NCBI RefSeq assembly: GCF_002934605.1
Contig: NZ_PTJC01000006.1
Location: 558,001 to 622,000 of the forward strand
Direction of reading: 5' to 3'
DNA: 64,000 nt
Source: Neolewinella xylanilytica
Lineage (GTDB): Bacteria > Bacteroidota > Bacteroidia > Chitinophagales > Saprospiraceae
Below the pieces are notes generated by a model. It ran no database searches. It was not told where the DNA came from and was given only the letters and a program-made list of their open reading frames with translations. This document shows, piece by piece, positions 1-64,000 of the stretch. Position 1 is the stretch's first letter. Each line of letters begins with the position of its first letter. Position numbers and translations under genes: made by a program.

Positions 1-665
1 ACCATGATGCCGACGCGGTTCATTTCGCGAACGACCGCTTCCCCGAAGGGACTGAGGCCGCCGTTGATGGCCGTGGTGTCGTAGCTGGAATCCGAGATCA
101 GGTTGTCCTTGGAGTGGGTCAGCGTGATGTAGCGGATCCCTTTGTCGTAATATTCCTCGACCCGTTCCAGCTTGTCTTCGATGGGGCTTCCGTTCTCCAT
201 GCCCAAGGGCAGGCTCATGATCCCGTTGGCAAAATTCTTTTCCACGTCATCGGGGCTGGTGGCGAGGGCGAATTTGTCGGGGTGGGCCTCGACGATGCCC
301 TTGACCATATCGATCAGGCTGTCCGCCAGGGCGGGGGAGCCGCCGACTTCTTCCTGGAGGCGGGCGGGAATGTATATGGACATAAAGGGCGCATCCAGTC
401 CGCCTTCCACGGCGCGGACGTAGTCGAAGTCCCCTTCGTTCGTTTCCACGGGAATACCGAGCATTTCCCGCTCCAGGCGAAAGTTATTGACCTTTAACCG
501 GTAGGGTAGGTCGACGTGACCGTCGATGATGATGGTTTGCCGGGCGAGGCTGTCGGCGTGGGCGCGGAGCTCGACGTCGGATTTTCCTTCGGGAGCGGTA
601 GCACCGCTGTCGCCGCAGGATTGCAGGACGGTAAACAAGAGAGCGGGCAGGAGTAGACGGAGCAT
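1..665 (-). CDS. Membrane dipeptidase (peptidase M19 family), C-terminus beyond the window
   Basis: About 221 residues are visible, read from an ATG at 665; the C-terminus lies beyond position 1. The N-terminus is a lipoprotein signal (MLRLLLPALLF, then the lipobox LQSC), so the mature enzyme should be tethered to a membrane outside the cytoplasm. About residue 50 is IIIDGHVDLPYRL, the HxD metal-ligand motif that opens M19 (renal-type) dipeptidases. About residues 155-160 is MENGSPIED, matching the family's conserved glutamate region, followed by YYDKGIRYITLTHSKDN, also typical. Family members are zinc enzymes that hydrolyse dipeptides, some with D-residues. The missing part should hold the remaining zinc ligands. 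Family assignment is firm; substrate is unknown. Confidence 0.88.
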   Translation of the reverse strand, partial: MLRLLLPALLFTVLQSCGDSGATAPEGKSDVELRAHADSLARQTIIIDGHVDLPYRLKVNNFRLEREMLGIPVETNEGDFDYVRAVEGGLDAPFMSIYIPARLQEEVGGSPALADSLIDMVKGIVEAHPDKFALATSPDDVEKNFANGIMSLPLGMENGSPIEDKLERVEEYYDKGIRYITLTHSKDNLISDSSYDTTAINGGLSPFGEAVVREMNRVGIM

Positions 666-838
666 TTGGCTTGGTTGTACGTAGTGAGTAGGTAGGGCGA
701 TCGACTCCGGCGGGCCGGTAAGACAAACATAACGAGAAACAGGCATTTCTGGTAGACCCCGTGCTATGCACTGGGGATGAGGGGTGCTTTCCGGTCGTGA
801 TGGCGGGGGGTCGGGAGGGTGATGTTACCTTCCGTAGT

Positions 839-1033
839 CGTCGGACGACTTCTCGTCGGACGACCACTCGTCGGGCGACTTCTCGTTGGACGACTTCTCG
901 TCGGGCAACCACTCGTCGGGCGACTTCTCGTTGGACGACCACTCGTTGGACGACTTCTCGTCGGGCAACCACTCGTCGGGCGACTTCTCGTTGGACGACC
1001 ACTCGTCGGGCGACTTCTCGTCGGGGGAAGACC
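839..1033. repeat. 15-bp tandem repeat, about 13 units
   Basis: Thirteen consecutive 15-bp units fit CGTYGGRCRACYWCT, for example CGTCGGGCGACTTCT and CGTTGGACGACCACT. A higher-order 45-bp pattern is also visible. Because 15 is a multiple of three and the unit lacks stop codons in most frames, long spurious reading frames run through it on both strands. The 666-1100 interval otherwise contains no convincing gene. The repeat lies between the divergent M19 and M28 peptidase genes, just upstream of the M28 start at 1101. Confidence 0.9.
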
Positions 1034-1100
1034 GGTCCGACGACCCCACCCGCACCGGGTGTTACCAATTTCGCTATTTTGTCAGCTCAATCCCCCGCCG

Positions 1101-3311
1101 ATGAAAACCGTTCTTTCAACCTGCTTGCCGCTCCTCTTCGGTGCTTGCTTGCTAGGTCAGTCCCCCGCCCCGCTGATGGGCTTTACGGAAGCGTCGGCCG
1201 CCAAACAGCGCGCGCTGGAAAGTCAATTCGATACCAAGGTTAAGCCCGGCAACCTGGACGAATGGATGCAGTACATGACGGCCCAACCCCATCACGTAGG
1301 CTCGCCCTACGATAAACAGGTAGTGGACTTCCTGGCGGAAAAATTTCGGTCCTGGGGGTACGAGGTGCAAGTGGAACGCTTTGACGTACTCTTCCCAACT
1401 CCCAAAGTGCGCAAGCTCGAATTATTGGAGCCGACTCCCTACACCGCCATGCTACAGGAACCCCCGGTGGAAGGCGACGCGGCTACCGAGCAGACGGAAG
1501 CGGCCCTGCCCCCCTACAATGCCTTTTCCATCGATGGGGACGTAACCGCTGAATTGATCTTCGTAAACTACGGCGTCCCCGCCGACTACGAGGAACTGGA
1601 GAGAAGGGGCATCGACGTGGCGGGTAAGATCGTGATCGCTAAGTACCAGGGCTCCTGGCGCGGCATCAAACCGAAAGTGGCGGCCGAAAAGGGAGCGATC
1701 GGCTGTATCCTGTATTCCGACCCCGAAGATGACGGCTACTACCAGGGGGCGACCTACCCCGACGGTGCCTACAAAAATGAGTATGGCGTGCAGCGGGGGG
1801 CGGTGATGGATCTCCCGCGTGCTCCCGGCGACCCACTGACCCCGGGCTACGGGGCTACCAAAGATGCCGAGCGGCTGGATATCTCCGAAGCCGAAGGGCT
1901 GACCGAAATTCCGGTTTTACCCATTTCCTACCACGACGCCCTGCCGCTGCTGAAGGCACTCGGCGGACCGGTAGCGCCGGGCAGCTGGCGGGGAGCCCTG
2001 CCGATCACCTACCACATCGGCCCCGGGCCGGCGAAGGTCCACCTAGGGCTCGAATTCAACTGGGAGCTCGCGCCCGCCTATGACGTCATCGCCACCCTGG
2101 AAGGGGAGCAATACCCGGATGAATGGGTGATCCGTGGCAACCACCACGATGCCTGGGTGCACGGAGCCAACGATCCGATCAGCGGCATGGTGGCGGTAAT
2201 GGAGGAGGCTCGCGCGGTCGGCGAGCTCGCCAAGGCCGGGATGCGGCCTAAGCGCACCATCAAATACGCCGCATGGGGAGCTGAGGAACCCGGGTTGCTG
2301 GGCTCCACGGAATGGGTGGAAACCCACGCCGACGAGCTCCGGGAAAAGGCGGTCGCTTACATCAATACGGACGCCAGCGGCCGGGGTTTCCTCAACGCAG
2401 GTGGATCGCATACGCTCGAAAAATTCTTCGGTCAGATCACCAAGGACGTAGAAGATCCCCAAACTGGCGTCAGTGTATTCGAGCGTCGCAAGGCCGCCGA
2501 GGCCACCGAAGGTAAAGACATCACGGACTTCCCGCTGTCCGCGCTAGGATCCGGGTCTGACTATTCTCCGTTCTTCCAACATCTCGGTATCGCTGCTTTC
2601 AACATGGGTTTTGGCGGAGAGAGTAGTGGTGGAGAATACCACACGATGTACGATTCTTACGATCACTATAAGCGATTCAAGGATCCCGACTTCAGCTACG
2701 GCGGCGCCCTGGTCAAGGTAGCCGGTCGGACTACGCTGCGCCTGGCCAACGCCGACGTACTGCCCTTCGAGTTCACGCGCATGGCCGAGACGCTGAAGGC
2801 GTACGGAGCGGAAGTCACGAAACTGGCCGACGATATTCGCGAGCGCACGGCGCGGGAAAACCGTTTGATCCGGGAAAACGCCTACGAACTGGCGGCGGAC
2901 CCGAAGGAAGCCTTCTCCGCGCCTAAGCCGAAGGAGGAGGTTCCCTATCTGAATTTTGCCCCGTTACAGAACGGCCTGACCCGGATCGGCGGGTTGGCAG
3001 GGGATTACAGCGCGGACGCCGCCACCCAGCAACCAGACGCGCAACGGGAGCGGCTCAATAACCTATTCATGGACCTGGAACGACAGCTAACCCGGGAGGA
3101 GGGGCTCCCCCGCCGCCCGTGGTTCGTTCACCACGTCTACGCCCCCGGTTTTTATACGGGTTACGGCGTGAAAACTTTTCCCGGCGTTCGGGAGGCCATC
3201 GAGCAGCGAAACTTCGGGGAAGCCCAGGAGCAGATCGATAAACTGGGTGCGGTGCTGTCAACCTACGCGGATCAAATGAAACGCATCATCGGCATCGTCG
3301 CTACTAAATAA
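1101..3311 (+). CDS. M28 family metallopeptidase, glutamate carboxypeptidase II-like
   Basis: 736 residues. The start at 1101 is chosen because it opens a signal peptide (MKTVLSTCLPLLFGACLLGQ); the frame stays open upstream only because of the 15-bp repeat. The layout is that of glutamate carboxypeptidase II/transferrin-receptor-like proteins: a protease-associated insertion about residues 140-320, the zinc peptidase core, and a C-terminal dimerisation-like domain about 600-736. Visible metal and catalytic residues are NHHDAW with H348, the aspartate in GANDP (about 358), and the E395-E396 pair in WGAEEPGLLGS. The later GSGSDYSPFFQHLGI and YHTMYDSYD segments also match the family. It is predicted to be an exported exopeptidase; substrate unknown. 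Confidence 0.93.
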   Translation: MKTVLSTCLPLLFGACLLGQSPAPLMGFTEASAAKQRALESQFDTKVKPGNLDEWMQYMTAQPHHVGSPYDKQVVDFLAEKFRSWGYEVQVERFDVLFPTPKVRKLELLEPTPYTAMLQEPPVEGDAATEQTEAALPPYNAFSIDGDVTAELIFVNYGVPADYEELERRGIDVAGKIVIAKYQGSWRGIKPKVAAEKGAIGCILYSDPEDDGYYQGATYPDGAYKNEYGVQRGAVMDLPRAPGDPLTPGYGATKDAERLDISEAEGLTEIPVLPISYHDALPLLKALGGPVAPGSWRGALPITYHIGPGPAKVHLGLEFNWELAPAYDVIATLEGEQYPDEWVIRGNHHDAWVHGANDPISGMVAVMEEARAVGELAKAGMRPKRTIKYAAWGAEEPGLLGSTEWVETHADELREKAVAYINTDASGRGFLNAGGSHTLEKFFGQITKDVEDPQTGVSVFERRKAAEATEGKDITDFPLSALGSGSDYSPFFQHLGIAAFNMGFGGESSGGEYHTMYDSYDHYKRFKDPDFSYGGALVKVAGRTTLRLANADVLPFEFTRMAETLKAYGAEVTKLADDIRERTARENRLIRENAYELAADPKEAFSAPKPKEEVPYLNFAPLQNGLTRIGGLAGDYSADAATQQPDAQRERLNNLFMDLERQLTREEGLPRRPWFVHHVYAPGFYTGYGVKTFPGVREAIEQRNFGEAQEQIDKLGAVLSTYADQMKRIIGIVATK

Positions 3312-3361
3312 CCAACTTTACCCCCCAGCGCGCTGTCTTTGTCCTGAACTATCGCCCGCCT

Positions 3362-3850
3362 ATGCGCCCCCTTGTTTTCCTGTTTGTACTATGCTGTTGC
3401 TCCTGCGTCCACGCCCAACGGGTTATGCTGTTCGAAAAGCTCACCGATTCGAAAAGCGACCGGGTGTACGAAGGGGAGATGCTGCGCTTCCGGATGGAAG
3501 GCGATAATTTCTGGCAGGAAGGGTATATCCGGGAAATGCGCCCCGATATTCAGGCGCTGGTGATCAACGACCGGTTCATCATGCTGGACGATATCGAGGC
3601 CGTCCACCGCGGTAGTACCATCGCAACCCGGCTCGGCTATGGCCTGATCACCTTTGGAGCCGGGTGGTCGCTGTTTGCCGCCCTCGGCTACGCGACCGAT
3701 AAGATCGACTCGACGAACTATAGCGCGGACGATGCCCTGGTAACGCTTGCTTCCGCCGGCACGGGGTTCCTGCTGGTGAAATTACTCGGCCGGCGAAAGT
3801 TTCGGACCGGGAAGTACAAGCGCTTGCGCATCGTCGACCTTCATTTCTAG
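3362..3850 (+). CDS. Hypothetical exported/membrane protein
   Basis: 162 residues with an N-terminal signal (MRPLVFLFVLCCCSCVHAQR). The next 80 residues look like a small beta-rich domain (EGEMLRFRMEGDNFWQEGYI, then VINDRFIMLDDIEAVHRG). A hydrophobic segment follows about residues 97-113 (LGYGLITFGAGWSLFAALG), then a second about 128-140 and a basic tail. I do not recognise a named family. It sits 50 nt downstream of the M28 peptidase and could be co-transcribed with it. Its stop codon interlocks with that of the convergent VWA gene in a shared CTAG. Confidence 0.72.
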   Translation: MRPLVFLFVLCCCSCVHAQRVMLFEKLTDSKSDRVYEGEMLRFRMEGDNFWQEGYIREMRPDIQALVINDRFIMLDDIEAVHRGSTIATRLGYGLITFGAGWSLFAALGYATDKIDSTNYSADDALVTLASAGTGFLLVKLLGRRKFRTGKYKRLRIVDLHF

Positions 3851-4947
3851 CCGTATAAGGCCCTTGCCAGGGTCTCCGGAAATGTTCCCGGGGTAGAGGC
3901 AAAGGGTCTGAGCCCCAGTTCCGTCAGTTGCGCCGCTACGTCATGATCGTAAGCGGGCGCCCCCTGGTCGTTGAGTGCCAGCACGGGAAGGAAGGTCAGA
4001 CCGCTCTGGACGAGGCGGCGTACGCTCTGCAGCATATTCGGTACCGACCCTCCCTCGAAGAGATCGCTCAGTAGCACCAATACAGTGTCCCGCGGGGCCA
4101 CGTTGAGTTGTTCGGCGTAGCGTAGGGCACGGCCGATATCGGTTCCGCCCCCGAGTTGCAGGGCGAAGAGCAGTTCGATAGGGTCGGGAAGCTCCGCGGT
4201 GAGGTCGACGACGCTGGTGTCGAACGCCACGACGTGGGTGGTCACACTTGGCAGGCTGGCCAGAATGCAGGAAAGGACGCCGGCGTACACTACCGAAGTG
4301 GCCATGGAGCCGCTCTGGTCGACGAGCAGGATGACGTGCTTGAGGCTGGTACGGCTACGCTGTTGCCCCCGCAGTTGCACGGGAAGTACCGTGCGGTGCT
4401 CGGGTTGGTAATGCTTCAGGTTCACCCGGATGGTCTGGTGCCAGTCAATGTCGCTGTGCCGGGGGCGGCGGTTACGGGCCTGTTGGCGCCGCCTGCCGCT
4501 GAGCGCTTGAAGAAGTGGTTGGCGCAGCGTTTTTTCAATTTCCTCCACTACCCGCTTGACCACCTGCCGGGCACTTTCCCGACTGCGCTCGGGAAGTACG
4601 TTCTTCAGGCTGAGCAGCGTCCCTACCAGGTGTACGTCTGGCTGGATCGTTTTTAGTAGTTCCGGTTCGAGCAGCATCTCCTGCAGGCCCAGCCGCTCCA
4701 GGGCATCCCGTTGCAGCATTTGCACCGTGTCGGTGGGGAAGTACTTCCGGATATCGCCGAGCCAGCGATTAACGTTGGGGCTGGAGGGGCCGAGTCCGCC
4801 CCGGCGGTCGTCACTGTTGTATAGGGCCTCCAGTACGGCGTCCATACTTTGGGCGCGGGCGGGAAGCTTGGGGCCGCCACCCTCATCCTGAGCATCCTGG
4901 CCCAGAATAAGCCTCCACTTACGCAGATGCTCCTCGTGGTCACTCAT
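3847..4947 (-). CDS. VWA domain-containing protein (MoxR/DUF5682-associated type)
   Basis: 366 residues from the ATG at 4947. This start is preferred over one 30 nt upstream because it overlaps the stop of the upstream serine-hydrolase gene (ATGAGTGA). The N-terminal half is helical and basic, with an arginine-rich linker about residues 150-165 (RRRQQARNRRPRHSDID). A von Willebrand A domain starts about residue 200 with HVILLVDQSGSM, an intact MIDAS DxSxS motif. Later, FDTSVVDL and LLSDLFEGG supply the remaining MIDAS-like residues. Proteins of this type are normally encoded with a MoxR ATPase and a DUF5682 protein, found here at 32219-33295 and 6545-8830. Molecular function is unknown. Confidence 0.85.
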   Translation of the reverse strand: MSDHEEHLRKWRLILGQDAQDEGGGPKLPARAQSMDAVLEALYNSDDRRGGLGPSSPNVNRWLGDIRKYFPTDTVQMLQRDALERLGLQEMLLEPELLKTIQPDVHLVGTLLSLKNVLPERSRESARQVVKRVVEEIEKTLRQPLLQALSGRRRQQARNRRPRHSDIDWHQTIRVNLKHYQPEHRTVLPVQLRGQQRSRTSLKHVILLVDQSGSMATSVVYAGVLSCILASLPSVTTHVVAFDTSVVDLTAELPDPIELLFALQLGGGTDIGRALRYAEQLNVAPRDTVLVLLSDLFEGGSVPNMLQSVRRLVQSGLTFLPVLALNDQGAPAYDHDVAAQLTELGLRPFASTPGTFPETLARALYG

Positions 4948-6265
4948 CGGCGTCCAGAATGCGGCGGATGAGGCCATCGAAATCGGTCACTTTGTCCTTT
5001 CCGTGACCCAGGCGGGCAATTACCAGTTGCCGACTGGGAATGACGAACACCCGCTGGTCCTGAAATCCGCGCATCATGAACGCATCCTCGGGCAGAGAGG
5101 GGGTGTCGGGCCCGGGAAGCCAGAGCTGGGCACCGTAGATTTCGTCGCTACCCGCGGCGGGTTGCCGCATGTAGTCGATCCAGCCTGCGGGTAGCAGGCG
5201 CTGCCCGTTCCAGACGCCGTCTTGGAGCATGAATTGTCCGAGGCGGGCCCAGTCGCGCGTAGTCGCCCAGCCGTAGCTGCTACCGACGGGCCGGCCGGAC
5301 TGGTCCGGCTCGATGAGTAGGGTAGGGGCAACGGGGCCGAAAAGGGAATCGAGAAATGTATACAGTGCCGGATTGCCTCCCAGCTCGGTACGGAGGTATT
5401 CCATGAGGATATTGGTGGTCCCGCTGGAATAATTCCACACCGTTCCCGGAGTCTCTGCCAGTTGGTGGCGGAGGGCGAAATCGGCGAAATCATATTTTTC
5501 GTGGAGCATGACGGTTGCATCCGTAATACTGCCGTAGCCTTCATTCCATTCCAGGCCGGAATTCATATGCAACAGATCCGCCAGGGTGATCTTGGCTCGC
5601 TCGTCCTGCCAGATGGCGGGGAAGATGTTGTCAGTGGAACGTGCTAACGCGGCGGGGGCAGAAGTCGTCGGTTTATGGCCTGCCAGGTAGGCGCCGATGG
5701 CCATACCGGTGAGGGATTTCGTCATCGACCAGCCTAACTGGCGGGTGTCCCGATCGAATCCGGGAGCATACCTTTCCCCGATCAACTTGCCATTTTTGAG
5801 CACGACGATGCCCCTGGCTCCTCCCCCCGGCACCGGCTGCATGCCGAAATCGAGGGCTGCTTCCAGGCCCGCGCTGCCCGTGCCGGATAAAACGGGCTCG
5901 CTCCCCGCCACCGGTGGTTCAGCTACGGTACGGGAATCGGGCAGGTCCATATCGTTGTTGGTAATTAGGACGCATCCCTTTCCCGTCACGAAATGCGCCC
6001 GGCGTTCGACCAGGCCGTAAAGGGAAGCGTATACCGAGCCGTTGGCCTCCCGCAGCGCAAACTGTCCGAGGATACTGAAATTAAGATCGTGATCGCTGAT
6101 TTCCCCCAACTCCCGCCCCTGGATAAAATGGCAGCTGCAGGCGTGTTTCGCGGCATAGCCTCCGCCGATATTCAGCAGCGGCTTCACCCACAGAAACGCG
6201 CTGAAGAGCAGTACCGCCAGTAAAGTCAGCCCGACGAGCCAGCGGTGAAGGGGAGAGGTGTGCAT
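4940..6265 (-). CDS. Serine hydrolase, beta-lactamase/esterase family (class C-like fold)
   Basis: 441 residues. The start at 6265 gives an N-terminal membrane anchor or signal (LHRWLVGLTLLAVLLFSAFL); upstream in-frame ATGs add a non-hydrophobic extension. Catalytic motifs of the penicillin-binding/beta-lactamase superfamily are present: SMTK (SxxK, about residue 182), YSS in NYSSGTTNIL (the YxN/S motif, about 278) and HGKD near the C-terminus in place of KTG. Class C-like relatives act as esterases, D-amino-acid peptidases or lactamases, so 'beta-lactamase' is only a fold label. The region before the catalytic domain contains HACSCHF, a cysteine pair I cannot interpret. Its stop overlaps the VWA start, so the two genes probably share a transcript. 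Confidence 0.87.
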   Translation of the reverse strand: MHTSPLHRWLVGLTLLAVLLFSAFLWVKPLLNIGGGYAAKHACSCHFIQGRELGEISDHDLNFSILGQFALREANGSVYASLYGLVERRAHFVTGKGCVLITNNDMDLPDSRTVAEPPVAGSEPVLSGTGSAGLEAALDFGMQPVPGGGARGIVVLKNGKLIGERYAPGFDRDTRQLGWSMTKSLTGMAIGAYLAGHKPTTSAPAALARSTDNIFPAIWQDERAKITLADLLHMNSGLEWNEGYGSITDATVMLHEKYDFADFALRHQLAETPGTVWNYSSGTTNILMEYLRTELGGNPALYTFLDSLFGPVAPTLLIEPDQSGRPVGSSYGWATTRDWARLGQFMLQDGVWNGQRLLPAGWIDYMRQPAAGSDEIYGAQLWLPGPDTPSLPEDAFMMRGFQDQRVFVIPSRQLVIARLGHGKDKVTDFDGLIRRILDADE

Positions 6266-6532
6266 AAGGCAAAGATACATAGGATGACACCGGGCGGTGT
6301 CGTAGCCACTACTCCGTTGAAAGGTCCGGAACACGCGTAGCGCATTCACCTTACTGGAAGCCGGGCATGCGGGAAAATCCGGCTAAAATCCGTGCCCGAC
6401 CGAAGCGAATCCGTAAAAGCTGAGGGAAGAAATCTCGGAGCATCCGGCCAATGTCACCCGGATCAGTATAGGGAAGCCGACCAGCATAGTGAACGCATTC
6501 AACGAGCCGCGGGCGAGCAACCCCCAAAGCAA

Positions 6533-6540
6533 TACCTTTG
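6533..6540 (+). promoter_or_regulatory. Candidate Bacteroidota -7 promoter element
   Basis: TACCTTTG fits the TAnnTTTG consensus and ends only four bases before the DUF5682 ATG. If used, it would give a leaderless or nearly leaderless transcript. I see no clear -33 element. The rest of the divergent interval 6266-6532 shows no gene or structure I can support. Confidence 0.35.
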
Positions 6541-6544
6541 TCCC

Positions 6545-8830
6545 ATGCAACTCCGCACCTTCGGCATTCGGCACCACGGACCCGGCTCCGCCCGGCGGTT
6601 GCGGGCCGTCCTGGAGGATTGGAACCCCGATTTGATACTGGTCGAGATGCCTGCGGATTCCCGTTCGTCGCTACGGCAGCTGTTGCAACCGGGGATGCGC
6701 CCCCCCCTGGCCCTCGTACTCTACGACGCCAAGGACATCGAGCGGGCGAGTTTCTTTCCCTTCGCCCGCTTCAGTCCGGAATATCAGGCCATCGACTGGG
6801 CCCTTAGGGAGGGGGTGGAGGTGCGACCGATCGACCTGCCGGCAAAGAATTTCCTCGCCGTGCGCGAAGCGGAGCAGTTCATCCTATTTCCTACCGACGA
6901 GCCCGATACGCCCTCGGTCGTACCGGGAAAAACCCGTAAAGCACTGGCGAGGCAGTTGCGAAGCGACCCCCTGTCGCTGGTGGCCGAACTGGCCGGTTAC
7001 CCCGACAGCGAAAGCTGGTGGGACGCTACCCTCGAGCGTGGCGGCGGTAGCAACGCAGACACCTTTTCGGCGATCGAGCGGATTGTCGGCGAATTGCGTA
7101 CCGCCTTCCCCGAAGCCTCCAACGACGAGAACGAGCAACGGGAAGCCTACATGCGCGGTGAGATTCGCCAGGCCATGAAAGAACCCTTCGAGCGGATCGC
7201 CATAGTAGTTGGCGCCTGGCACGCGCCCGCCGTGCAGGACACCCCCAACCGGCGCGCCAGCGCCGACAAGGCCTTGTTGCGTGGGCTGCCCAAAGTGACG
7301 GTGAGCCAAGCCTGGGTGCCCTGGTCCTTCCCCCGGCTTTCCCGCGAAGGTGGCTACGGGGCCGGCGTCACCTCCCCGGCCTGGTATGCCACGCTGTTCG
7401 ATTATCCCGACCAGGCCGTCGACCGCTGGATGGCCGCGGCCGGTCAATTGCTCCGGAAGGAGGGCTTCGAGGCCAGCCCCGCCATGGCCACCGAAGCGGT
7501 CGGACTAGCCAATACCCTGGCTACGCTCCGCGATCATGCCTGCCCCGGCATTGGGGAACTGGAGCAAGCCGTGCTGAGTACCCTCGCCGCGGGAAAGCCG
7601 GAACGCCTGGACTTGATTCGTAAACGACTCACGGTAGGGGAAACCGTTGGTATCGTTCCCCCGGGGGTAACCACCGTTCCGCTATTGGAAGACCTACGGG
7701 CGGAGGTGAAGACGACCCGGCTGAGCAAATTGTGGGAAACCGCCGGCGAGCACTACCTGAAAGCCACCAAATCCGATCCCCGGGGCGGGATCGATCTACG
7801 CCAGCCTAACGACCTGCGGAAGAGCCACCTCCTGCACCGGCTGAATCTTCTCGGCATCCGTTGGGGAAAGCTCCAGCCCGGTGGCCCCGATAGCCTGAGC
7901 AGCTTCAAGGAGGTATGGTTGATGGAGTGGCAGCCCGAATTCAGCCTGCTCGTTATCGAACGGGGAAGCTATGGCAATACCGTCGCCCTAGCGGCCGCAG
8001 CCTATAGCCGGGAGCAGGCCGCCGGTATGACCTCCGTGCGCGCGCTCGCCGATCTCACCCTCCAGTGTTTGCAGGCCGGTCTGGCCGGTGTAGTACCCCG
8101 CCTGATGGAGCTCGTACGCCGGCGGGCGGCCGAAACCACGGACGTGCCGGCGCTGCTGGCCAGCCTGCCGTCGCTCGTCCAGACCAGCCGCTACGGAGAC
8201 AGTCGCAAAACCGACACGACCGCGCTACTGGTGGTCATCGAGGAGATCCTTCCCCGGCTGGCCGCCGGATTGCCCGCCGCCAGTAGTAATATCGACGACC
8301 AGGGGGGGATGGACATGGTCCGATTAATCGCCGCTACCCACTACCATCTCGCGCAGTTGGGCAACGATGACTTGGAGGAGTTATGGCTTTCCGGGCTGCA
8401 CCGTACCGCCGACGCAGGTGCCCACCCCGCCGTGGAGGGCCACTGCATTCGCTTACTCTACGATCGCCAACGGATGGCAGCCTCAACCACGGCCGACCGT
8501 TTCTCCCTCGCCCTTTCCCGTGCCCGTGGTGCCGGACCGGTAGCTTCCTGGATTGCCGGCTTTCTACACGGCGGCGGGCAAATGCTGTTACACTATGCCC
8601 CGCTCTTTCGGTTGATCGATGAATGGGTCTCCGCTCTAAGCTGGGAAAACTTCGAAGAAATAATCCCGCAACTGCGGCGAACATTCGCGGATTTCTCCAG
8701 GTATGATCGCAAGCGCCTGATGCAATTAGTCGAATCGAATGAGAACGACCAATCCGGCGTAGCAAATCATCCCGATCCGGCCCCCGAGGCCCGCGAGTTA
8801 CTACAGAGCCTGTTGCAGTGGATCGCCTGA
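6545..8830 (+). CDS. DUF5682 family protein
   Basis: 761 residues. The start at 6545 begins the family-typical opening MQLRTFGIRHHGPGSARRL, followed by DLILVEMPAD and the AWHAPA segment about residue 222. The upstream frame extension contains no conserved sequence. The protein is soluble, with no signal peptide or membrane span. DUF5682 proteins are usually found next to a MoxR AAA+ ATPase and a VWA protein and are presumed to form part of an ATP-driven complex; no biochemical function is known to me. Here the VWA partner is about 1.6 kb away on the opposite strand and the MoxR gene is about 23 kb downstream. Confidence 0.88.
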   Translation: MQLRTFGIRHHGPGSARRLRAVLEDWNPDLILVEMPADSRSSLRQLLQPGMRPPLALVLYDAKDIERASFFPFARFSPEYQAIDWALREGVEVRPIDLPAKNFLAVREAEQFILFPTDEPDTPSVVPGKTRKALARQLRSDPLSLVAELAGYPDSESWWDATLERGGGSNADTFSAIERIVGELRTAFPEASNDENEQREAYMRGEIRQAMKEPFERIAIVVGAWHAPAVQDTPNRRASADKALLRGLPKVTVSQAWVPWSFPRLSREGGYGAGVTSPAWYATLFDYPDQAVDRWMAAAGQLLRKEGFEASPAMATEAVGLANTLATLRDHACPGIGELEQAVLSTLAAGKPERLDLIRKRLTVGETVGIVPPGVTTVPLLEDLRAEVKTTRLSKLWETAGEHYLKATKSDPRGGIDLRQPNDLRKSHLLHRLNLLGIRWGKLQPGGPDSLSSFKEVWLMEWQPEFSLLVIERGSYGNTVALAAAAYSREQAAGMTSVRALADLTLQCLQAGLAGVVPRLMELVRRRAAETTDVPALLASLPSLVQTSRYGDSRKTDTTALLVVIEEILPRLAAGLPAASSNIDDQGGMDMVRLIAATHYHLAQLGNDDLEELWLSGLHRTADAGAHPAVEGHCIRLLYDRQRMAASTTADRFSLALSRARGAGPVASWIAGFLHGGGQMLLHYAPLFRLIDEWVSALSWENFEEIIPQLRRTFADFSRYDRKRLMQLVESNENDQSGVANHPDPAPEARELLQSLLQWIA

Positions 8831-8963
8831 TTTCAACCCCCGGCTTTCCGACACCGTTGCGCTTTGTGCGACAACCGGTTTCTTCCACGTTTCTTGGCTA
8901 CATGACGCTATCCCAAAACCTCTGGGTCACGGGAAAAGCTATTTTACACGCGAACTACACAAG

Positions 8964-8996
8964 AAGCGCGCCTCCAAAGGAGGCGCGCTTTTTTCG
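8964..8996 (+). terminator. Intrinsic terminator after DUF5682
   Basis: A perfect 12-bp stem (AAGCGCGCCTCC paired with GGAGGCGCGCTT) closes an AAA loop and is followed by a T6 run. It lies 133 nt after the DUF5682 stop and before the P1-peptidase gene. Confidence 0.9.
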
Positions 8997-9027
8997 TTTT
9001 GCCCGTTTCCCTGCCTACTTTTAGGTC

Positions 9028-10149
9028 ATGTCCGTTCGCTACTTCCTATACCTTTTCTTCTTCACGCTCAATTCGATTGCCATGGCGCAGCAACGGCCCC
9101 GCGAAGCCGGCATTCCCTTCGGAGTTGTGCTAACCGGGCCAGCCAATGCCATCACCGATGTGCCCGGCGTTAGGGTAGGGCATACCACGCTGATCCAGGG
9201 CGACAGCATCCGTACCGGTGTCACCGCTATCCTTCCCCACGGTGCCGATCTCTACCGCGAAAAGGTGCCGGCTGCCATTCACCTGGGCAATGGCTACGGC
9301 AAGCTAGCCGGCTACAGTCAGGTGCAGGAACTGGGTGAGCTGGAAACGCCTATCGTACTGACCAATACCCTCGCCGTGGCTACCGGGATGAATGCCCTGA
9401 TCATGGCCTGCCTGCGGGATAATCCCGGGGTGGGCAGCGTCAACGCCGTCGTGGGCGAGACGAACGACGGCTTCCTGAACGACATTCGCGGCCGTCACGT
9501 CACCGAAGCCGATGTATTACGGGCCATCGAAACGGCCACCGACGGACCGGTAGCGGAAGGAAACGTGGGCGCCGGCACCGGTACCCTCTGCTTCGGCTGG
9601 AAGGGCGGCATCGGTACCGCCAGTCGCAAACTTCCCGAGAGCCTGGGCGGCTACACCGTGGGGGTACTGGTACAAACGAATTTCGGGGGCGTACTCAACG
9701 TAGCCGGCGTACCCGTGGGCCCCTTGCTGGGGGAATACTACTGGGTCGACGAGCTGGAGGGCAAGGCCGACGGAAGCTGCATGATCGTGGTGGCTACCGA
9801 CGCACCGGTTCTGTCACGCAATCTGGAGCGCATTGCCAAGCGGGCCATGCTCGGGCTGGCCCGAACGGGGGGCATCGCCAGCAACGGGAGCGGTGATTAC
9901 GTGATCGCCTTCTCCACCGCCGAGGAAAATCGGATCCGGCCGGGCCAGCAAGGGCCGCGAACGCTCAGCGAACTCACCAATGGAGCCGTATCCCCCCTGT
10001 TCCTGGCCACCATCGAGGCGACCGAGGAGGCCATCATCAACTCCCTTTTTGCCGCCGAGGATATGACCGGCCACGACGGTCACTCGCGGGAGGCCCTGCC
10101 CGTGGAGAAGGTGCTGGAGTTGCTGCGCGAACGGGGCGTGGTGAAATGA
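9028..10149 (+). CDS. P1 family peptidase (DmpA/L-aminopeptidase-D-esterase family)
   Basis: 373 residues with a signal peptide (MSVRYFLYLFFFTLNSIAMAQQ). The family-opening block ANAITDVPGVRVGHTT is about residues 33-48. The autoprocessing/nucleophile region is NGSGDYVIAFS, about residues 288-298. Enzymes of this family self-cleave before the catalytic Ser/Thr and form Ntn-like hydrolases acting on N-terminal amino acids or beta-peptides. Export suggests a periplasmic scavenging role. It stands alone between a strong terminator upstream and a repeat region downstream. Confidence 0.9.
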   Translation: MSVRYFLYLFFFTLNSIAMAQQRPREAGIPFGVVLTGPANAITDVPGVRVGHTTLIQGDSIRTGVTAILPHGADLYREKVPAAIHLGNGYGKLAGYSQVQELGELETPIVLTNTLAVATGMNALIMACLRDNPGVGSVNAVVGETNDGFLNDIRGRHVTEADVLRAIETATDGPVAEGNVGAGTGTLCFGWKGGIGTASRKLPESLGGYTVGVLVQTNFGGVLNVAGVPVGPLLGEYYWVDELEGKADGSCMIVVATDAPVLSRNLERIAKRAMLGLARTGGIASNGSGDYVIAFSTAEENRIRPGQQGPRTLSELTNGAVSPLFLATIEATEEAIINSLFAAEDMTGHDGHSREALPVEKVLELLRERGVVK

Positions 10150-10163
10150 CGGGAACGGTGCCC

Positions 10164-10322
10164 CAGCAGCCAGCTGGTCTGCCGAGCGCTGCTCGTCCGC
10201 CCAGTTGGTTACCATCACCCGTCGGCGGACGAACTTCGCGCTGCTGCGTTCGGCAGACGACTAGCGATCACCCCGACCCGTCGGCGGACGAACTTCGCTA
10301 CGCTGCATTCGGCAGACGACTA
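10164..10322. repeat. 58-bp direct repeat pair plus an inverted partner
   Basis: Two direct copies with a 58-bp period start at 10219 and 10277. Both contain CCCGTCGGCGGACGAACTTC and end in GGCAGACGACTAG. Upstream, about 10179-10204, is an approximately inverted version (GTCTGCCGAGCGCTGC and TCGTCCGCC), so the region can fold into a large hairpin. The last copy supplies the stop codon of the TonB receptor gene (10320-10322 on the minus strand). Confidence 0.8.
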
Positions 10323-12230
10323 GTATGTCCACGCCACGCCCACCCGCGGCGTAATCCCGAGGGTGCTGAAGCCCGTCACTTCCGTGAAATCCGTATCCGT
10401 CAGGTTACGTACCTCCCCGAAGAGGGTGAGGTTTTGCTGTTTCAGCAGCTTGTACTCGGCGTATACGTTGACCAGCACGTAAGGGTCCAGCTCCGTGGTG
10501 AAGCGGTTGAAGCCGGCATCGAAGTACACGTCCGGCCGCTCCCCCGTATAGGCGGCGGTGAGCCGGGCGGTGAAGGGTTTCTCGGCCCGGAAGGTCAGCC
10601 CCAGTAAACCCGTCACCCGGGGGCGGCGGTAAAATTCCCGGCTTTCCGTCGTGCCGCCCTGGCCGTCGGGGGAGCTCAGGCGTCCCTGCACGAAGGTGAA
10701 ATTGCCGTTGACCGTAAAGTGGCGATCCAGTCGGCTGCGCGCCTCCAGTTCTACGCCGCGGTCGCGCAGTTCGTCCTGATTCGCGTAGCCCTCCGCTCCG
10801 TAGATGATGATCTGCTCGATCGTTCGCTGGAAGACGGAGAGGCTGGCCCGGTACGGTCCCCCGGGTCGCGCAAACTCCAGCCCCGCTTCCAAAGAGGTCG
10901 ATACCTGAGGGGCCAGATCGGGGTTAGCGCCGAATGGCCCGCCGAGCTGGTCCAGGGTAGGACTCTGAAAGGCGGTAGCTACCGATATCCGGCTTTTCAG
11001 GCTTTCCGTGTGCCGGTAGCCGACCGCGAGGGACCCGTTCGCCTGGCCACCGAAGTCGGAATGGAAATTATAGCGGGCGCCGGCTTCCACCAGCACGCGC
11101 TCCAAAAGGTTCAGATTCAGCTGGGCGTAGGGGCTGGCGTTGGTAGCCGTGAGGTTCTCCGTCGAGTCCACTTGGTCTTCCAGGGCTTCCCGGCGCAGTT
11201 GCACGCCGAGGGTCAGGGCCAGGGTCTCGGAGGGAAGCAGGTTCAGGAACACGTCTCCCTGCTGGGCACGCCCCCGGTAGGCGGATTCGCCGAAGGCATC
11301 GTTGAAGACGCGATCGGTAGCGGCGTAATTGTAGCGGGCCCCGGCACTCAGGGTGGGCGTCCGATAGTCAATGGCCACGCTCGGCAGCCATAGGTCGTTG
11401 GTGTACCGGTTAGCGGCGTCCTGGAAGGAGCCCGCGTCGTAGTCGCCGTCGAAGCTGGCGCGCCGCAGCGAGGGGCGGATGCTCCAACGCTCGGTGGGGC
11501 GATAGGTGAGGCTCGCCAGCAGGGTCTGCCGCTGCGCGCCGTCGCGGTTAAAGGTGTCCTTGACCCCCTCCGGCGGCGTGGCCTCGCTGATCCCGTCGGT
11601 GCGGAAGTGGTCGTAGCTCACGCGGTAGTCGAGCTTTTCGGTGCGGCCGCTGATCCCGGCGTTCCCTTCCAGCGTGCCGTACCGTTGGGCGGCGGCGCGC
11701 AGGTGTAAGGTAAACGGGTCCGGGCGGGTGCCTTTTCCCGAAGATCTGTCCCCGGTCGGACCCGAAGTAACCAGGTTGATCACCCCGGCCACCGCGTCCG
11801 AGCCATAGAGCAGGGAGCGGGCTCCGCGCAGGATCTCGATGCGGTCCAGGCCCTCCAGGGATAACAGGCGCAGGTCGACCGCCCCGCCGAGGGAGGAAGG
11901 GTCGATCAGCGGCTGGCCGTCCACCAGGATGAGGGTGTACTGATTGGCGCCGTTGCGCAGGAAGAGGCTCCGGTCCTTGCCGAAGTTACTGTACGCTCCG
12001 TTGACCACGATGCCGGCCTGCTCGTTGAGCAATTCCGCCAGGCTGGTAGACCGGGCGATGGTCGCCGAATCGATCACGGTCACGTGCTCCGGGCCGTCGG
12101 CTGCGAGGCGGGGAAAGCGCGATCCGGTCACCACGACTTCTTCGGTGGTCGTTTCCAGGGGTGGGGTAGCCTGACCGAAGAGGGCGGTGGCGTAGAAGGA
12201 TAGAATAAGGTATAGCGATTGCCGGTACAT
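10320..12230 (-). CDS. btuB: TonB-dependent outer-membrane receptor, BtuB-like (cobalamin/corrinoid)
   Basis: 636 residues. A signal peptide ends near FGQA, followed by a TonB-box-like stretch (TEEVVVTGSRFPRLA). The plug domain is about residues 45-150, with the signature EILRGARSLLYGSDAVAGVI. The rest is a 22-strand-type beta-barrel ending in an aromatic residue (VGVAWTY), as expected for BAM-assembled proteins. Such receptors import large scarce ligands using energy from TonB-ExbBD. The cobalamin riboswitch about 170 nt upstream on the same strand identifies the ligand as a corrinoid and implies repression when B12 is plentiful. No B12 periplasmic binding protein or ABC transporter gene is adjacent. 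Confidence 0.9.
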   Translation of the reverse strand: MYRQSLYLILSFYATALFGQATPPLETTTEEVVVTGSRFPRLAADGPEHVTVIDSATIARSTSLAELLNEQAGIVVNGAYSNFGKDRSLFLRNGANQYTLILVDGQPLIDPSSLGGAVDLRLLSLEGLDRIEILRGARSLLYGSDAVAGVINLVTSGPTGDRSSGKGTRPDPFTLHLRAAAQRYGTLEGNAGISGRTEKLDYRVSYDHFRTDGISEATPPEGVKDTFNRDGAQRQTLLASLTYRPTERWSIRPSLRRASFDGDYDAGSFQDAANRYTNDLWLPSVAIDYRTPTLSAGARYNYAATDRVFNDAFGESAYRGRAQQGDVFLNLLPSETLALTLGVQLRREALEDQVDSTENLTATNASPYAQLNLNLLERVLVEAGARYNFHSDFGGQANGSLAVGYRHTESLKSRISVATAFQSPTLDQLGGPFGANPDLAPQVSTSLEAGLEFARPGGPYRASLSVFQRTIEQIIIYGAEGYANQDELRDRGVELEARSRLDRHFTVNGNFTFVQGRLSSPDGQGGTTESREFYRRPRVTGLLGLTFRAEKPFTARLTAAYTGERPDVYFDAGFNRFTTELDPYVLVNVYAEYKLLKQQNLTLFGEVRNLTDTDFTEVTGFSTLGITPRVGVAWTY

Positions 12231-12239
12231 AAGGGATGG

Positions 12240-12358
12240 TTGCCGGCGAGGGGGGTGGGTAACAGGTAGCGAGTGGCGGGTGGGACGCAGCAGATAGTAC
12301 CAAAGGCACGCTATCGCCTACCCGCTATCCGCCACTAGCTACCCGCTACCGGCTAAAC
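12240..12358. repeat. Imperfect inverted repeat in the riboswitch-to-btuB leader
   Basis: The left arm contains GGTAGCGAGTGGCGGGTGG and the right arm TACCCGCTATCCGCCACTAG followed by CTACCCGCTACCGG. They pair imperfectly into a long hairpin between the riboswitch and the btuB start codon. It could serve as the expression platform or could simply be one of the short-word intergenic repeats seen elsewhere in the window. Confidence 0.55.
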
Positions 12359-12399
12359 TTCCCTTCCCGTCCTTTCTCACCGAAAGACAAAGAAATATG

Positions 12400-12562
12400 A
12401 CGCTACCGGGCAGGTCTTCTGGCTCGCTCCACCCGGCCGTCGCCTTCCCGGATCGCTCCAGTGACGTAATGACGGCGGGCATATGGGGCTTACAGCTGCG
12501 GGGACAGCTCCGGATTCTCACCGGATTCCCTTTTCCCGATTGCGCGGCGAAGGTATACCGTA
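12400..12562 (-). promoter_or_regulatory. Cobalamin riboswitch
   Basis: Read on the minus strand, the conserved blocks occur in the right order: GGGAATCCGGTGAGAATCCG, GAGCTGTCCCCGCAGCTGTA, GTCACTGGAGCGATCCGGGA, AGGC, and finally GAGCCAGAAGACCTGCC. These are the hallmark AdoCbl-aptamer segments, including the B12-box. It begins just after the stop of the gene at 12570 and precedes btuB, which it should switch off on cobalamin binding. Exact ends are approximate. Confidence 0.95.
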
Positions 12563-12569
12563 TATCCGA

Positions 12570-13316
12570 TTAAAGACTTCCCGGCTGGGTGAAAAAGTCA
12601 ATCACCTGGGGATCGGCTTCCAGCGTCCGCTCGAAATCCTCGATCATACCCGCATTGTAGGCGTCGCCCGCCTGCCCGGAGCGGAGCCACTCCGGAGAAG
12701 CCATTAATTGCAAAAAGCGAAGGGAGCCGTCCCGTAACGGAGCGACCAGAATCGTCCGTCCCTGGTGGAGATCGAAATACTGCCGGGCTACGAGGGCCAG
12801 GTTAGCACCGGCGGCCAGGGAGAGTTGTACGTAGGACACGTCGCCTATTTCGGTGACCTGCTTCCCCGCCGCCAGGTAATGGGGATAATTACGGGAAATC
12901 ACCGAGCTCATGCGCTGATCCAGATGCACCGAGTCCGATAGCACATAGATTGTAAAGTAGGTATAATAGTACGCCAGGCTATCGTCCGTGGGGGCGGGTC
13001 GGTACTCATCGTAGGCGTAAGCGTAGGTGACTCCGTTGATCCGTCGGCCGGCAAGATCCAGGGAAGTAAGCCGGGAACTGACGTATCCCCAGTCGTATTC
13101 CGGGACGGGTGAGGCGAGGTTGACCAGCGGGGGAACTACCTCCAGAGAATCAAAGGAGAAGCTAAGATCCTCGGCGAGTCGCGGCATGTCCCACAGCGTG
13201 GAATCGGTTCGCTCCCGAGCGTAGCGGGCCGCATCGGCCTCCGTCCAGGGGGAGGGCGACTGTGCGTGAATGTGAGTGCCGAAAAGAACGGCGAGGCAAA
13301 AAAGTAGGATTCTCAT
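12570..13316 (-). CDS. Hypothetical exported protein
   Basis: 248 residues. The start at 13316 opens a signal peptide (MRILLFCLAVLFGTHIHAQ); a farther upstream ATG would add 12 non-hydrophobic residues. The mature part is soluble and rich in Tyr and Asp (YAYAYDEYRPAPTDDSLAYY), with an aliphatic segment about residues 145-170. I recognise no family motif. It ends only a few bases before the riboswitch, so read-through transcripts would cross the aptamer. Confidence 0.7.
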   Translation of the reverse strand: MRILLFCLAVLFGTHIHAQSPSPWTEADAARYARERTDSTLWDMPRLAEDLSFSFDSLEVVPPLVNLASPVPEYDWGYVSSRLTSLDLAGRRINGVTYAYAYDEYRPAPTDDSLAYYYTYFTIYVLSDSVHLDQRMSSVISRNYPHYLAAGKQVTEIGDVSYVQLSLAAGANLALVARQYFDLHQGRTILVAPLRDGSLRFLQLMASPEWLRSGQAGDAYNAGMIEDFERTLEADPQVIDFFTQPGSL

Positions 13317-13385
13317 GCGAAGGATTTTTCGCAAGAAGCATCGTTGAACCACCGCAGAGCAAGCTAAAAGGGGTGGAAAAGGGGA

Positions 13386-14396
13386 CTAGACCGGGGTGGA
13401 ATCCGCGGAAACCCTGGCTTTCAGCTCCCCGCGGGAGGTCACGCCCAGTTTGCGGTAGATGCTGTTAACGTGGGTCTTCACGGTGGAAACCGATACGTAG
13501 AGCTCGGCCGCCACCTCCTTGTTGCTGTGGCCCGTGGCAATGAGGGTAGCAACTTCCCGTTCCTTGGGGGATAGCTCTTCGTTTGCCGAAGCCGGGGGCA
13601 GCACGGTAGGGCGTTGCCGCTGCCGGTACAGTATAAAGGCCAGCGTGCACGATAGCAGACCGGTACTAATTAGTCCCCTCCAAAGCAGGGTATTCTCCCG
13701 CTGTAGGCGTGCGAAGGTTACGCTGCCCAACTGTCGGTCCACTGCTGCGGCGAAGCTGTCCGGCAATTCGGTCTGCGTCACCGCCGTGCGACCGGCCTCC
13801 AAATCCTCGGCGGTGGGTACTTCGAATCCGAGGGAGCCCAGGGCATGTACGCGGGCGTACGGATTCAGAGCGGTATCGTAGAGCTGTTGGCGCAAATACC
13901 GTTCGCGTAATTCGGTGACCAGTGACTCGCGCCGGTCGGTCATGCTGCCGGAGCCGGGGGAGAGGGAGTCCAGTCCGACCTGCAGATCGAGCAGCGCCCG
14001 ATTGATGGGTGAGGGACTGACCAAGCTTAAGCCGTTCACCGCTATGCTGTCTCCTCCTTGAAACACAACATTTAGAAAATGGCGCCGGGATGCATTGATA
14101 TTAAACGGTGACACGTCGCGCCTACTGTACCGGATGCGGTATAGATTAGGCCGGTCCGGCAGGGTAAGGTCGGTAAACGCAAACCGCCCCAGACCGTCGA
14201 TGTCGGCGCTGGCCAGGAGTTGATCGTCGGTGATCGCAATGACACCGAGGGGGGCTTCGAGAATGTCCAGGTAAACCACCTGTCCCCGGTAGGTTTCGGG
14301 CGCCGTTCCGGTCAGCGTAACGTGCCCCCCGTACAGCAAAATGGGACAGAGAGTGAAAAGCGTCACGATCAGGATGTGGTATACGGAAACGTACAT
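13386..14396 (-). CDS. Membrane-anchored LuxR-type transcriptional regulator
   Basis: 336 residues with an unusual layout. It has an N-terminal signal/anchor ([24 protein letters not shown]) and an extracytoplasmic domain about residues 25-235 that begins like a thioredoxin-associated DUF4369-type beta domain ([18 protein letters not shown]). A transmembrane helix follows about 240-258 ([20 protein letters not shown]). The cytoplasmic C-terminus, about residues 272-330, is a LuxR helix-turn-helix ([20 protein letters not shown], then [18 protein letters not shown]). This suggests one-component sensing across the membrane, in the manner of ToxR/CadC proteins but with a LuxR DNA-binding domain. 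Ligand and targets are unknown. The gene stands alone, divergent from the DUF5916 gene. Confidence 0.85.
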
Positions 14397-14529
14397 TCCG
14401 GAAAGTTACTAAAGGTTGTCGGGGGCAGATACGCACGGGGTGCACGTTGCAATCTTTTCTCCCGCGCCCCGGCGCCCAAATGGTTAAACGTGTATATTTA
14501 GTTTCCCTACCGCCTTTACACTCCGCCTA

Positions 14530-16752
14530 GTGAACCTTTTTTTCCTCAGTCTCGGGCTGCTGCTCGGCCCGTTCCTCTTTGCGCAAACCCTGACGTTCGA
14601 CGAGCGGGAAGCCAACCGCGCCCCCGAAGCCATTGCCGTACGCTTCAGCGAAGGCATCGAACTGGACGGGCAACTGAACGAAATCGAATGGCTAAGCGGA
14701 GCGCCGGCCAAGGATTTCTGGGAAACTTTTCCCTCCGACACTTCCCACTCCACCTACCCGACGGAAATCTACTTCGGCTTCGACGACGCGAACCTGTACG
14801 TAGCCGCCATCTGCCGGACCCCGGGTAAGCAATTCATCATCCCCAGCCTGCGCCGTGACTACCGGGCCGGGGGCAACGACAACATCACCTTCGTTTTCAA
14901 CCCCTTCCGTGACAAGACCAACGCCATCGTCTTCGGCATGAACCCCTACGGGGTGAGCCGCGAGGCGCTGATCTACAACGGTGGCGAGAGCAGCGAGGAC
15001 TTCCGCGAGGAGTGGGACAACAAGTGGCGGGGCGAGAGCTTCATCGGCGAAGACTACTGGTCGTGCGAACTGGTCATCCCGCTGGCCAGCATGCGCTTTC
15101 CCGCCGGAGCGGCCGAATGGTTCTTCAACAGCTACCGGATGGATACCCAGAGCAACACCCGCAGCACCTGGCACCGCATCCCCCAGAATCAGACCATCAT
15201 GAGCCTGGCCTACATGGGCTCGCTGAAATTCGAAGGCGGAGCACCGGCGGCCCAGGGTAAAAATCTCGCGGTGATCCCCTACGCCGGGGGCGGCATGCGG
15301 CGGGATTACCAGGCCGGGACGCCGACCGACTTCGACGGCGACGTAGGGGGCGACGCGAAAGTGGGCATCGGCAGCGGACTTAACCTGGACCTGACCGTCA
15401 ATCCGGACTTCAGCCAGGTGGAAGTGGACGAGCAGGTCATCAACACCACCCGCTTCGAGGTCTTCTTCCCCGAACGGCGGCAATTTTTCCTGGAGAACGC
15501 GGACCTCTTCGGCTCGTTTGGCTTCGAGCGGGCCAACCCCTTCTTCAGCCGCCGGATCGGGGTGACCCGGGATACTACCACCGGGGAAGGCCTCCAGAAC
15601 CCGATCTACTTCGGTGCCCGACTCAGTGGCAAGGCCAACGACGATTGGCGCATCGGGCTGCTGAATATGCAGGCGGCCAAGAACACCGACCAGGGAATGC
15701 CCAGCTTCAACTACACCGTTGCCGCCACCCAACGCCGCATCGGGGCCCGGAGCAACCTGGGCGGCATATTCGTCAACAAACAGAACTTCAGTAATTTCTC
15801 CGATTCCACCGAGCGGAATGCGGACTTCAACCGGGTGGCGGGGCTTGACTTCAACCTGGCCACCCGCGACAACGCCTGGAACGGCAAGACCTTCGTGCAC
15901 CGCAGCTTCAGCCAGCTGGCGGGCGGCGACGACTACACCCACGGCCTCAACCTGGAGTACCGCCACCGGAACTGGAACGTCGAGTACGACCATGTATACG
16001 TGGGGCAGGAATTCAACGCCGAGGTGGGCTTCGTGCCCCGGCGGGGTTACTTCACGAGCGGGGTTCAGGCGGCCCATATTACGTATCCGAAAAATCCGGG
16101 CGTCATCCAACGGGGACCTACCCTGGAGGCGCGAGTCTTTTCGCAGCCGGGGGACGGCCTAACCGACCGTAATTTCAGTGCCGGCTACCAGTGGCGCTTC
16201 GCGAACACGAGCCGCTTCACTACCGCCGGGGGCTACGAATACATCTTTCTCTTCGACGACTTCGACCCCTCCCGTACGGGAGCAACGCCCCTGCCAGGCG
16301 GCCGGGGCTACGGGTACTGGCGGGCCGGCGCGGAGTACGAAAGCGACGGCCGCAAACGCCTGAGTACGGGATTGCAAACGGAGGTCGGGGAATTCTTCAA
16401 CGGCTACGGCTACAGCCTGAGCGGGAACCTGCAGTACCGCTACCAGCCCTTCGGCAGCATCGACCTGCGGTTCAGTTACCAGTACATCGACCTGCCCTCG
16501 CCCTACGCCTCGAAGGCCCTGTTCCTAATCGGGCCGCGGATCGACTTCACCTTCACGAAGGCAATTTTCCTGACCACCTTCCTGCAATACAACGACCAGA
16601 TCGACAACATCAACGTCAACGCCCGATTGCAGTGGCGTTTCGCGCCGGTGAGCGACTTTTTCCTCGTATACACCGACAATTACGACAGCCTGGACTTCGG
16701 GGTGAAGAACCGTTCGATCGTAGCCAAAGTAACTTACTGGCTCAATATTTAG
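14530..16752 (+). CDS. DUF5916 domain protein with N-terminal CBM9-like domain (outer membrane)
   Basis: 740 residues from a GTG start at 14530, chosen because a signal peptide follows directly (NLFFLSLGLLLGPFLFAQ). About residues 35-230 form a carbohydrate-binding-module-9-like domain (EGIELDGQLNEIEWLSGAP, later IYFGFDDANLYVAAIC). The C-terminal two thirds is a DUF5916 region with beta-barrel character: alternating aromatic strands and the hallmark FEVFFPERRQFFLENADLF about residue 310. It ends in a terminal strand (AKVTYWLNI). Such proteins are common in Bacteroidota and are presumed outer-membrane; substrate is unknown. The next gene (16842) is another barrel protein and may be in the same unit. 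Confidence 0.87.
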   Translation: MNLFFLSLGLLLGPFLFAQTLTFDEREANRAPEAIAVRFSEGIELDGQLNEIEWLSGAPAKDFWETFPSDTSHSTYPTEIYFGFDDANLYVAAICRTPGKQFIIPSLRRDYRAGGNDNITFVFNPFRDKTNAIVFGMNPYGVSREALIYNGGESSEDFREEWDNKWRGESFIGEDYWSCELVIPLASMRFPAGAAEWFFNSYRMDTQSNTRSTWHRIPQNQTIMSLAYMGSLKFEGGAPAAQGKNLAVIPYAGGGMRRDYQAGTPTDFDGDVGGDAKVGIGSGLNLDLTVNPDFSQVEVDEQVINTTRFEVFFPERRQFFLENADLFGSFGFERANPFFSRRIGVTRDTTTGEGLQNPIYFGARLSGKANDDWRIGLLNMQAAKNTDQGMPSFNYTVAATQRRIGARSNLGGIFVNKQNFSNFSDSTERNADFNRVAGLDFNLATRDNAWNGKTFVHRSFSQLAGGDDYTHGLNLEYRHRNWNVEYDHVYVGQEFNAEVGFVPRRGYFTSGVQAAHITYPKNPGVIQRGPTLEARVFSQPGDGLTDRNFSAGYQWRFANTSRFTTAGGYEYIFLFDDFDPSRTGATPLPGGRGYGYWRAGAEYESDGRKRLSTGLQTEVGEFFNGYGYSLSGNLQYRYQPFGSIDLRFSYQYIDLPSPYASKALFLIGPRIDFTFTKAIFLTTFLQYNDQIDNINVNARLQWRFAPVSDFFLVYTDNYDSLDFGVKNRSIVAKVTYWLNI

Positions 16753-16841
16753 ACGGCGCCGAGACGCAGGGGTACAGGTCTTTCCGGGAAGGGCAATCTT
16801 TACTGGCATAGGCGCGTTACCACCTTCACTTCAGAAGCACT

Positions 16842-17720
16842 ATGCGGCAAACAATCTTTCTTTTCTTCTTTGCATTAGTACTCTTTAACGGTAAAGCAGC
16901 GGCACAACTCCAGATGCGCGGTTTGGAGGTCGGCCCGTGGCTCGGTGCCGCCTTTTACCTGGGCGACCTCAACACGGAGTTTCGTTTCAACCGGCCCAGG
17001 CCCGCCGGCGGAATTGCCGCCCGCTATAATTTCAACCATCGCCTCGCCGCCCGCGCCAGCCTCAACTACGGGCGCCTCTTCGCCGATGACAGCGATAGCC
17101 GCAATACCTTCGAACAACGCCGGAATCTGAACTTCGTGTCCAACGTCTTCGACTTCACCGGGCAGTTCGAGTTCAACTTTTTACCCTATTACCACGGGAG
17201 TTCCAAATATCCCTTTACGCCTTACGCCTTCGCGGGCTTTTCCGCCTTTACTTTTAATCCGCAGGGGGTTACTTCCACCGGCGAGACCATCAAACTGCAG
17301 CGCCTGGGAACGGAGGGGCAGCCCATCGGCGACGAATACCACCGGGTGAGTCTGGCCCTGGCCTACGGTATCGGCTTTCGTTGGGATCTTACCTACGAGC
17401 TCAGCATGGACGCCAGTTTGAGCCTGCGGAACACCGCTACCGACTACCTGGACGACGTTAGTACCGTCTATCCCGATCTGGATGTGCTACGGGAAAGGCG
17501 GCCGAACAGCAACTCCGCCCGCATGAGCGATCGCGGGCTGCCGGGACCGGACGGGGAGCGCATCGACCGTACGGGTACCCAAAGGGGAGATAGCACGAAC
17601 AACGACCACTATATCTTCCTGGGCATCGGCATCAATTATTACTTCGGCGACGTCCTCTGCCCGAAGGTCTTCAAGGGAAGAAAGATTCGGGTTAAGAAGG
17701 TGAAGGAACGCCGGAACTAA
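16842..17720 (+). CDS. DUF6089-type outer-membrane beta-barrel protein
   Basis: 292 residues with a signal peptide (MRQTIFLFFFALVLFNGKAAAQ). The opening LEVGPWLGAAFYLGDLNTEF and the later NVFDFTGQFEFNFLPYY and PYAFAGFSAFTFNPQ are characteristic of the DUF6089 outer-membrane family, with alternating hydrophobic strands. The last strand (YIFLGIGINYYFGDVLCPKV) is followed by a very basic tail (KGRKIRVKKVKERRN). It lies 89 nt after the DUF5916 gene and overlaps the convergent pyrD gene by 29 bp at the 3' end. Function unknown; a structural or gliding-related envelope role is speculative. Confidence 0.83.
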   Translation: MRQTIFLFFFALVLFNGKAAAQLQMRGLEVGPWLGAAFYLGDLNTEFRFNRPRPAGGIAARYNFNHRLAARASLNYGRLFADDSDSRNTFEQRRNLNFVSNVFDFTGQFEFNFLPYYHGSSKYPFTPYAFAGFSAFTFNPQGVTSTGETIKLQRLGTEGQPIGDEYHRVSLALAYGIGFRWDLTYELSMDASLSLRNTATDYLDDVSTVYPDLDVLRERRPNSNSARMSDRGLPGPDGERIDRTGTQRGDSTNNDHYIFLGIGINYYFGDVLCPKVFKGRKIRVKKVKERRN

Positions 17721-18795
17721 CGAGGCTTTTCTTGATGTTCCGCACCAGCCCCGGGCCCGCGTACACCATGCCGCTGTACAGTTGAATCAATTGGGCACCC
17801 GCCGCCAGCTTCTCCCTGGCGGAAGCTACGTCATCGATGCCACCGACTCCGATAATCTGTAGTTGTTTGCCGCTTTGCTCGTAGAGGTAGCGAATGACTT
17901 CCGTCGACCGGCGGCGGAGGGGGGCGCCACTCAGTCCGCCGTTTCCGATGGCCGCCACCTTTCGGGCATCCGTTTTCAGCGGTTCCCGGGCTACGGTGGT
18001 ATTCGTGGCGATGATGCCGGCGATACCGGTATCGGAAACGATCTGCAGGATATCGTCCAGTTGCGCCTCGTTGAGGTCGGGCGCGATCTTGAGCAGGATC
18101 GGTTTTTCCTGCCACAGTGCACCCGGTCGTCCCAATCCGACCGGGGGGCGCTGCGTGCTGCGGGTGAGTTGGTGGTTCAGTTCCTGCAGGGCGGTGAGTA
18201 GGCGGGTGAGGGGCTCCCGGTCCTGGAGCGCTCGCAGATTGGGGGTATTGGGTGAGCTGACATTGACCACGAAGTAGTCCACCAGCGGGAAGAGTTTTTG
18301 GAAACAGTGGACGTAATCCGCGGTAGCCTCCTCATTCGGCGTATCCTTATTCTTACCGATGTTGCCGCCGAGCACCACCATGCCCGGTCGACCGTCACGG
18401 AGGAGTCGACGGGCCAGGGCGTCCACGCCTTCGTTATTGAAGCCCATGCGATTGATGAGCGCCCGATCGGCGGGCAGCCGGAAGAGACGGGGCTGGGGAT
18501 TGCCGCTCTGGGGGCGGGGCGTTACCGTTCCCAGTTCGAGGAACCCGAAGCCCAGACTGGACATATCGCGGTAATACTTACCGTCTTTGTCGAAGCCCGC
18601 CGCAAGCCCCACGGGATTGGGAAAAGGGAGGCCGAAAACGGTGCGGTGGAGGCGTTCGTCGTCAAAGTCGTACTGGCGGCGAAAAAGATCGCTGACGCCG
18701 GGGAGGCTCAGCGTGGCGGCGAGCCCCTGCACGGTCAGGTGGTGTGCCCGCTCGGGGGCAAGGCGAAAAAGTAGCGGTTTGAGGAGACGGTACAT
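17692..18795 (-). CDS. pyrD: Dihydroorotate dehydrogenase (quinone), class 2
   Basis: 367 residues. The amphipathic N-terminal helix region (MYRLLKPLLFRLAPERAHHL) identifies the membrane-associated class 2 enzyme, which oxidises dihydroorotate to orotate with FMN and passes electrons to quinone in pyrimidine synthesis. Visible signature segments are NPVGLAAGFDKDG, ELGTVTPRPQ, INRMGFNNEG, the catalytic-serine region NVSSPNTPNLR, and the FMN-phosphate-binding GVGGIDDVASAREKLAAGA. It ends with a basic tail. It lies 9 nt downstream of the universal stress gene on the same strand, suggesting co-transcription. Confidence 0.96.
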   Translation of the reverse strand: MYRLLKPLLFRLAPERAHHLTVQGLAATLSLPGVSDLFRRQYDFDDERLHRTVFGLPFPNPVGLAAGFDKDGKYYRDMSSLGFGFLELGTVTPRPQSGNPQPRLFRLPADRALINRMGFNNEGVDALARRLLRDGRPGMVVLGGNIGKNKDTPNEEATADYVHCFQKLFPLVDYFVVNVSSPNTPNLRALQDREPLTRLLTALQELNHQLTRSTQRPPVGLGRPGALWQEKPILLKIAPDLNEAQLDDILQIVSDTGIAGIIATNTTVAREPLKTDARKVAAIGNGGLSGAPLRRRSTEVIRYLYEQSGKQLQIIGVGGIDDVASAREKLAAGAQLIQLYSGMVYAGPGLVRNIKKSLVSSGVPSPS

Positions 18796-18804
18796 GCCGC
18801 GAAG

Positions 18805-19620
18805 CTACACATCCTGTAGGACGAGTAGGGGAACGGTGCTCTTGAAGACGACTTTGCTGACCGTACTTTCATTAAACAGGCGACCGAAAAATCCGCGGTC
18901 GTGGTAGATCATCACGAGGAGATCGGCGTCGTGCAGTTTGACGGCTTGCTCGATGCCTTCGGCGATGCTATCGTCTTTGCCGCTTCTGACTTCGAAGCGG
19001 TGATTGACGTCACCCAGATACTGGCCGAGGCGCGGATCGTAGCCCTTGCCGTCGCCGTCTTCGTCACCGTGGTACACGATCAATTCGGCGTCGTAGGCAC
19101 TGAGTACGTCAATCAGGGGTTGGAGGACGTGGCTACCGGCGAGCGATTTTTCGTCGACGGCGATCAAAATCCGGCGGAATTCCCGAAAGGGAATCTTATC
19201 GGGGACCACCAGAACGGGCAGCTTGGAATTTTTGATGACCGAATTGGCGACGCTACCGGTAAACAGTTCGCGGGCCGCATCGCTGCCCTTGGTGCCGGTG
19301 ACGATAAGATTATAATCTTTCGCCTTGGCTACCCGGGTGATGGTCGGGCCGGGTTCTCCGTCGACGGTGTGGGTGTCGATGGTCGCCCCACTGGTAAGCT
19401 GGCCGCTCACCTCCCGCTTTACCTTGTCCATGGTTTCCATGGCTTCGTCCCGGATGTGATCCTTCACGTCGATGAGCGCGCCGGCCGCGGCGGAGTAGGG
19501 TTCCTCCACGGCGGATACCAGGGAAAGCAAACTGCCGAAATGATTGGCCAGGGAAACGCCGTACTGGACGGAGCTGTTGGCACTTTCGGAATAATCGGTG
19601 GCGACCATAATCTTTTTCAT
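18805..19620 (-). CDS. Universal stress protein, tandem Usp domains
   Basis: 271 residues made of two UspA-like domains: residues 1-145 (KKIMVATDYSESANSSVQYG to VTGTKGSDAARELFTGSVAN, ending PVLVVPD) and about 150-271 (RRILIAVDEKSL to PLLVLQDV). The ATP-binding signature G-2x-G-9x-G(S/T) is visible in domain one (GTKGSDAARELFTGS) but degenerate in domain two. Proteins of this kind are cytosolic, nucleotide-binding and stress-induced. It is the first gene of a probable two-gene unit with pyrD and is divergent from holB. Confidence 0.93.
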   Translation of the reverse strand: MKKIMVATDYSESANSSVQYGVSLANHFGSLLSLVSAVEEPYSAAAGALIDVKDHIRDEAMETMDKVKREVSGQLTSGATIDTHTVDGEPGPTITRVAKAKDYNLIVTGTKGSDAARELFTGSVANSVIKNSKLPVLVVPDKIPFREFRRILIAVDEKSLAGSHVLQPLIDVLSAYDAELIVYHGDEDGDGKGYDPRLGQYLGDVNHRFEVRSGKDDSIAEGIEQAVKLHDADLLVMIYHDRGFFGRLFNESTVSKVVFKSTVPLLVLQDV

Positions 19621-19739
19621 CGGGAGCTTTTGGGGATGGAACGGGAATACGGCCCCGGGGTTTGCAACCCGGCAAAACGGTGGGTCGTGTACTTGCCACC
19701 CGCGCAGCGTTGCCGTTTCGTACCTTCGCGCCCAGCACC

Positions 19740-20882
19740 ATGCGGTTCGATCAGCTCATACACCAGCCCCCGGGGCTTGCCCAACTTCGCCAGATGGCGG
19801 CCGCCGACCGGCTTCCCCATGCGAATATGCTGCTGTCTCCTCCGGGCGGGGGCGGACTGGCCGCGGCGCTGGCTACGGCCACCTTGCTCCTCTGCGAAAA
19901 TCGCCAGGGGGAGCACCGCGATACGCCCTGCGGGAGCTGCCGCGCCTGCCGCAAAACGGCTGGCTGCGTACATCCCGACCTCCATTTCGCTTTCCCGACC
20001 GTCGGCTCCAAAGCGAGTAGCGATCAGTTTCTGCCGCAGTGGCGGAACGCGGTACGGGAATCGCCCTACATGGAAGCGAATGACTGGCTCCAGCGCATCG
20101 GCGCCGAAAACAAACAGGGCAACATCAACCGCGACAACTGCGCCGCCATCCTGCGCAAACTGAACCTGAAAATTTTCGAGGGCCGCTACAAAATTATGCT
20201 CATCTGGCTCCCCGAGTACCTGGGGAACGAGGGAAACCGCCTGCTGAAGATGATCGAGGAGCCTCCGGAAAGCACCATCTTTCTGCTGGTGGCCGAGCGG
20301 CTCGAATTGATCCTGGCCACCATCCTGAGCCGCTGCCAGTTGACGAAGCTGCTACCGCCGAACGGGGAAGAGATCGCTGCGGCCCTGCGGAAGAACGGGC
20401 TGCCGGAACTTCGCGCCACCGCCACCGCGCGCCTGGCCGCGGGCAACTACAATCTTGCCCTCTCCCTGGCCGAAAGCGAAGCCGACGCTCACGGCCCCCT
20501 GCTGCTCGACTGGATGCGGGCCTGCTTCCAGGGAAGTCCGGCACGGCTGGTGGCCTGGACGGACGAATTCGCAAAACTGGGGCGGGAGACCCAGAAACAC
20601 TTTTTACGCTACTGTCTCCACTTCTGGCGGGAGTTCCTTCTCCTGTCGGTGACGGGCGACGCCCACGGCGGCGTCCGCCTCCCGGAAGCCGAACTGCAGA
20701 GCGCCAAGAAAATGCTGCCGCTGATCGACCAAGACCAGTTGGCGGACATCACGGGATTGCTCAGCGAATGCGCCGAACACGTCGAGCGCAACGCCAATCC
20801 CAAAATACTCTTCATGGATGCGGGTATCCGCATGCACCAAATACTCCGCCACCGCGTGCCCGAAGGGGCCGCAAGGGCGTAA
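19740..20882 (+). CDS. holB: DNA polymerase III delta' subunit (clamp loader)
   Basis: 380 residues. The start at 19740 (MRFDQLIHQPPGLAQLRQMA) matches the usual family N-terminus; the frame upstream is unconserved. It has a modified P-loop (LLSPPGGGGLAAALATATLL), as expected for the non-hydrolysing delta' subunit. The zinc module is CENRQ...CGSCRACRKTAGCVHPD, and the sensor/SRC motif appears in LSRCQLTKLLPP about residue 200. It loads the sliding clamp together with tau/gamma and delta. It is followed 18 nt later by the RicT/PSP1 gene, the same neighbour order as holB-yaaT in Bacillus. Confidence 0.92.
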   Translation: MRFDQLIHQPPGLAQLRQMAAADRLPHANMLLSPPGGGGLAAALATATLLLCENRQGEHRDTPCGSCRACRKTAGCVHPDLHFAFPTVGSKASSDQFLPQWRNAVRESPYMEANDWLQRIGAENKQGNINRDNCAAILRKLNLKIFEGRYKIMLIWLPEYLGNEGNRLLKMIEEPPESTIFLLVAERLELILATILSRCQLTKLLPPNGEEIAAALRKNGLPELRATATARLAAGNYNLALSLAESEADAHGPLLLDWMRACFQGSPARLVAWTDEFAKLGRETQKHFLRYCLHFWREFLLLSVTGDAHGGVRLPEAELQSAKKMLPLIDQDQLADITGLLSECAEHVERNANPKILFMDAGIRMHQILRHRVPEGAARA

Positions 20883-20900
20883 CCATAAATTACCTGACCA

Positions 20901-22139
20901 ATGGGATGTACTTCCTGCGGAACACCACAAGGCTGCGGCAGCAAGGGCAACTGCGGTACCGGATCCTGCAATAAGATGAGCTCCTTCGACTGGCTTAGTC
21001 ATCTGGGCGTCGACGATGCGTTTACCACCGATATCGTCGAAGTCAGCTTCAAGGACGGCGCCTCCAAGGGCTTCTACCACGCCCCCCCGAATCTGGGCGT
21101 GTACACCGGCGATTACGTTGCCGTGGAAACCAGCAATGGCTACAACGTAGGATGCATCTCCCTTAGTGGGGAGCTGGTCCTGCTCCAGCTAAAAAAGAAA
21201 AACGTCAAGGAGGCCAAGGTTACCGAAAGCGTCCTGCGCAAGGCCAACGACCGGGACCTGGAAAAAATGCACGAAGCGCGACGGAACGAAATTCAGGCGC
21301 TGACCACCGCCCGCGCCATCGCGCGGACGAACCACATGGCCATGAAGGTCTCCGACGTGGAGTTCCAGGGAGACGGGCGCAAGGCTACCATCTACTACAC
21401 CGCCGACAACCGCATTGACTTCCGGCAGCTGGTCCGCCAGTTTTCCCACCAGCTTCGCGTGAAGATCGAAATGCGCCAGATCGGTCCGCGGCAGGAGTCG
21501 GGTCGCCTCGGTGGCATCGGGAGCTGTGGTCGCGAACTCTGCTGCTCTACCTGGCTGAGCGATTTCCAGAGCGTCAACACCGCCGCGGCCCGTTATCAGA
21601 ACATCGCCATCAACCAGAGCAAACTTTCCGGCCAGTGTGGCCGCCTGAAGTGCTGCCTGAACTACGAACTGAATACGTACATGGAAGCGCTGGAGGCCTT
21701 TCCGGACAAAGCGGATAAACTGCGAACGGAGGCCGGCACGGGGCAACTCGTCAAAACCGATATCTTCAAGGGCCTGATGTACTACACTTACCGGGAGAAC
21801 CGCGGCCTGCTCTTCCCCCTGCCAGTCGACAAAGTGCACGAGATCCTGGCCCTGAACCGGGAGGGAAAGAAACCCGCCGATCTGCAATCCTTTCAGCAGG
21901 CCGTCGATACCCGCGACGACTTCGTTTACGAAGACGTCACCGGAGCGGTGGAGCTCCCCGCCGAAAAGCGAAAACGCGGTACCCGGAGCAAAAAATCGGG
22001 AAACCGCCGGAAAAAGGCTTCCGGTACGCCAAAAGCACAGGGGGGGGGTACCCATGAACCGAACGATAAGCCGCGCCGGAAAAAGCGCAGCCGCAACCGC
22101 CGGAAGCCCCGGCCGGGAGACAACGGAAAGAAGGAATAA
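20901..22139 (+). CDS. PSP1 C-terminal domain protein (RicT/YaaT family)
   Basis: 412 residues. The N-terminus is cysteine-rich (GCTSCGTPQGCGSKGNCGTG). The conserved PSP1 core spans about residues 100-300. It contains the cysteine clusters GSCGRELCCSTWL and GQCGRLKCCLNYE, which in Bacillus RicT (YaaT) participate in iron-sulfur clusters of the Y-complex controlling RNA maturation. The last 65 residues form a low-complexity basic tail (KRKRGTRSKKSGNRRKK and similar), plausibly RNA-binding. It is adjacent to holB, a conserved synteny. In many Bacteroidota the homologue is near gliding gene gldH, but no gldH is seen here. Confidence 0.88.
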   Translation: MGCTSCGTPQGCGSKGNCGTGSCNKMSSFDWLSHLGVDDAFTTDIVEVSFKDGASKGFYHAPPNLGVYTGDYVAVETSNGYNVGCISLSGELVLLQLKKKNVKEAKVTESVLRKANDRDLEKMHEARRNEIQALTTARAIARTNHMAMKVSDVEFQGDGRKATIYYTADNRIDFRQLVRQFSHQLRVKIEMRQIGPRQESGRLGGIGSCGRELCCSTWLSDFQSVNTAAARYQNIAINQSKLSGQCGRLKCCLNYELNTYMEALEAFPDKADKLRTEAGTGQLVKTDIFKGLMYYTYRENRGLLFPLPVDKVHEILALNREGKKPADLQSFQQAVDTRDDFVYEDVTGAVELPAEKRKRGTRSKKSGNRRKKASGTPKAQGGGTHEPNDKPRRKKRSRNRRKPRPGDNGKKE

Positions 22140-22207
22140 ACCGCCGCCGCCATCATCTTTTCCGCTCCGAAGCGGTTACTTTAGCCAATCACCCCAAAGA
22201 GATATCC

Positions 22208-23611
22208 ATGAATTTCGACCTTACCATCATCGGTAGTGGCCCCGGCGGCTACGTTGCCGCCATCCGCGCTGCCCAGTTGGGGATGAACGTTGCCATCGTC
22301 GAGCGCTACGACAGCCTCGGAGGCACCTGCCTGAACGTTGGCTGCATCCCGTCGAAAGCGCTGCTGGACAGCTCCGAGCACTACCACAACGCCCACGACA
22401 AGTTTACCGAACACGGTATCGACCTCAGTGGCCTGAAAGTAAATATGCCGCAGATGATCAAGCGGAAGAACGAGGTGGTGGATCAGACCGTAAAGGGCGT
22501 TCAGTTCCTGATGAAGAAGAACAAGATTGAAGTTTTCTACGGCCACGGTTCCTTTACGGGTCCCAAGGAGCTGGCCATCGCCATGAACGAAGGGGAAGAC
22601 AAGACGATCACTTCCGAGCATTTCATCATTGCCACCGGCTCGAAGCCCATCACCCCGGGCATGTTCAACTACGACAAAAAGCGGGTGATCACCAGCACCG
22701 AAGCGCTGAATATCGCCGAGGTGCCCAAAAGCATGGCCATCATTGGCGGCGGCGTTATCGGACTCGAACTCGGTAGCGTGTTCGGTCGCCTCGGCACGGA
22801 AGTTGACGTGATCGAGCTGGAAGACCGTATCCTGCCCACCATGGATAAGGACTGCAGCAAGGAACTGACCCGGTCGCTCAAGAAAACCGGGCTGAACTTC
22901 TACACCAGTCATAAGGTGACCGCGGTAAAGGGCGGGGACGCAGGTGCCACGCTCACCTTCGAGAAGCAAAGCAACGGCGAAGCGACCACCAAGGAGTACG
23001 ATTACGTCCTGCTGGCGATGGGCCGCCGGCCGTATACCGACAAGCTCGGATTGGATAAGGCCGGCGTCGAGGTCGACGAGCGCGGACGGGTCAAGGTTGG
23101 CGACCACCTACAGACCAATGTTCCCCACATCTACGCCATCGGCGACGTCGTCCGCGGAGCCATGCTCGCCCACAAGGCCGAGGAAGAAGGGATTTACGCC
23201 GTAGAGCACATCGCCGGTCAGCAACCCCACGTAGACTATAATCTTATCCCCGGCGTAGTGTACACCTGGCCCGAAGTAGCCGCCGTTGGTAAGACCGAAG
23301 AAGAGCTGAAAGCGGCCGGCATTAAGTACAAAGCGGGTAAATTCCCCTTTAAGGCCCTCGGTCGGGCCCGTGCCAGTACCGACCTGGATGGGATGGTGAA
23401 GGTCCTGGCCGACGCCGAAACGGACGAAATTCTCGGAGTCCATATGGTCGGTGCCCGCGCCGCAGACATGATTTCCGAGGCTGTCGCCCTGATGGAGTTC
23501 CGCGCCAGTGCCGAAGATGCCGCCCGCATGAGTCACGCTCATCCGACCTATACGGAGGCTTTCCGGGAAGCTGCCCTAGCGGCGACCGGCGACCGGGCCC
23601 TGCACGTGTAA
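22208..23611 (+). CDS. lpdA: Dihydrolipoyl dehydrogenase
   Basis: 467 residues. It has an N-terminal FAD Rossmann motif (TIIGSGPGGYVAAIRAAQLG) and a redox-active disulfide in GGTCLNVGCIPSKALL (two Cys five apart). The NAD-binding motif is IIGGGVIGLELGSVFGRLG, about residues 178-196. The C-terminal interface domain carries the catalytic HAHPTYTEAF (His-Glu pair). It is the E3 component shared by pyruvate, 2-oxoglutarate and branched-chain dehydrogenase complexes and reoxidises dihydrolipoamide with NAD+. No E1/E2 genes are adjacent. Confidence 0.97.
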   Translation: MNFDLTIIGSGPGGYVAAIRAAQLGMNVAIVERYDSLGGTCLNVGCIPSKALLDSSEHYHNAHDKFTEHGIDLSGLKVNMPQMIKRKNEVVDQTVKGVQFLMKKNKIEVFYGHGSFTGPKELAIAMNEGEDKTITSEHFIIATGSKPITPGMFNYDKKRVITSTEALNIAEVPKSMAIIGGGVIGLELGSVFGRLGTEVDVIELEDRILPTMDKDCSKELTRSLKKTGLNFYTSHKVTAVKGGDAGATLTFEKQSNGEATTKEYDYVLLAMGRRPYTDKLGLDKAGVEVDERGRVKVGDHLQTNVPHIYAIGDVVRGAMLAHKAEEEGIYAVEHIAGQQPHVDYNLIPGVVYTWPEVAAVGKTEEELKAAGIKYKAGKFPFKALGRARASTDLDGMVKVLADAETDEILGVHMVGARAADMISEAVALMEFRASAEDAARMSHAHPTYTEAFREAALAATGDRALHV

Positions 23612-23768
23612 GGATGCTCGCCCCGACGCTCCGACGATGGAACACTGGCAAGTAAGGAGCAAGTGCCCCCCTTCGGGAGCGTTGTAGGCTACGGGAAGGA
23701 AGGCGGCGCTCCTACGGCGCCCGATACTCCGGCTACTAAGCGGGGAGCTGCGATGGTGATGTCGGTCT

Positions 23769-24806
23769 TTATTGGGTCACGACGAGCCGGAGGGGCCGGT
23801 GATCCGACCACGGAGAGGACAGTCTTTCCATACTGACTACCGACAGGCTGGTATCCACCATAAAGTAGTCGATTCGTAAGCCGGGCAGGGGGCCGGTAAA
23901 GGTGGTCCCTAATCCCGTGCCGGCCTGTACCCAGGCATCCTGGAGGCGGGGGGAGAGGATCTCGTTGTACATATAAGAAGAAGGGACGTCGTTGAAATCT
24001 CCCCCCAGGATGACCGGGTAGGGGCTCTCCTCCACGAAACGGCGAATCTGCTGCGCCTGGGCGGCCCGCTGCCGCGTGGTGCGTCCGTACCCGGCCAGCA
24101 TACGCCCGAAGGTGGTGAGCTGATTGGACAGCGAGTTCTCGCCGCTGATCCCTTCCGCCATGTCACTGATCCGATTGGATTGCAAATGCGAATTTATGAT
24201 GCGAAGGGTGCCCAACTCGGTCTGTACATCGGTGAGTAAAATCCCGTGGTATTCACTATCCTGAAAATATTCTGTTTGACCCACGATCCCGTCGGCATAA
24301 GTAGCAATGAGCGTCTTGTCCCGCTGGTGTCGTTCTTCCAGACCGGTCCCTTCTTGCATGGCGCTGATGTAATTCTTGTTCCGCTGTCGGGGCCAGGTTT
24401 CCTGGAGCAGTAAGATGTCGGTATTCGTGCCGGAAAAGAAATTTCGGACTTCTTCCAAGGTGGCGTCGGTTCGGTCATCGTGGCGAAACATTCGCTGATT
24501 GCCGGTTACTACGGTCACCGTAGGGCTGTCGAGTGGTGGCGGATCCCGCTGGGTTGGCCAGGCCAGCAGGCGATTGACTACGGGCCAGGACAATAGCAGT
24601 ACCAAAGCGGGAAAAATCAGGGATGCCCACCGCTTTCGGGCGAGTTGGATACATAGGAAAAGCAGGGTAAGCAGTAGCAAGCCCGGCAATAACAATGCGA
24701 TGATGGCGGGGGGCCAGAAAACCTCCGGGGAAACGTAGCGAGCCAGCAGACCGAAGGCGGCCGTAAGGGCAACGAGATTGCCCGCAAGTAGAAACAGCTT
24801 ACGCAA
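23769..24806 (-). CDS. Membrane-anchored endonuclease/exonuclease/phosphatase (EEP) family protein
   Basis: 345 residues. The first 85 residues contain about three transmembrane helices (LFLLAGNLVALTAAFGLLARY, a second about 31-54, a third about 64-80). An EEP domain follows, with the metal-binding glutamate in ILLLQETWPRQR (about 155), GGDFNDVPSSYMYNE (about 270) and the catalytic DHRPL near the end. EEP proteins hydrolyse phosphodiesters in nucleic acids, phosphoinositides or sphingolipids; an extracytoplasmic active site is likely. It starts 5 nt after the rhomboid gene stop and is the last gene of the mutL-rhomboid-rhomboid-EEP cluster. Confidence 0.88.
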   Translation of the reverse strand: MRKLFLLAGNLVALTAAFGLLARYVSPEVFWPPAIIALLLPGLLLLTLLFLCIQLARKRWASLIFPALVLLLSWPVVNRLLAWPTQRDPPPLDSPTVTVVTGNQRMFRHDDRTDATLEEVRNFFSGTNTDILLLQETWPRQRNKNYISAMQEGTGLEERHQRDKTLIATYADGIVGQTEYFQDSEYHGILLTDVQTELGTLRIINSHLQSNRISDMAEGISGENSLSNQLTTFGRMLAGYGRTTRQRAAQAQQIRRFVEESPYPVILGGDFNDVPSSYMYNEILSPRLQDAWVQAGTGLGTTFTGPLPGLRIDYFMVDTSLSVVSMERLSSPWSDHRPLRLVVTQ

Positions 24807-24811
24807 CAGGC

Positions 24812-25813
24812 TTAATTTTGATTACTGGCCCGGAATAAGAAGGCTTTTTCCTCCTTCGTGAGGCTGTTGTAGCCCTTGTCCTTAATCTTGTCCAGAATGG
24901 CGTCGAGTTGTTCCTGGTGGCCGGCTTCTCCCGTGGAGGTGGTACCTCCGGTGGATGATTGGTTGGGTTTAGGGGCTCCACCGGCACGACGCATGAAGCC
25001 GGGCCGCTCCTTCGTGGCGGTTTCCTTGACCGATCGGCCGCCGCGGAAGGCCGCTCTGGGCCCGCGGCTCCGGTGGTCCTTGCTGGGCCGTAGGATGTTG
25101 TGGTAAAAGCGATCGATCCCGTCAATGGCCGAGCGGATGGGCGTTGTCAGGTCCGTACCGCGCCGCAGGTACCAGGAAAACAGGAAGCCGATAAAGATGC
25201 CACCGATGTGGCCGAAGGCACCGCCGGTGTTCATGTCGCCGCCGAGGCCGATCACGTTCATGATGACCATGAAAGCGGCGATGTACTTCAGTTTGACGTT
25301 GCCGATGATCAGGAGGCGAACGTTGTAATCCGGCGCGAAGACCGCCGCAGCCACCACGATACTGAGCACGGCGGCGCTGGCGCCAAAGGCCACTCCGCCG
25401 CCACCAGGAAAATTGGGCAGTGCCGCGCCGATAAAGAAGAAGAGGGCCCCTCCCAGCCCACCGAGAATGTACAGCGGAAGCACCCGGCGGTCACCTAGTA
25501 AATCACCGAAAATGCGGCCGAACCAGAAGAGGAACAACATATTCCACAGAATATGCCAAAACCCCTCGTGCAGGAACATGTGGGTGATGATCGACCAGGG
25601 ATGGGTAAGCATGTGCCACCCCGAACTGGAAATGGCCAGAAAATCCCGGATGTCGAAGTAAAGATTGGGAGTCTGCCAGCCTTCAAATACCCGCAGGAAA
25701 ACCCAGGCCAGGTTGATGAACAGGTAAACCGCGACGTTCACGATGATGATGCGGTTGATCATGTTGCCATAATCGAACTCCCGGCGAATATCGTCCCAGA
25801 TGGATTGTAGCAT
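24812..25813 (-). CDS. Rhomboid family intramembrane serine protease with C-terminal extension
   Basis: 333 residues. Six transmembrane segments cover about residues 20-220. Signature elements are HEGFWHILWNMLFLFWFG (the HxxxN region), the nucleophile motif GASAAVLSIV with Ser about 144, and the catalytic histidine in GHIGGIFIGFLFSW. After the membrane domain comes a soluble tail of about 110 residues, basic then acidic (LRPSKDHRSRGPRAAFRGGR), ending in a short helical segment like those of many Bacteroidota rhomboids. It cleaves membrane-embedded substrates; targets are unknown. It lies next to a second, distinct rhomboid gene upstream. Confidence 0.92.
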   Translation of the reverse strand: MLQSIWDDIRREFDYGNMINRIIIVNVAVYLFINLAWVFLRVFEGWQTPNLYFDIRDFLAISSSGWHMLTHPWSIITHMFLHEGFWHILWNMLFLFWFGRIFGDLLGDRRVLPLYILGGLGGALFFFIGAALPNFPGGGGVAFGASAAVLSIVVAAAVFAPDYNVRLLIIGNVKLKYIAAFMVIMNVIGLGGDMNTGGAFGHIGGIFIGFLFSWYLRRGTDLTTPIRSAIDGIDRFYHNILRPSKDHRSRGPRAAFRGGRSVKETATKERPGFMRRAGGAPKPNQSSTGGTTSTGEAGHQEQLDAILDKIKDKGYNSLTKEEKAFLFRASNQN

Positions 25814-25896
25814 AGTTGTCCAAGGTGTGCCTTTACAAACGTTTTGGGGGCGAAAAGATTTAGGCAGCCGGCAATAATGCCCGGTAAACTACATAA

Positions 25897-26763
25897 TTAG
25901 CGGGGTACGCCCCGATCCCAGCGCTGGGCTCCGGCCGGTGGATCGCTCCGGTGCCAGAAGTAGGCCAACAACCCGCCCGCAATAGCGCCGCCTAAGTGCG
26001 CGAAGTGGGCGATGGGGTCCCAGCTGAACTGCATGACGCCCAAAAAGAGGTCGACCGCCAACAGGATCGGTACGAAGAATTTGGCCCGGATCGGAATGGG
26101 GAGAAAGATGAGCATCAACGGGAAGCTCGGGTACAGAATCGCGAACGCTGCCACCACCCCGTACAGCGCTCCCGATGCCCCTACCATGGGTACGTCGGTC
26201 TTGAAATCGATGTATTCCTGCATCATCGCCGTAGCTTCCTCGCGTACCAGGCTGGGGTCGTCGCTATTGAGGGTAAGCTCGGTGGCGATGTCGCCCACGA
26301 CGCGGCTGACGGGGGTGCCGTCGTCCATCGTCAGACTGCGCGTATCGACCGAGGAGAAAAAGTCGGTGAAGGAGGCGAGGGTAGGGTCGACCCGGAAGCT
26401 GGCCAGGGTGTCTTCCAGGGCGTTGATTTCGTACCAGGTCCAACCGAAATGCAGGGCTACCGCACCCGCCGCCGCCACGAGGTAAAGGATCAGGAAGCGT
26501 TGGCCCCCATATCGTCTTTCCAGGAGCGGCCCGAACATGACCAGGCCGAACATATTGAAAAAGATGTGGGTGAGCCCGCCGTGCACGAAAAAGTGGGATA
26601 CCAACTGGATAGGGTGAAAGCGGTCACTGGTAGGGTAGTGCAGGGCCAGGTAATCCGCCATGCCATTGGTGGATATGCCGAGATAGGGGAGTAAATTAAG
26701 CAGGGCGAACACCACCACGTTGATGATGAGCAAATTTTTGACCAGAGGAGTCATGGGCGGCAT
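25897..26763 (-). CDS. Rhomboid family intramembrane serine protease
   Basis: 288 residues. Its opening LVKNLLIINVVVFALLNLLP, the HGGLTHIFFNMFGLVMFGPL loop/helix, the catalytic GASGALYGVVAAFA and the histidine in FAHLGGAIAGGLLAYF are canonical. Between transmembrane helices 2 and 3 there is an extra-long loop of about 70 residues (FRVDPTLASFTDFFSSVDTR and following) rich in Asp and Thr, longer than in its neighbour. Two rhomboids side by side downstream of mutL suggest conserved Bacteroidota synteny rather than a recent duplication; the two sequences are clearly divergent. Confidence 0.93.
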   Translation of the reverse strand: MPPMTPLVKNLLIINVVVFALLNLLPYLGISTNGMADYLALHYPTSDRFHPIQLVSHFFVHGGLTHIFFNMFGLVMFGPLLERRYGGQRFLILYLVAAAGAVALHFGWTWYEINALEDTLASFRVDPTLASFTDFFSSVDTRSLTMDDGTPVSRVVGDIATELTLNSDDPSLVREEATAMMQEYIDFKTDVPMVGASGALYGVVAAFAILYPSFPLMLIFLPIPIRAKFFVPILLAVDLFLGVMQFSWDPIAHFAHLGGAIAGGLLAYFWHRSDPPAGAQRWDRGVPR

Positions 26764-26873
26764 GCGCGGGAAGATTTGTTACCTAATGCTTGGGATGGCC
26801 TTAGGGTTCCCCCCGCCGGTGGTGGTTGGTAGCTCGCAGAAGCCGCTTGGTCGAAAGCTCGGGGCAAGCCCTA

Positions 26874-28721
26874 CTACTCGAAAAGCCGCTCGACGGCCTC
26901 CAGCTCGTACTTGACGAAGCATTTTTTTCCGTTCGGCGCCATCCGCGGCTGCTCGCACGCAAATAAGCGGTCGATGAGCGAGCGCATTTCCGCTTCATCC
27001 AATCCGGTTCCCCGTTTGATCGCCGCGGCCCGGGCCAGGGTGCGGGCCAAGCGGTCGTGACCGTTGTTGCTAAAGTCCACGTTGCGTTTGTACTGCTGCA
27101 GTAGCCGCTCCAGGAGATCCAGTTCGTTGTTGCGACCGGCCAGTTCGGCGGGGATGCCCCGAACGATGAAGCTGCCACCGCCAAAGGCCTCGAGGTCGAA
27201 ACCGAGTTGATTCAGTTCGGGAAGGAGGGATTGCATCAGTTCGGCATCCGCGTGGGGCAGGTCCAGCGTTTGGGGAAACAGCGACTTCTGGGAAGTGGCC
27301 GGCTTTTCCCGCAGCGTCCGCAAAAAGCCCTCGTACAGGATGCGTTCGTGGGCCGCCTGCTGGTCGATCAGCAGCCAGCCGCTTTTGATGGCGCTCAGGA
27401 TGTAGCGGTGGTGGAGCTGGACGGGTGCTCGTCCCTGGGCGGGCGGGGTGTCGGCATCCTCTTCCTGGCCCAGCCGGCTTTGCAGTACCTCGCCCGTATC
27501 GGTGTCGACCTCCACTTCTAGGTTTTCGTAGAGCTGTTCCCACTGCCGCAGGTTGTTGGCGTGCCGGCTCGCCTCGCCGGGTGGGTCGGGGGAGGGCGAG
27601 CGGGGCGTTTCCCGGTTCATCTTGCTGGGCAGCGCCTGGTCGGGATCCTGGGCCGCCGGAGACGCGGAGTAGCGGGTGCGGGAAGGCGAGAAGGGATTGT
27701 CGGATTCGAAGTCGATAGTAGGCATGATGCTGGCGCGGCCGAGACCGTGGCGGATGGTCGCCTTCAGGTAATTGTAGATGAGGCGCTCGTCCTCGAACTT
27801 GATCTCCTGTTTGGTGGGATGCACGTTTACGTCGATCCGCGCCGGGTCGATCTCCAGGAAGATTACGTAGAAGGGGTAACTGTCCTTTCCCAACAACTCG
27901 TCGTAGGCCATCGTCACGGCGTGGTGCAGGTAGCTGCTGCGAATGTAGCGGTCGTTGATAAAGAAGAACTGACCCACCTTGCTCTTGCGGGCCGCTTCGG
28001 GCTTCCCTACGTAACCGCCGATACTGAGTACATCCGTCGCTTCCTCGATGGGGACGAGCATGTCCCGGTATTTTTTTCCGAAAACGGCGATGACCCGCTG
28101 CCGGAGGTTGCCGGACACTAGGGAAAGGTCCAATTTGTCGTTGACGTGGAGGTCGAAGCGGACGGTGGGGTGGGCCAGCGCGATGCGGATGTATTCTTCG
28201 CGAATGTGGCGCAGTTCCACCGAATCGCTTTTCAGAAAGTTCCGTCGGGCGGGCACGTTGAAGAAGAGGTTCCGCACGGCAATGCTGGTGCCGGGAGGCG
28301 CCGCGGTGGGCTCCTGAATTTGTACTTCGCTGCTTTCTACGGTGATCCGGGTCCCCAGGTCGTCGGTAGCCCGGCGGGTCTTCATTTCTACCTGCGCAAT
28401 GGCGACGATACTGGCCAAGGCTTCTCCCCGAAAGCCCATCGTGTGTAGGGTAAAGAGATCCGCGGCGGTCCGGAGTTTGCTGGTGGCGTGGCGCTCCAGC
28501 GACATCCGGGCGTCGGTCTCCGACATGCCGCAACCGTTATCGATCACCTGAATTAACGATTTACCGGCGTCCTTCACGATCAGGCTCACCTCGCTGGCAC
28601 CCGCGTCCACGGCATTTTCCACGAGCTCCTTCACCACGCTTGCGGGGCGCTGGATGACCTCACCGGCGGCAATCTGGTTGGCTATGGCATCGGGAAGAAG
28701 CTGGACGAGATTGTCCGACAT
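26874..28721 (-). CDS. mutL: DNA mismatch repair protein MutL
   Basis: 615 residues. The GHKL ATPase domain starts with IANQIAAGEVIQRPASVVKE and LVENAVDAGA, then DNGCGM, and TMGFRGEALASI about residue 92. A proline-rich linker (about 345-400) leads to a C-terminal dimerisation domain. The expected endonuclease motif DQHA(X)2E(X)4E reads DQQAAHERILYE here, with His replaced by Gln. The usual CPHGRP zinc segment is replaced by ACEQPRMAPNGKKC. MutL couples MutS mismatch recognition to strand incision. The gene sits 37 nt downstream of the small membrane-protein gene. Confidence 0.97.
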   Translation of the reverse strand: MSDNLVQLLPDAIANQIAAGEVIQRPASVVKELVENAVDAGASEVSLIVKDAGKSLIQVIDNGCGMSETDARMSLERHATSKLRTAADLFTLHTMGFRGEALASIVAIAQVEMKTRRATDDLGTRITVESSEVQIQEPTAAPPGTSIAVRNLFFNVPARRNFLKSDSVELRHIREEYIRIALAHPTVRFDLHVNDKLDLSLVSGNLRQRVIAVFGKKYRDMLVPIEEATDVLSIGGYVGKPEAARKSKVGQFFFINDRYIRSSYLHHAVTMAYDELLGKDSYPFYVIFLEIDPARIDVNVHPTKQEIKFEDERLIYNYLKATIRHGLGRASIMPTIDFESDNPFSPSRTRYSASPAAQDPDQALPSKMNRETPRSPSPDPPGEASRHANNLRQWEQLYENLEVEVDTDTGEVLQSRLGQEEDADTPPAQGRAPVQLHHRYILSAIKSGWLLIDQQAAHERILYEGFLRTLREKPATSQKSLFPQTLDLPHADAELMQSLLPELNQLGFDLEAFGGGSFIVRGIPAELAGRNNELDLLERLLQQYKRNVDFSNNGHDRLARTLARAAAIKRGTGLDEAEMRSLIDRLFACEQPRMAPNGKKCFVKYELEAVERLFE

Positions 28722-28758
28722 ACACGGGAATGGGTTGCAATGGCCAAATTACTAAGAA

Positions 28759-29079
28759 TTAACCGAGCAGTTGCTCCAGCTCCGGGAAATAGAGTACGTA
28801 AACTACGTAACTAAGCACCACCAGGGTGACCAGAATAATCAGCAAACTGTAGTTAGACCGGCGCACCCGCTCGTTGCGATAGCGCCCCGCGGCCTCACCG
28901 CCGCTGCCCTTGCGAAAGCCGCCGCGGAGCCGTTCTTTCATGCCATCCACGCCCCCGTTCTGAAGGGTTTCGATGCGCAGGCGACGCTCCTCGGCTTCCT
29001 CCTTTTTCGGGTCCCAGTAGCGAGGCTTGTAGGAGAATTGCTGGTTGCGGGGGGGCTTGAAGAGGCGGAGAAAGGCCAT
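28759..29079 (-). CDS. Small single-span membrane protein
   Basis: 106 residues. The N-terminal 75 residues are strongly charged and basic (RYWDPKKEEAEERRLRIETL). They are followed by one transmembrane helix about 80-98 (YSLLIILVTLVVLSYVVYVLY) and a short acidic end. No named family is recognised. Its position directly upstream of mutL on the same strand suggests co-transcription with mutL and the rhomboids. Confidence 0.78.
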   Translation of the reverse strand: MAFLRLFKPPRNQQFSYKPRYWDPKKEEAEERRLRIETLQNGGVDGMKERLRGGFRKGSGGEAAGRYRNERVRRSNYSLLIILVTLVVLSYVVYVLYFPELEQLLG

Positions 29080-29202
29080 GATTCGTCGTTTGTGTAGGGA
29101 AATTTAACAATAAGGCTGCGGAAAAGATGAGTGAACGGAGTCGTTTGGCGGACGCTCGGAGCTTGCCCCCTTCCCCCACTGAGGGCTCGTTGGCGCGAAA
29201 GT

Positions 29203-29277
29203 GGTCGCGCGGCCGCTCCTCCGACGACTAGTCGTCGCGCCACTTCTCGTCCGACGAATGGTCGTCCGACCACTTTA
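29203..29277. repeat. Nested palindromic intergenic repeat
   Basis: Outer arms AAAGTGGTCG and CGACCACTTT enclose a perfect 16-bp palindrome CGACGACTAGTCGTCG and a second one (TGGTCGTCCGACCA). The words are shared with the palindrome at 46375-46424 and resemble those of the 15-bp tandem repeat at 839-1033. It lies between divergent gene units. Confidence 0.75.
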
Positions 29278-29309
29278 ACTACCAGCGACCGTCGTTTGGT
29301 AACGATATA

Positions 29310-29327
29310 TAACGTATATTTACGTTA
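29310..29327. promoter_or_regulatory. Candidate BlaI operator
   Basis: TAACGTA-TATT-TACGTTA is a perfect 7-bp inverted repeat with a 4-bp spacer, 11 nt upstream of the blaI-like start codon. It overlaps an AT-rich promoter-like stretch. Position and symmetry fit autoregulation by the dimeric winged-helix repressor encoded just downstream; this is inference from sequence. Confidence 0.6.
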
Positions 29328-29338
29328 AATGGCTAGCT

Positions 29339-29704
29339 ATGCAAAAACTTACCCGCGCCCAGGAAGACCTGATGCACCACGTCTGGGAGCTCGGCGAATG
29401 CACCGTCGGTGACCTCCGCCAACGTATTAAGGAGCAGACCGGCACCCTCCCTGCCCACAGTACCATTTCCACCCTCACGCTCGCGCTCGACGAACGGGGT
29501 TTTCTTTCCCACCGCGAATACAGCCGCACCTTCGTGTATACCCCCATCATCTCGCGGGAAGCCTACGGCCGCCAGCGCCTGAGCCGCCTGGTCAAGCGCT
29601 TCTTCGGCGGCTCCGGCTCGGCGGCGGTGAGCTACCTGGTCAAGGATGAGAACCTCAGCCTCGACGAGCTCAACGCGCTCGTGCGCCAACTGGAGGAAGA
29701 ATGA
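29339..29704 (+). CDS. BlaI/MecI/CopY family transcriptional repressor
   Basis: 121 residues. The winged-helix N-terminus (QKLTRAQEDLMHHVWELGEC, then STISTLTLALDERGFLSHRE) is typical. The C-terminal dimerisation region (LVKRFFGGSGSAAVSYLVKD, then LDELNALVRQLEEE) completes the usual length. In characterised systems such repressors are cleaved after an M56 sensor peptidase detects a signal. The following M56 gene overlaps it by 4 nt (ATGA), and a palindromic operator candidate lies just upstream. Confidence 0.94.
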   Translation: MQKLTRAQEDLMHHVWELGECTVGDLRQRIKEQTGTLPAHSTISTLTLALDERGFLSHREYSRTFVYTPIISREAYGRQRLSRLVKRFFGGSGSAAVSYLVKDENLSLDELNALVRQLEEE

Positions 29705-31023
29705 ACGACGTCATCCACTATCTCGGTGAAGCCACCCTGGTCTGGTCCGCTCTCCTCGTCTTCTACGCCCTGGCCTTTCGCCGGAGCGACGACTGGCGAG
29801 CCCGGCGCCGCTTCCTACTGCTGGCCTTTGCCCTGGGCTGGGGAATCCCCCTGCTGCCCTCGATTGGGTTGGGCGGAACCGTAGCGGTACCCCGCCTGCC
29901 CGCCGACCTACTCGGCTACGTGATACCGGCCGTGCAACCGGCTTCCGCGGCGGCTACGACCGACTCGACCGCCTATGCTGTCTGGGACCTTGCCCTGCTG
30001 GCCTGGTTGGTAGGGGTGGTCGTCGGATCAATCAGTGCCGCTTACCGGTTGGCCATTCACCTGCGCCCCGCCGCCAAAACATCCGAAACCTTCCGGGGAT
30101 TCCGCGTGGTCCGCAGTTCGTTGGTTCGGTCGCCGTATGCGGCCTTCGGGCGGATTTACCTGCCCGAACGGCTCGCTCCCGACCTCGAACGGACGGCCCT
30201 GCTCCACGAAGCGGCCCACCTGCGCGCCGGCCACCCCTACGAGCGCTTGCTTCTGCAGCTGGCCACCATCGGGCTGTGGTTTCACCCGCTCGTTTGGCTT
30301 TACGCCCGCCTGCTCGGCGAAGTGCAGGAATACGAGGCCGACGCCGCCGTCACGCGGGACATCGACCCCAAAGTATACGGCCGGCAGCTGCTGCGGGCCA
30401 CCCAGTCGCCGACCCTCGTGCCGGCGCTGTTTTCTTCACCCCTTAAAAAGCGAATTGCCATGTTAACTCAGCAAACCACCCCCCGCCGGTTCGGCCCTGC
30501 CCGTTGGACTGTATTCGTCGCAGTGCTAGGATTTCTCGTAGCGGCCTGTACCACCGAAAGTCTCGGTGAAGACGTTTTACCCACGGCCGAGGCCCGTGTG
30601 TTTACTATCCCGCAACTTCATCAGGAAGAGACCGCTCCTCGACCCCTTAACAAGGAATATCCTACCTTTTTGCATGGCTTTTACGGCCAGGTCCGGTATC
30701 CGGCAAGCGAGCGGAACATGGGCCGTGTCGGTACCATCGCCGCTGAGGTTCGGCTTTCCGCCGCCGGCGAAATCCTGGACGTAAAAACGGCGGTGGTCGG
30801 CGGACCCGAGTTAGCCGGTCCAGACAAAATTGTGGTAGTAGGCTATTCCGATAGATTAAATGACTCCGCCGTCGAACTTGTCACAACGCAAGCTTCCGAA
30901 GGCTTGGACGACGAGGTAGAGCGTGCCATCCGGTCCATCGGCAATTTTAAACCCGCGACCGAAAATGGCGTGCCCGTACCTGCGGTTTTGCAATTCGAAG
31001 TAAAATTCATGCTGGAGAACTAA
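29701..31023 (+). CDS. M56 family sensor metallopeptidase (BlaR1-like) with C-terminal periplasmic domain
   Basis: 440 residues. Transmembrane helices lie about 10-26, 38-54 and 97-115. The zinc motif HEAAH is about residues 169-173, with downstream EVQEYEADAAVTRD supplying the third ligand. A further membrane helix about 280-295 (WTVFVAVLGFLVAACT) precedes a roughly 140-residue periplasmic domain. This contains YPASERNMGRVGTIAAEVRL and ends in QFEVKFML, resembling TonB C-terminal energy-transducer folds rather than the penicillin sensor domain of BlaR1. It is translationally coupled to the BlaI-type gene. Resistance to beta-lactams should not be inferred; many Bacteroidota encode such pairs with unknown signals. 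Confidence 0.9.
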   Translation: MNDVIHYLGEATLVWSALLVFYALAFRRSDDWRARRRFLLLAFALGWGIPLLPSIGLGGTVAVPRLPADLLGYVIPAVQPASAAATTDSTAYAVWDLALLAWLVGVVVGSISAAYRLAIHLRPAAKTSETFRGFRVVRSSLVRSPYAAFGRIYLPERLAPDLERTALLHEAAHLRAGHPYERLLLQLATIGLWFHPLVWLYARLLGEVQEYEADAAVTRDIDPKVYGRQLLRATQSPTLVPALFSSPLKKRIAMLTQQTTPRRFGPARWTVFVAVLGFLVAACTTESLGEDVLPTAEARVFTIPQLHQEETAPRPLNKEYPTFLHGFYGQVRYPASERNMGRVGTIAAEVRLSAAGEILDVKTAVVGGPELAGPDKIVVVGYSDRLNDSAVELVTTQASEGLDDEVERAIRSIGNFKPATENGVPVPAVLQFEVKFMLEN

Positions 31024-31144
31024 GGTTTGCGCCGGCGCGCAGGAGGAAACCCAACCGGGCTTCGGCGGAAATTTCCGTCCATTAATCCTTCCCACCCCCT
31101 CGCCGGTTTACGCCACTACCAAGCATTAGTAAACCAACGACGCT

Positions 31145-31624
31145 ATGAACCGCTTTTTTCCGAAACTTTTAGCTCTCTCCCTGCTGCTGTTGCTCGCGGC
31201 CGCCCCGCTCTCCGCCCAGGTCGAACGACCCACGCTGCGCGGCGCCGCCGAAGGGGACTCCCCGCAGAAGCACCTGCTCAAGACCATCTACGAGGAGGTC
31301 ATTTATCCGCCCACGGCCCGCGAGTCCCGCCGCACCGGTCCCTACCTGCTGAAGATTTACGTCACCGAGGAGGGCTCCGACTGGAAGGCCGTGCCCCTGA
31401 CGCCCCAGGTCCAGCTCAAAGATCCGCTAAATCTGACCGTCGTCACCCCCGACAACACCGGCGGTGCCCCCGTGGGCGGCCAGATGAAGGTAAACGGCGA
31501 CCGGGCCTTACTCGAGGAGACCGAACGGATGGGCCGCTACCTCGTCAATATGGGCTTCGACAACGCCCCGGGCGTAACGTCGGATTCCCTGCACCTCGTC
31601 TTTTACTACCAGCTGGAGGAATAG
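31145..31624 (+). CDS. Exported protein with TonB C-terminal-like fold
   Basis: 159 residues with a signal peptide (FPKLLALSLLLLLAAAPLSAQ). The mature portion contains YEEVIYPPTARESRRTGPYL and LKIYVTEEGSD, then ends LHLVFYYQLEE, the strand pattern of TonB C-terminal-like domains. It follows the M56 gene, whose own C-terminal domain has the same pattern, so the two may act together in the periplasm. This is inference. A terminator follows at 31660. Confidence 0.75.
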   Translation: MNRFFPKLLALSLLLLLAAAPLSAQVERPTLRGAAEGDSPQKHLLKTIYEEVIYPPTARESRRTGPYLLKIYVTEEGSDWKAVPLTPQVQLKDPLNLTVVTPDNTGGAPVGGQMKVNGDRALLEETERMGRYLVNMGFDNAPGVTSDSLHLVFYYQLEE

Positions 31625-31659
31625 GGTAGTCCAACCCTCCGGAAAGGATAACTGTTACC

Positions 31660-31689
31660 AGCCCGTTGCCCCGCAGCGGGCTATTTTTG
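31660..31689 (+). terminator. Terminator hairpin overlapping the next promoter element
   Basis: AGCCCG-T-TGC and GCA-G-CGGGCT pair into a stem followed by ATTTTTG. The tail also forms TATTTTTG (31682-31689), a fit to the TAnnTTTG promoter word 26 nt ahead of the DUF6702 start. The same bases may therefore end one transcript and start the next. Confidence 0.6.
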
Positions 31690-31714
31690 TGTATCCCCGT
31701 CCAAAGTTACCGCC

Positions 31715-32206
31715 ATGTCCCTCCTGCTGACCCTGCTTTTGTTCCTGTCTCCGCCCGTGCACGACTACCACGTGAGCAAAACGAACGTCCGCTACGTAGC
31801 CGATCGTAATCAGTTGCAGATCGAAATGCAGGTGTTCGTGGACGATATCGAAGAAGCCATGGAGGAGGCCGGCGCGCCCCGCCTCCGCATCGGCACGGCA
31901 AAGGAGCACGCCGAAGCCGAGCGGTACCTGACGGCTTACCTGGAGAAGCATTTCCGTATCGACTGGAACGGAGAAAAACTGCCGGTAGAGATGATCGGCT
32001 ACGAGCTGGAGGACGACATGCACGGCCTGTGGATTTACCTGGCGGCCAATGAGGTGTCCGATCCGGACGGCATCACGGTCGAGAACAGCGTCCTGACCGA
32101 ATACTACGCCGACCAAAAAAACATCGTCAAACTCTTTGACGGGGACCGCCGGGTGGCTACCATGCTGATGGATCGCAACAAGCCCTCCTCCGCCGAAACC
32201 TTCTGA
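31715..32206 (+). CDS. DUF6702 family exported protein
   Basis: 163 residues with a short signal (MSLLLTLLLFLSPPVHDYHV). The opening HDYHVSKTNVRYVADRNQLQ and the later YLEKHFRIDWNGEKLPVEMI are characteristic of DUF6702, a small Bacteroidota family of unknown function with predicted beta structure. It is often encoded near M1-type peptidases, but none lies adjacent here. The MoxR gene starts 12 nt after its stop, so the two are probably co-transcribed. Confidence 0.8.
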   Translation: MSLLLTLLLFLSPPVHDYHVSKTNVRYVADRNQLQIEMQVFVDDIEEAMEEAGAPRLRIGTAKEHAEAERYLTAYLEKHFRIDWNGEKLPVEMIGYELEDDMHGLWIYLAANEVSDPDGITVENSVLTEYYADQKNIVKLFDGDRRVATMLMDRNKPSSAETF

Positions 32207-32218
32207 GCCACCCCCTGC

Positions 32219-33295
32219 ATGAATGAAATTCTACGACCCCACGCCGAGGACGCCTACGCCCACGAGCTTACCGCCCTGGAAGCGCAAGATTCGGGGGTAC
32301 GGCCGGCCGGCTGGCGGCTGAGCCCGCGGGCGGTCGTCCGCTACCTTATGGGCGATACGCTGGACGATGGCACGGAAATTACGCCCAAGTACTTCGGTGA
32401 CCGCCGCCTGATCGAGGTCGCCGTCGCCAGCCTGGTAACCGACCGCGCCCTGCTGCTGGTGGGCGTTCCCGGAACGGCCAAGACCTGGGTGAGCGAGCAC
32501 CTGACCGCCGCCATCAGCGGAGATTCCAAGTTACTGGTGCAGGGGACGGCCGGCATGAGTGAGGACGCCCTGCGCTACGGCTGGAACTACGCCCGCTTGC
32601 TGGCCGAGGGGCCGAGTGAGGAGGCGCTGGTGCCAAGCCCGATCATGGTCGGTATGCGGGCAGGCAAACTGGTACGGATCGAAGAGCTCACCCGGGTGCC
32701 GAGCGATGTCCAGGATGCGTTGATCACGGTACTCTCCGAAAAGATCCTGCCCATTCCCGAGCTGGGTCGGGAAACCCAGGCCCGCCGGGGCTTCAACGTG
32801 GTCGCCACCGCCAACGATCGCGACCGGGGCGTGAACGAGCTCTCGAGCGCGTTGCGTCGCCGCTTTAACACCGTGGTAATGCCGCTGCCGGCTACGCTGG
32901 AGGAAGAAGTACGCATCGTCACCGACCGTAGCCGCGCCGCCGCCGAGCGCATGCAGCTTCCGCCCGTAAAAAAGGACGCGGTGGTCGAGATCACGCGCCT
33001 GGTCACTATCTTCCGGGAACTGCGCAACGGGCGCACCGAGGACGGCCGCACCCAGGTGAAGTCGCCCAGCTCGACCCTTTCCACCGCGGAAGCCATTTCC
33101 GTGGTCAACCAGAGCCGGGCCCTCAGCCACCATTTCGGTACCGGCGATATCGAAACCGAGCACCTGGCGGCCAGTCTTTCCGGTGCCGTGGTAAAGGATC
33201 CGGAGCGGGACGGCGCGGTGTGGCGGGAGTACGTGGACGTGGTGGTGCGGAATCGGAAAGGATGGGAGGAGTTGTTTGAATCGCTGCGGGTTTAG
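32219..33295 (+). CDS. MoxR-type AAA+ ATPase
   Basis: 358 residues. Walker A is GVPGTAKTWVSEHL (about 82-95), Walker B-like acidic residues lie in LVRIEELTRVPSDVQDALIT, sensor 1 in NVVATANDRDRGVNELSSAL, and the arginine finger in SALRRRF. MoxR proteins act as chaperone-like remodellers with VWA partners. This subtype (opening RPHAEDAYAHEL, then WRLSPRAVVRYLMGD) normally sits with DUF5682 and VWA genes, which here are 23-28 kb upstream. No DUF5691 or SWIM zinc-finger gene is seen in the window. Confidence 0.93.
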   Translation: MNEILRPHAEDAYAHELTALEAQDSGVRPAGWRLSPRAVVRYLMGDTLDDGTEITPKYFGDRRLIEVAVASLVTDRALLLVGVPGTAKTWVSEHLTAAISGDSKLLVQGTAGMSEDALRYGWNYARLLAEGPSEEALVPSPIMVGMRAGKLVRIEELTRVPSDVQDALITVLSEKILPIPELGRETQARRGFNVVATANDRDRGVNELSSALRRRFNTVVMPLPATLEEEVRIVTDRSRAAAERMQLPPVKKDAVVEITRLVTIFRELRNGRTEDGRTQVKSPSSTLSTAEAISVVNQSRALSHHFGTGDIETEHLAASLSGAVVKDPERDGAVWREYVDVVVRNRKGWEELFESLRV

Positions 33296-33363
33296 ACGCT
33301 CGCTGGTAGGGGCTCCCTGCGGTCGCGGGTTAAGATGAACGAATCGTTCCCGATGAGGTTACG

Positions 33364-33371
33364 TACTTTTG
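33364..33371 (+). promoter_or_regulatory. Candidate metF promoter element
   Basis: TACTTTTG fits TAnnTTTG. It would leave a leader of about 135 nt containing several potential hairpins (GGTAGGA/TCCTACC and GGGC-GACA-GCCC). I do not recognise a known riboswitch class there. Confidence 0.4.
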
Positions 33372-33510
33372 CAACCCCAAAAATTAAACGCTTCGTTGCA
33401 GGCTGGTAGGATGGGGTGGTCCTTCCTACCGGCGAGCGAGGCGAGTCTCTACCGGCCGAAGGCCATTCACTGGTCGAAGGTCCTCTAATAAGGGCGACAG
33501 CCCGTATAAT

Positions 33511-34473
33511 ATGCGAGTAACTGAGCATTTTAAACAGGCCGACGGCCAGACCCTCATTAGCTTTGAAGTCTTACCTCCCCTCAAGGGTGGGAGCATGCAG
33601 GCGATCTTCGATACGCTGGATCCGCTGATGGAATTCAAACCTCCGTTTATCGACGTGACCTACCACCGGGAAGAATACGTGTACAAGAAACGGGCCAGCG
33701 GGTATTACGAGAAAACGGCCATCCGGAAGCGGCCCGGCACCGTGGGTATCTGTGCGGCGATCATGCACCGCTATGGCGTCGATGCGGTCCCCCACCTGCT
33801 GTGCGGCGGCTTTACCAAGCAGGATACCGAAAACGCCCTGATCGACCTCGCTTTCCTGGATGTACAGAATGTACTGGCCCTGCGTGGCGACGCCCGGAAA
33901 TTCGAAGGACGGTTCATTCCCGAGGAAGACGGCCACAATTACGCCTGTGAACTCGTCGGGCAAATTGTCGATATGAACGACGGGAAATACCTCGACGACC
34001 TGATTAAGGGGGAACACGCCAGTAAGACGGACTTCTGTATCGGGGTGGCCGGCTACCCCGAAAAGCATTTCGAGGCCGCCAACCTGGAGCACGACCTACG
34101 GTACGTCAAGCAGAAAGTGGAAGCCGGGGCCGACTACATCGTGACCCAAATGTTCTTCGATAACCAGAAGTACTTCGATTACGTCGACGCCTGCCGCAAG
34201 GTCGGCATCAACGTCCCCATCGTGCCGGGATTGAAACCACTGACGAAGCTCTATCAGCTGAATTCCATCCCCCGCCTGTTCCACATCGACCTGCCCGATG
34301 ACCTCGTTCGGGAAATCTCCCAGGCTAAAAGCAGCGACGCCCGTACCCAGGTCGGGATCGAATGGTGCGCCGCACAGAGCAAGGAACTGAAGGAGCGGGA
34401 TGTCCCTTGCTTGCACTACTACACCATGGGCGATAGCTCTACCATTCAGTCGATTGCGGAGCAGGTGGCATAA
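33511..34473 (+). CDS. metF: Methylenetetrahydrofolate reductase [NAD(P)H]
   Basis: 320 residues. The TIM-barrel opening ISFEVLPPLKGGSM contains the catalytic glutamate. The FMN-binding segments VDAVPHLLCGGFTKQD and LDVQNVLALRGDA, and DYIVTQMFFDNQKYFDYVD, are conserved. The enzyme reduces 5,10-methylene-THF to 5-methyl-THF for methionine synthesis. Length agrees with bacterial MetF. It is transcribed alone after the MoxR gene, and no methionine synthase gene is near. Its product depends downstream on MetH (B12) or MetE; the window's B12-regulated receptor is therefore of metabolic interest. Confidence 0.95.
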   Translation: MRVTEHFKQADGQTLISFEVLPPLKGGSMQAIFDTLDPLMEFKPPFIDVTYHREEYVYKKRASGYYEKTAIRKRPGTVGICAAIMHRYGVDAVPHLLCGGFTKQDTENALIDLAFLDVQNVLALRGDARKFEGRFIPEEDGHNYACELVGQIVDMNDGKYLDDLIKGEHASKTDFCIGVAGYPEKHFEAANLEHDLRYVKQKVEAGADYIVTQMFFDNQKYFDYVDACRKVGINVPIVPGLKPLTKLYQLNSIPRLFHIDLPDDLVREISQAKSSDARTQVGIEWCAAQSKELKERDVPCLHYYTMGDSSTIQSIAEQVA

Positions 34474-34508
34474 GGAAGGACCTTTTCTCCGCCGATAAGC
34501 TCCCGTTT

Positions 34509-34580
34509 CGCGAGGGTGTCTGCCCTGATATCCCGACACCTTTGGGGGGGTGGCCTCAGGACGATGCATCCTGCACGGCA
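34509..34580 (-). pseudogene. Degenerate tRNA 3'-half copy (outermost)
   Basis: The strand carries recognisable remnants of the same unit as the array at 35198-35815: GCAGGATGCATCGTCCTGAG (anticodon-arm-like) and CACCCTCGCG (acceptor 3' side), with heavily altered sequence between. It adjoins the terminator of the next copy. The remaining bases back to the metF stop (34474-34508) show nothing. Confidence 0.5.
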
Positions 34581-34616
34581 CAAAAAAGGACTTCCCCGAT
34601 CCGGGAAAGTCCTTTG

Positions 34617-34715
34617 TAGCGCGAGGGTGACTCCCCCGATAGTTATCGGGGCCGACCTCAGGATTATAAATCCTGCGCTCTATATTCCCGATAGCTATCG
34701 AAAAGCTACAGTGCC
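34617..34715 (-). pseudogene. Full-length degenerate tRNA-Met copy with hairpin-replaced D- and T-loops
   Basis: Aligned by eye with the intact tRNA at 35851-35924, this copy keeps the anticodon stem-loop (stem CAGGA/TCCTG) but reads UAU instead of CAU. It also keeps the 3' acceptor strand and a following terminator at 34582-34616. The D-loop is replaced by a TTTCGATAGCTATCGGGAA-type palindrome (about 34685-34703) and the T-loop by CCCCGATAACTATCGGGG (34634-34651). Homology continues upstream into the tRNA leader, to about 34780. The promoter word is not conserved, so it is probably silent. Confidence 0.75.
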
Positions 34716-34822
34716 TAGAAACTTCACCGCAGGTCCCCTTGCCCCCCGCTTCGTAAAAGCAGTTGCAGAAATTAAGTGCCATCTCAATTATAGCAAACGC
34801 GACCAACAGTTCAAACGCCTGA

Positions 34823-35116
34823 TCAATGTTCCGCGTAGCGGGCTATAAGCTTTTCCCGCATCTCGAAGTAGGTTACCAAGTTCTGGATGTACACTTTGCT
34901 TTTCATACGCTTAATGTGACGTTCCACCCGGAGTGCCTGTAGACGTGTCGTGCAGACCATGCTCGACACAAGCATCCAGGGCTGTCCTTTCGCTGTAAAG
35001 GGGGTGGACTTATCCACGGAATTATGCTGTTGTAGACGCTCTTTGGGGGCTAGCGCTGTACTTCCAATGTAACAGCGATGGATGCGTTCGCTATACAAAA
35101 TGTAAACGTAAAACAA
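34823..35116 (-). CDS. GIY-YIG nuclease domain protein
   Basis: 97 residues, the size of a single GIY-YIG domain. FYVYILYSERIHRCYIGST supplies the GIY-like and YIG strands. KERLQQHN carries the conserved arginine, and ALRVERHIKRMKSK the metal-binding glutamate. Relatives are UPF0213/URI-like small nucleases common in Bacteroidota, with mostly unknown targets; no separate DNA-binding domain is present. It lies in the same orientation as, and inside, a series of tRNA-derived repeats, with a degenerate unit on its upstream side and a full-length pseudo-tRNA on its downstream side. Confidence 0.9.
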   Translation of the reverse strand: MFYVYILYSERIHRCYIGSTALAPKERLQQHNSVDKSTPFTAKGQPWMLVSSMVCTTRLQALRVERHIKRMKSKVYIQNLVTYFEMREKLIARYAEH

Positions 35117-35133
35117 CTACAAGGGAAATTTGG

Positions 35134-35197
35134 AAACGAGGGTAGTTCCGAAAACGGAGTCGAGCTGACCTCAATATAATGTATCCAGTAGGATCAA
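35134..35197 (-). pseudogene. Highly degenerate tRNA 3'-half copy beside the GIY-YIG gene
   Basis: On the plus strand ACGAGGGTAGTTCCGAAAAC and GCTGACCTCAATATAATGTA align in order with the array unit (CGAGGGTGACTC... CCGACCTCAGGATTATG). The T-loop position again carries a small hairpin (TTCCG-AAAA-CGGA). It continues directly into the first regular 103-bp unit. Confidence 0.5.
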
Positions 35198-35815
35198 TAA
35201 AAAGGACTTCCCCGATCTGGGAAAGTCCTTTGTAGCGCGAGGGTGACTCCCCCGATAGTTATCAGGGCCGACTTCAGGATTATGCATCCTGCGTCACATA
35301 AAAAAAGGACTTCCCCGATCTGGGAAAGTCCTTTGTAGCGCGAGGGTGACTCCCCCGATAGTTATCGGGGCCGACCTCAGAATTATGCATCCTGCGTTAC
35401 ATAAAAAAAGGACTTCCCCGATCTGGGAAAGTCCTTTGTAGCGCGAGGGTGACTCCCCCGATAGTTATCGGGGCCGACCTCAGAATTATGCATCCTGCGT
35501 TACATAAAAAAAGGACTTCCCCGATCTGGGAAAGTCCTTTGTAGCGCGAGGGTGACTCCCCCGATAGTTATCGGGGCCGACCTCAGAATTATGCATCCTG
35601 CGTTACATAAAAAAAGGACTTCCCCGATCTGGGAAAGTCCTTTGTAGCGCGAGGGTGACTCCCCCGATAGTTATCGGGGCCGACTTCAGGATTATGCATC
35701 CTGCGTCACATAAAAAAAGGACTTCCCCGATCTGGGAAAGTCCTTCGTAGCGCGAGGGTGACTCCCCCGATAGTTATCGGGGCCGACTTCAGGATTATGC
35801 ATCCTGCGTCACATA
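35198..35815 (-). repeat. Six tandem 103-bp units: tRNA-Met 3' half + palindrome + terminator
   Basis: The word GGACTTCCCC recurs at 35204, 35307, 35410, 35513, 35616 and 35719 (then at 35822 in the real tRNA's terminator), an exact 103-bp period. On the minus strand each unit reads anticodon arm (CAGGATGCATAATYCTG, still CAU), GAGGTCGG, palindrome CCCCGATAACTATCGGGG in place of the T-loop, GAGTCACCCTCGCGCTA (T-stem and acceptor 3' strand), then a terminator hairpin with a T7 run. The 5' half (acceptor 5' strand and D-arm) is absent. The units at 35307, 35410 and 35513 look identical, implying recent amplification. Confidence 0.93.
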
Positions 35816-35850
35816 AAAAAAGGACTTCCCCGATCTGGGAAAGTCCTTCG
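35814..35850 (-). terminator. Terminator of the intact tRNA-Met
   Basis: On the minus strand AAGGACTTTCCC pairs with GGGGAAGTCCTT around AGATC and is followed by T7. It is the parent of the terminators in the array units. Confidence 0.85.
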
Positions 35851-35924
35851 TAGCGCGAGGGTGACTCGAACACCCGACCTCAGGATTATGAATCCTGCGC
35901 TCTAACCGGCTGAGCTACCGCGCC
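35851..35924 (-). tRNA. tRNA-Met (CAU)
   Basis: A 74-nt cloverleaf on the minus strand. The acceptor GGCGCGG pairs with TCGCGCT (wobble at both ends), with discriminator A. The D-stem is GCTC/GAGC with GG in the loop, the anticodon stem CAGGA/TCCTG with loop TTCATAA (anticodon at 35888-35890), and the T-arm GGGTG-TTCGAGT-CACCC. CCA is not encoded. CAU could mean elongator Met or, after lysidine modification, Ile2; sequence alone does not settle this. It is the only intact tRNA in the window and the parent of the downstream array. Confidence 0.93.
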
Positions 35925-35974
35925 ATTATACGTCACCGCAGGGCCCTCGACCCCAGGCTTCGTGTAAGCGGGTG

Positions 35975-35982
35975 CAAATATA
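35975..35982 (-). promoter_or_regulatory. tRNA promoter (-7 element)
   Basis: TATATTTG on the minus strand exactly fits TAnnTTTG and lies about 50 nt before the tRNA 5' end. A TTG word about 20 nt farther upstream could serve as the -33 element. The stretch from here to 36150 contains no other supported feature. Confidence 0.6.
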
Positions 35983-36150
35983 CAAGAAGTCCCATACCAA
36001 CGCAAGTCGAAGACCTCCTTTTAATTCGTGTTTTCGGACGGCCGGCTGAAAAGGGTGTACTCGTGCCCGAATGGAGCAGGGGAAACGACTTCCAGCAAGC
36101 TTAATTTGGCCTTAACCTGCGCTTCAAGGTCGCCGGGTACTTTGCGGCCC

Positions 36151-37968
36151 ATGAAGCCAGTAGTCTGTTTTCTCGCCGTGTTGATCGCGCTCGGTTTGAA
36201 TCTGTCCTTTACCAAACAGCGGGCGGTGCTCGGAGAACCGGGAGCAGCCTACGCGGTCTTCGTCACCCGGACCGACAACCTGGTTGCGGTTTCGGAAGCC
36301 GTTCGCAATGGGGGCGCCGGAGCGCAGGAACTGCAACGTGCCGTAGCGGATGCGCGCCTGGCCTACAAGCGAACGGCCTGGTTGATCGACTACTACTATC
36401 CGAGTTTCGCGACCAAACACTTCAATGGGGCCCCCTTGCTGAAGGCGGAGAAATACGGTACCCATTCCACGATCGAACCGCCGCGGGGACTGCAAGTGCT
36501 CGATGAAATGGTGTACACGGATCCCCTCGATAAGGAACAAATCGCCATACTGGCGAAAGACGTACAAACCCACGCCCGCCAGCTGGCCGGGGAAGTGGCC
36601 GGTCGACCCTATGCCCTGGAGGAAGTACTGGAGGCCATGCGGATGGAAGTGATCCGCATTCCGACGCTTTATCTCACCGGCTTCGATACGCCGGGCTCGC
36701 TGATGGGGATTCCGGAAGCAAAGGCAGCCCTCGAAGCCATGGCAACCATTCTACGGGAGCAATCCGTACTCGCGGATTTTCCCGCCTTTTCCGGCCTGCT
36801 CAATACCTTCGACGGGGCGGCCTTACACCTCTCCCGGGTTGCGCATTTTGATGATTTCGACCGATTAGCTTTCCAGCGGGACTATCTGAACGGCCTATAC
36901 CGGGAGCTGGGAGAGCTTCAGCGGGAAGCGGGGCTACCGGCCGCCGTTCGATTTCCGACCGGACGGAATCCGAATGGCTTATCGCTCTTCGCCGATGAAT
37001 TTCTAGATCCCTACGCCTACACGGAACTTCGGGCGGAGGAAGACGGACCGAAATTACGCGCCCTCGGAGAACGGCTTTTTTACGACCCCGCGCTCAGTGA
37101 AACGGGTACCCTGAGTTGCGCCAGCTGTCACCGGCCGGAGCGGGCATTCACCGACGGAAGCCTGGGGATCACCGATCGGAACGCACCCACTTTGATCAAT
37201 GCGGTCTATGCGGATCGGTATTTTTACGATCTCCGTGCCTTCTCCCTGGAGCAGCAGGCCGAGCACGTGATTTACGACCACGGGGAATTCGACACGGATT
37301 ACCCTCGCCTCATCCGGCGATTGAGCGAAAGTCCTACGTATAGCGCTGCTTTCGAAGAAGCGTTCGGCCGCCGGGCCACCATTAACGAGGCCACGTTTCG
37401 CGCCGCTCTGGCTAGCTACGTGCTGTCCCTCCGCTCCTTCAATAGCCCGTTCGACCGGTATGCACGGGGAGAAACCGACGTACTCGATTCGCTGGCGCGC
37501 CGGGGGTACAACCTGTTCATGGGCAAGGCGGGCTGCGGCACCTGTCATTTCGCGCCCACCTTTTCGGGTTTGGTACCTCCCTTATATATGGATAACGAAA
37601 GTGAGATACTCGGGGTACTGGCTAAGCCCCACGACTGGACCAAAACGCTGGATGCCGACCGCGGACGAGCCGCAGGGGGGCTGGAATACGAAAACGTATG
37701 GATCTACGAGCGGTCCTTTAAAACACCTACCGTGCGCAACGCCGCGCTAACGGCTCCCTACTTTCATAACGGGGCGTATAGCAGTTTGGAAGCGGTCGTG
37801 AATTTTTACGATCTCGGTGGGGGAGCGGGTATCGGCCTGGAAGTCGCTAATCAAACCCTCCCCGCCGATCGTTTGCAACTGACCCCGCACGAAAAAGCCG
37901 CCTTGATCGCGTTCATGGAATCGCTCACCGATCCGATCCCCGCCCTTTCGGAGCTAACCACACGTTAA
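36151..37968 (+). CDS. Di-heme cytochrome c peroxidase family protein with helical N-terminal domain
   Basis: 605 residues. The start at 36151 opens a signal (MKPVVCFLAVLIALGLNL); the frame upstream crosses non-coding sequence. The first half (about 25-290) is a predominantly helical domain not found in minimal peroxidases. The C-terminal half is the bacterial di-heme peroxidase/MauG-type domain with heme sites CASCH (323-327) and CGTCH (462-466). It also has the conserved RNAPTLINAVYADRYFYDLR segment and FKTPTVRNAALTAPYFHNG, which contains a likely distal residue. It would act in the periplasm on peroxide or in oxidative protein modification. It is monocistronic. Confidence 0.92.
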   Translation: MKPVVCFLAVLIALGLNLSFTKQRAVLGEPGAAYAVFVTRTDNLVAVSEAVRNGGAGAQELQRAVADARLAYKRTAWLIDYYYPSFATKHFNGAPLLKAEKYGTHSTIEPPRGLQVLDEMVYTDPLDKEQIAILAKDVQTHARQLAGEVAGRPYALEEVLEAMRMEVIRIPTLYLTGFDTPGSLMGIPEAKAALEAMATILREQSVLADFPAFSGLLNTFDGAALHLSRVAHFDDFDRLAFQRDYLNGLYRELGELQREAGLPAAVRFPTGRNPNGLSLFADEFLDPYAYTELRAEEDGPKLRALGERLFYDPALSETGTLSCASCHRPERAFTDGSLGITDRNAPTLINAVYADRYFYDLRAFSLEQQAEHVIYDHGEFDTDYPRLIRRLSESPTYSAAFEEAFGRRATINEATFRAALASYVLSLRSFNSPFDRYARGETDVLDSLARRGYNLFMGKAGCGTCHFAPTFSGLVPPLYMDNESEILGVLAKPHDWTKTLDADRGRAAGGLEYENVWIYERSFKTPTVRNAALTAPYFHNGAYSSLEAVVNFYDLGGGAGIGLEVANQTLPADRLQLTPHEKAALIAFMESLTDPIPALSELTTR

Positions 37969-38080
37969 GCAGGATGTGTCATTGTGAAGATATTGTGAAT
38001 TAAATGCACTTAACAGTGCTTTAATTTCCAGGACACACCCCATAGAGACCTTTGGAACAGACCTAAAAATTCCAGTCTCT

Positions 38081-41000
38081 ATGCCTAACACATCTACCCT
38101 TTGTTTAATCATGCTCTTCCTGCTGGGTGCGTTGCCGCTCACGGCCCAGTTCCAAACTACTTCGGTGCGCATCGCCAGTAGTAGCGACGATGCCGAGGAA
38201 GCGGGGGCGGACGCTTCCAATCCCGGCGCCATCGATCTGACGAGTTCCGACGTGGAGCTCGTCCGGGATGGCAACAATCAATTCATCGGGCTTCGCTTCC
38301 CCGCGCTCGAAGTTCCGGCCGATGCCTTCATCACGAACGCTTACATCCAATTTACCGTCGACGAGACGGACAACCTGGGCGGCTCCGTGCTGATCATGGT
38401 GGAGGATACGGACGACGCCGCGACCTTCGACGAGACCAGTGGCGGCATCTCCGGTCGCCCCGTAGTAGCCGATACCATTACCTGGAGCGACATTCCGGAA
38501 TGGACGAGCGCCGGCGATGCCGGTGAAGACCAACGCACACCCAACCTTGCCGACCTTGTCCAGGCCGTGATCAGCCGTGACGGCTGGGCGAGCGGTAACG
38601 CCGTATCCTTTATCCTGACCGGAACGGGCGAACGCACCGCGGAATCCTACGACGGAACCCCCTCCGAAGCCCCCATGCTGGTCGTCGAGTACGTCAAGGC
38701 CATGACCGCCACCTTCTCCCTGACCGCCAGCGAGGACGACGTAGAGAGCGACCTGAGCAATGGTAGCCTGTACACCAACAGTTCCGATCTGGAACTGACC
38801 ACGGATGGCGAAACACCCCAGGTGGTCAGTCTGCGGTTCCCCGAGGTATCCCTTCCCGCCAACTCGACCATCGGTAGCGCCTACGTTCAATTCACGGTAG
38901 ACGAAGTGACCACCGGCGGCGACGTGGACGTCATGATCCTCTTCGAGGAATCGGGCGATCCCGATCCGATCGGGGGAAGTTATTTGCCCACCGATCGAGA
39001 TTTTGCCCTGGAAGTATTCTGGAACGACATTCCCGACTGGACTACCGAAGATGCTGCCGGACCGGAGCAGCGGACCCCCGACCTCTCCGGATCGCTGCAG
39101 CAGCTCATCAACCGGGAGGATTGGCGCAATGGTAATGCCGTGGTGATCGGTATGGTCGACCCCATAGCCCTCAACGTTCCGGGCTACTCCGGGAACACCG
39201 GGAAGCGCACCGCTCAGAGCTACGACAAGAGCCCCGAAGCCAGTGCCCAATTGGTGGTCACCTACTTCCCTCCGCTGGAATACCTGAACGGTTCCTTTCC
39301 CGTAGCCCGTGCATCTTCCTGGAAGTACCTTGACAGTGGAATCTCGCTGGACGAAGCGGACTGGACCGGACTAGACTACGACGATGCAAACTGGGCCTAC
39401 GGCGATGCCCCGCTGGGCTACGGCGACGGCCGGGCATCGACCGTAATCGACTACGGCAACGACACCCTTAACCGGCACGTGACAACCTACTTCCGCCACC
39501 TCTTCGAAGTGGAGGACGCCAGCCAGTACGACAGCCTGCTATTCGACGTGCTGCGCGACGACGGCGTGATCGTGTACGTCAACGGGGAGGAGGCCTTCCG
39601 GCAAAATATGCGGGTGGGCCCCGTCACGTTCGACGACTACGCCCAAAACAACGTAGCCGGGCCGGCAGAAACCGCCTACTACCGGTCCAAAACCGGTAAC
39701 CTCCTACGCGACGGACTGAACGTCATCGCGGTCGAACTCCACCAATCGGATCCGACCAGCGACGACGTCGCCTTCGATATGGAGGTGTCCTTCACGCTGC
39801 CCCCGCTGGAACCGGCGACCTACCCGCTCGCGAAGGGATCGGCCTGGCACTTCCTCGATACCGGCCGCTCCCTGGACAGCGTTGCCTGGCAGGATACGAC
39901 CTACGCCCGCTTCGACGATGCCTGGGAATGGGGCTACGGTCCGCTCGGCTACGGCGACGACGCCACCACCGAGATCAAGTACGGTCCCGACCCCGACGAT
40001 AAATACGTCACCAGCTACTTCCGCCGGGAGATCGACATCGATCCGGCCGAGCTACCCGATAGCATACAGCTGGGGCTGCGGCGGGACGACGGCGCCATCG
40101 TCTACCTCAACGGTGAGGAAATCCTTCGCTCGAATATGCCCGCCGGCGACACCGTCGATTACCGCACCTTCGCCAGCGAAATAATCGGGGGGACGCTCGA
40201 AGCGGCTTACGTGACCACAACCCTCCTGCCTTCCCGCTTCCGCGACGGCGTCAATACGCTCGCGGTCGAAATCCACCAGGTTTCTCCCACGAGCTCGGAT
40301 CTGGTATTCGACCTGTACCTGGACGCCGCGCCCGTGGTGAACCCGCCGGCACTCGGCTGTACGGAAGGGGCGGACCACATCGCCTGTTTCACCTCGATCG
40401 CGCCAACCGCCCAGACCACGAAGCTGATCATCCCCGATACCAGTCATCGCTTCCAGCTCATCCACAAGCAGGGAACGGCCTACACCATCGGCGGTGGCAC
40501 CGTACCGGGCAACCACGACTTTACCGCTTACGTACCCACCGACGGAAGTAGCGAGCGGGGCCACCTGAGTATCAACCACGAGAACACCCCGGGCGGAGTA
40601 TCGATGGTGGATCTGCACTACGACTCCCTCTCCCGGCTTTGGCAGATCGACAACTCCCAGGCCGTCGATTTCTACAACGAAAATCTGGTGACTACGACGC
40701 GCAACTGTTCCGGCGGCATCACGCCGTGGGGTACCGTCATTACGGCCGAAGAAACCGGCAACAGCGGCGATGCGAACAACGACGGCTACACCGACGTGGG
40801 CTGGCTGGTCGAAATCGATCCCGTCACCGCCCGTGTCCTAAGCTACGGAGAAGGTGGAGACCCCAAAATCGTAACCTCCACCGAAGGAAAGCAAGAGAAA
40901 CTGTGGGCCGTAGGCAACATCAGTCACGAGAACGCCCTGGTGCTCGACGACGAAGTGACGCTCTTTACCGGGGAAGACGGTGGCTCCAGCGCCCTGTTTA

Positions 41001-42223
41001 AATTCGTGGCCGATAACCCCCGCGACCTTTCTAGCGGTACGCTATACACCCTGGTACTGGACGATCCGGTGGTGGAGTACGAGCCCACCGGCACCACCGG
41101 AAGCTGGGTCGTGGTACCCAACACCACTAAGGAGGACCGCAACAATACCCGTTCGCTCGCCATCGCGCTCAACGCTACCAACTTCAACGGCATCGAAGAC
41201 GTAGAGGTCAACCCGCTCACCGGTCAGATCTACTTCGCGGCCAAGGGAGCCAGCCGGACCTACCGCTTTACCGACGGCGCGGATGGCGTCACCGAATTCG
41301 AAACCTTCGTGGGGGGTATGAGCTACGTACTGAATACCGCGGACGGCGTCTTCGTCGAGCCCTGGGGCGGCGGTAACGACAACCTGACCTTCGACGACCG
41401 CGGCAACCTCTGGGTACTGCAGGACGGTGGCAATAACTACATCTGGATGGTGCGCCCCGACCACACCCAGGAGGCTCCGAAGGTGGAACTCTTCGCCAGC
41501 GTGCCCATCGGATCGGAGCCGACCGGCCTGACGTTCAGCCCCGATTATCGCTTCGGTTTCTTCAGCGTACAACATCCGAGTGGAGCCAACCAGCCACAGG
41601 AGGATGCTACCGGAGACGAAGTAGTGTTTGACGCTTCGGCGTCGGTAGTGATCGCCAGAAGCGGCGAGCTCGGTGCTCAGCCCCCCGTCGTTGCCTTCGT
41701 ATCCGACGTACAGCGGGTAGCGGTAGGAGAGACCGTGCACTTCACCGACGTGAGTGCCAACGGCGTTACCGAACGGCAATGGGTGTTCGACGGTGGCGTT
41801 CCCGCCATTTCTTCCGATTCGATGGTGACGGTCCGGTATAACGGACTCGGACTGTACCAGGTACGCCTGGCGGTGGCCAACGGACAGGGCGGAGATACCA
41901 TCACCCGGGTCGATTACATCGAGGTCGTTCAATCGACCAGCGTAACCGATTTGGCCAAAACGACCGGTCTTTCCGTATTCCCGAACCCCACTACGGGTAA
42001 GCTCTCGATCCGGATGGACGAAACCGCCAACCTGGACCTGACCTTCGAACTGTTCGACCTGACCGGAAGGCGGATCACCGAACTCGACCGGGTCAAGGGA
42101 ATGCCCGGAACGCATACGTGGACCTACGAAGTTTCCCCCTTCGGTAGTCTTAACCAGACCGTGGTCCTCAAGATTACGGCCGGTGACCAAGTCACCCACC
42201 GCATGATTCACTTCAGCCGGTAA
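38081..42223 (+). CDS. Multidomain secreted PhoX-like (DUF839) protein with T9SS sorting domain
   Basis: 1380 residues with a signal peptide (LIMLFLLGALPLTAQ). Order of parts: two related DNRLRE-like beta domains (about 25-205 and 210-390; each has LRFP..., YVQFTVDE, DIPEWT/DIPDWT); two related jelly-roll domains (about 400-570 and 575-750; WKYLDSG/WHFLDTG, LGYGD, LRDDGVIVYVNGEE/LRRDDGAIVYLNGEE); a PhoX/DUF839 domain (about 755-1190) with NCSGGITPWGTVITAEE and ISHENALVL; a PKD-like domain (about 1200-1290); and a T9SS type A sorting domain from SVFPNPTTGKLSI. PhoX enzymes are calcium/iron alkaline phosphatases; activity here is inferred. It is predicted to be surface-anchored or secreted through T9SS. 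Confidence 0.93.
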   Translation: MPNTSTLCLIMLFLLGALPLTAQFQTTSVRIASSSDDAEEAGADASNPGAIDLTSSDVELVRDGNNQFIGLRFPALEVPADAFITNAYIQFTVDETDNLGGSVLIMVEDTDDAATFDETSGGISGRPVVADTITWSDIPEWTSAGDAGEDQRTPNLADLVQAVISRDGWASGNAVSFILTGTGERTAESYDGTPSEAPMLVVEYVKAMTATFSLTASEDDVESDLSNGSLYTNSSDLELTTDGETPQVVSLRFPEVSLPANSTIGSAYVQFTVDEVTTGGDVDVMILFEESGDPDPIGGSYLPTDRDFALEVFWNDIPDWTTEDAAGPEQRTPDLSGSLQQLINREDWRNGNAVVIGMVDPIALNVPGYSGNTGKRTAQSYDKSPEASAQLVVTYFPPLEYLNGSFPVARASSWKYLDSGISLDEADWTGLDYDDANWAYGDAPLGYGDGRASTVIDYGNDTLNRHVTTYFRHLFEVEDASQYDSLLFDVLRDDGVIVYVNGEEAFRQNMRVGPVTFDDYAQNNVAGPAETAYYRSKTGNLLRDGLNVIAVELHQSDPTSDDVAFDMEVSFTLPPLEPATYPLAKGSAWHFLDTGRSLDSVAWQDTTYARFDDAWEWGYGPLGYGDDATTEIKYGPDPDDKYVTSYFRREIDIDPAELPDSIQLGLRRDDGAIVYLNGEEILRSNMPAGDTVDYRTFASEIIGGTLEAAYVTTTLLPSRFRDGVNTLAVEIHQVSPTSSDLVFDLYLDAAPVVNPPALGCTEGADHIACFTSIAPTAQTTKLIIPDTSHRFQLIHKQGTAYTIGGGTVPGNHDFTAYVPTDGSSERGHLSINHENTPGGVSMVDLHYDSLSRLWQIDNSQAVDFYNENLVTTTRNCSGGITPWGTVITAEETGNSGDANNDGYTDVGWLVEIDPVTARVLSYGEGGDPKIVTSTEGKQEKLWAVGNISHENALVLDDEVTLFTGEDGGSSALFKFVADNPRDLSSGTLYTLVLDDPVVEYEPTGTTGSWVVVPNTTKEDRNNTRSLAIALNATNFNGIEDVEVNPLTGQIYFAAKGASRTYRFTDGADGVTEFETFVGGMSYVLNTADGVFVEPWGGGNDNLTFDDRGNLWVLQDGGNNYIWMVRPDHTQEAPKVELFASVPIGSEPTGLTFSPDYRFGFFSVQHPSGANQPQEDATGDEVVFDASASVVIARSGELGAQPPVVAFVSDVQRVAVGETVHFTDVSANGVTERQWVFDGGVPAISSDSMVTVRYNGLGLYQVRLAVANGQGGDTITRVDYIEVVQSTSVTDLAKTTGLSVFPNPTTGKLSIRMDETANLDLTFELFDLTGRRITELDRVKGMPGTHTWTYEVSPFGSLNQTVVLKITAGDQVTHRMIHFSR

Positions 42224-42295
42224 TCGTTCTCCTTTTTTTCGTCGCGCCCGAGTGCAACCGGTTCCACCGGTGCACTTGGGCACTTTACTTTCATC

Positions 42296-43198
42296 ATGCC
42301 CCTGCTCCTCATCGTCATCCTTAGTCTCATTTCACCCGCGCTCGGCGCCCAATACGCCAACGCTGACCTTCCGGTGTACGAACGCGTGGATTTAGCCAAT
42401 ACCGCCCGCCCCACCGCGTACCAACTCAATCTGCGGGATCAGCAGCTTTTCCGTTTGCCGGAAGGGACGCGGTACCTGGCACGGCTGACCTACCTCAGCC
42501 TGATGCGGAACGAGCTCGAGCGCTGGGACGACCAACTCACCGCGCTACACCGGCTCGAAGTGCTCAACTTGCAGGAAAACCACCTTCGGGAGTTGCCGCC
42601 GGCCATCGGCGATCTACGGCACATCCGGCGATTGGTGCTCACCCACAATCAATTGAAAACCCTGCCGCCGGAGGTCGGCCGGCTCCGGAAACTCACTTAC
42701 CTTCACGCTGACCTGAACGAGCTCGATCGACTGCCCGCCAGCCTTTCGGAATGCCGCCGGCTTCAACTACTGGATCTGCACGGGAATCAGCTCAGCGAAG
42801 TGCCCCGCTCTTTGGATCGGATGAAGCACCTTGCCCAACTGAATCTTGGGTACAATCAATTACGGGAGGCCGACATTGCCTGGGCGAAGTTGCCCTCCCT
42901 GGTCGAGCTGAACCTGGAAGCCAACCGGCTGCGGCGGCTGCCCGCTTCCCTCGGTACACTGCCGAAGCTGACCTCCTTGATACTCACCGGTAACGAACTG
43001 ACCCAACTACCCGCAAGCATCAGTCAACTGGGCCAACTCAAACTGCTCGTCCTTTCCGATAATCTTTTGGAGCGGTTGCCCTACGATCTGTCGGGGTTAA
43101 AGGAATTGCGCACCCTCATCCTTACGGATAACCCGCTGGCCGCGGGCGAACTCGACCGGATCCGAAACGCACTGCCGAATTGTAAGGTGTACTACTAG
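42296..43198 (+). CDS. Exported leucine-rich repeat protein
   Basis: 300 residues with a signal peptide (MPLLLIVILSLISPALGAQ). About nine 23-residue leucine-rich repeats follow (LTYLSLMRNELERWDDQL, LEVLNLQENHLRELPPAIG, and so on) of the LxxLxLxxNxLxxLP class, with short cap regions. LRR solenoids mediate protein contacts; no catalytic domain is attached. No T9SS domain is present at the end (LPNCKVYY), so it is probably periplasmic. It follows the PhoX gene by 72 nt. Confidence 0.9.
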   Translation: MPLLLIVILSLISPALGAQYANADLPVYERVDLANTARPTAYQLNLRDQQLFRLPEGTRYLARLTYLSLMRNELERWDDQLTALHRLEVLNLQENHLRELPPAIGDLRHIRRLVLTHNQLKTLPPEVGRLRKLTYLHADLNELDRLPASLSECRRLQLLDLHGNQLSEVPRSLDRMKHLAQLNLGYNQLREADIAWAKLPSLVELNLEANRLRRLPASLGTLPKLTSLILTGNELTQLPASISQLGQLKLLVLSDNLLERLPYDLSGLKELRTLILTDNPLAAGELDRIRNALPNCKVYY

Positions 43199-43259
43199 TC
43201 TGACCGGCGGACCGAACCCCCAACCACCCCACGGCGATCAAGGGGTATACCGAATCGCC

Positions 43260-44264
43260 ATGCCCTACCGTCTTCTTTCCGCCATCATTTTCCTACTGCC
43301 TCTTTCCGGCCCGTACGCCCAGTCGGATTCCATCCCGACCCTCGATCCGCGCCTCACCGATTACGACTACGCTTACCCGACCGAAACCTACGCCTTCACC
43401 AGCCAGCAGCAAGAGCTGGAGATGGTCTACATGGACCAACTCCCCACCGGTGAAGCCAACGGCCGCACCATCGTGCTCCTCCATGGCAAGAACTTCAACG
43501 GCGCCTACTGGGGCGAGACCATGACCTTCCTGCTGGAGCAGGGCTACCGTGTCATCGTGCCCGACCAGATCGGCTTCGGGAAGTCGACCAAGCCGGAATA
43601 TTACCAGTACACCTTCCAGCAACTCGCCGATAACACCAGGGCGCTGCTCGATACGCTCGGCGTGGATTCTACCGTGGTGTTGGGCCATTCCATGGGCGGT
43701 ATGCTGGCTACCCGCTTTGCCCTGATGTACCCCGGTGCAGTTACGGAGTTGATCCTGGTCAATCCCATCGGTCTGGAGGATTGGAAGCTGAAAGTTCCGT
43801 ACCAGACCATCGACCAGTGGTACGAGAGCGAGCTGGAAAAAGACTACGAATCCATCAAGGAATACATGCGGCAGAGCTACTACGCCGGTAACTGGGAGCC
43901 CCGCTACGAGCCCTGGGCGAAATTACTGGCCGGCTGGACCAAGCACCCGGAGTACCCCCGAATTGCGTGGAACTCGGCGCTCACCTACGATATGATCTTC
44001 ACCCAACCGGTGGTGTACGAATTCGGTGAACTCACCGTACCGACCACCCTCATCATCGGGACCCGTGACCGCACCGCCCTGGGCAAGCCCCTGGTGAGCG
44101 AGGAAGTGCGGGAAACGATGGGGCGGTACGACGACCTCGGCCACACCATCAGCGAGCAGATTCCCGATTCCGAACTGATCGAGCTGGACGGCATCGGCCA
44201 CCTTCCCCACATCGAGGCCTTCGGTTTATTCGACAAGGCCCTGCGGCAAGCCCTGCAGGACTAA
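43260..44264 (+). CDS. Exported alpha/beta hydrolase
   Basis: 334 residues with a signal peptide (MPYRLLSAIIFLLPLSGPYAQ). The alpha/beta-hydrolase pattern is complete: oxyanion loop HGKNFNGAYWG, DQIGFGKS, the nucleophile elbow GHSMGG (Ser about 142), the acidic residue in GTRDRTALGK and the histidine in GIGHLPHIEAF. Length and cap-domain position resemble epoxide hydrolase/haloperoxidase-like esterases. Substrate is unknown. Its stop interlocks with that of the convergent NIPSNAP gene by 4 nt. Confidence 0.93.
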   Translation: MPYRLLSAIIFLLPLSGPYAQSDSIPTLDPRLTDYDYAYPTETYAFTSQQQELEMVYMDQLPTGEANGRTIVLLHGKNFNGAYWGETMTFLLEQGYRVIVPDQIGFGKSTKPEYYQYTFQQLADNTRALLDTLGVDSTVVLGHSMGGMLATRFALMYPGAVTELILVNPIGLEDWKLKVPYQTIDQWYESELEKDYESIKEYMRQSYYAGNWEPRYEPWAKLLAGWTKHPEYPRIAWNSALTYDMIFTQPVVYEFGELTVPTTLIIGTRDRTALGKPLVSEEVRETMGRYDDLGHTISEQIPDSELIELDGIGHLPHIEAFGLFDKALRQALQD

Positions 44265-45025
44265 ACCGGCATCAGGAAAATCCGCTGGATATTACTCACC
44301 GAGTCGGCGAATTCCGGCAGGTCCTTGATCCGGTTCCATTCGGGGTGGCTGCCGAATTTGCTCCAGTTGGCGTCGCGCTCTTTCATGTCGTCGAACTGGA
44401 GGAGGTACACCAGGGCGGGGCGGTAGGGGCCGGCGATCATGTCGCCGTAGAACACGGCATCCAGGTCGGTTTCCTTGAAGATCTGGACTTCCGACTCGTT
44501 GAACATCCGAATTTTGCGGCGGGTAGCATCCTCGGAATAGCCTTCGTAGATGCGCAGTTCGAAGAGCCCGGCCTGGGGGTCCGCCGGAACGCTTTGGGGC
44601 ATGCCATCGAAAGCGTTCATCAGCCAGGAGGAAAAGCGGGTATACAGGGGGCGGTCGGCACCTACGGCGTCATACTCCGTCGCCTCCGATTGGAAAACCG
44701 CGTCATCGTCGAGGGTCTGGCTGGCCAGGTAGGCGGAGGCGTTCCGGTAGGCGATCATGACGTGGAGCTTCACCGGATTGCTGTTGCCGTATTCGTTGAA
44801 AACGGCAAACTGGGTGGCTCCGTTCCGTCGAAGGGCGGCTTGCAGGGTGTTCTGGAGGTAGTCCAGCAGCATTCCCTGGTTGCCGCCCCAGGCCATTTCG
44901 TAGACCCGCCATTCGATCAGCTCTTTCTCGGTGGTTTGGTTGGGCGAATGGGTGGCACCTAACTGGCTTCCGGCGACGGCTATGGCACCTGCGGCCCCCG
45001 CCCGGAAAAACTTTCTGCGTTGCAT
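44261..45025 (-). CDS. NIPSNAP family protein, Tat-exported
   Basis: 254 residues. The start at 45025 exposes a twin-arginine signal (MQRRKFFRAGAAGAIAVAGS); the farther upstream frame is unlikely. The mature part has two ferredoxin-like NIPSNAP/dimeric alpha-beta barrel halves: EWRVYEMAWGGNQGMLLDYL and, about residue 145, LFELRIYEGYSEDATRRKIR, ending in the conserved GSHPEWNRIKDLPEF. Family function is unclear, with oxygenase-like folds. Tat export suggests folding in the cytoplasm before transport. It is divergent from the GH13 gene. Confidence 0.9.
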   Translation of the reverse strand: MQRRKFFRAGAAGAIAVAGSQLGATHSPNQTTEKELIEWRVYEMAWGGNQGMLLDYLQNTLQAALRRNGATQFAVFNEYGNSNPVKLHVMIAYRNASAYLASQTLDDDAVFQSEATEYDAVGADRPLYTRFSSWLMNAFDGMPQSVPADPQAGLFELRIYEGYSEDATRRKIRMFNESEVQIFKETDLDAVFYGDMIAGPYRPALVYLLQFDDMKERDANWSKFGSHPEWNRIKDLPEFADSVSNIQRIFLMPV

Positions 45026-45076
45026 AATTCGATCTTTCGGGAAAGATAGAACTTCTCGCCGGCTAGGGCACTCTGT

Positions 45077-46381
45077 ATGTACGATACCGTAACCAGCACC
45101 CAAGAACCTATGCAACACCCCGATTGGTCTAAAAACGCCGTTCTCTACCAAATCAACACCCGCCAATTTACACCGGAAGGCACCTTTGCCGCGGCGGCGG
45201 AGGAGTTGCCCCGGTTAAAGGAACTAGGCGTAGACATTCTCTGGCTTATGCCCATTCACCCCATCGGGGAAAAGAACCGGAAGGGGGAACTGGGTAGCCC
45301 GTACTCGATCAAGGATTATTACGGCGTCAATCCGGAGTTCGGAACGATCGATGACCTGAAGACCTTCGTCCGTCGGGCCCACGACCAGGGCATGTACGTG
45401 ATCCTCGACTGGGTCGCCAATCACACTGCCTGGGACAACGTACTGGTAGAAGAACACGCCGATTGGTACGCCCGCGACTATAAGGGGGACTTCCGGCCTA
45501 CACCTTGGTGGGACTGGTCCGACATCATCGATCTCAACTACAGGGAGGAAGGCACGCGCAACTACATGCTCGAAGTAATGGAGTGGTGGGTGCGCGAATG
45601 CGACATCGATGGCTACCGCTGCGACGTGGCCGGCTACGTACCGACGGTGTTCTGGGAGGCCGTACGCGAACGACTCGACGCGATCAAACCCGTCTTCATG
45701 CTCGCCGAGTGGGAAGCGCGGGACCTGCACAACGCGGCCTTTGACGCCACCTACGCCTGGAGCTGGCACGAAACCCTGCACCGGATCGCCCACGGCAAGG
45801 ATGGGGTGGGAGCGTTGTTCGTCTTCTATTCCTGGAACGAACGCGCCTGGCCGGCGGACGCCATGCGCCTCACCTTCACCGACAACCACGACAAAAACGC
45901 CTGGGAAGGTACCATGTACGAGATGCTCGGCGATGCCCTCGAGGCATCCATCGCGCTTTCCTTCATCGGTGAGGGCATCCCCCTGATCCACAACGGACAG
46001 GAAGCCGGCCTCGATAAGCGACTGGCTTTCTTCCGCCGGGACCCCATCGAGTGGAAGGAACATCCTTTCGCCGGGCTCTTCCGCAAGCTCATCAAGCTGC
46101 GGAAGGCGCACACGGCCCTCGCCAATGCACCGTACGGCGCGACGATGATCCGGGTGCCGAATAATTATGAATCGGAGGTCCTCAGCTTCGTCCGCCAGGA
46201 TGACGCAAGCAAGATCTTCGCCATCTTCAATTTTTGCGCCGAGACGCGGGTGCTACGCTTTTCGGAACGGCTATATCCCGGTAAATACGCCGACGGCCTG
46301 ACCGGCAACGAACAGGAGATTTCGGAAGGGGAGGAAGTTAGTCTGCAGCCTTGGGAATGGAGGGTGTTTGTTGGCCGGTAG
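45077..46381 (+). CDS. GH13 alpha-amylase family protein
   Basis: 434 residues with no signal peptide, so probably cytosolic; an alternative start at 45110 (MQHPDWSKNAVLYQ) is possible. GH13 motifs are present: VDILWLMPIHPIG, the DWVANHTAWD region, the nucleophile in DGYRCDVAG (Asp about 182), the acid/base in MLAEWEARD (Glu about 211) and the transition-state aspartate in FTDNHDKN (about 268). A short C-terminal beta domain follows (KIFAIFNFCAETRVL). It acts on alpha-glucans or related oligosaccharides; specificity cannot be read. Its stop codon lies inside the 50-bp palindrome that follows. Confidence 0.93.
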   Translation: MYDTVTSTQEPMQHPDWSKNAVLYQINTRQFTPEGTFAAAAEELPRLKELGVDILWLMPIHPIGEKNRKGELGSPYSIKDYYGVNPEFGTIDDLKTFVRRAHDQGMYVILDWVANHTAWDNVLVEEHADWYARDYKGDFRPTPWWDWSDIIDLNYREEGTRNYMLEVMEWWVRECDIDGYRCDVAGYVPTVFWEAVRERLDAIKPVFMLAEWEARDLHNAAFDATYAWSWHETLHRIAHGKDGVGALFVFYSWNERAWPADAMRLTFTDNHDKNAWEGTMYEMLGDALEASIALSFIGEGIPLIHNGQEAGLDKRLAFFRRDPIEWKEHPFAGLFRKLIKLRKAHTALANAPYGATMIRVPNNYESEVLSFVRQDDASKIFAIFNFCAETRVLRFSERLYPGKYADGLTGNEQEISEGEEVSLQPWEWRVFVGR

Positions 46382-46424
46382 ATTAGTGGTCGGACGACTA
46401 GTCGTCCGACCACTAATCTACCGG
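46375..46424. repeat. 50-bp perfect palindrome overlapping the amylase stop codon
   Basis: The sequence is self-complementary from CCGGTAGATTAGTGGTCGGA to its mirror TCCGACCACTAATCTACCGG, with centre CGACTAGTCG. It includes the last codons and TAG of the GH13 gene. As RNA it would fold into a hairpin of more than 20 bp. It shares words with 29203-29277. The rest of 46425-46684 holds only a G-rich stretch and the hairpin at 46591. Confidence 0.9.
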
Positions 46425-46590
46425 CGACCATCCCAGATTTAACCCGGAGTTAACATATGAGGCGTATAGGGCTCGGTCCATACGTCACCCGACCCGGCAG
46501 ATTGATGGGGTCAGGTGAATACCGGGTCAAAACCTTCCAGATTGGGGGGGGGGAGCCCGAATTGCCGCCGATCGACGCGCCTCCCTACAG

Positions 46591-46638
46591 AAAACGTAAA
46601 CGACCCTCCCCCTGTCCGGGGTCGGGCCGTTTACGTTT
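46591..46638 (-). terminator. Hairpin terminator after the aldo/keto reductase gene
   Basis: AAACGTAAACG pairs with CGTTTACGTTT, with inner GGGTCG/CGACCC-like pairing. On the minus strand the stem is followed by a short T-run. It lies about 46 nt beyond the reductase stop and may work in both directions. Confidence 0.6.
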
Positions 46639-46684
46639 CTCTCGGCGGGGAACACCCGTGAGCTTTTCCTGTCTCGGTAGGGGA

Positions 46685-47548
46685 TTAGCCCAGGTCATCC
46701 AGGGTTTTCACGTCCTCATCGTCCAATTCGATAGCTGCCGCCTGGGTGTTTTCCTTGAGGTGGCTGACGGAGCTCGTGCCGGGGATGGGTAGGATATTGT
46801 CGCTGTGGGCGAGCAACCAGGCGATAGCGATCTGGTAGACGCTGCTGTCGTACTTTTTGGCGATCCGCTGCAGGTCTTTGTTTTCCAGCGCACCGGCGTC
46901 GAGGGGGTACCAGGGGATAAAGCCGATGCCATTCTCGCGGGTCCACTTCACTTCGTCTTCCCACTGGCGGTCGGTGAGGCTGTATTTATTCTGCACGCTG
47001 ACTACCTCGAAATGCTCCTGGGCCTGCTTGATCTGGTCGACGTTCACTTCCGATAATCCCAGGTGGCGGATGTATCCCTGTTGCTGCAGTTCGGCCAGTT
47101 TGCCCAAAAATTCATCGGCGGGGACCTTTTCGTCGAAGCGGTGGAGCTGGTACAGATCAATCCGTTCCAGTTTGAGGCGCTTCAGGCTTCCCTTCAGGGC
47201 TTCTTCCAGGTGCTCGGGGCGTCCGTTCACGGGCCATTCGTTCGGGCCGGTGCGCTCCAGTCCGCCCTTCGTAGCGACTAAAAGGCCGTCGGGGTAGGGG
47301 TGCAGGGCTTTGGCGATCAGTTCTTCCGATACGTTCGGGCCGTAGCTGTCGGCGGTGTCGATAAAATTGATGCCCAGGTCCTGGGTGGCTTTCAATACCC
47401 GGATCGCTTCGTCTTTATCTTTGGGTGGCCCCCAGATGCCGTCTCCGGTGATGCGCATGGCGCCGTAGCCGAGGCGGTGGATGGTGAGGTCGTTACCGAG
47501 TGTGTAGGTGCCGGATTGCTCCGCGATGTTGTTCGTCTTCGTGTTCAT
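46685..47548 (-). CDS. Aldo/keto reductase
   Basis: 287 residues from 47548 (MNTKTNNIAEQSG); an upstream ATG adds unconserved residues. The TIM-barrel AKR motifs are visible: LGYGAMRITG, FIDTADSYGP (catalytic Asp and Tyr), VATKGG (Lys) and LYQLHRFD (His). The NADPH-binding part is near LPIPGTSSVSHLKEN. It would reduce aldehydes or ketones with NADPH; substrate unknown. It diverges from the DUF3253 gene 60 nt away. Confidence 0.93.
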   Translation of the reverse strand: MNTKTNNIAEQSGTYTLGNDLTIHRLGYGAMRITGDGIWGPPKDKDEAIRVLKATQDLGINFIDTADSYGPNVSEELIAKALHPYPDGLLVATKGGLERTGPNEWPVNGRPEHLEEALKGSLKRLKLERIDLYQLHRFDEKVPADEFLGKLAELQQQGYIRHLGLSEVNVDQIKQAQEHFEVVSVQNKYSLTDRQWEDEVKWTRENGIGFIPWYPLDAGALENKDLQRIAKKYDSSVYQIAIAWLLAHSDNILPIPGTSSVSHLKENTQAAAIELDDEDVKTLDDLG

Positions 47549-47607
47549 AGGTGGATCTTTTGTAATACACACATAAGGCGTTAAATCCTGGCCGTTGTTC
47601 ACCAAGT

Positions 47608-47871
47608 ATGCAGACGATTATAACCGACACCCGGATCGACGCTGAAATCCTCGCCCAAACCGAAGCCCGGGGAACCGATAAAACCGTATGCCCGTCGGAA
47701 GTAGCCCGTGGCCTATGCCCGGACGACTGGCGGCCGCTCATGGAGCGGGTACGTGACCGAGCCCGTGCGCTGGCCGCGAAGGGACGCATTGACATTTGCC
47801 AGTCGGGAACGCCCGTCGATCCGGACAAGGACTGGACAGGGCCGGTGCGGCTACGCTTTCGGAAGGATTAG
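47608..47871 (+). CDS. DUF3253 domain protein
   Basis: 87 residues, the usual family length. The conserved TVCPSEVARGLCPDDWRPLM, ALAAKGRIDICQSGTPVDP and GPVRLRFRKD blocks are all present. The fold is predicted to be winged-helix-like and the function is unknown. Its stop codon overlaps that of the convergent heme protein gene. Confidence 0.88.
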   Translation: MQTIITDTRIDAEILAQTEARGTDKTVCPSEVARGLCPDDWRPLMERVRDRARALAAKGRIDICQSGTPVDPDKDWTGPVRLRFRKD

Positions 47872-50800
47872 CTCTCTTCGGAGTGCAAGCTGGACAAGAA
47901 TGCGACCAGGTCCCGGATCTCCCGGCGATTCAGTCGCTCTTCCATCGAGGGCATGCTTGAAGGTACCGTTTCTTCTTCGGCGATATCACTTCGTTGAATA
48001 GTCTGGATATCCTCTTTACCGATCTTCAGGGTGATCTCCTCCGGGGTGCGCCGCATGACGGTTCCCGCCGTGACGGTGCCGTCGTTCAGGGTAACCAGGA
48101 TCGTTTCGTAACCGGGGGCCAGGCGGGCGCTGGGCCGGATCAGGGCTTCCAACAATTGGCGTTGGGATAGTTGGTCGGCGATGCCCTCCAGTCCGGGACC
48201 TACGTTGCCACCGTATTCGAAGATGGCGTGGCAGCGCACGCACTGGGCGGATTCGTTGCGGTAGAAGAGGTTCCTTCCCCGTTCGGCATTTCCGCCCTCG
48301 AGGGCGAAGGCATAGAGGCCGAGGTCACCGTCTACGGTGCCGGCGTAATCGGTCAGGATGGCGTTAAGCTGGGGGTTGCCGTGCTGTTCGACGGCTTCGG
48401 CCAGGTCGAGTTTCACCTCCGTGGGGATGTTATCGGCCTCGAGGCGGTCGAGCAGGTCGGCGAACAACGCGTCGACGGATTCTCCCTTGATCTGAGACAG
48501 TCCAAGCAGGGCAGCTTGCTGCTCCACTACCGTACCGCGCTGCAGTACTTTATCGTAAAGCAGCACCGACCGGTCTTCGGAAATCCCCGAACTGGGTAGA
48601 ATTTCCAGTGCCCGTGCCCGTACGTTTCCGTCGCGGTCGGCGAGAGCCGTTTCCAGGTTCCGGTCCAGGTCGGGCGCACCGAGTTGGTGGAGGGCGTTGA
48701 GGGCTTCGGTGCGGACCAGCGTAGACCGATCGGTCGCGAGGAGCTGGGTCAGCTGGGGGATCGTCGCTTCCAGGTTCAGTTTGCCGGCGGCTTCAATGGC
48801 GGCCAGGCGTACGGCTTCGTCGCCCCGCGTCATCAGTCCCGCGATGCGGGGCGCCAGTGCTGCGGCGGCTACCGTCGAATCCTGCTCGAACTCGCCCCGG
48901 TAGCGGCCATCTACCCGGTCGAATACGCTGGGATGTGCCCAAACGGCCAGCGCGGAGATGGCCTCGGCCCGCAACTCGGCGGGGGCGTTGCCGCGGTTGG
49001 CGTAGGCCACTAGCCGCTCCACACTCTCTTGTCCGCCGACGCGTACGTTGGCGTTAATGGCGCGCCGTAGCAGCGGCTCGGAAGTGAAGCGCGGGTCATC
49101 CAGGGTGGCCGCCAGGGCAGGCAGGGCATCGGGAATGGAAAGATCGTCGTTGATGCCCCGGGCGGCTTCGGCTACGATGTATTCCTCCTCGTCATCCAGG
49201 AACCGGGCGATCTCGGGCGATTCCATCCGGCGCAGGGCCACTACCGCGGCGGTGCGCAGGGCACGGGAAGGACTGTCTTGGAGCGCTACGAGCGGTTCCG
49301 TCTGGCCGATCCGACCGAGGGCGATCATGCCGGCCATGCGGAGATAGACGTCTTCGTCGTCGTTCCGCTCGATCATGTCCAGGATGGGCTGTACCGCGTC
49401 TTTGTTCTCGGTGCGTCCGAGTGCCTCGGTGGCCATGAAAACTACGCGCGGCTCTTCCCGCTCCAACAGGTCGATGAGCTCGGTACCGGCGCCTTCGAAG
49501 CGAACATCGCCGATCATTTTGGCGGCCTGGGCTACGATTTCGGGATCATTGTCGACCAGGAAGGAAGCGAGTTCGTCGGCATATCCCGGTTCGGCGCGGG
49601 CCATCTGGGCCATACCCCATAATCCGTGAATGCGGGCAAACTGATCCGGGTCCTTGCGGGCGGTGTTTAGCAGGGTCAGGTAGCCGTCGTTGCCCCGCTT
49701 GACGAGTTCGAATTGGGCGTTTTTCCGAACCCGCTGATCCTGGTGGGCCAGCAATACGGCCAGGGTATCGAGGCCCAGTTCGGATAGCTGCAGGTTGAGC
49801 AGCCGTTTTACTTCCTGGCGAATCGGGGTGTCGGCTCCTCCCGGCACGTCCAGTTTCCAGATGCGACCCTCCTGTTTGGGGTTCCACCCGTTGATCCAGT
49901 CGGCCACGTAAAGGGCGCCGTCGGCTCCAAAGTCTATGCCGGTGGGGAGCAGGCCCGAAACGACTTCCCGGGTAGATCCTAGTTTAAAACCGGCTCCTTC
50001 CGGCTCTAGGGTGAAGGCGTGGACGGGCGAATTGGCGGGGTTGCCTCGAAACTCGGCGACGAAAAAGTGGCGATAATACTCCGGCCCCAGGGCCGTGCCG
50101 GGGTTGTAAACAAAGCCGGTAGGACCGTTCACGTAATTCTGGATGGGCGGCAGGAAATAGGCGGCCTGTCCCTCCCAGCGAGGTTCGTACATCCGCTCTT
50201 CCATCCACACCTTGTAGTCGTTATTGTCCGGATCGGTATACTTCCCAAACTGCCAGTTTATACGCCACCCGGAGTCCGATCCGTCGATGAGGTAAACCAG
50301 GCGCTCGCTTTCCCCGCTGTGGTCCCCGTCGTTGTCTTCGGAGATGAGGTTGCCCAGATCGTCGAAGACGAATTCGTGGGTGTTGCGAAGGCCGTGGGCG
50401 AATACCTCGAAATTGGTGCCGTCCGGGTCGCACCGGACAATGGTGCCCTCGTTGGGGTACTTATGCTCCTGGCCGTCTTTGTCGATCACGTTCATGCCTA
50501 CGTCTCCGCCACCCCACCAGATGCGTCCCTGTGGCCCGACGGTGACGCCCGACATACCGTGGCCACCGAAGCCGATGTGGACGATCCAGCCGTGGCTTAG
50601 CGATTCTTTCTCGTCGGCGATCCCGTCCGCGTCGGTGTCGCTGGTTTTCCAAAGGTCGGGGCCGACCGAAATGTATACCTGGCCATCCGCGTATTCTACG
50701 CCGTTGGTCACGTCCGTAACCTCTTCGTTGAAGTCTTCGATGTAGAGCTTGGCGTGGTCGGCCACCCCGTTGCCACTGCGGTCCTCGACGAACCACACCT

Positions 50801-51269
50801 CGTCTTTCTCTACGGTCAGGTCCCGCCAGTCGCGTACGCCGTCCTCGTTGAGATCCTTGAGGTGTCGTTCGGACTGATCACTGCCCTGCTCGAAGGTCTT
50901 GCGGAGAAAATCACGACGGTCCTCTACCGACTCGAAGGAAATGGAAGCCGTCATCCAGTCGCGGTGACCGCGGATATCAAATTCGGAACTGATCGGTCGG
51001 TTGGCGCTAGTGTAAAAAACCCGACCGTCGGGAGCTACGCTGATGGCCACCGGGTCTGCAATGAGGCTATCGCTGGCCCAGAGGCTGAGCTCCAGGTCAT
51101 CGGAAACCTCGACGTTGGTTTCCGCCCGGATCTTGCCGGCCAGTTCCCTGGCGGCCACGGGTTCCAGGTCAATGTCTCGGTCGGGGTAGATCGGGCCGGT
51201 GACTTCCGGCTGCTCGGCACAGTAGGCCAGGGTCAACAGGACGAGAAGGAGGGGGATAAAGCGTTGCAT
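47868..51269 (-). CDS. PVC-type heme-binding lipoprotein: propeller + HEAT repeats + cytochrome c
   Basis: 1133 residues. The start at 51269 opens a lipoprotein signal (MQRFIPLLLVLLTLAYC, lipobox LAYC). Parts in order: a glucose/sorbosone-dehydrogenase-like beta-propeller (about 40-480; GWIVHIGFGGHGMSGVTVGP, GLLPTGIDFGADGALYVADW), an array of HEAT-type helical repeats (about 490-960; RVVFMATEALGRTE and similar), and a C-terminal cytochrome c domain with CVRCH about residue 1008 and downstream TVPSSMPSMEERL (likely axial Met). This layout is common in Planctomycetes and Bacteroidota ('PVC-type heme-binding CxxCH protein'), proposed to oxidise sugars or other substrates at the cell surface. Substrate unknown. 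Confidence 0.93.
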   Translation of the reverse strand: MQRFIPLLLVLLTLAYCAEQPEVTGPIYPDRDIDLEPVAARELAGKIRAETNVEVSDDLELSLWASDSLIADPVAISVAPDGRVFYTSANRPISSEFDIRGHRDWMTASISFESVEDRRDFLRKTFEQGSDQSERHLKDLNEDGVRDWRDLTVEKDEVWFVEDRSGNGVADHAKLYIEDFNEEVTDVTNGVEYADGQVYISVGPDLWKTSDTDADGIADEKESLSHGWIVHIGFGGHGMSGVTVGPQGRIWWGGGDVGMNVIDKDGQEHKYPNEGTIVRCDPDGTNFEVFAHGLRNTHEFVFDDLGNLISEDNDGDHSGESERLVYLIDGSDSGWRINWQFGKYTDPDNNDYKVWMEERMYEPRWEGQAAYFLPPIQNYVNGPTGFVYNPGTALGPEYYRHFFVAEFRGNPANSPVHAFTLEPEGAGFKLGSTREVVSGLLPTGIDFGADGALYVADWINGWNPKQEGRIWKLDVPGGADTPIRQEVKRLLNLQLSELGLDTLAVLLAHQDQRVRKNAQFELVKRGNDGYLTLLNTARKDPDQFARIHGLWGMAQMARAEPGYADELASFLVDNDPEIVAQAAKMIGDVRFEGAGTELIDLLEREEPRVVFMATEALGRTENKDAVQPILDMIERNDDEDVYLRMAGMIALGRIGQTEPLVALQDSPSRALRTAAVVALRRMESPEIARFLDDEEEYIVAEAARGINDDLSIPDALPALAATLDDPRFTSEPLLRRAINANVRVGGQESVERLVAYANRGNAPAELRAEAISALAVWAHPSVFDRVDGRYRGEFEQDSTVAAAALAPRIAGLMTRGDEAVRLAAIEAAGKLNLEATIPQLTQLLATDRSTLVRTEALNALHQLGAPDLDRNLETALADRDGNVRARALEILPSSGISEDRSVLLYDKVLQRGTVVEQQAALLGLSQIKGESVDALFADLLDRLEADNIPTEVKLDLAEAVEQHGNPQLNAILTDYAGTVDGDLGLYAFALEGGNAERGRNLFYRNESAQCVRCHAIFEYGGNVGPGLEGIADQLSQRQLLEALIRPSARLAPGYETILVTLNDGTVTAGTVMRRTPEEITLKIGKEDIQTIQRSDIAEEETVPSSMPSMEERLNRREIRDLVAFLSSLHSEES

Positions 51270-51352
51270 GATCGATGATTGAAGGCGGCTAAATATACAT
51301 TGCCCATCCTTCACCGGTGTGCATTGCACCCGCGCCCGGCGCGAAAACCTGC

Positions 51353-51535
51353 TTATTCTTTTTTGCCTTTTCCGTCGCGCTCCAACAACGCCTGAGTGGC
51401 CTTTATGTGTCCCCCGCTGCTACCCTCCGGATCTTGGTGGCGATTCTCCCGGGCCGGTTGCGCCTGCTCGTCGGCTGGCTTCTCCCGCTCCACGGCTGCT
51501 GCTGCGAAGGTGCTACCGGCTTCATTGCTGTCTTC
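51353..51535 (-). pseudogene. Fossil copy of the clpB 3' end
   Basis: Minus-strand translation gives VEREKPADEQ, then DPEGSSGGHIKATQALLER and GKKE followed by a stop. This aligns with the intact ClpB tail [10 protein letters not shown] ... [19 protein letters not shown] ... AKKE-stop. An in-frame TAG precedes the similarity at 51536-51538, so it is a dead remnant of about 60 codons. The intact clpB tail lies about 0.8 kb away on the other side of the DUF4199 gene. The remainder of 51270-51599 shows no gene. Confidence 0.75.
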
Positions 51536-51599
51536 CTATGCGTTGTCATGCGGCTTGTGCCGGAGCACTCGCTTCACCGGCGTCGGGCGAAAGAAATGC

Positions 51600-52082
51600 T
51601 TATCCCACGATCGATCCCCGACTTGCATAGGCGTTGTCCGCCCCTTCTTTTGCCTCCAGCCGCGCATCGACGTAGCGGGTCAACAGGTAGGAACCGATGA
51701 GGCTGACGGCGACTCCTTCCATCAGGATAAACACGCCGGAAGTGAGGGGCGTAAGCGCATTACCAATCGGAGTTGCCGCCTGTAGCTCGGCCATGAGGCC
51801 GGAATCGGCGGAGAGGAACAGGACGGTGAAGATCGTAAACAGCACGGTGCCTACCGCACCGATGTAGAGCCCCTGGGCCACGCCACTGACGTAATTCTGG
51901 TGGGTGTCGGGTTGCTTAAGCCGCAACTGCTTGATACCGTAATACAGTACGGTCACGTGCAGCAAACCATTGACTACTCGCAACTCGTAGTTCCCCGCGA
52001 GACCGAGCAAATAGCTGAGCAGAAAGATGGCTACCAAGCCGCCGAAAAAATAAAGACCAAAACGGAGAGCGATTGTTTTCAT
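51600..52082 (-). CDS. DUF4199 family membrane protein
   Basis: 160 residues from 52082. There are four transmembrane helices: about 5-24 (FGLYFFGGLVAIFLLSYLLG), 33-50, 75-95 (GLYIGAVGTVLFTIFTVLFL) and 120-140. The pairing of helix 3 with a GxxxG-like face and the YGIKQLR loop is typical of DUF4199, a Bacteroidota membrane family of unknown function. It lies between clpB and a degraded copy of the clpB tail, which suggests that it arrived by, or was carried in, a local duplication. Confidence 0.87.
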   Translation of the reverse strand: MKTIALRFGLYFFGGLVAIFLLSYLLGLAGNYELRVVNGLLHVTVLYYGIKQLRLKQPDTHQNYVSGVAQGLYIGAVGTVLFTIFTVLFLSADSGLMAELQAATPIGNALTPLTSGVFILMEGVAVSLIGSYLLTRYVDARLEAKEGADNAYASRGSIVG

Positions 52083-52169
52083 TGTTCTATGTTTAAACAT
52101 AGTTCCCAACCACAATTCCGTCTTTTAGTTCAGGGCCGATTATAATTTGGGCGAATACGGGTTGCGCGT

Positions 52170-55001
52170 TTACTCCTTCTTCGCCTCCTCCGTAGCGTCT
52201 AACAAGTCTTGGGTAGCCTTCTTCAATTCCTCCACGGTGCCTTCCGGGTCTTCGGCATCCGCTTCCTCGTTCTTTTTCCGGCCCCGGCGGGTCTTCTTTT
52301 TCTCCGTTTGCTCGTCGGCCGACTTCTCCCTCGCTACCGCCTCGGCTTCGGCGGCATCTTCGGCGCTGCTCTCGGCGGCGGGCTCGGCGGGGAAGGGCTC
52401 CTTACTGAATACCAGGCCTTTGGTTCCGAGATCGGTATAGATGGTGTCGCCCGCCAGGAATTTGCCGGAGATGAGGTCCTTCGACAGCTCGTCGGCCAAG
52501 TCTGCCTGGAGCACCCGTTTCATCGGGCGGGCGCCGTATTGCGGATCGTAGCCCCGCTTGGCCAGCCAGCCGAGGGCGCGGTCGCTGATCTTGATGATCA
52601 TGCCCTGGCGAGCCAGCATTTTCTCGGTCCGGTGCAGCAGCAGCCGGGCGATGTGCTTGATCTCGTCGCGGGAAAGCGGCGTGAACATGATGCGCTCGTC
52701 GATGCGGTTCAGGAACTCCGGTCGCAGGTTTTCCTGGAGGGTTTCGAAGACTTCCTCCTTCGTGGTTTGGATGATGTCCTCGCGGTGGCGGTCATCCATA
52801 TTCGCCAGGTCCTCGAAGTTTTCGAGGATGGTATCCGACCCCATATTGGAGGTCATGATGATGATGGTATTCTTGAAGTTGGCCACCCGCCCGCGGTTGT
52901 CCGTAAGGCGGCCGTCATCGAGCACCTGCAGCAGGATGTTGAAGGTGTCCGGGTGGGCCTTTTCGATCTCGTCGAGGAGGACGATGGAGTAGGGGCGCTG
53001 GCGCACGGCTTCGGTGAGCTGTCCCCCCTCGTCGTAACCAACGTAGCCGGGAGGCGCTCCGACCAGTCTACTGACGGAGTGGCGCTCCTGGTACTCACTC
53101 ATGTCGATGCGGGTGATGGCGCGCTCGTCGTTGAAGAGCACCTCGGCCAGGGCCTTAGCCAGTTCCGTTTTACCTACGCCGGTGGGCCCCAGGAAGATGA
53201 AGCTGCCGATGGGGCGGTTCTCGTCCTGTAGTCCGGCCCGGCTCCTGCGCACGGCGTCCGAAACGGCGTGCACGGCCTCCTCCTGACCGATCAGGCGCTT
53301 GTGCAGCTCCTCCTCCAACTGGAGCAGTTTTTCCCGCTCGCTCTGGAGCATGCGCTGAACGGGGATGCCGGTCCAGCGGGCCACCACCTCGGCAATATCG
53401 TTGGCGGTGACCTCCTCGTTGGTGAAGCGGTTCTCATCGGGCAGATTTTCGAGTTCCTTATCGGCCGCGGCGAGCTGTCGTTTAAGGTCCTGCAGCTGAC
53501 CGTACCGAATCTTGGCCACCGTTTCGAAGTCGCTGTTGCGCTCGGCCCGTTCGGCTTCGTGCTCCAGTTCCTCGATGGTTTTCTTGATGTTCTGGCTGGC
53601 GTCGACGAGTTCCTTTTCGTTGCGCCAGCGGGCGCGCAGGCTGTCGCGCTTCTCGCGGGCGTTGGCGATCTGCTCCTCGATGATGTTCAACTTTGGCGCG
53701 CTGCCTTCTCGTTTGATGGCTTCCCGCTCGATCTCGAGCTGGCGCACGCGGCGTTCCCATTCGTCGATCTCTTCGGGTACGCTGTCCAGTTCCAGGCGGA
53801 GGCGGGCGGCACTCTCGTCGATCAGGTCGATGGCCTTGTCGGGGAGGAAGCGGTCGCTGATGTAGCGGTTGCTCAGCTCGGCGGCGGCCACCAGGGCCTC
53901 GTCGAGGATCTCGATCTTGTGGTACACCTCGTAGCGCTCCTGGAGCCCCCGCAGAATGGAGATGGTGTCTTCCACGCTGGGCTCTTCGATGCGGACGGTC
54001 TGGAAGCGGCGCACCAGGGCCTTATCCTTCTCGAAGTACTTCTGGTATTCGTCTAGGGTGGTGGCACCGATGGTCCGCAGGTCGCCGCGGGCCAGGGCGG
54101 GCTTCAGGATGTTAGCGGCGTCCATGGCGCCGTTGCCGCCTCCGGCACCGATGAGGGTGTGGATCTCGTCCACGAAAAGGATGTAGCGGCCGTTGCTGCT
54201 CGTCACTTCCTTGATGACCCCCTTGAGCCGCTCCTCGAAGTCTCCCTTGTATTTGGCCCCGGCGAGCATGCCGGCGATGTCGAGTACGAAGATCTTTTTT
54301 TCCCGCAGGCTCTCCGGCACGTCGCCTTTGACGATCCGCCAGGCGATGCCTTCGACGATAGCGGTTTTGCCCACGCCCGACTCACCGATCAGCAGGGGGT
54401 TGTTCTTCTTGCGCCGGCTGAGGATCTGCAGCAGGCGGCGAATCTCCTCGTCGCGGCCCACGATCGGGTCCAGCTTGCCGTTTTCCGCCCGCTCGTTGAG
54501 GTTGACGGTGAATTTTTCCAGCAGGTTATAGGTGTCGTCGCTGGACGGGTCGCTCACCGTTTTGCCCTTTCGCAGTTCCTGGATGGCCGTACGGATGCCC
54601 TCGTTGCTGGCGCCGAGGTCCTTCAGGATGCGCGCGCCCTTGTCGCTGGCCCCCTGGATGATGCCGAGCAGCATCAGCTCGATGCTGATGTACTGATCGC
54701 CGAAGTCGGTAAGCATTTTCTTGGCCCGGCTGAGTGCCCGGTTGGCATCGCCGGTGAGGTACTGTTTGGTCTGCCCCTTGACGCGGGGATAGTCCTGTAG
54801 CACCTGCTTCAGTTCCCGCCGGACTTCCGGTAGGCCGACGCCGACTTTCTTAAAGATGAAATCGGCCACGCTTTCGTCTACCGTAATGATGCCCGCCAGC
54901 AGGTGGGGGGTATCTACCTGTTGCTGGTCCATTTCCTTGGCGATCTTCTGGGCCTGGATGATGGCTTCCTGTGCTTTGGTAGTAAAGTTCTCGTAGGTCA
55001 T
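52170..55001 (-). CDS. clpB: ATP-dependent chaperone ClpB-like (Clp/Hsp100)
   Basis: 943 residues. It has a Clp_N repeat pair (about 1-145), a first AAA+ domain with GESGVGKT and [13 protein letters not shown], and a coiled-coil middle domain (about 405-530, [20 protein letters not shown]). The second AAA+ domain has [16 protein letters not shown] and [12 protein letters not shown], followed by the C-terminal D2-small domain. An additional Ala/Glu/Lys-rich low-complexity tail of about 85 residues follows. The middle domain is shorter than in E. coli ClpB, so a ClpC-like assignment should be considered. It works with DnaK to disaggregate proteins. Confidence 0.93.
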
Positions 55002-55015
55002 ATCCCTATTCTATG

Positions 55016-56248
55016 CTATTCGAAACGTAAGGTAAAATAAACGCGGACGGGCGATTCCCCCCGAACGACCTGCCAGGTGGAAGATTCGACGAGCGCCTTC
55101 CCTACGTAGTCCATCGTAGCTCCGTTCGGTTGTCCGCGGAAGCGGAAGTCAGTCAGGCTGCCGTCCTCCTGTACCAGGAAACTCACCTTTACCTTGCCGG
55201 CGGGTACGGTGGCGGGGCGCTCGTTCTCGATGCGCCGGCGCAGTTCGCGGTAGCCTTCCTCCGGACGTGCCTGGGGGCGGGGGGCACGGTTCGCTTCTAG
55301 GGGTACCTCGGATACGGAGGCGGTTTCCGTCCAGGTGCGGAAGCGCGGTCGCTCCGGCACTTCGTTCATGCTAATCTGCAGTAGGGCGCCGGTATCGAAC
55401 ACCTCCACGGTTTCCTCCTCGTAGTTCGGGTGAGTAACTACGATCTGACTCAGCGTGGCATCGTACGGTATCCGGAAGGTTCCCGTGCTGTCGGTTCTGG
55501 TGCCCAGCGGTTGCCCCAGTCGGTATACCTCGGCTTCCGCTATGGGGTTGCCGTCCTCGTCCGTTACGCGGCCGCTGACGGGCTGGGGGGGCGTGGCTAT
55601 TGCCAGTCGGCGCAGGGGTTGCGCGACCGGTTCCGGCGCGGGTGGTGCCGCGAGGGTAGGGGCCGGAGCCGGGCGGTTCCGCTGTAGTTGGGGTAATTCC
55701 TGCTCGGCCGCGGGCGTTGGCATTTCCGCATCCGGAAGCGCTTCGGGGGCTGATTCGGCTTCGTCGGGCGCGGGCACCTCGGCTTCTACGCTTTCCCGAC
55801 GGGCGATGGACGTAGTGGCGTCGGGCTCCGACGGGCTGGCGGCATGGGGGGCGGGCGGCGGCGGCGCGGGTGCGGTATTTTCCGGGGAAGCGGCCGGGCG
55901 GTCTGGCAAGGTCGGCTGGGTCCGTTCCATGGCAATAGCCGGTTCCGGTGCGTCGAAGTACCGGGGCAGGAGCAGGGCGGCGATTCCCAGCAGGACAAGC
56001 ACCGTAGCGGCGGCGGCGTAGCGCGCGAATAGGGTGGGGCGGGCGGCCGTGGGTCGGCCCCGGGCGGTCATCGCGCTTACGCGGGCGACGTGATCTTCCT
56101 CCGGCGTGGCCTGGTACCCGGACAGCGCTTCGTGCAAGGCCGGATCGGCCGCGGCACGCCGCTCCAACTCCGCCTCTTCGGGCGCGGTGATCGCGCCGCT
56201 GATCCAGCGGTGCAACAACTCTTCGTCACGGTATTCAGTCGGCAGCAC
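55016..56248 (-). CDS. Anti-sigma factor-like membrane protein with regulatory and TonB-like domains
   Basis: 410 residues. The N-terminal cytosolic segment (YRDEELLHRWISGAITAPEE, then ALHEALSGYQ) resembles anti-sigma domains. A transmembrane helix follows about 75-93 (YAAAATVLVLLGIAALLLP), then a Pro/Ala-rich linker (about 95-225). Next is a carboxypeptidase-regulatory-like beta-sandwich about 228-300 (ISGRVTDEDGNPIAEAEVYRL-like), and finally a TonB C-terminal-like domain (KVKVSFLVQEDGSLTDFRFR ... RVYFTLRFE). It overlaps the ECF sigma gene by 14 nt, so the two are coupled. It likely restrains the sigma factor and senses an envelope state; this is inference. Confidence 0.85.
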   Translation of the reverse strand: MLPTEYRDEELLHRWISGAITAPEEAELERRAAADPALHEALSGYQATPEEDHVARVSAMTARGRPTAARPTLFARYAAAATVLVLLGIAALLLPRYFDAPEPAIAMERTQPTLPDRPAASPENTAPAPPPPAPHAASPSEPDATTSIARRESVEAEVPAPDEAESAPEALPDAEMPTPAAEQELPQLQRNRPAPAPTLAAPPAPEPVAQPLRRLAIATPPQPVSGRVTDEDGNPIAEAEVYRLGQPLGTRTDSTGTFRIPYDATLSQIVVTHPNYEEETVEVFDTGALLQISMNEVPERPRFRTWTETASVSEVPLEANRAPRPQARPEEGYRELRRRIENERPATVPAGKVKVSFLVQEDGSLTDFRFRGQPNGATMDYVGKALVESSTWQVVRGESPVRVYFTLRFE

Positions 56249-56810
56249 GTTCGGGTTGGTTGATACCGGCCAGGCAGATTTTTAAATTGCGGCGACCGTT
56301 CTGTAAATGTGAACGTACCTGACCCACGCTTAGATTTAGTGCGAGGGCGATACTACGGTAGCTTTCCCCCTCCTGAAGGTAGAAGCGTCGGATACACTGC
56401 CTTTGTTCCTCCATGAGCTGTTTCAAACAGTGGTAAAGCGGGCGCGTATCGGTGTCCCCCGTAGCGTCTTCCCCGTTTAGATGCGCTGCCAGTCCGGATT
56501 GCATATCCAGCGACTCCCCTAGTTGCAACGGGTCGCGTTTTTCCCGGCGTAGTTGCATCAGGCAGTGATTGCGGACCAGCGTCTGTAGCCACGACCGGAA
56601 GTTGGTCACCTCGTGCTTGGCCAGCTTGTCCAACAGGACGGGAAAGAGTTCCGCTCCCGCGTCCTCCGCCCGTTGTGGCGTGCCGAGGTAACGGAGGCAC
56701 CAGCCGTAGATCATTTCCGCGTACCGCTCGTAAAGGGGGGAGAGGTCCCGGGGCTTTCCGCTGCGACGGAAGCGCTCTATCAGGGTTTGGTCGTCCGGGG
56801 GTGGGGCCAT
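56235..56810 (-). CDS. ECF-type RNA polymerase sigma factor
   Basis: 191 residues. Region 2 is visible in LYERYAEMIYGWCLRYLGTP and NFRSWLQTLVRNHCLMQLRR. Region 4, near the C-terminus, has the helix-turn-helix ESYRSIALALNLSVGQVRSH. Length and layout match extracytoplasmic-function sigma-70 factors. It is the first gene of a pair with the anti-sigma-like protein. The regulon is unknown. Confidence 0.92.
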   Translation of the reverse strand: MAPPPDDQTLIERFRRSGKPRDLSPLYERYAEMIYGWCLRYLGTPQRAEDAGAELFPVLLDKLAKHEVTNFRSWLQTLVRNHCLMQLRREKRDPLQLGESLDMQSGLAAHLNGEDATGDTDTRPLYHCLKQLMEEQRQCIRRFYLQEGESYRSIALALNLSVGQVRSHLQNGRRNLKICLAGINQPERAAD

Positions 56811-56834
56811 GGGGTAAAGGTAGCGAAGTAAAAT

Positions 56835-56875
56835 GCTGCCTCCGGCAGCGCCAGTACAAAGCTGCCTCCGGCAGC
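56835..56875. repeat. REP palindromes, left cluster (2 copies)
   Basis: Two perfect copies of GCTGCCTCCGGCAGC start at 56835 and 56861, a 26-bp spacing. Both are followed by CG and lie upstream of the RAYT gene. Confidence 0.9.
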
Positions 56876-56909
56876 GAATAGGAGAAAGGCCTTAATCAAA
56901 ACATAATAT

Positions 56910-56917
56910 TAGATTTG
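56910..56917 (+). promoter_or_regulatory. Candidate RAYT promoter element
   Basis: TAGATTTG fits TAnnTTTG within an unusually AT-rich stretch (56890-56945), 30 nt before the transposase start. Confidence 0.4.
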
Positions 56918-56946
56918 CATAGTTTAAAAACAAAAACTAGTTTTAT

Positions 56947-57627
56947 GTGAAATCTACCACCACCATGCGCACCCGCTACATTCCCGATACCCCCATACAT
57001 ATCACCTACCGCCTCTACGGAAGTATACCCAACCTTCCGCTTCAGAAGCTTCACAGCAGCCACCGCCTGAGAAAGCTCCGTTTACAGGAGAAATTCCCTG
57101 CCGACCGGCGGAATGAGGATAGGGAATCCAAGCAACAGTACGTGGCCGCCTGTTTGTCAGCAGAGGTGGACCATTATCTACGGTACGATCAACTACTGGA
57201 CCGGGCAACTACGGGGCCCCGTTATCTGCAGGGGGCCGCAGCCAAGCGTATCATCTTCGATTCCTGGCACCATATTGCTCGCCAGGAGAACCTGAAGATC
57301 TACGCCATCAGTGTCATGGATAACCACGTCCACGTACTGCTGGAAAACCGATCGGAGGAACGTCTGGTGTCGCTGATTCAAGTTTTAGAGAACCATAAAA
57401 AATTTACCGCCACCAGGCTGAATCGTCTGCACGGGATGCCGGGGCGACGGGTCTGGGCGGAGAAGGAATACAGCCGCACGGTGCGGCATGGCGGATTTGA
57501 ACACGTACTCTGGTACGTGCTTAACAATCCGATTAAAGCCGGTCTTTCCGATTCACCGCTAGACTGGATAGGAAATTGGTGGGCACCCGATCTGTACGAG
57601 GCATTTGTTTTGCCTAGGGTGGCGTAG
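56947..57627 (+). CDS. REP-associated tyrosine transposase (RAYT, Y1_Tnp family)
   Basis: 226 residues; the start at 56947 may instead be the ATG at 56965 (MRTRYIPDTPIHITYRLYGS). The HUH motif is in VMDNHVHVLLEN, the catalytic-tyrosine segment is WYVLNNPIKAGL, and the helper residues lie in ITYRLYG. Such single-strand transposases are domesticated or self-mobile and recognise REP palindromes. Here REP copies lie on both sides, in opposite orientation, forming a REPtron-like unit. The gene is more AT-rich than its neighbours. Confidence 0.92.
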   Translation: MKSTTTMRTRYIPDTPIHITYRLYGSIPNLPLQKLHSSHRLRKLRLQEKFPADRRNEDRESKQQYVAACLSAEVDHYLRYDQLLDRATTGPRYLQGAAAKRIIFDSWHHIARQENLKIYAISVMDNHVHVLLENRSEERLVSLIQVLENHKKFTATRLNRLHGMPGRRVWAEKEYSRTVRHGGFEHVLWYVLNNPIKAGLSDSPLDWIGNWWAPDLYEAFVLPRVA

Positions 57628-57651
57628 GTAGTGGGGTTTCTGGGTTGTGTC

Positions 57652-57718
57652 GCTGCCGGAGGCAGCATTGTGCTTCCGCTGCCGGAGGCAGCATCCTACC
57701 ATCGCTACCGGAGGCAGC
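57652..57718. repeat. REP palindromes, right cluster (3 copies)
   Basis: GCTGCCGGAGGCAGC (the reverse complement of the left copies) occurs at 57652 and 57678, with a one-base variant GCTACCGGAGGCAGC at 57704. The period is again exactly 26 bp. They lie between the RAYT stop and the manC start. Confidence 0.9.
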
Positions 57719-57775
57719 TGCTTACTGCCGCAACGTCGTACTTTCGCACCAAACCACACCCCAAAGAACCTCCCC

Positions 57776-58858
57776 ATGGATAATCACACCTACGTAGCCA
57801 TCATGGCCGGTGGCGTCGGCTCCCGCTTCTGGCCCGCCAGTCGGGAAGATAAACCGAAGCAATTCCTGGATATCGCCGGCGACGGTCGCAGTCTGCTGCG
57901 GATGACCTTCGAGCGGTTTCTGAAGCTCACCACGGCCGATAAGATCTTCATCGTGACCAACGGGAAGTATAGGGACCTGGTCCAGGAGCACCTGCCTGAG
58001 ATCGGTTCTCAGCAGATCCTCTGCGAACCCAGCCGGAATAACACCGCGCCCTGCGTAGCCTACGCCGCCTTCAAATTGCAGAATATCGATCCGGAAGCCA
58101 ATTTCGTGATTGCGCCGAGCGACGCGCTGATCGTCAACGATTCCCTCTTCGCGGCCAACATCAACAAGGCCCTCCGCTTTACGGCAGCCAACGATGCTCT
58201 GGTCACCCTCGGTATTTCACCCGATGCCCCCCATACCGGCTACGGATACATCCAGTACCTGGACGAGGCCACCGACACCGAAGACGTCTACCGGGTGAAG
58301 CGATTTGCCGAAAAGCCCGACCTGGAAACGGCCAAGTCCTTCCTGCGCAGCGGCGACTACCTCTGGAACGCCGGCATCTTTATCTGGCGCGCCAAAACCA
58401 TCCTGGATGCCTACGAGCAGTATGCGCCGGAAATTTATGCCCTTCTCTCCCAGGGACTAAACTATTACAACACCGAGGAGGAGCAATCTTTCATCGACGA
58501 GTTCTATCCCCAAACGCCCAGCATCTCCGTCGACTACGCCATCATGGAGAATGCCGCCAACATCTTTACCATTCCGGCCCAGTTCGGCTGGTCGGACCTT
58601 GGTGCCTGGGGCGCCCTCTACCAGGAATCCAGCAAGGACGAGGACGGCAACGTCATTACCGGTCAGGTCATCATCGAAGACACCCACAACAGCCTCATCC
58701 GGGCCCCCAAGGATAAACTGGTCGTAGTCGGCGGCGTGGACGACCTCCTGGTCATCGACGAAGGCGACGTCCTGCTGGTATACCCCCGCAATCGCGAACA
58801 AGAGATTAAGGCACTGCGCGCCAAGGCGGAAAGTGCCCACGGGGAGAAGTTTGTGTAG
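57776..58858 (+). CDS. manC: Mannose-1-phosphate guanylyltransferase
   Basis: 360 residues. The start at 57776 (MDNHTYVAIMAGGVGSRFWP) is preferred because the upstream frame runs through REP sequence. The nucleotidyltransferase signature GGVGSRFWPASREDKPKQFL, CEPSRNNTAPC, IAPSDALI, TGYGYIQY, FAEKPDLETA and WNAGIFIWRA segments are all present. It makes GDP-mannose from mannose-1-P and GTP for surface polysaccharides. No phosphomannose-isomerase domain is fused. The REP cluster sits within its leader. Confidence 0.95.
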   Translation: MDNHTYVAIMAGGVGSRFWPASREDKPKQFLDIAGDGRSLLRMTFERFLKLTTADKIFIVTNGKYRDLVQEHLPEIGSQQILCEPSRNNTAPCVAYAAFKLQNIDPEANFVIAPSDALIVNDSLFAANINKALRFTAANDALVTLGISPDAPHTGYGYIQYLDEATDTEDVYRVKRFAEKPDLETAKSFLRSGDYLWNAGIFIWRAKTILDAYEQYAPEIYALLSQGLNYYNTEEEQSFIDEFYPQTPSISVDYAIMENAANIFTIPAQFGWSDLGAWGALYQESSKDEDGNVITGQVIIEDTHNSLIRAPKDKLVVVGGVDDLLVIDEGDVLLVYPRNREQEIKALRAKAESAHGEKFV

Positions 58859-58861
58859 GGG

Positions 58862-59040
58862 GGCGGTTGTCGGGTTTTGGTTGTCGGAGGTCAGTTGTCG
58901 GGTTATGGATTTAGGTATTCAGTTGTCGGATGTCGGTTAGCGAAACTGGATAGCGGACAACTGAGTACCGACAACTGAGTACCGACAACTCAAAACCGAC
59001 AACCGACAACCGACAACCAAAAACCGACAACTCACCACAA
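58862..59040. repeat. Inverted array of the short word GTTGTCGG/CCGACAAC
   Basis: The left half contains several GTTGTCGG-like words and the right half many CCGACAAC words separated by TGAGTA, CAAAA or nothing. Together they form an extended imperfect hairpin of about 180 nt between convergent genes (manC and the 59048 gene). No coding sequence is seen. It could act as a bidirectional terminator. Confidence 0.8.
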
Positions 59041-59047
59041 CCCACCC

Positions 59048-59476
59048 CTATATATACCTATCCGCAAACTGCTCCAGCCGAGGCCGGAAGTACCAAAAAG
59101 CCCCCAGCATCAGGACCACCAGCCCCAGCGCCTCGTAGTTGTTGGTCAGCAGGGCCACCGTAGTGATCAGTAGGGTAGCGCTTTCCAGAATCGCCAGCCG
59201 GATAAAGACCGTAGCCCGGTAGCTGCTGGCCGCCCGGTCGCGAATTCCCTTTTGCTTCGCCACCGTCCTGGCCCGAAACTGATCCAGGAACCAGGCACCC
59301 CCGACCATGCACACCGCATAGCCCGCCAGTACGTACAGGTCGGTTTGCGCATCCATGAAGAAGCGCGCCGTCTCCCCCCGGATCAGGAACCAGACCACTA
59401 CCGCGTAGATGAGCTGCGCCATCAGCAGCGCGTAGAAAATGGTCTGTAACTGCTGGAACCACCTATTCGATGCCAT
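59048..59476 (-). CDS. Hypothetical four-helix membrane protein
   Basis: 142 residues with transmembrane helices about 10-30 (LQTIFYALLMAQLIYAVVVW), 44-62, 90-108 and 112-128. A basic cytosolic loop lies between helices 2 and 3 (RARTVAKQKGIRDRAASSYR). No named family is recognised. Its start overlaps the end of the POT transporter gene by 14 nt, so it is likely co-expressed. Confidence 0.78.
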   Translation of the reverse strand: MASNRWFQQLQTIFYALLMAQLIYAVVVWFLIRGETARFFMDAQTDLYVLAGYAVCMVGGAWFLDQFRARTVAKQKGIRDRAASSYRATVFIRLAILESATLLITTVALLTNNYEALGLVVLMLGAFWYFRPRLEQFADRYI

Positions 59477-61295
59477 GCATCATCTTTTTCATCCAGCCGG
59501 AGATGGCGACGAATATCAGTGCCGCGGTGATCGGTACGGCGGCAAAGATGCCGAAGAAGCCACTCAGGCCGACCGCCTCCGCAATTTCGTCGATGTAGGA
59601 ACCCGTCAGTCCGGCCGCGAAGTTGGCAATGAAGTTCGCCACGAAGAACACCCCGAACATCAGGCCCACCAGCCGCACGGGCGCGAGCTTGGATACGTAA
59701 CTAAGCCCGACCGGCGAGATACACAGTTCCCCAAGGGTGTGGAAAAGGTAGGCGGCGATGAGCCAGAACATACTCACGCTAGCGGTCTTGGCTCCATCGG
59801 GAATGCTCAGCGATCCGACGGCCAGAATAGCAAAGCCCAGCCCCAGCAAGGTCAGGCCGAGGGCGAATTTGATCGGTCCCCGCCGTAGGAAGGAGATCTT
59901 CCGTTCCCACAGTTTGGCAAAGGCCGGTGCGAAGCAAATGATGAACAGGCTATTAAAAATCTGGAACCATCCGGCCGGAACTTCCGGGGCAGCCTCGGTA
60001 AACTGCTCGTACAGCATGTTGCCGATCAGGATCCAGATGATCACGAAGGCTAGCCCGAGCACGAGGTTGGCCAGACTGTAATTTTTGAAGGTGATGGCGA
60101 AGAGCTTGAACAGCACCCAGGTCAGTACCACCACCGGAATGACGGTAATTGCCGTGTTCGCGATCCGGAAGTACGTAGCCCCCTCACCCGTCAAATTGCG
60201 CTCCGTATAGTCGAGAGCGAAAATGGTCATCGATCCGCCCGCCTGCTCGAAGGCCCACCAGAAGAAGATGATGAAGAAGCTGAAGACCACAATCGACCAG
60301 ACCCGGTCACGCTCCACGTTAGTCAATGACTTGTCCGCCACGATCCAGCCAACGAAACCAACCACCGCCCCGAGGATGATGGGGGGCATGAACTCCCGAC
60401 TGAAGGTCTGCAGGGCATTGGCCTGCGGCTCGGCAAAACTGGCAATGAGAAAGTAAAAAATGGCGGCTACCGCAAATCCGATACCGCCCCACACCATCGC
60501 GCGCTGACCGTCGTCATCTCCGCCTACCGACGGCGCAAAGTCGCCTTTCGCTTCAACGGGGGTCATGGAAGCATCCACGGTGAAACCCTCGGGCTCTACG
60601 GCGCGGGATTCGGTGACCGCCGTCTTACTTTCTTCCCGTTCCCGGGTCTGCCGCGGAGAAAGCCCGATGTCCCCGAAGATGTCCTGGGCGAACCAAAACT
60701 GAACCAGACCGATGAACATGAATATTCCCGCCAGACCGAAGCCGTAACCGTAACCCCAGTCTGCGCTCTCCCCGTAGTAGCTACACAGCAATATCCCCAG
60801 GAAAGCACCTGAGTTAATGCCCATGTAGAATATGGTGTACGCACCATCCTTGCGGTCGGTATCCTTTTCGTAGAGTTGCCCTACTATGGAGGATATGTTG
60901 GGTTTAAACAATCCATTTCCAATGATCAACAGGGCCAGACCGGTATAAAACAGCCCCGAAGTTTCAAAGGCCATCGCGGCGTGCCCTAGAGTCATAATCA
61001 GCGCCCCGAGTACGACGGCTTTGCGGTACCCCAGCAGTCGGTCGGCCAAAATCCCGCCGATCATGGGAGTAAAGTAAACCAGCCCGGTATAGATACCATA
61101 CAACGCCAGGGCATCCGCCCGCTCCCACGGCGTCTCTCCGAAAGCAATGTCAACCAGGAAAACTACCAGCAACACCCGCATCCCGTAATAACTAAACCGC
61201 TCCCACATCTCGGTGAAGAAGAGTACGAAGAGTCCGGGCCGGTGGCCAAAGATGCTGCCCCCGTCTTCCGGGTGCCGTAGGGTCGATGAATCCAT
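59463..61295 (-). CDS. Proton-dependent oligopeptide transporter (POT/PTR family MFS)
   Basis: 610 residues. The PTR signatures are present: EMWERFSYYGMRVLLVVFLV about residue 30 (ExxERFxYYG) and KPNISSIVGQLYEKDTDRKD. About 14 membrane helices are predicted. A charged cytosolic insertion about 210-260 (TREREESKTAVTESRAVEPE) separates the two halves. It should import di- and tripeptides with protons, consistent with the many exported peptidases encoded in the window. Confidence 0.95.
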   Translation of the reverse strand: MDSSTLRHPEDGGSIFGHRPGLFVLFFTEMWERFSYYGMRVLLVVFLVDIAFGETPWERADALALYGIYTGLVYFTPMIGGILADRLLGYRKAVVLGALIMTLGHAAMAFETSGLFYTGLALLIIGNGLFKPNISSIVGQLYEKDTDRKDGAYTIFYMGINSGAFLGILLCSYYGESADWGYGYGFGLAGIFMFIGLVQFWFAQDIFGDIGLSPRQTREREESKTAVTESRAVEPEGFTVDASMTPVEAKGDFAPSVGGDDDGQRAMVWGGIGFAVAAIFYFLIASFAEPQANALQTFSREFMPPIILGAVVGFVGWIVADKSLTNVERDRVWSIVVFSFFIIFFWWAFEQAGGSMTIFALDYTERNLTGEGATYFRIANTAITVIPVVVLTWVLFKLFAITFKNYSLANLVLGLAFVIIWILIGNMLYEQFTEAAPEVPAGWFQIFNSLFIICFAPAFAKLWERKISFLRRGPIKFALGLTLLGLGFAILAVGSLSIPDGAKTASVSMFWLIAAYLFHTLGELCISPVGLSYVSKLAPVRLVGLMFGVFFVANFIANFAAGLTGSYIDEIAEAVGLSGFFGIFAAVPITAALIFVAISGWMKKMMHGIE

Positions 61296-61487
61296 GTAGG
61301 TCAGGTTGTAATTTGGTGGGGGGTTAGCCGGCCGTTCCCGTTGGTGATGGCCGGATTGGTTAGGGGGTTAAGCAGTGAACGGTACGGTGTCGCGATACGC
61401 CGAAGTCGAAAGTTTGCATAAACCGAGGCGTGTCCGTACTCATCGTACCGGTAATCCGTGTCGAGCGATTGCTCCAAAGAAACAAAA

Positions 61488-61847
61488 TTACCGCTTACCT
61501 CCCGCCAGCGCGATACGGATCGACGCCCCGAGGAAGCCACCCAGCCCCGCCGTGATGCCACCGAAGAGGGCCGTAACCGCCACCAATACCCAGCCCGTCG
61601 GTACCCCGAAGGTCACCGCCAGCCGGTCGCCGAGGCGGCCCTCCGAGAAGAGGTGGAGGTAGCCGGCGTAGCAGCCCCACACCATCACCGCCGCCAGGAA
61701 AGGGAAATAAAAGCCCCCCCGCCGCCACACCGGAAAGAGGTATCCCAGGGCAATGCTCGCCACGGCCGGAGCGTACCAGCTGGCATCCAGGTAGAGGCAC
61801 AGAACGCAGACGAGCAACACGGAAACGAGCAGAAAAAATCGGTACAT
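61488..61847 (-). CDS. Small multi-span membrane protein
   Basis: 119 residues with about four hydrophobic segments (FFLLVSVLLVCVLCLYLDA; APAVASIALGYLFPV; FYFPFLAAVMVWGCYAGYL; a final glycine-rich helix GWVLVAVTALFGGITAGLGG). No family is recognised. It begins 5 nt after the penicillin acylase stop, on the same strand, and is probably co-transcribed with it. The interval 61296-61487 shows no supported feature. Confidence 0.75.
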   Translation of the reverse strand: MYRFFLLVSVLLVCVLCLYLDASWYAPAVASIALGYLFPVWRRGGFYFPFLAAVMVWGCYAGYLHLFSEGRLGDRLAVTFGVPTGWVLVAVTALFGGITAGLGGFLGASIRIALAGGKR

Positions 61848-61852
61848 AGCGC

Positions 61853-64000
61853 CTATTCAAATATCCAGCTGCCGATCGGGTCGATCGGCCGTTTCGCCAG
61901 GGTGAGTTCGTGGTACCTCCCGCCGGCCCATTCTTCAAATCCATTGTCGTAGTATTCACTTCCGGGGTTTCCCGAAGCCCCCCCCGGCAGCGCACCCCAG
62001 GCCCGGGGGCGTTCTCCGAGTTCCACCACCATGCGCCAGCTGGCCCCGAAGCCGTCGTCGACCACCCGCGGGGTCATGCGGGCTCCGCCGGTCGTGATCA
62101 GTCCCGAACCCAGCCCGGGAATGCGACCGATGTGGTAGATTCGGGCGTCCCGCTCCTCGGCCCAGGTGAGCGGCAGCGCGCCGTCCAGCTCGTCGAGTAC
62201 TTCCTCGAAGGACCGTTGCACCAGTATCGCGCCCGTTTCCCGGAAGGAAGGGGTGCTGTCGATGTCGAAAATGACGTTCCCCGGGTCATTCTCCAGCAGG
62301 TCGGTCAGCTTCCACCACTCGGGCTGAAGAAAGCGCTCGGCCGCGGAGAATTCGTCGAAGGTGAGGCGGTAGAATTTCTTTCGCCAGGCGTCGAATAGCG
62401 TTGGCCCCCTGCTGTCGCCCGTGTAGCGGTAGTCCCATTCCGATAGTACCCGTAGCAGCCGTCGACCGTCCTCGGTCAACGCCCGTCGGTTAATCCGCGC
62501 CAGCAGGAAGGGCGATAGCTCCTCCGCAAGGAGCGAGTAATCGTCGAGCTGCAGTTCCTTCATCCGGCGTTGGTTCATGGTCGGCTGGCGATCGAGTACC
62601 CGGTTGATGTACCGGCCCCGGTATTCGTCGAAACGGCCGAGGTAGTAGTAGGGGTATGCCGGACCCGTGGTGACTTGATTGGCCGAGCTCACGTAGCCAC
62701 GCGCGGGATTGTACTGCACCGGCCGGTCCGCGAAGGGGATCCAGCCCCGCCAGGCGTTTTTCAGGCTGTCGCCTTCCCGGATGAACCGGCCTTCCCCCTC
62801 CGCGCGCAGCGGAAAAAAGCCGTTCGGGCGGATGGCAATATCGCCGTCACCCGCCGCGAAGATGAAGTTCTGCGCCGGATCGACGTAGCCCTCCAATGCC
62901 GCTACGTAGTCGGGGTAGTTGCGGCTTTCCATCAAGCGCAGGAAGGTGCCGATGATGGTGTGGGGCCGGACTGCACTGCCGGGAGTATCCTGCGCCCGCC
63001 ACCGCATGGCCATGTCCGCATAGGGCCCTTCGGTAAACGGCACCGGTCCGAATACGGTCCAGGGCGTCCGGACGATCGTGGCTTCCTCCCCCTTCACGCT
63101 CAGGGTGTCGACGTGGTAGACCGCCGGTGTCGGCTTTCCGTCGAGGAGGTAGGTGGTGCGGGCGCTGTCCGTCCAGCTGATGCGGTACCAATCGGTCACG
63201 TCGTGGCCCACGTTGGTTTCTCCCCAGGCCACGTTTTCGTTGAAACCGATCATGATGCCGGGCGCGCCGGCCAGGCCTACGCCGCGGGCGTTACATCCGG
63301 GGTAGGTCATCTGGAGCTCGTACCACACGCTTGGGTACGTCAGCGCGAGGTGAGGGTCGTTGGCCAGCAGCGGCAGCCGGGTATTGGAGTGCGTCGGTCC
63401 CACGGCCCAGTTGTTGCTGCCGTTGTCGGGGTCGGGGGGGAAATAGGAGTAGGCGCTGCTGTCGATCAGGTGAAAATTCGGGCGCCGGAGCGCGGGAGCC
63501 AGCGTTTCCCACGGAAACAGGGAAAGCTGGCTGGTGGGCACGTCGGGGTCCGGCACTACCGGACTGTCCTCCGGAAACCGTTCCGGAAAAAGGAAGTCGA
63601 ATTGCTCCCGCCCCAGCCGATCGAGGGTGGCGGTCGCCTCGGCGTCGTTGTAGGCTCCGCTGAGGCCCGTGGACATCCCCTTTACCAACAGGGCGATACG
63701 GTAGGGCGACCAGCGGATCGGTTCGTGGCCGAGCAGTTTGTATTCCAGGGGGTATGCCTCCGGTTCGAGCTGATCCAGATACGCGTTGACCCCGGCGGCG
63801 TAGGCCTCCAGGATCCGGTACTCCTCGGGAAAGTCGGTCCGTAGGGTATCGACCATCCGCTCGGCGATTTCCCGGTACCCACTTCGGATCTTTACCAGAT
63901 CGCGTTCCTTCAACGACGGCCCCAGCACCTGCGCCAAGGCGCCCTCCGTCGCCCGCGTACTGATGTCCATCTGCCAGAGCCGGTCGTAGGCGTTCACGTA
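61853..64000 (-). CDS. Penicillin acylase family protein (Ntn hydrolase), N-terminus beyond the window
   Basis: About 715 residues are visible; the signal peptide and first residues are cut at position 64000. The first visible residues YVNAYDRLWQMD match the alpha-chain start of the family, so little is missing. The autocatalytic site and nucleophile are in DNGSNNWAVG (Ser about 195), where precursors are cut into alpha and beta chains. Later LLANDPHLAL and FNENVAWGETNVG (oxyanion-hole Asn region) are conserved. Relatives hydrolyse acylated amines, including acyl-homoserine lactones; activity here is not predictable. It is the first visible gene of a short unit. Confidence 0.93.
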   Translation of the reverse strand, partial: YVNAYDRLWQMDISTRATEGALAQVLGPSLKERDLVKIRSGYREIAERMVDTLRTDFPEEYRILEAYAAGVNAYLDQLEPEAYPLEYKLLGHEPIRWSPYRIALLVKGMSTGLSGAYNDAEATATLDRLGREQFDFLFPERFPEDSPVVPDPDVPTSQLSLFPWETLAPALRRPNFHLIDSSAYSYFPPDPDNGSNNWAVGPTHSNTRLPLLANDPHLALTYPSVWYELQMTYPGCNARGVGLAGAPGIMIGFNENVAWGETNVGHDVTDWYRISWTDSARTTYLLDGKPTPAVYHVDTLSVKGEEATIVRTPWTVFGPVPFTEGPYADMAMRWRAQDTPGSAVRPHTIIGTFLRLMESRNYPDYVAALEGYVDPAQNFIFAAGDGDIAIRPNGFFPLRAEGEGRFIREGDSLKNAWRGWIPFADRPVQYNPARGYVSSANQVTTGPAYPYYYLGRFDEYRGRYINRVLDRQPTMNQRRMKELQLDDYSLLAEELSPFLLARINRRALTEDGRRLLRVLSEWDYRYTGDSRGPTLFDAWRKKFYRLTFDEFSAAERFLQPEWWKLTDLLENDPGNVIFDIDSTPSFRETGAILVQRSFEEVLDELDGALPLTWAEERDARIYHIGRIPGLGSGLITTGGARMTPRVVDDGFGASWRMVVELGERPRAWGALPGGASGNPGSEYYDNGFEEWAGGRYHELTLAKRPIDPIGSWIFE

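Follow-up and report, generated by a model that had tools for sequence, protein, structure and literature searches.

A GIY-YIG nuclease gene beside tRNA-Met in Neolewinella xylanilytica: evidence for a putative homing-type element family at tRNA genes of Bacteroidota

In the genome of Neolewinella xylanilytica, a short gene for a GIY-YIG nuclease is embedded in tRNA-like sequences, and the question is how such an arrangement arose. The first-pass annotation had described a block of tRNA-Met, repeats, nuclease gene and a decayed full-length tRNA copy in one orientation, and had likened it to an integrative or homing-like element with a duplicated tRNA target. The window analysed here is the whole stretch of 64,000 nt (GCF_002934605.1, NZ_PTJC01000006.1, positions 558,001-622,000, forward strand). 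ARAGORN, Rfam, Pfam and a search for repeat pairs confirmed the block, all parts of which lie on the minus strand (Table 1); according to ARAGORN and Rfam, tRNA-Met is the only tRNA of the window.

Table 1. Features of the tRNA-Met locus and other features in the window
Feature	Position	Strand	Remarks
tRNA-Met (CAT), intact, host gene used by the element	35850..35924	-	ARAGORN and Rfam
Terminator immediately 3' of tRNA-Met	35815..35849	-	
Six tandem 103-bp units without ORF	35197..35814	-	
Palindrome CCCGATAACTATCGGG, example inside one 103-bp unit	35354..35369	.	
Other exact copies of CCCGATAACTATCGGG	35457-35472, 35560-35575, 35663-35678, 35766-35781		
Degenerate unit upstream of the nuclease ORF	35117..35196	-	
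GIY-YIG nuclease ORF	34823..35116	-	single-domain, 97 aa, TTG start
Diverged copy of the tRNA-Met upstream (promoter) region	34718..34772	-	71% over 69 nt
Pseudo-tRNA, full-length	34616..34717	-	palindromes in T-loop (34635-34650) and D-loop (about 34687-34700)
Second terminator copy	34582..34615	-	81% to first terminator
Older, strongly decayed unit adjoining the convergent MTHFR gene	34504..34581	-	
Cobalamin riboswitch	12392-12577	-	Rfam, 102.9 bits
Other tandem repeats	838-1025; 56827-56876; 57650-57718; 58956-59032		including 26-bp units with hairpin-like GCTGCC...GGCAGC

Each 103-bp unit consists of an ATG, an immediate stop codon, tRNA sequence from the anticodon stem on with the palindrome in its T-loop, and a terminator. 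The description of these repeats as tRNA-derived holds for the part beginning at the anticodon stem, but with their ATG, stop codon, T-loop palindrome and terminator they are not plain copies. We infer that they are deletion derivatives, which lost the ORF, kept start codon, pseudo-tRNA and terminator, and were then amplified. The block is not a product of chance, since its repeat pairs reach E values down to 0 and it is absent from the sister species G020, in which the coding end of MTHFR is 48 bp from the end of the tRNA gene, compared to 1380 bp in the window. The locus is best read as a partly decayed and amplified representative of a mobile element family in Bacteroidota.

The window ORF matches PF01541 (GIY-YIG) with an E value of 2.1e-12 over profile positions 1-74 of 78. 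Columns invariant in an alignment of 26 sequences are present in the window nuclease, among them Y5, Y16, R27, H31 and E65; we take these Y, Y, R, H and E columns to be the catalytic positions of the domain. Seg nucleases and I-TevI carry a separate DNA-binding region besides the catalytic domain; in the 97-aa protein, no second DNA-binding domain was detected, Pfam yielding PF01541 only and NCBIfam nothing. The nearest solved structures by sequence are UPF0213 proteins, followed by SLX1. The genome contains no further homologue of the gene. At E 1e-3, the window protein matched none of 50,697 phage records, and searches of phage and plasmid collections, in which distant relatives could escape such short queries, gave no match at the same threshold. 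Among 31 nuclease pairs with dS of 0.1-1.5, the median dN/dS was 0.21 and the maximum 0.49, values that show the ORF to be under purifying selection.

A nuclease homologue was detected in 28 of the 60 genomes searched, own genome included, and profile matches were obtained in 274 of 396 genomes of the class and in 192 of 296 genomes of the phylum, with at least 19 in one genome. A tRNA gene on the same strand ends less than 300 bp upstream in 71 of 88 class-sample loci, 19 of 29 relatives and 65 of 80 named Val-type loci; if only loci with at least 300 bp of upstream sequence are considered, the values are 71/83, 19/25 and 62/70, respectively. The same arrangement was found in 29 of 32 loci of a fourth sample drawn nearly entirely from other classes (28/30 with enough upstream sequence). 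The chance expectation for such proximity is roughly 0.2%, with about 45 tRNA genes in 4 Mb. Median gaps between tRNA and domain start are 49 bp in the class sample, 57 bp in the relatives and 46.5 bp in the named Val-type loci. None of these loci has an opposite-strand tRNA gene within 700 bp (0/88, 0/29 and 0/80, that is 0/197), and in the fourth sample no tRNA was found on that strand either. Homologues thus lie mostly beside tRNA genes, not away from them, and the architecture of the relatives bears out the resemblance to an integrative or homing-like element. The proposed target, tRNA-Met, is correct for the window but not exclusive: 16 isotype names were called beside these nucleases overall, some of which may be miscalled pseudo-tRNAs (four calls read '???'), and lineages tend to keep one isotype.

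The composition of the samples has to be considered. The 88 class-sample loci comprise 28 of the 30 first fetched, without the own locus and a repeat of G017, and 60 picked by hand from the best matches listed, avoiding those near a contig start; because of this selection, low-scoring homologues and copies at contig ends are under-represented. The 80 named Val-type loci are the best 80 of 151. Samples overlap, as exemplified by the named records L130/L070, L168/L198 and L121/L074, which are the same loci as in numbered genomes, and the 32 loci of the fourth sample include G691 twice (L280, L303). The adjacency counts keep loci without a called tRNA in the denominators, whereas counts of tRNA copies, trees, hairpin positions and terminators include only ORFs with a called tRNA. 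ARAGORN called a tRNA in 23 of the 29 relative loci (L002-L030); of the other six, four have less than 300 bp of upstream sequence, and L010 and L014 have 1500 bp free of tRNA. Likewise, 5 of the 17 class-sample loci without a tRNA within 300 bp upstream have less than 300 bp of sequence there. Many homologues are located close to a contig end, at a distance of a few hundred bases at most, as would be expected if the assemblies had broken at tandem copies or repeats. Three homologues (L134, L143, L167) are on contigs filed as Kuenenia, Limnohabitans and Bifidobacterium metagenome bins, which are probably misbinned Bacteroidota.

The region around these ORFs follows a common plan. For 156 ORFs a tRNA was called and at least 120 bp of downstream sequence was available; downstream of 126 of them a copy of the 3' part of the tRNA was detected, a score reached by none of five shuffles each. 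The displaced copy typically corresponds to the last 30-33 nt of the tRNA and is directly preceded by a hairpin in 97 of these cases, the TCCCG...CGGGA form occurring at that position in 65/126. According to alignments of up to four sequences per isotype, the hairpin takes the place of the anticodon arm in Ala, Val, Arg, Lys and some Asp and Pro loci, and of part of the anticodon arm or the variable loop in some Met, Asp and Asn loci. It replaces the T-loop in the Met locus of the window, in Thr and in one Phe locus, and the D-arm in one Phe locus. At several loci, the stop codon of the ORF lies in sequence derived from the tRNA and is either a TAG of the tRNA or part of the hairpin. Among 142 ORFs with a tRNA less than 130 bp away, 134 show a terminator-like hairpin with a T run between tRNA and ORF. 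The sequence TAnnTTTG, presumably the -7 box of Bacteroidota, occurs in the spacer between tRNA and ORF in one of the 142, and in the 60 bp upstream of the tRNA in 58. Because the spacer nearly always has such a hairpin and hardly ever this box, the nuclease ORF is probably expressed by read-through of the tRNA terminator.

Tandem amplification is not restricted to the window; for example, five identical units of 315 bp are present in G691. By eye, decayed and mostly hairpin-bearing tRNA-like fragments were also seen upstream of the intact tRNA in L070, L082, L084, L092 and L012, which does not fit a single insertion. The locus of G877 (L360, about 880-1600) contains two nuclease ORFs and displaced halves of tRNA-Asn with as many as three hairpins, each at a different position of the tRNA.

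The tRNA-Met site could be followed through the genus. A match covering the gene was obtained in 20 of 21 genomes, missing only in G009, which is 55% complete. The nuclease is present at this site in three genomes (G000, the own genome with the window, G016 and G017), while G019 and G015 have hairpin-bearing tRNA copies without a nuclease match. The remaining 15 have neither nuclease nor hairpin copy in the 260 bp examined, with a possible remnant in G001. From the end of homology on the tRNA side to the point where homology resumes, filled and empty sites measure 1377 versus 45 bp (G000/G020), about 795 versus 45 bp (G016/G012) and 470 versus 212 bp (G017/G004). In G017, nuclease and displaced tRNA copy are present but no array of the 103-bp type. 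With regard to the suggestion that a nuclease without repeats at an orthologous site would speak against the element, G017 does speak against the array, which is therefore secondary, but not against the tRNA copy, which is kept. The orientation of neighbouring genes varies: tRNA-Met is convergent to MTHFR in G000, G001, G020 and G007 and follows it with the same orientation in G016, G012, G004, G017, G011 and G013, while no MTHFR was found in the stretch around tRNA-Met in G003. The tRNA gene seems to have been inverted within the genus.

The direction of the event should be visible in the terminators. If tRNA and terminator had simply been duplicated, the two terminators should be alike; among 90 full-copy ORFs they are similar in 53 and no more alike than shuffled sequences in 28. 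Terminator-like structures are present at both positions in 22 of these 28, among which L070/L130 and L168/L198 are counted double. At the tRNA-Met site, the terminators of 13 empty species are mostly dissimilar to each other. In these strongly diverged sequences, the proximal terminator of G016 is 66% and the distal one 55% identical to that of the empty G012 (shuffled maximum 54), a weak indication opposite to a displacement of the native terminator.

Three sets from two other genera, in which the filled and empty sites compared are homologous (syntenic) on both sides, show a different picture. In the first set, at tRNA-Ala in genus g107, G443 and G765 have distal terminators with 68-79% identity to those of five empty species (G153, G796, G733, G120, G790), while the proximal ones reach 48-63% (shuffled mean 51, maximum 64). 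In the second set, from the same genus, identity to the terminator of the empty G623 is 92 and 94% for the distal terminators of G413 and G699 and 49% for the proximal ones. The displaced 30 nt of G413 are identical to G623, and its intact tRNA has a paired change in the T-stem and an encoded CCA, both absent in G623 and in the displaced half. Between G413 and G699, identity is 97.8% for the elements, 79% for the upstream and 83% for the downstream flanks, which points to transfer between species; G443 and G765 show no such excess (element 79%, flanks 84 and 67%). In the third set, at tRNA-Asn in genus g70, the distal terminator of G440 shares 75 and 78% identity with its counterparts in G880 and G837, the proximal one 46 and 49%. 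G877 is identical to the empty G880 over 150 bp after the displaced half, distal terminator included, and 97.5% identical over 528 bp upstream. At its proximal terminator, G877 instead agrees to 93.9% with the native terminator of G870 and G869 (shuffled maximum 61), a donor footprint. The 30-nt tRNA half alone supports displacement only in G413 and is neutral in G765; in G443 and G699 it is the intact half that comes closer to the empty sites, perhaps because the displaced one has decayed.

As judged by the terminators, these comparisons show in six genomes of two genera a displaced native 3' end and an element-borne 3' end that completes the tRNA. The combination of a foreign proximal and a native distal terminator in G413, G699, G440 and G877, less sharp in G443 and G765, is the footprint that transfer with co-conversion of donor flanks would leave. 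Duplication of the target, as proposed in the first-pass annotation, is correct in that there is a second tRNA copy, but in these cases a new 3' half and terminator were apparently brought in and the native ones displaced.

A tree of 87 nucleases, taken from the window and the numbered genomes with one per locus and covering 31 families, requires 28 changes of tRNA isotype, with a least possible number of 13 and a mean of 59.9 in 200 shuffles (lowest 55). For the host family, 63 changes are required on the same tree, with a minimum of 30 and a shuffled mean of 70.0 (lowest 64). In a quickly built tree of 104 rows, the isotype changed 31 times, compared to a shuffled mean of 68.7. These trees are based on few alignment columns and contain many weak forks, and switches do exist, with Arg, Pro and Lys rows within the Val clade. 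The counts show nuclease lineages that largely track the tRNA isotype and hardly the host family. Vertically inherited, ancient isotype-specific paralogues could be a partial source of this pattern.

Palindromes also occur outside the element. In the own genome, CCCGATARYTATCGGG is found at 23 sites (reversed control 0), six of them in this locus and three in rnpB (L264). Within rnpB, a CCCGA...TCGGG palindrome is present in 9 of 20 genes of the genus (L264, L255, L256, L258, L260, L265, L268, L269, L271), and alignment places the palindromes at the tips of stem-loops. Across 396 genomes, the number of TCCCGAN2-9TCGGGA sequences rises with the number of nucleases (rho 0.53; rho 0.0007 for the reversed pattern), a correlation that includes the elements' own hairpins and ignores kinship of the hosts; medians are 7 in genomes with and 1 in genomes without the nuclease. 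Of 122 genomes without a nuclease match, 11 still contain at least ten palindromes. Another tRNA-like fragment with a palindrome was noticed by eye in the own genome (C1:931864, L107).

Taken together, a family of homing-type elements that hijacks tRNA genes in Bacteroidota, supplying a replacement 3' half and displacing the native one, is regarded as the probable explanation. Such an element would consist of a replacement 3' part of one isotype, a terminator, an ORF for a single-domain GIY-YIG nuclease and usually a hairpin. In the cases named above, the comparisons show it lying inside the tRNA gene, its own 3' part completing the intact tRNA and the native terminator displaced behind a second, hairpin-bearing tRNA 3' part. 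On a chromosome free of the element, the nuclease would cut the tRNA gene. A copy with the element would then serve as repair template through tRNA homology on either side, and the element would be installed along with the donor 3' half and terminator. The hairpin would mark, and probably destroy, the cut site in the displaced half. Among the points against homing, the intact tRNA would be expected to be attacked as well wherever the element is present, and local duplication would likewise produce the similar terminators in 53/90. As a tentative and rather doubtful extension, the hairpins could be scars or shields left by break repair at nuclease cut sites, with lineage-specific sites, and the dispersed palindromes, those at rnpB stem-loop tips included, off-target or mobile copies. 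Each lineage would then cut its tRNA in the anticodon arm, variable loop, T-loop or D-arm, and several lineages could leave several hairpins in one displaced half, as seen in G877.

These readings have to be weighed against others. A local duplication of tRNA, terminator and a neighbouring nuclease gene, followed by decay of the second tRNA, would make the nuclease a passenger or a repair enzyme for hairpins. Identical tandem units such as those in G691, the array of the window and the majority of full-copy ORFs with similar terminators are in line with this idea, but the 28 ORFs with unrelated terminators, 22 of which have two terminator-like structures, are not. Nor is the finding that the distal and not the proximal terminator resembles that of empty sisters in G413, G699, G443, G765, G440 and G877, or the isotype fidelity over 31 host families. 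Plain tandem duplication of the tRNA is rejected on the filled/empty terminator comparisons, which disfavour local duplication; it is considered quite improbable. Alternatively, mobility could reside in the hairpin itself, with another enzyme, for instance a REP-associated tyrosine transposase, moving it and the GIY-YIG gene travelling alongside. The 23 genomic sites, six of them in the locus, the replaced tips of rnpB stem-loops and the palindrome-rich genomes without a nuclease match would agree with it, but the joint rise of palindrome and nuclease numbers, own hairpins and kinship included, and the tendency of the hairpin position within the tRNA to go with the isotype make this reading unlikely.

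Transfer RNA genes commonly serve as integration sites, and the nuclease gene might be a passenger at such hot spots, a remnant of genomic islands. As a general account, this appears highly improbable in view of the constant micro-architecture, with the tRNA on the same strand, median gaps of 46-57 bp, the ORF near or reaching into the displaced half, and opposite-strand tRNA genes missing within 700 bp in all 197 loci. Moreover, there is no room for an integrase or recombinase in the 470-bp insert of G017, because the 299-bp ORF occupies most of it; integrase-type tRNA islands were rejected on this ground, island debris on all of these. A group I intron in the tRNA gene was also considered and dismissed: at gathering thresholds, Rfam reported only the tRNA and the cobalamin riboswitch in the window, and the tRNA is contiguous.

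If homing at tRNA genes is the correct reading, a nuclease of about 90 residues seems to hijack and partly rebuild tRNA genes, and in the genus of the window the targeted tRNA has a single match per genome outside arrays. The family would constitute a natural set of nucleases tracking tRNA isotypes, whose target, and perhaps cut site, can be read from the genome. Unusual tRNA fragments in Bacteroidota, as well as tandem arrays and breaks in assemblies, may also find their explanation in this family. Should the hairpins be scars, selfish elements hijacking tRNA genes throughout the phylum would be the source of a REP family.

Among the matches listed for open-licence PMC articles, there was no report of such an element in bacterial chromosomes, which is weak evidence of absence. 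Features of several known systems can be compared. REP palindromes are likewise short and dispersed, some of them within genes, according to passages of two articles (PMC3733652, PMC12306157) in which the term GIY-YIG is absent; in contrast, the hairpins of Bacteroidota are tied to displaced tRNA halves and a GIY-YIG gene. Stand-alone Slx1-like domains of prokaryotes have been described (PMC1564403). UPF0213 proteins and SLX1 share the catalytic domain with the nuclease, and UPF0213 is likewise single-domain in size, but SLX1 is a subunit of a structure-specific endonuclease, and the passages on these proteins report neither linkage to tRNA genes nor mobility (PMC1564403).

SegB of T-even phages, a free-standing GIY-YIG homing endonuclease with homologues in phages of several phyla, Bacteroidota included, also adjoins tRNA genes, and its cleavage peaks inside them, as stated in parts of PMC13096335. 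There too, a unit of tRNA and segB is amplified in tandem, with microhomology between the 3' end of segB and the 5' end of a tRNA (PMC13096335). Unlike the elements discussed here, SegB belongs to phage genomes, and replacement of a tRNA 3' half and a hairpin are not described in these parts (PMC13096335). The Bacteroidota nuclease may be placed as working like the Seg type, with cleavage as a prediction; membership is not claimed, because a second DNA-binding domain was not found.

Gene hybrids formed by mobile ORFs in fungal mitochondria, described in passages of PMC3630166 for atp6 of Allomyces macrogynus and for atp6, atp9, cox2 and nad3 of Glomus, are alike in another respect. There, the host gene is completed by a 3' end of foreign origin with an endonuclease ORF behind it, and the native 3' end is displaced downstream and matches element-free relatives (PMC3630166). 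The targets in these passages are mitochondrial protein genes, and the ORF of the atp6 example is of the LAGLIDADG type (PMC3630166). The Bacteroidota element, in contrast, is found at tRNA genes of bacterial chromosomes, its GIY-YIG ORF is minimal, and the displaced half contains a hairpin.
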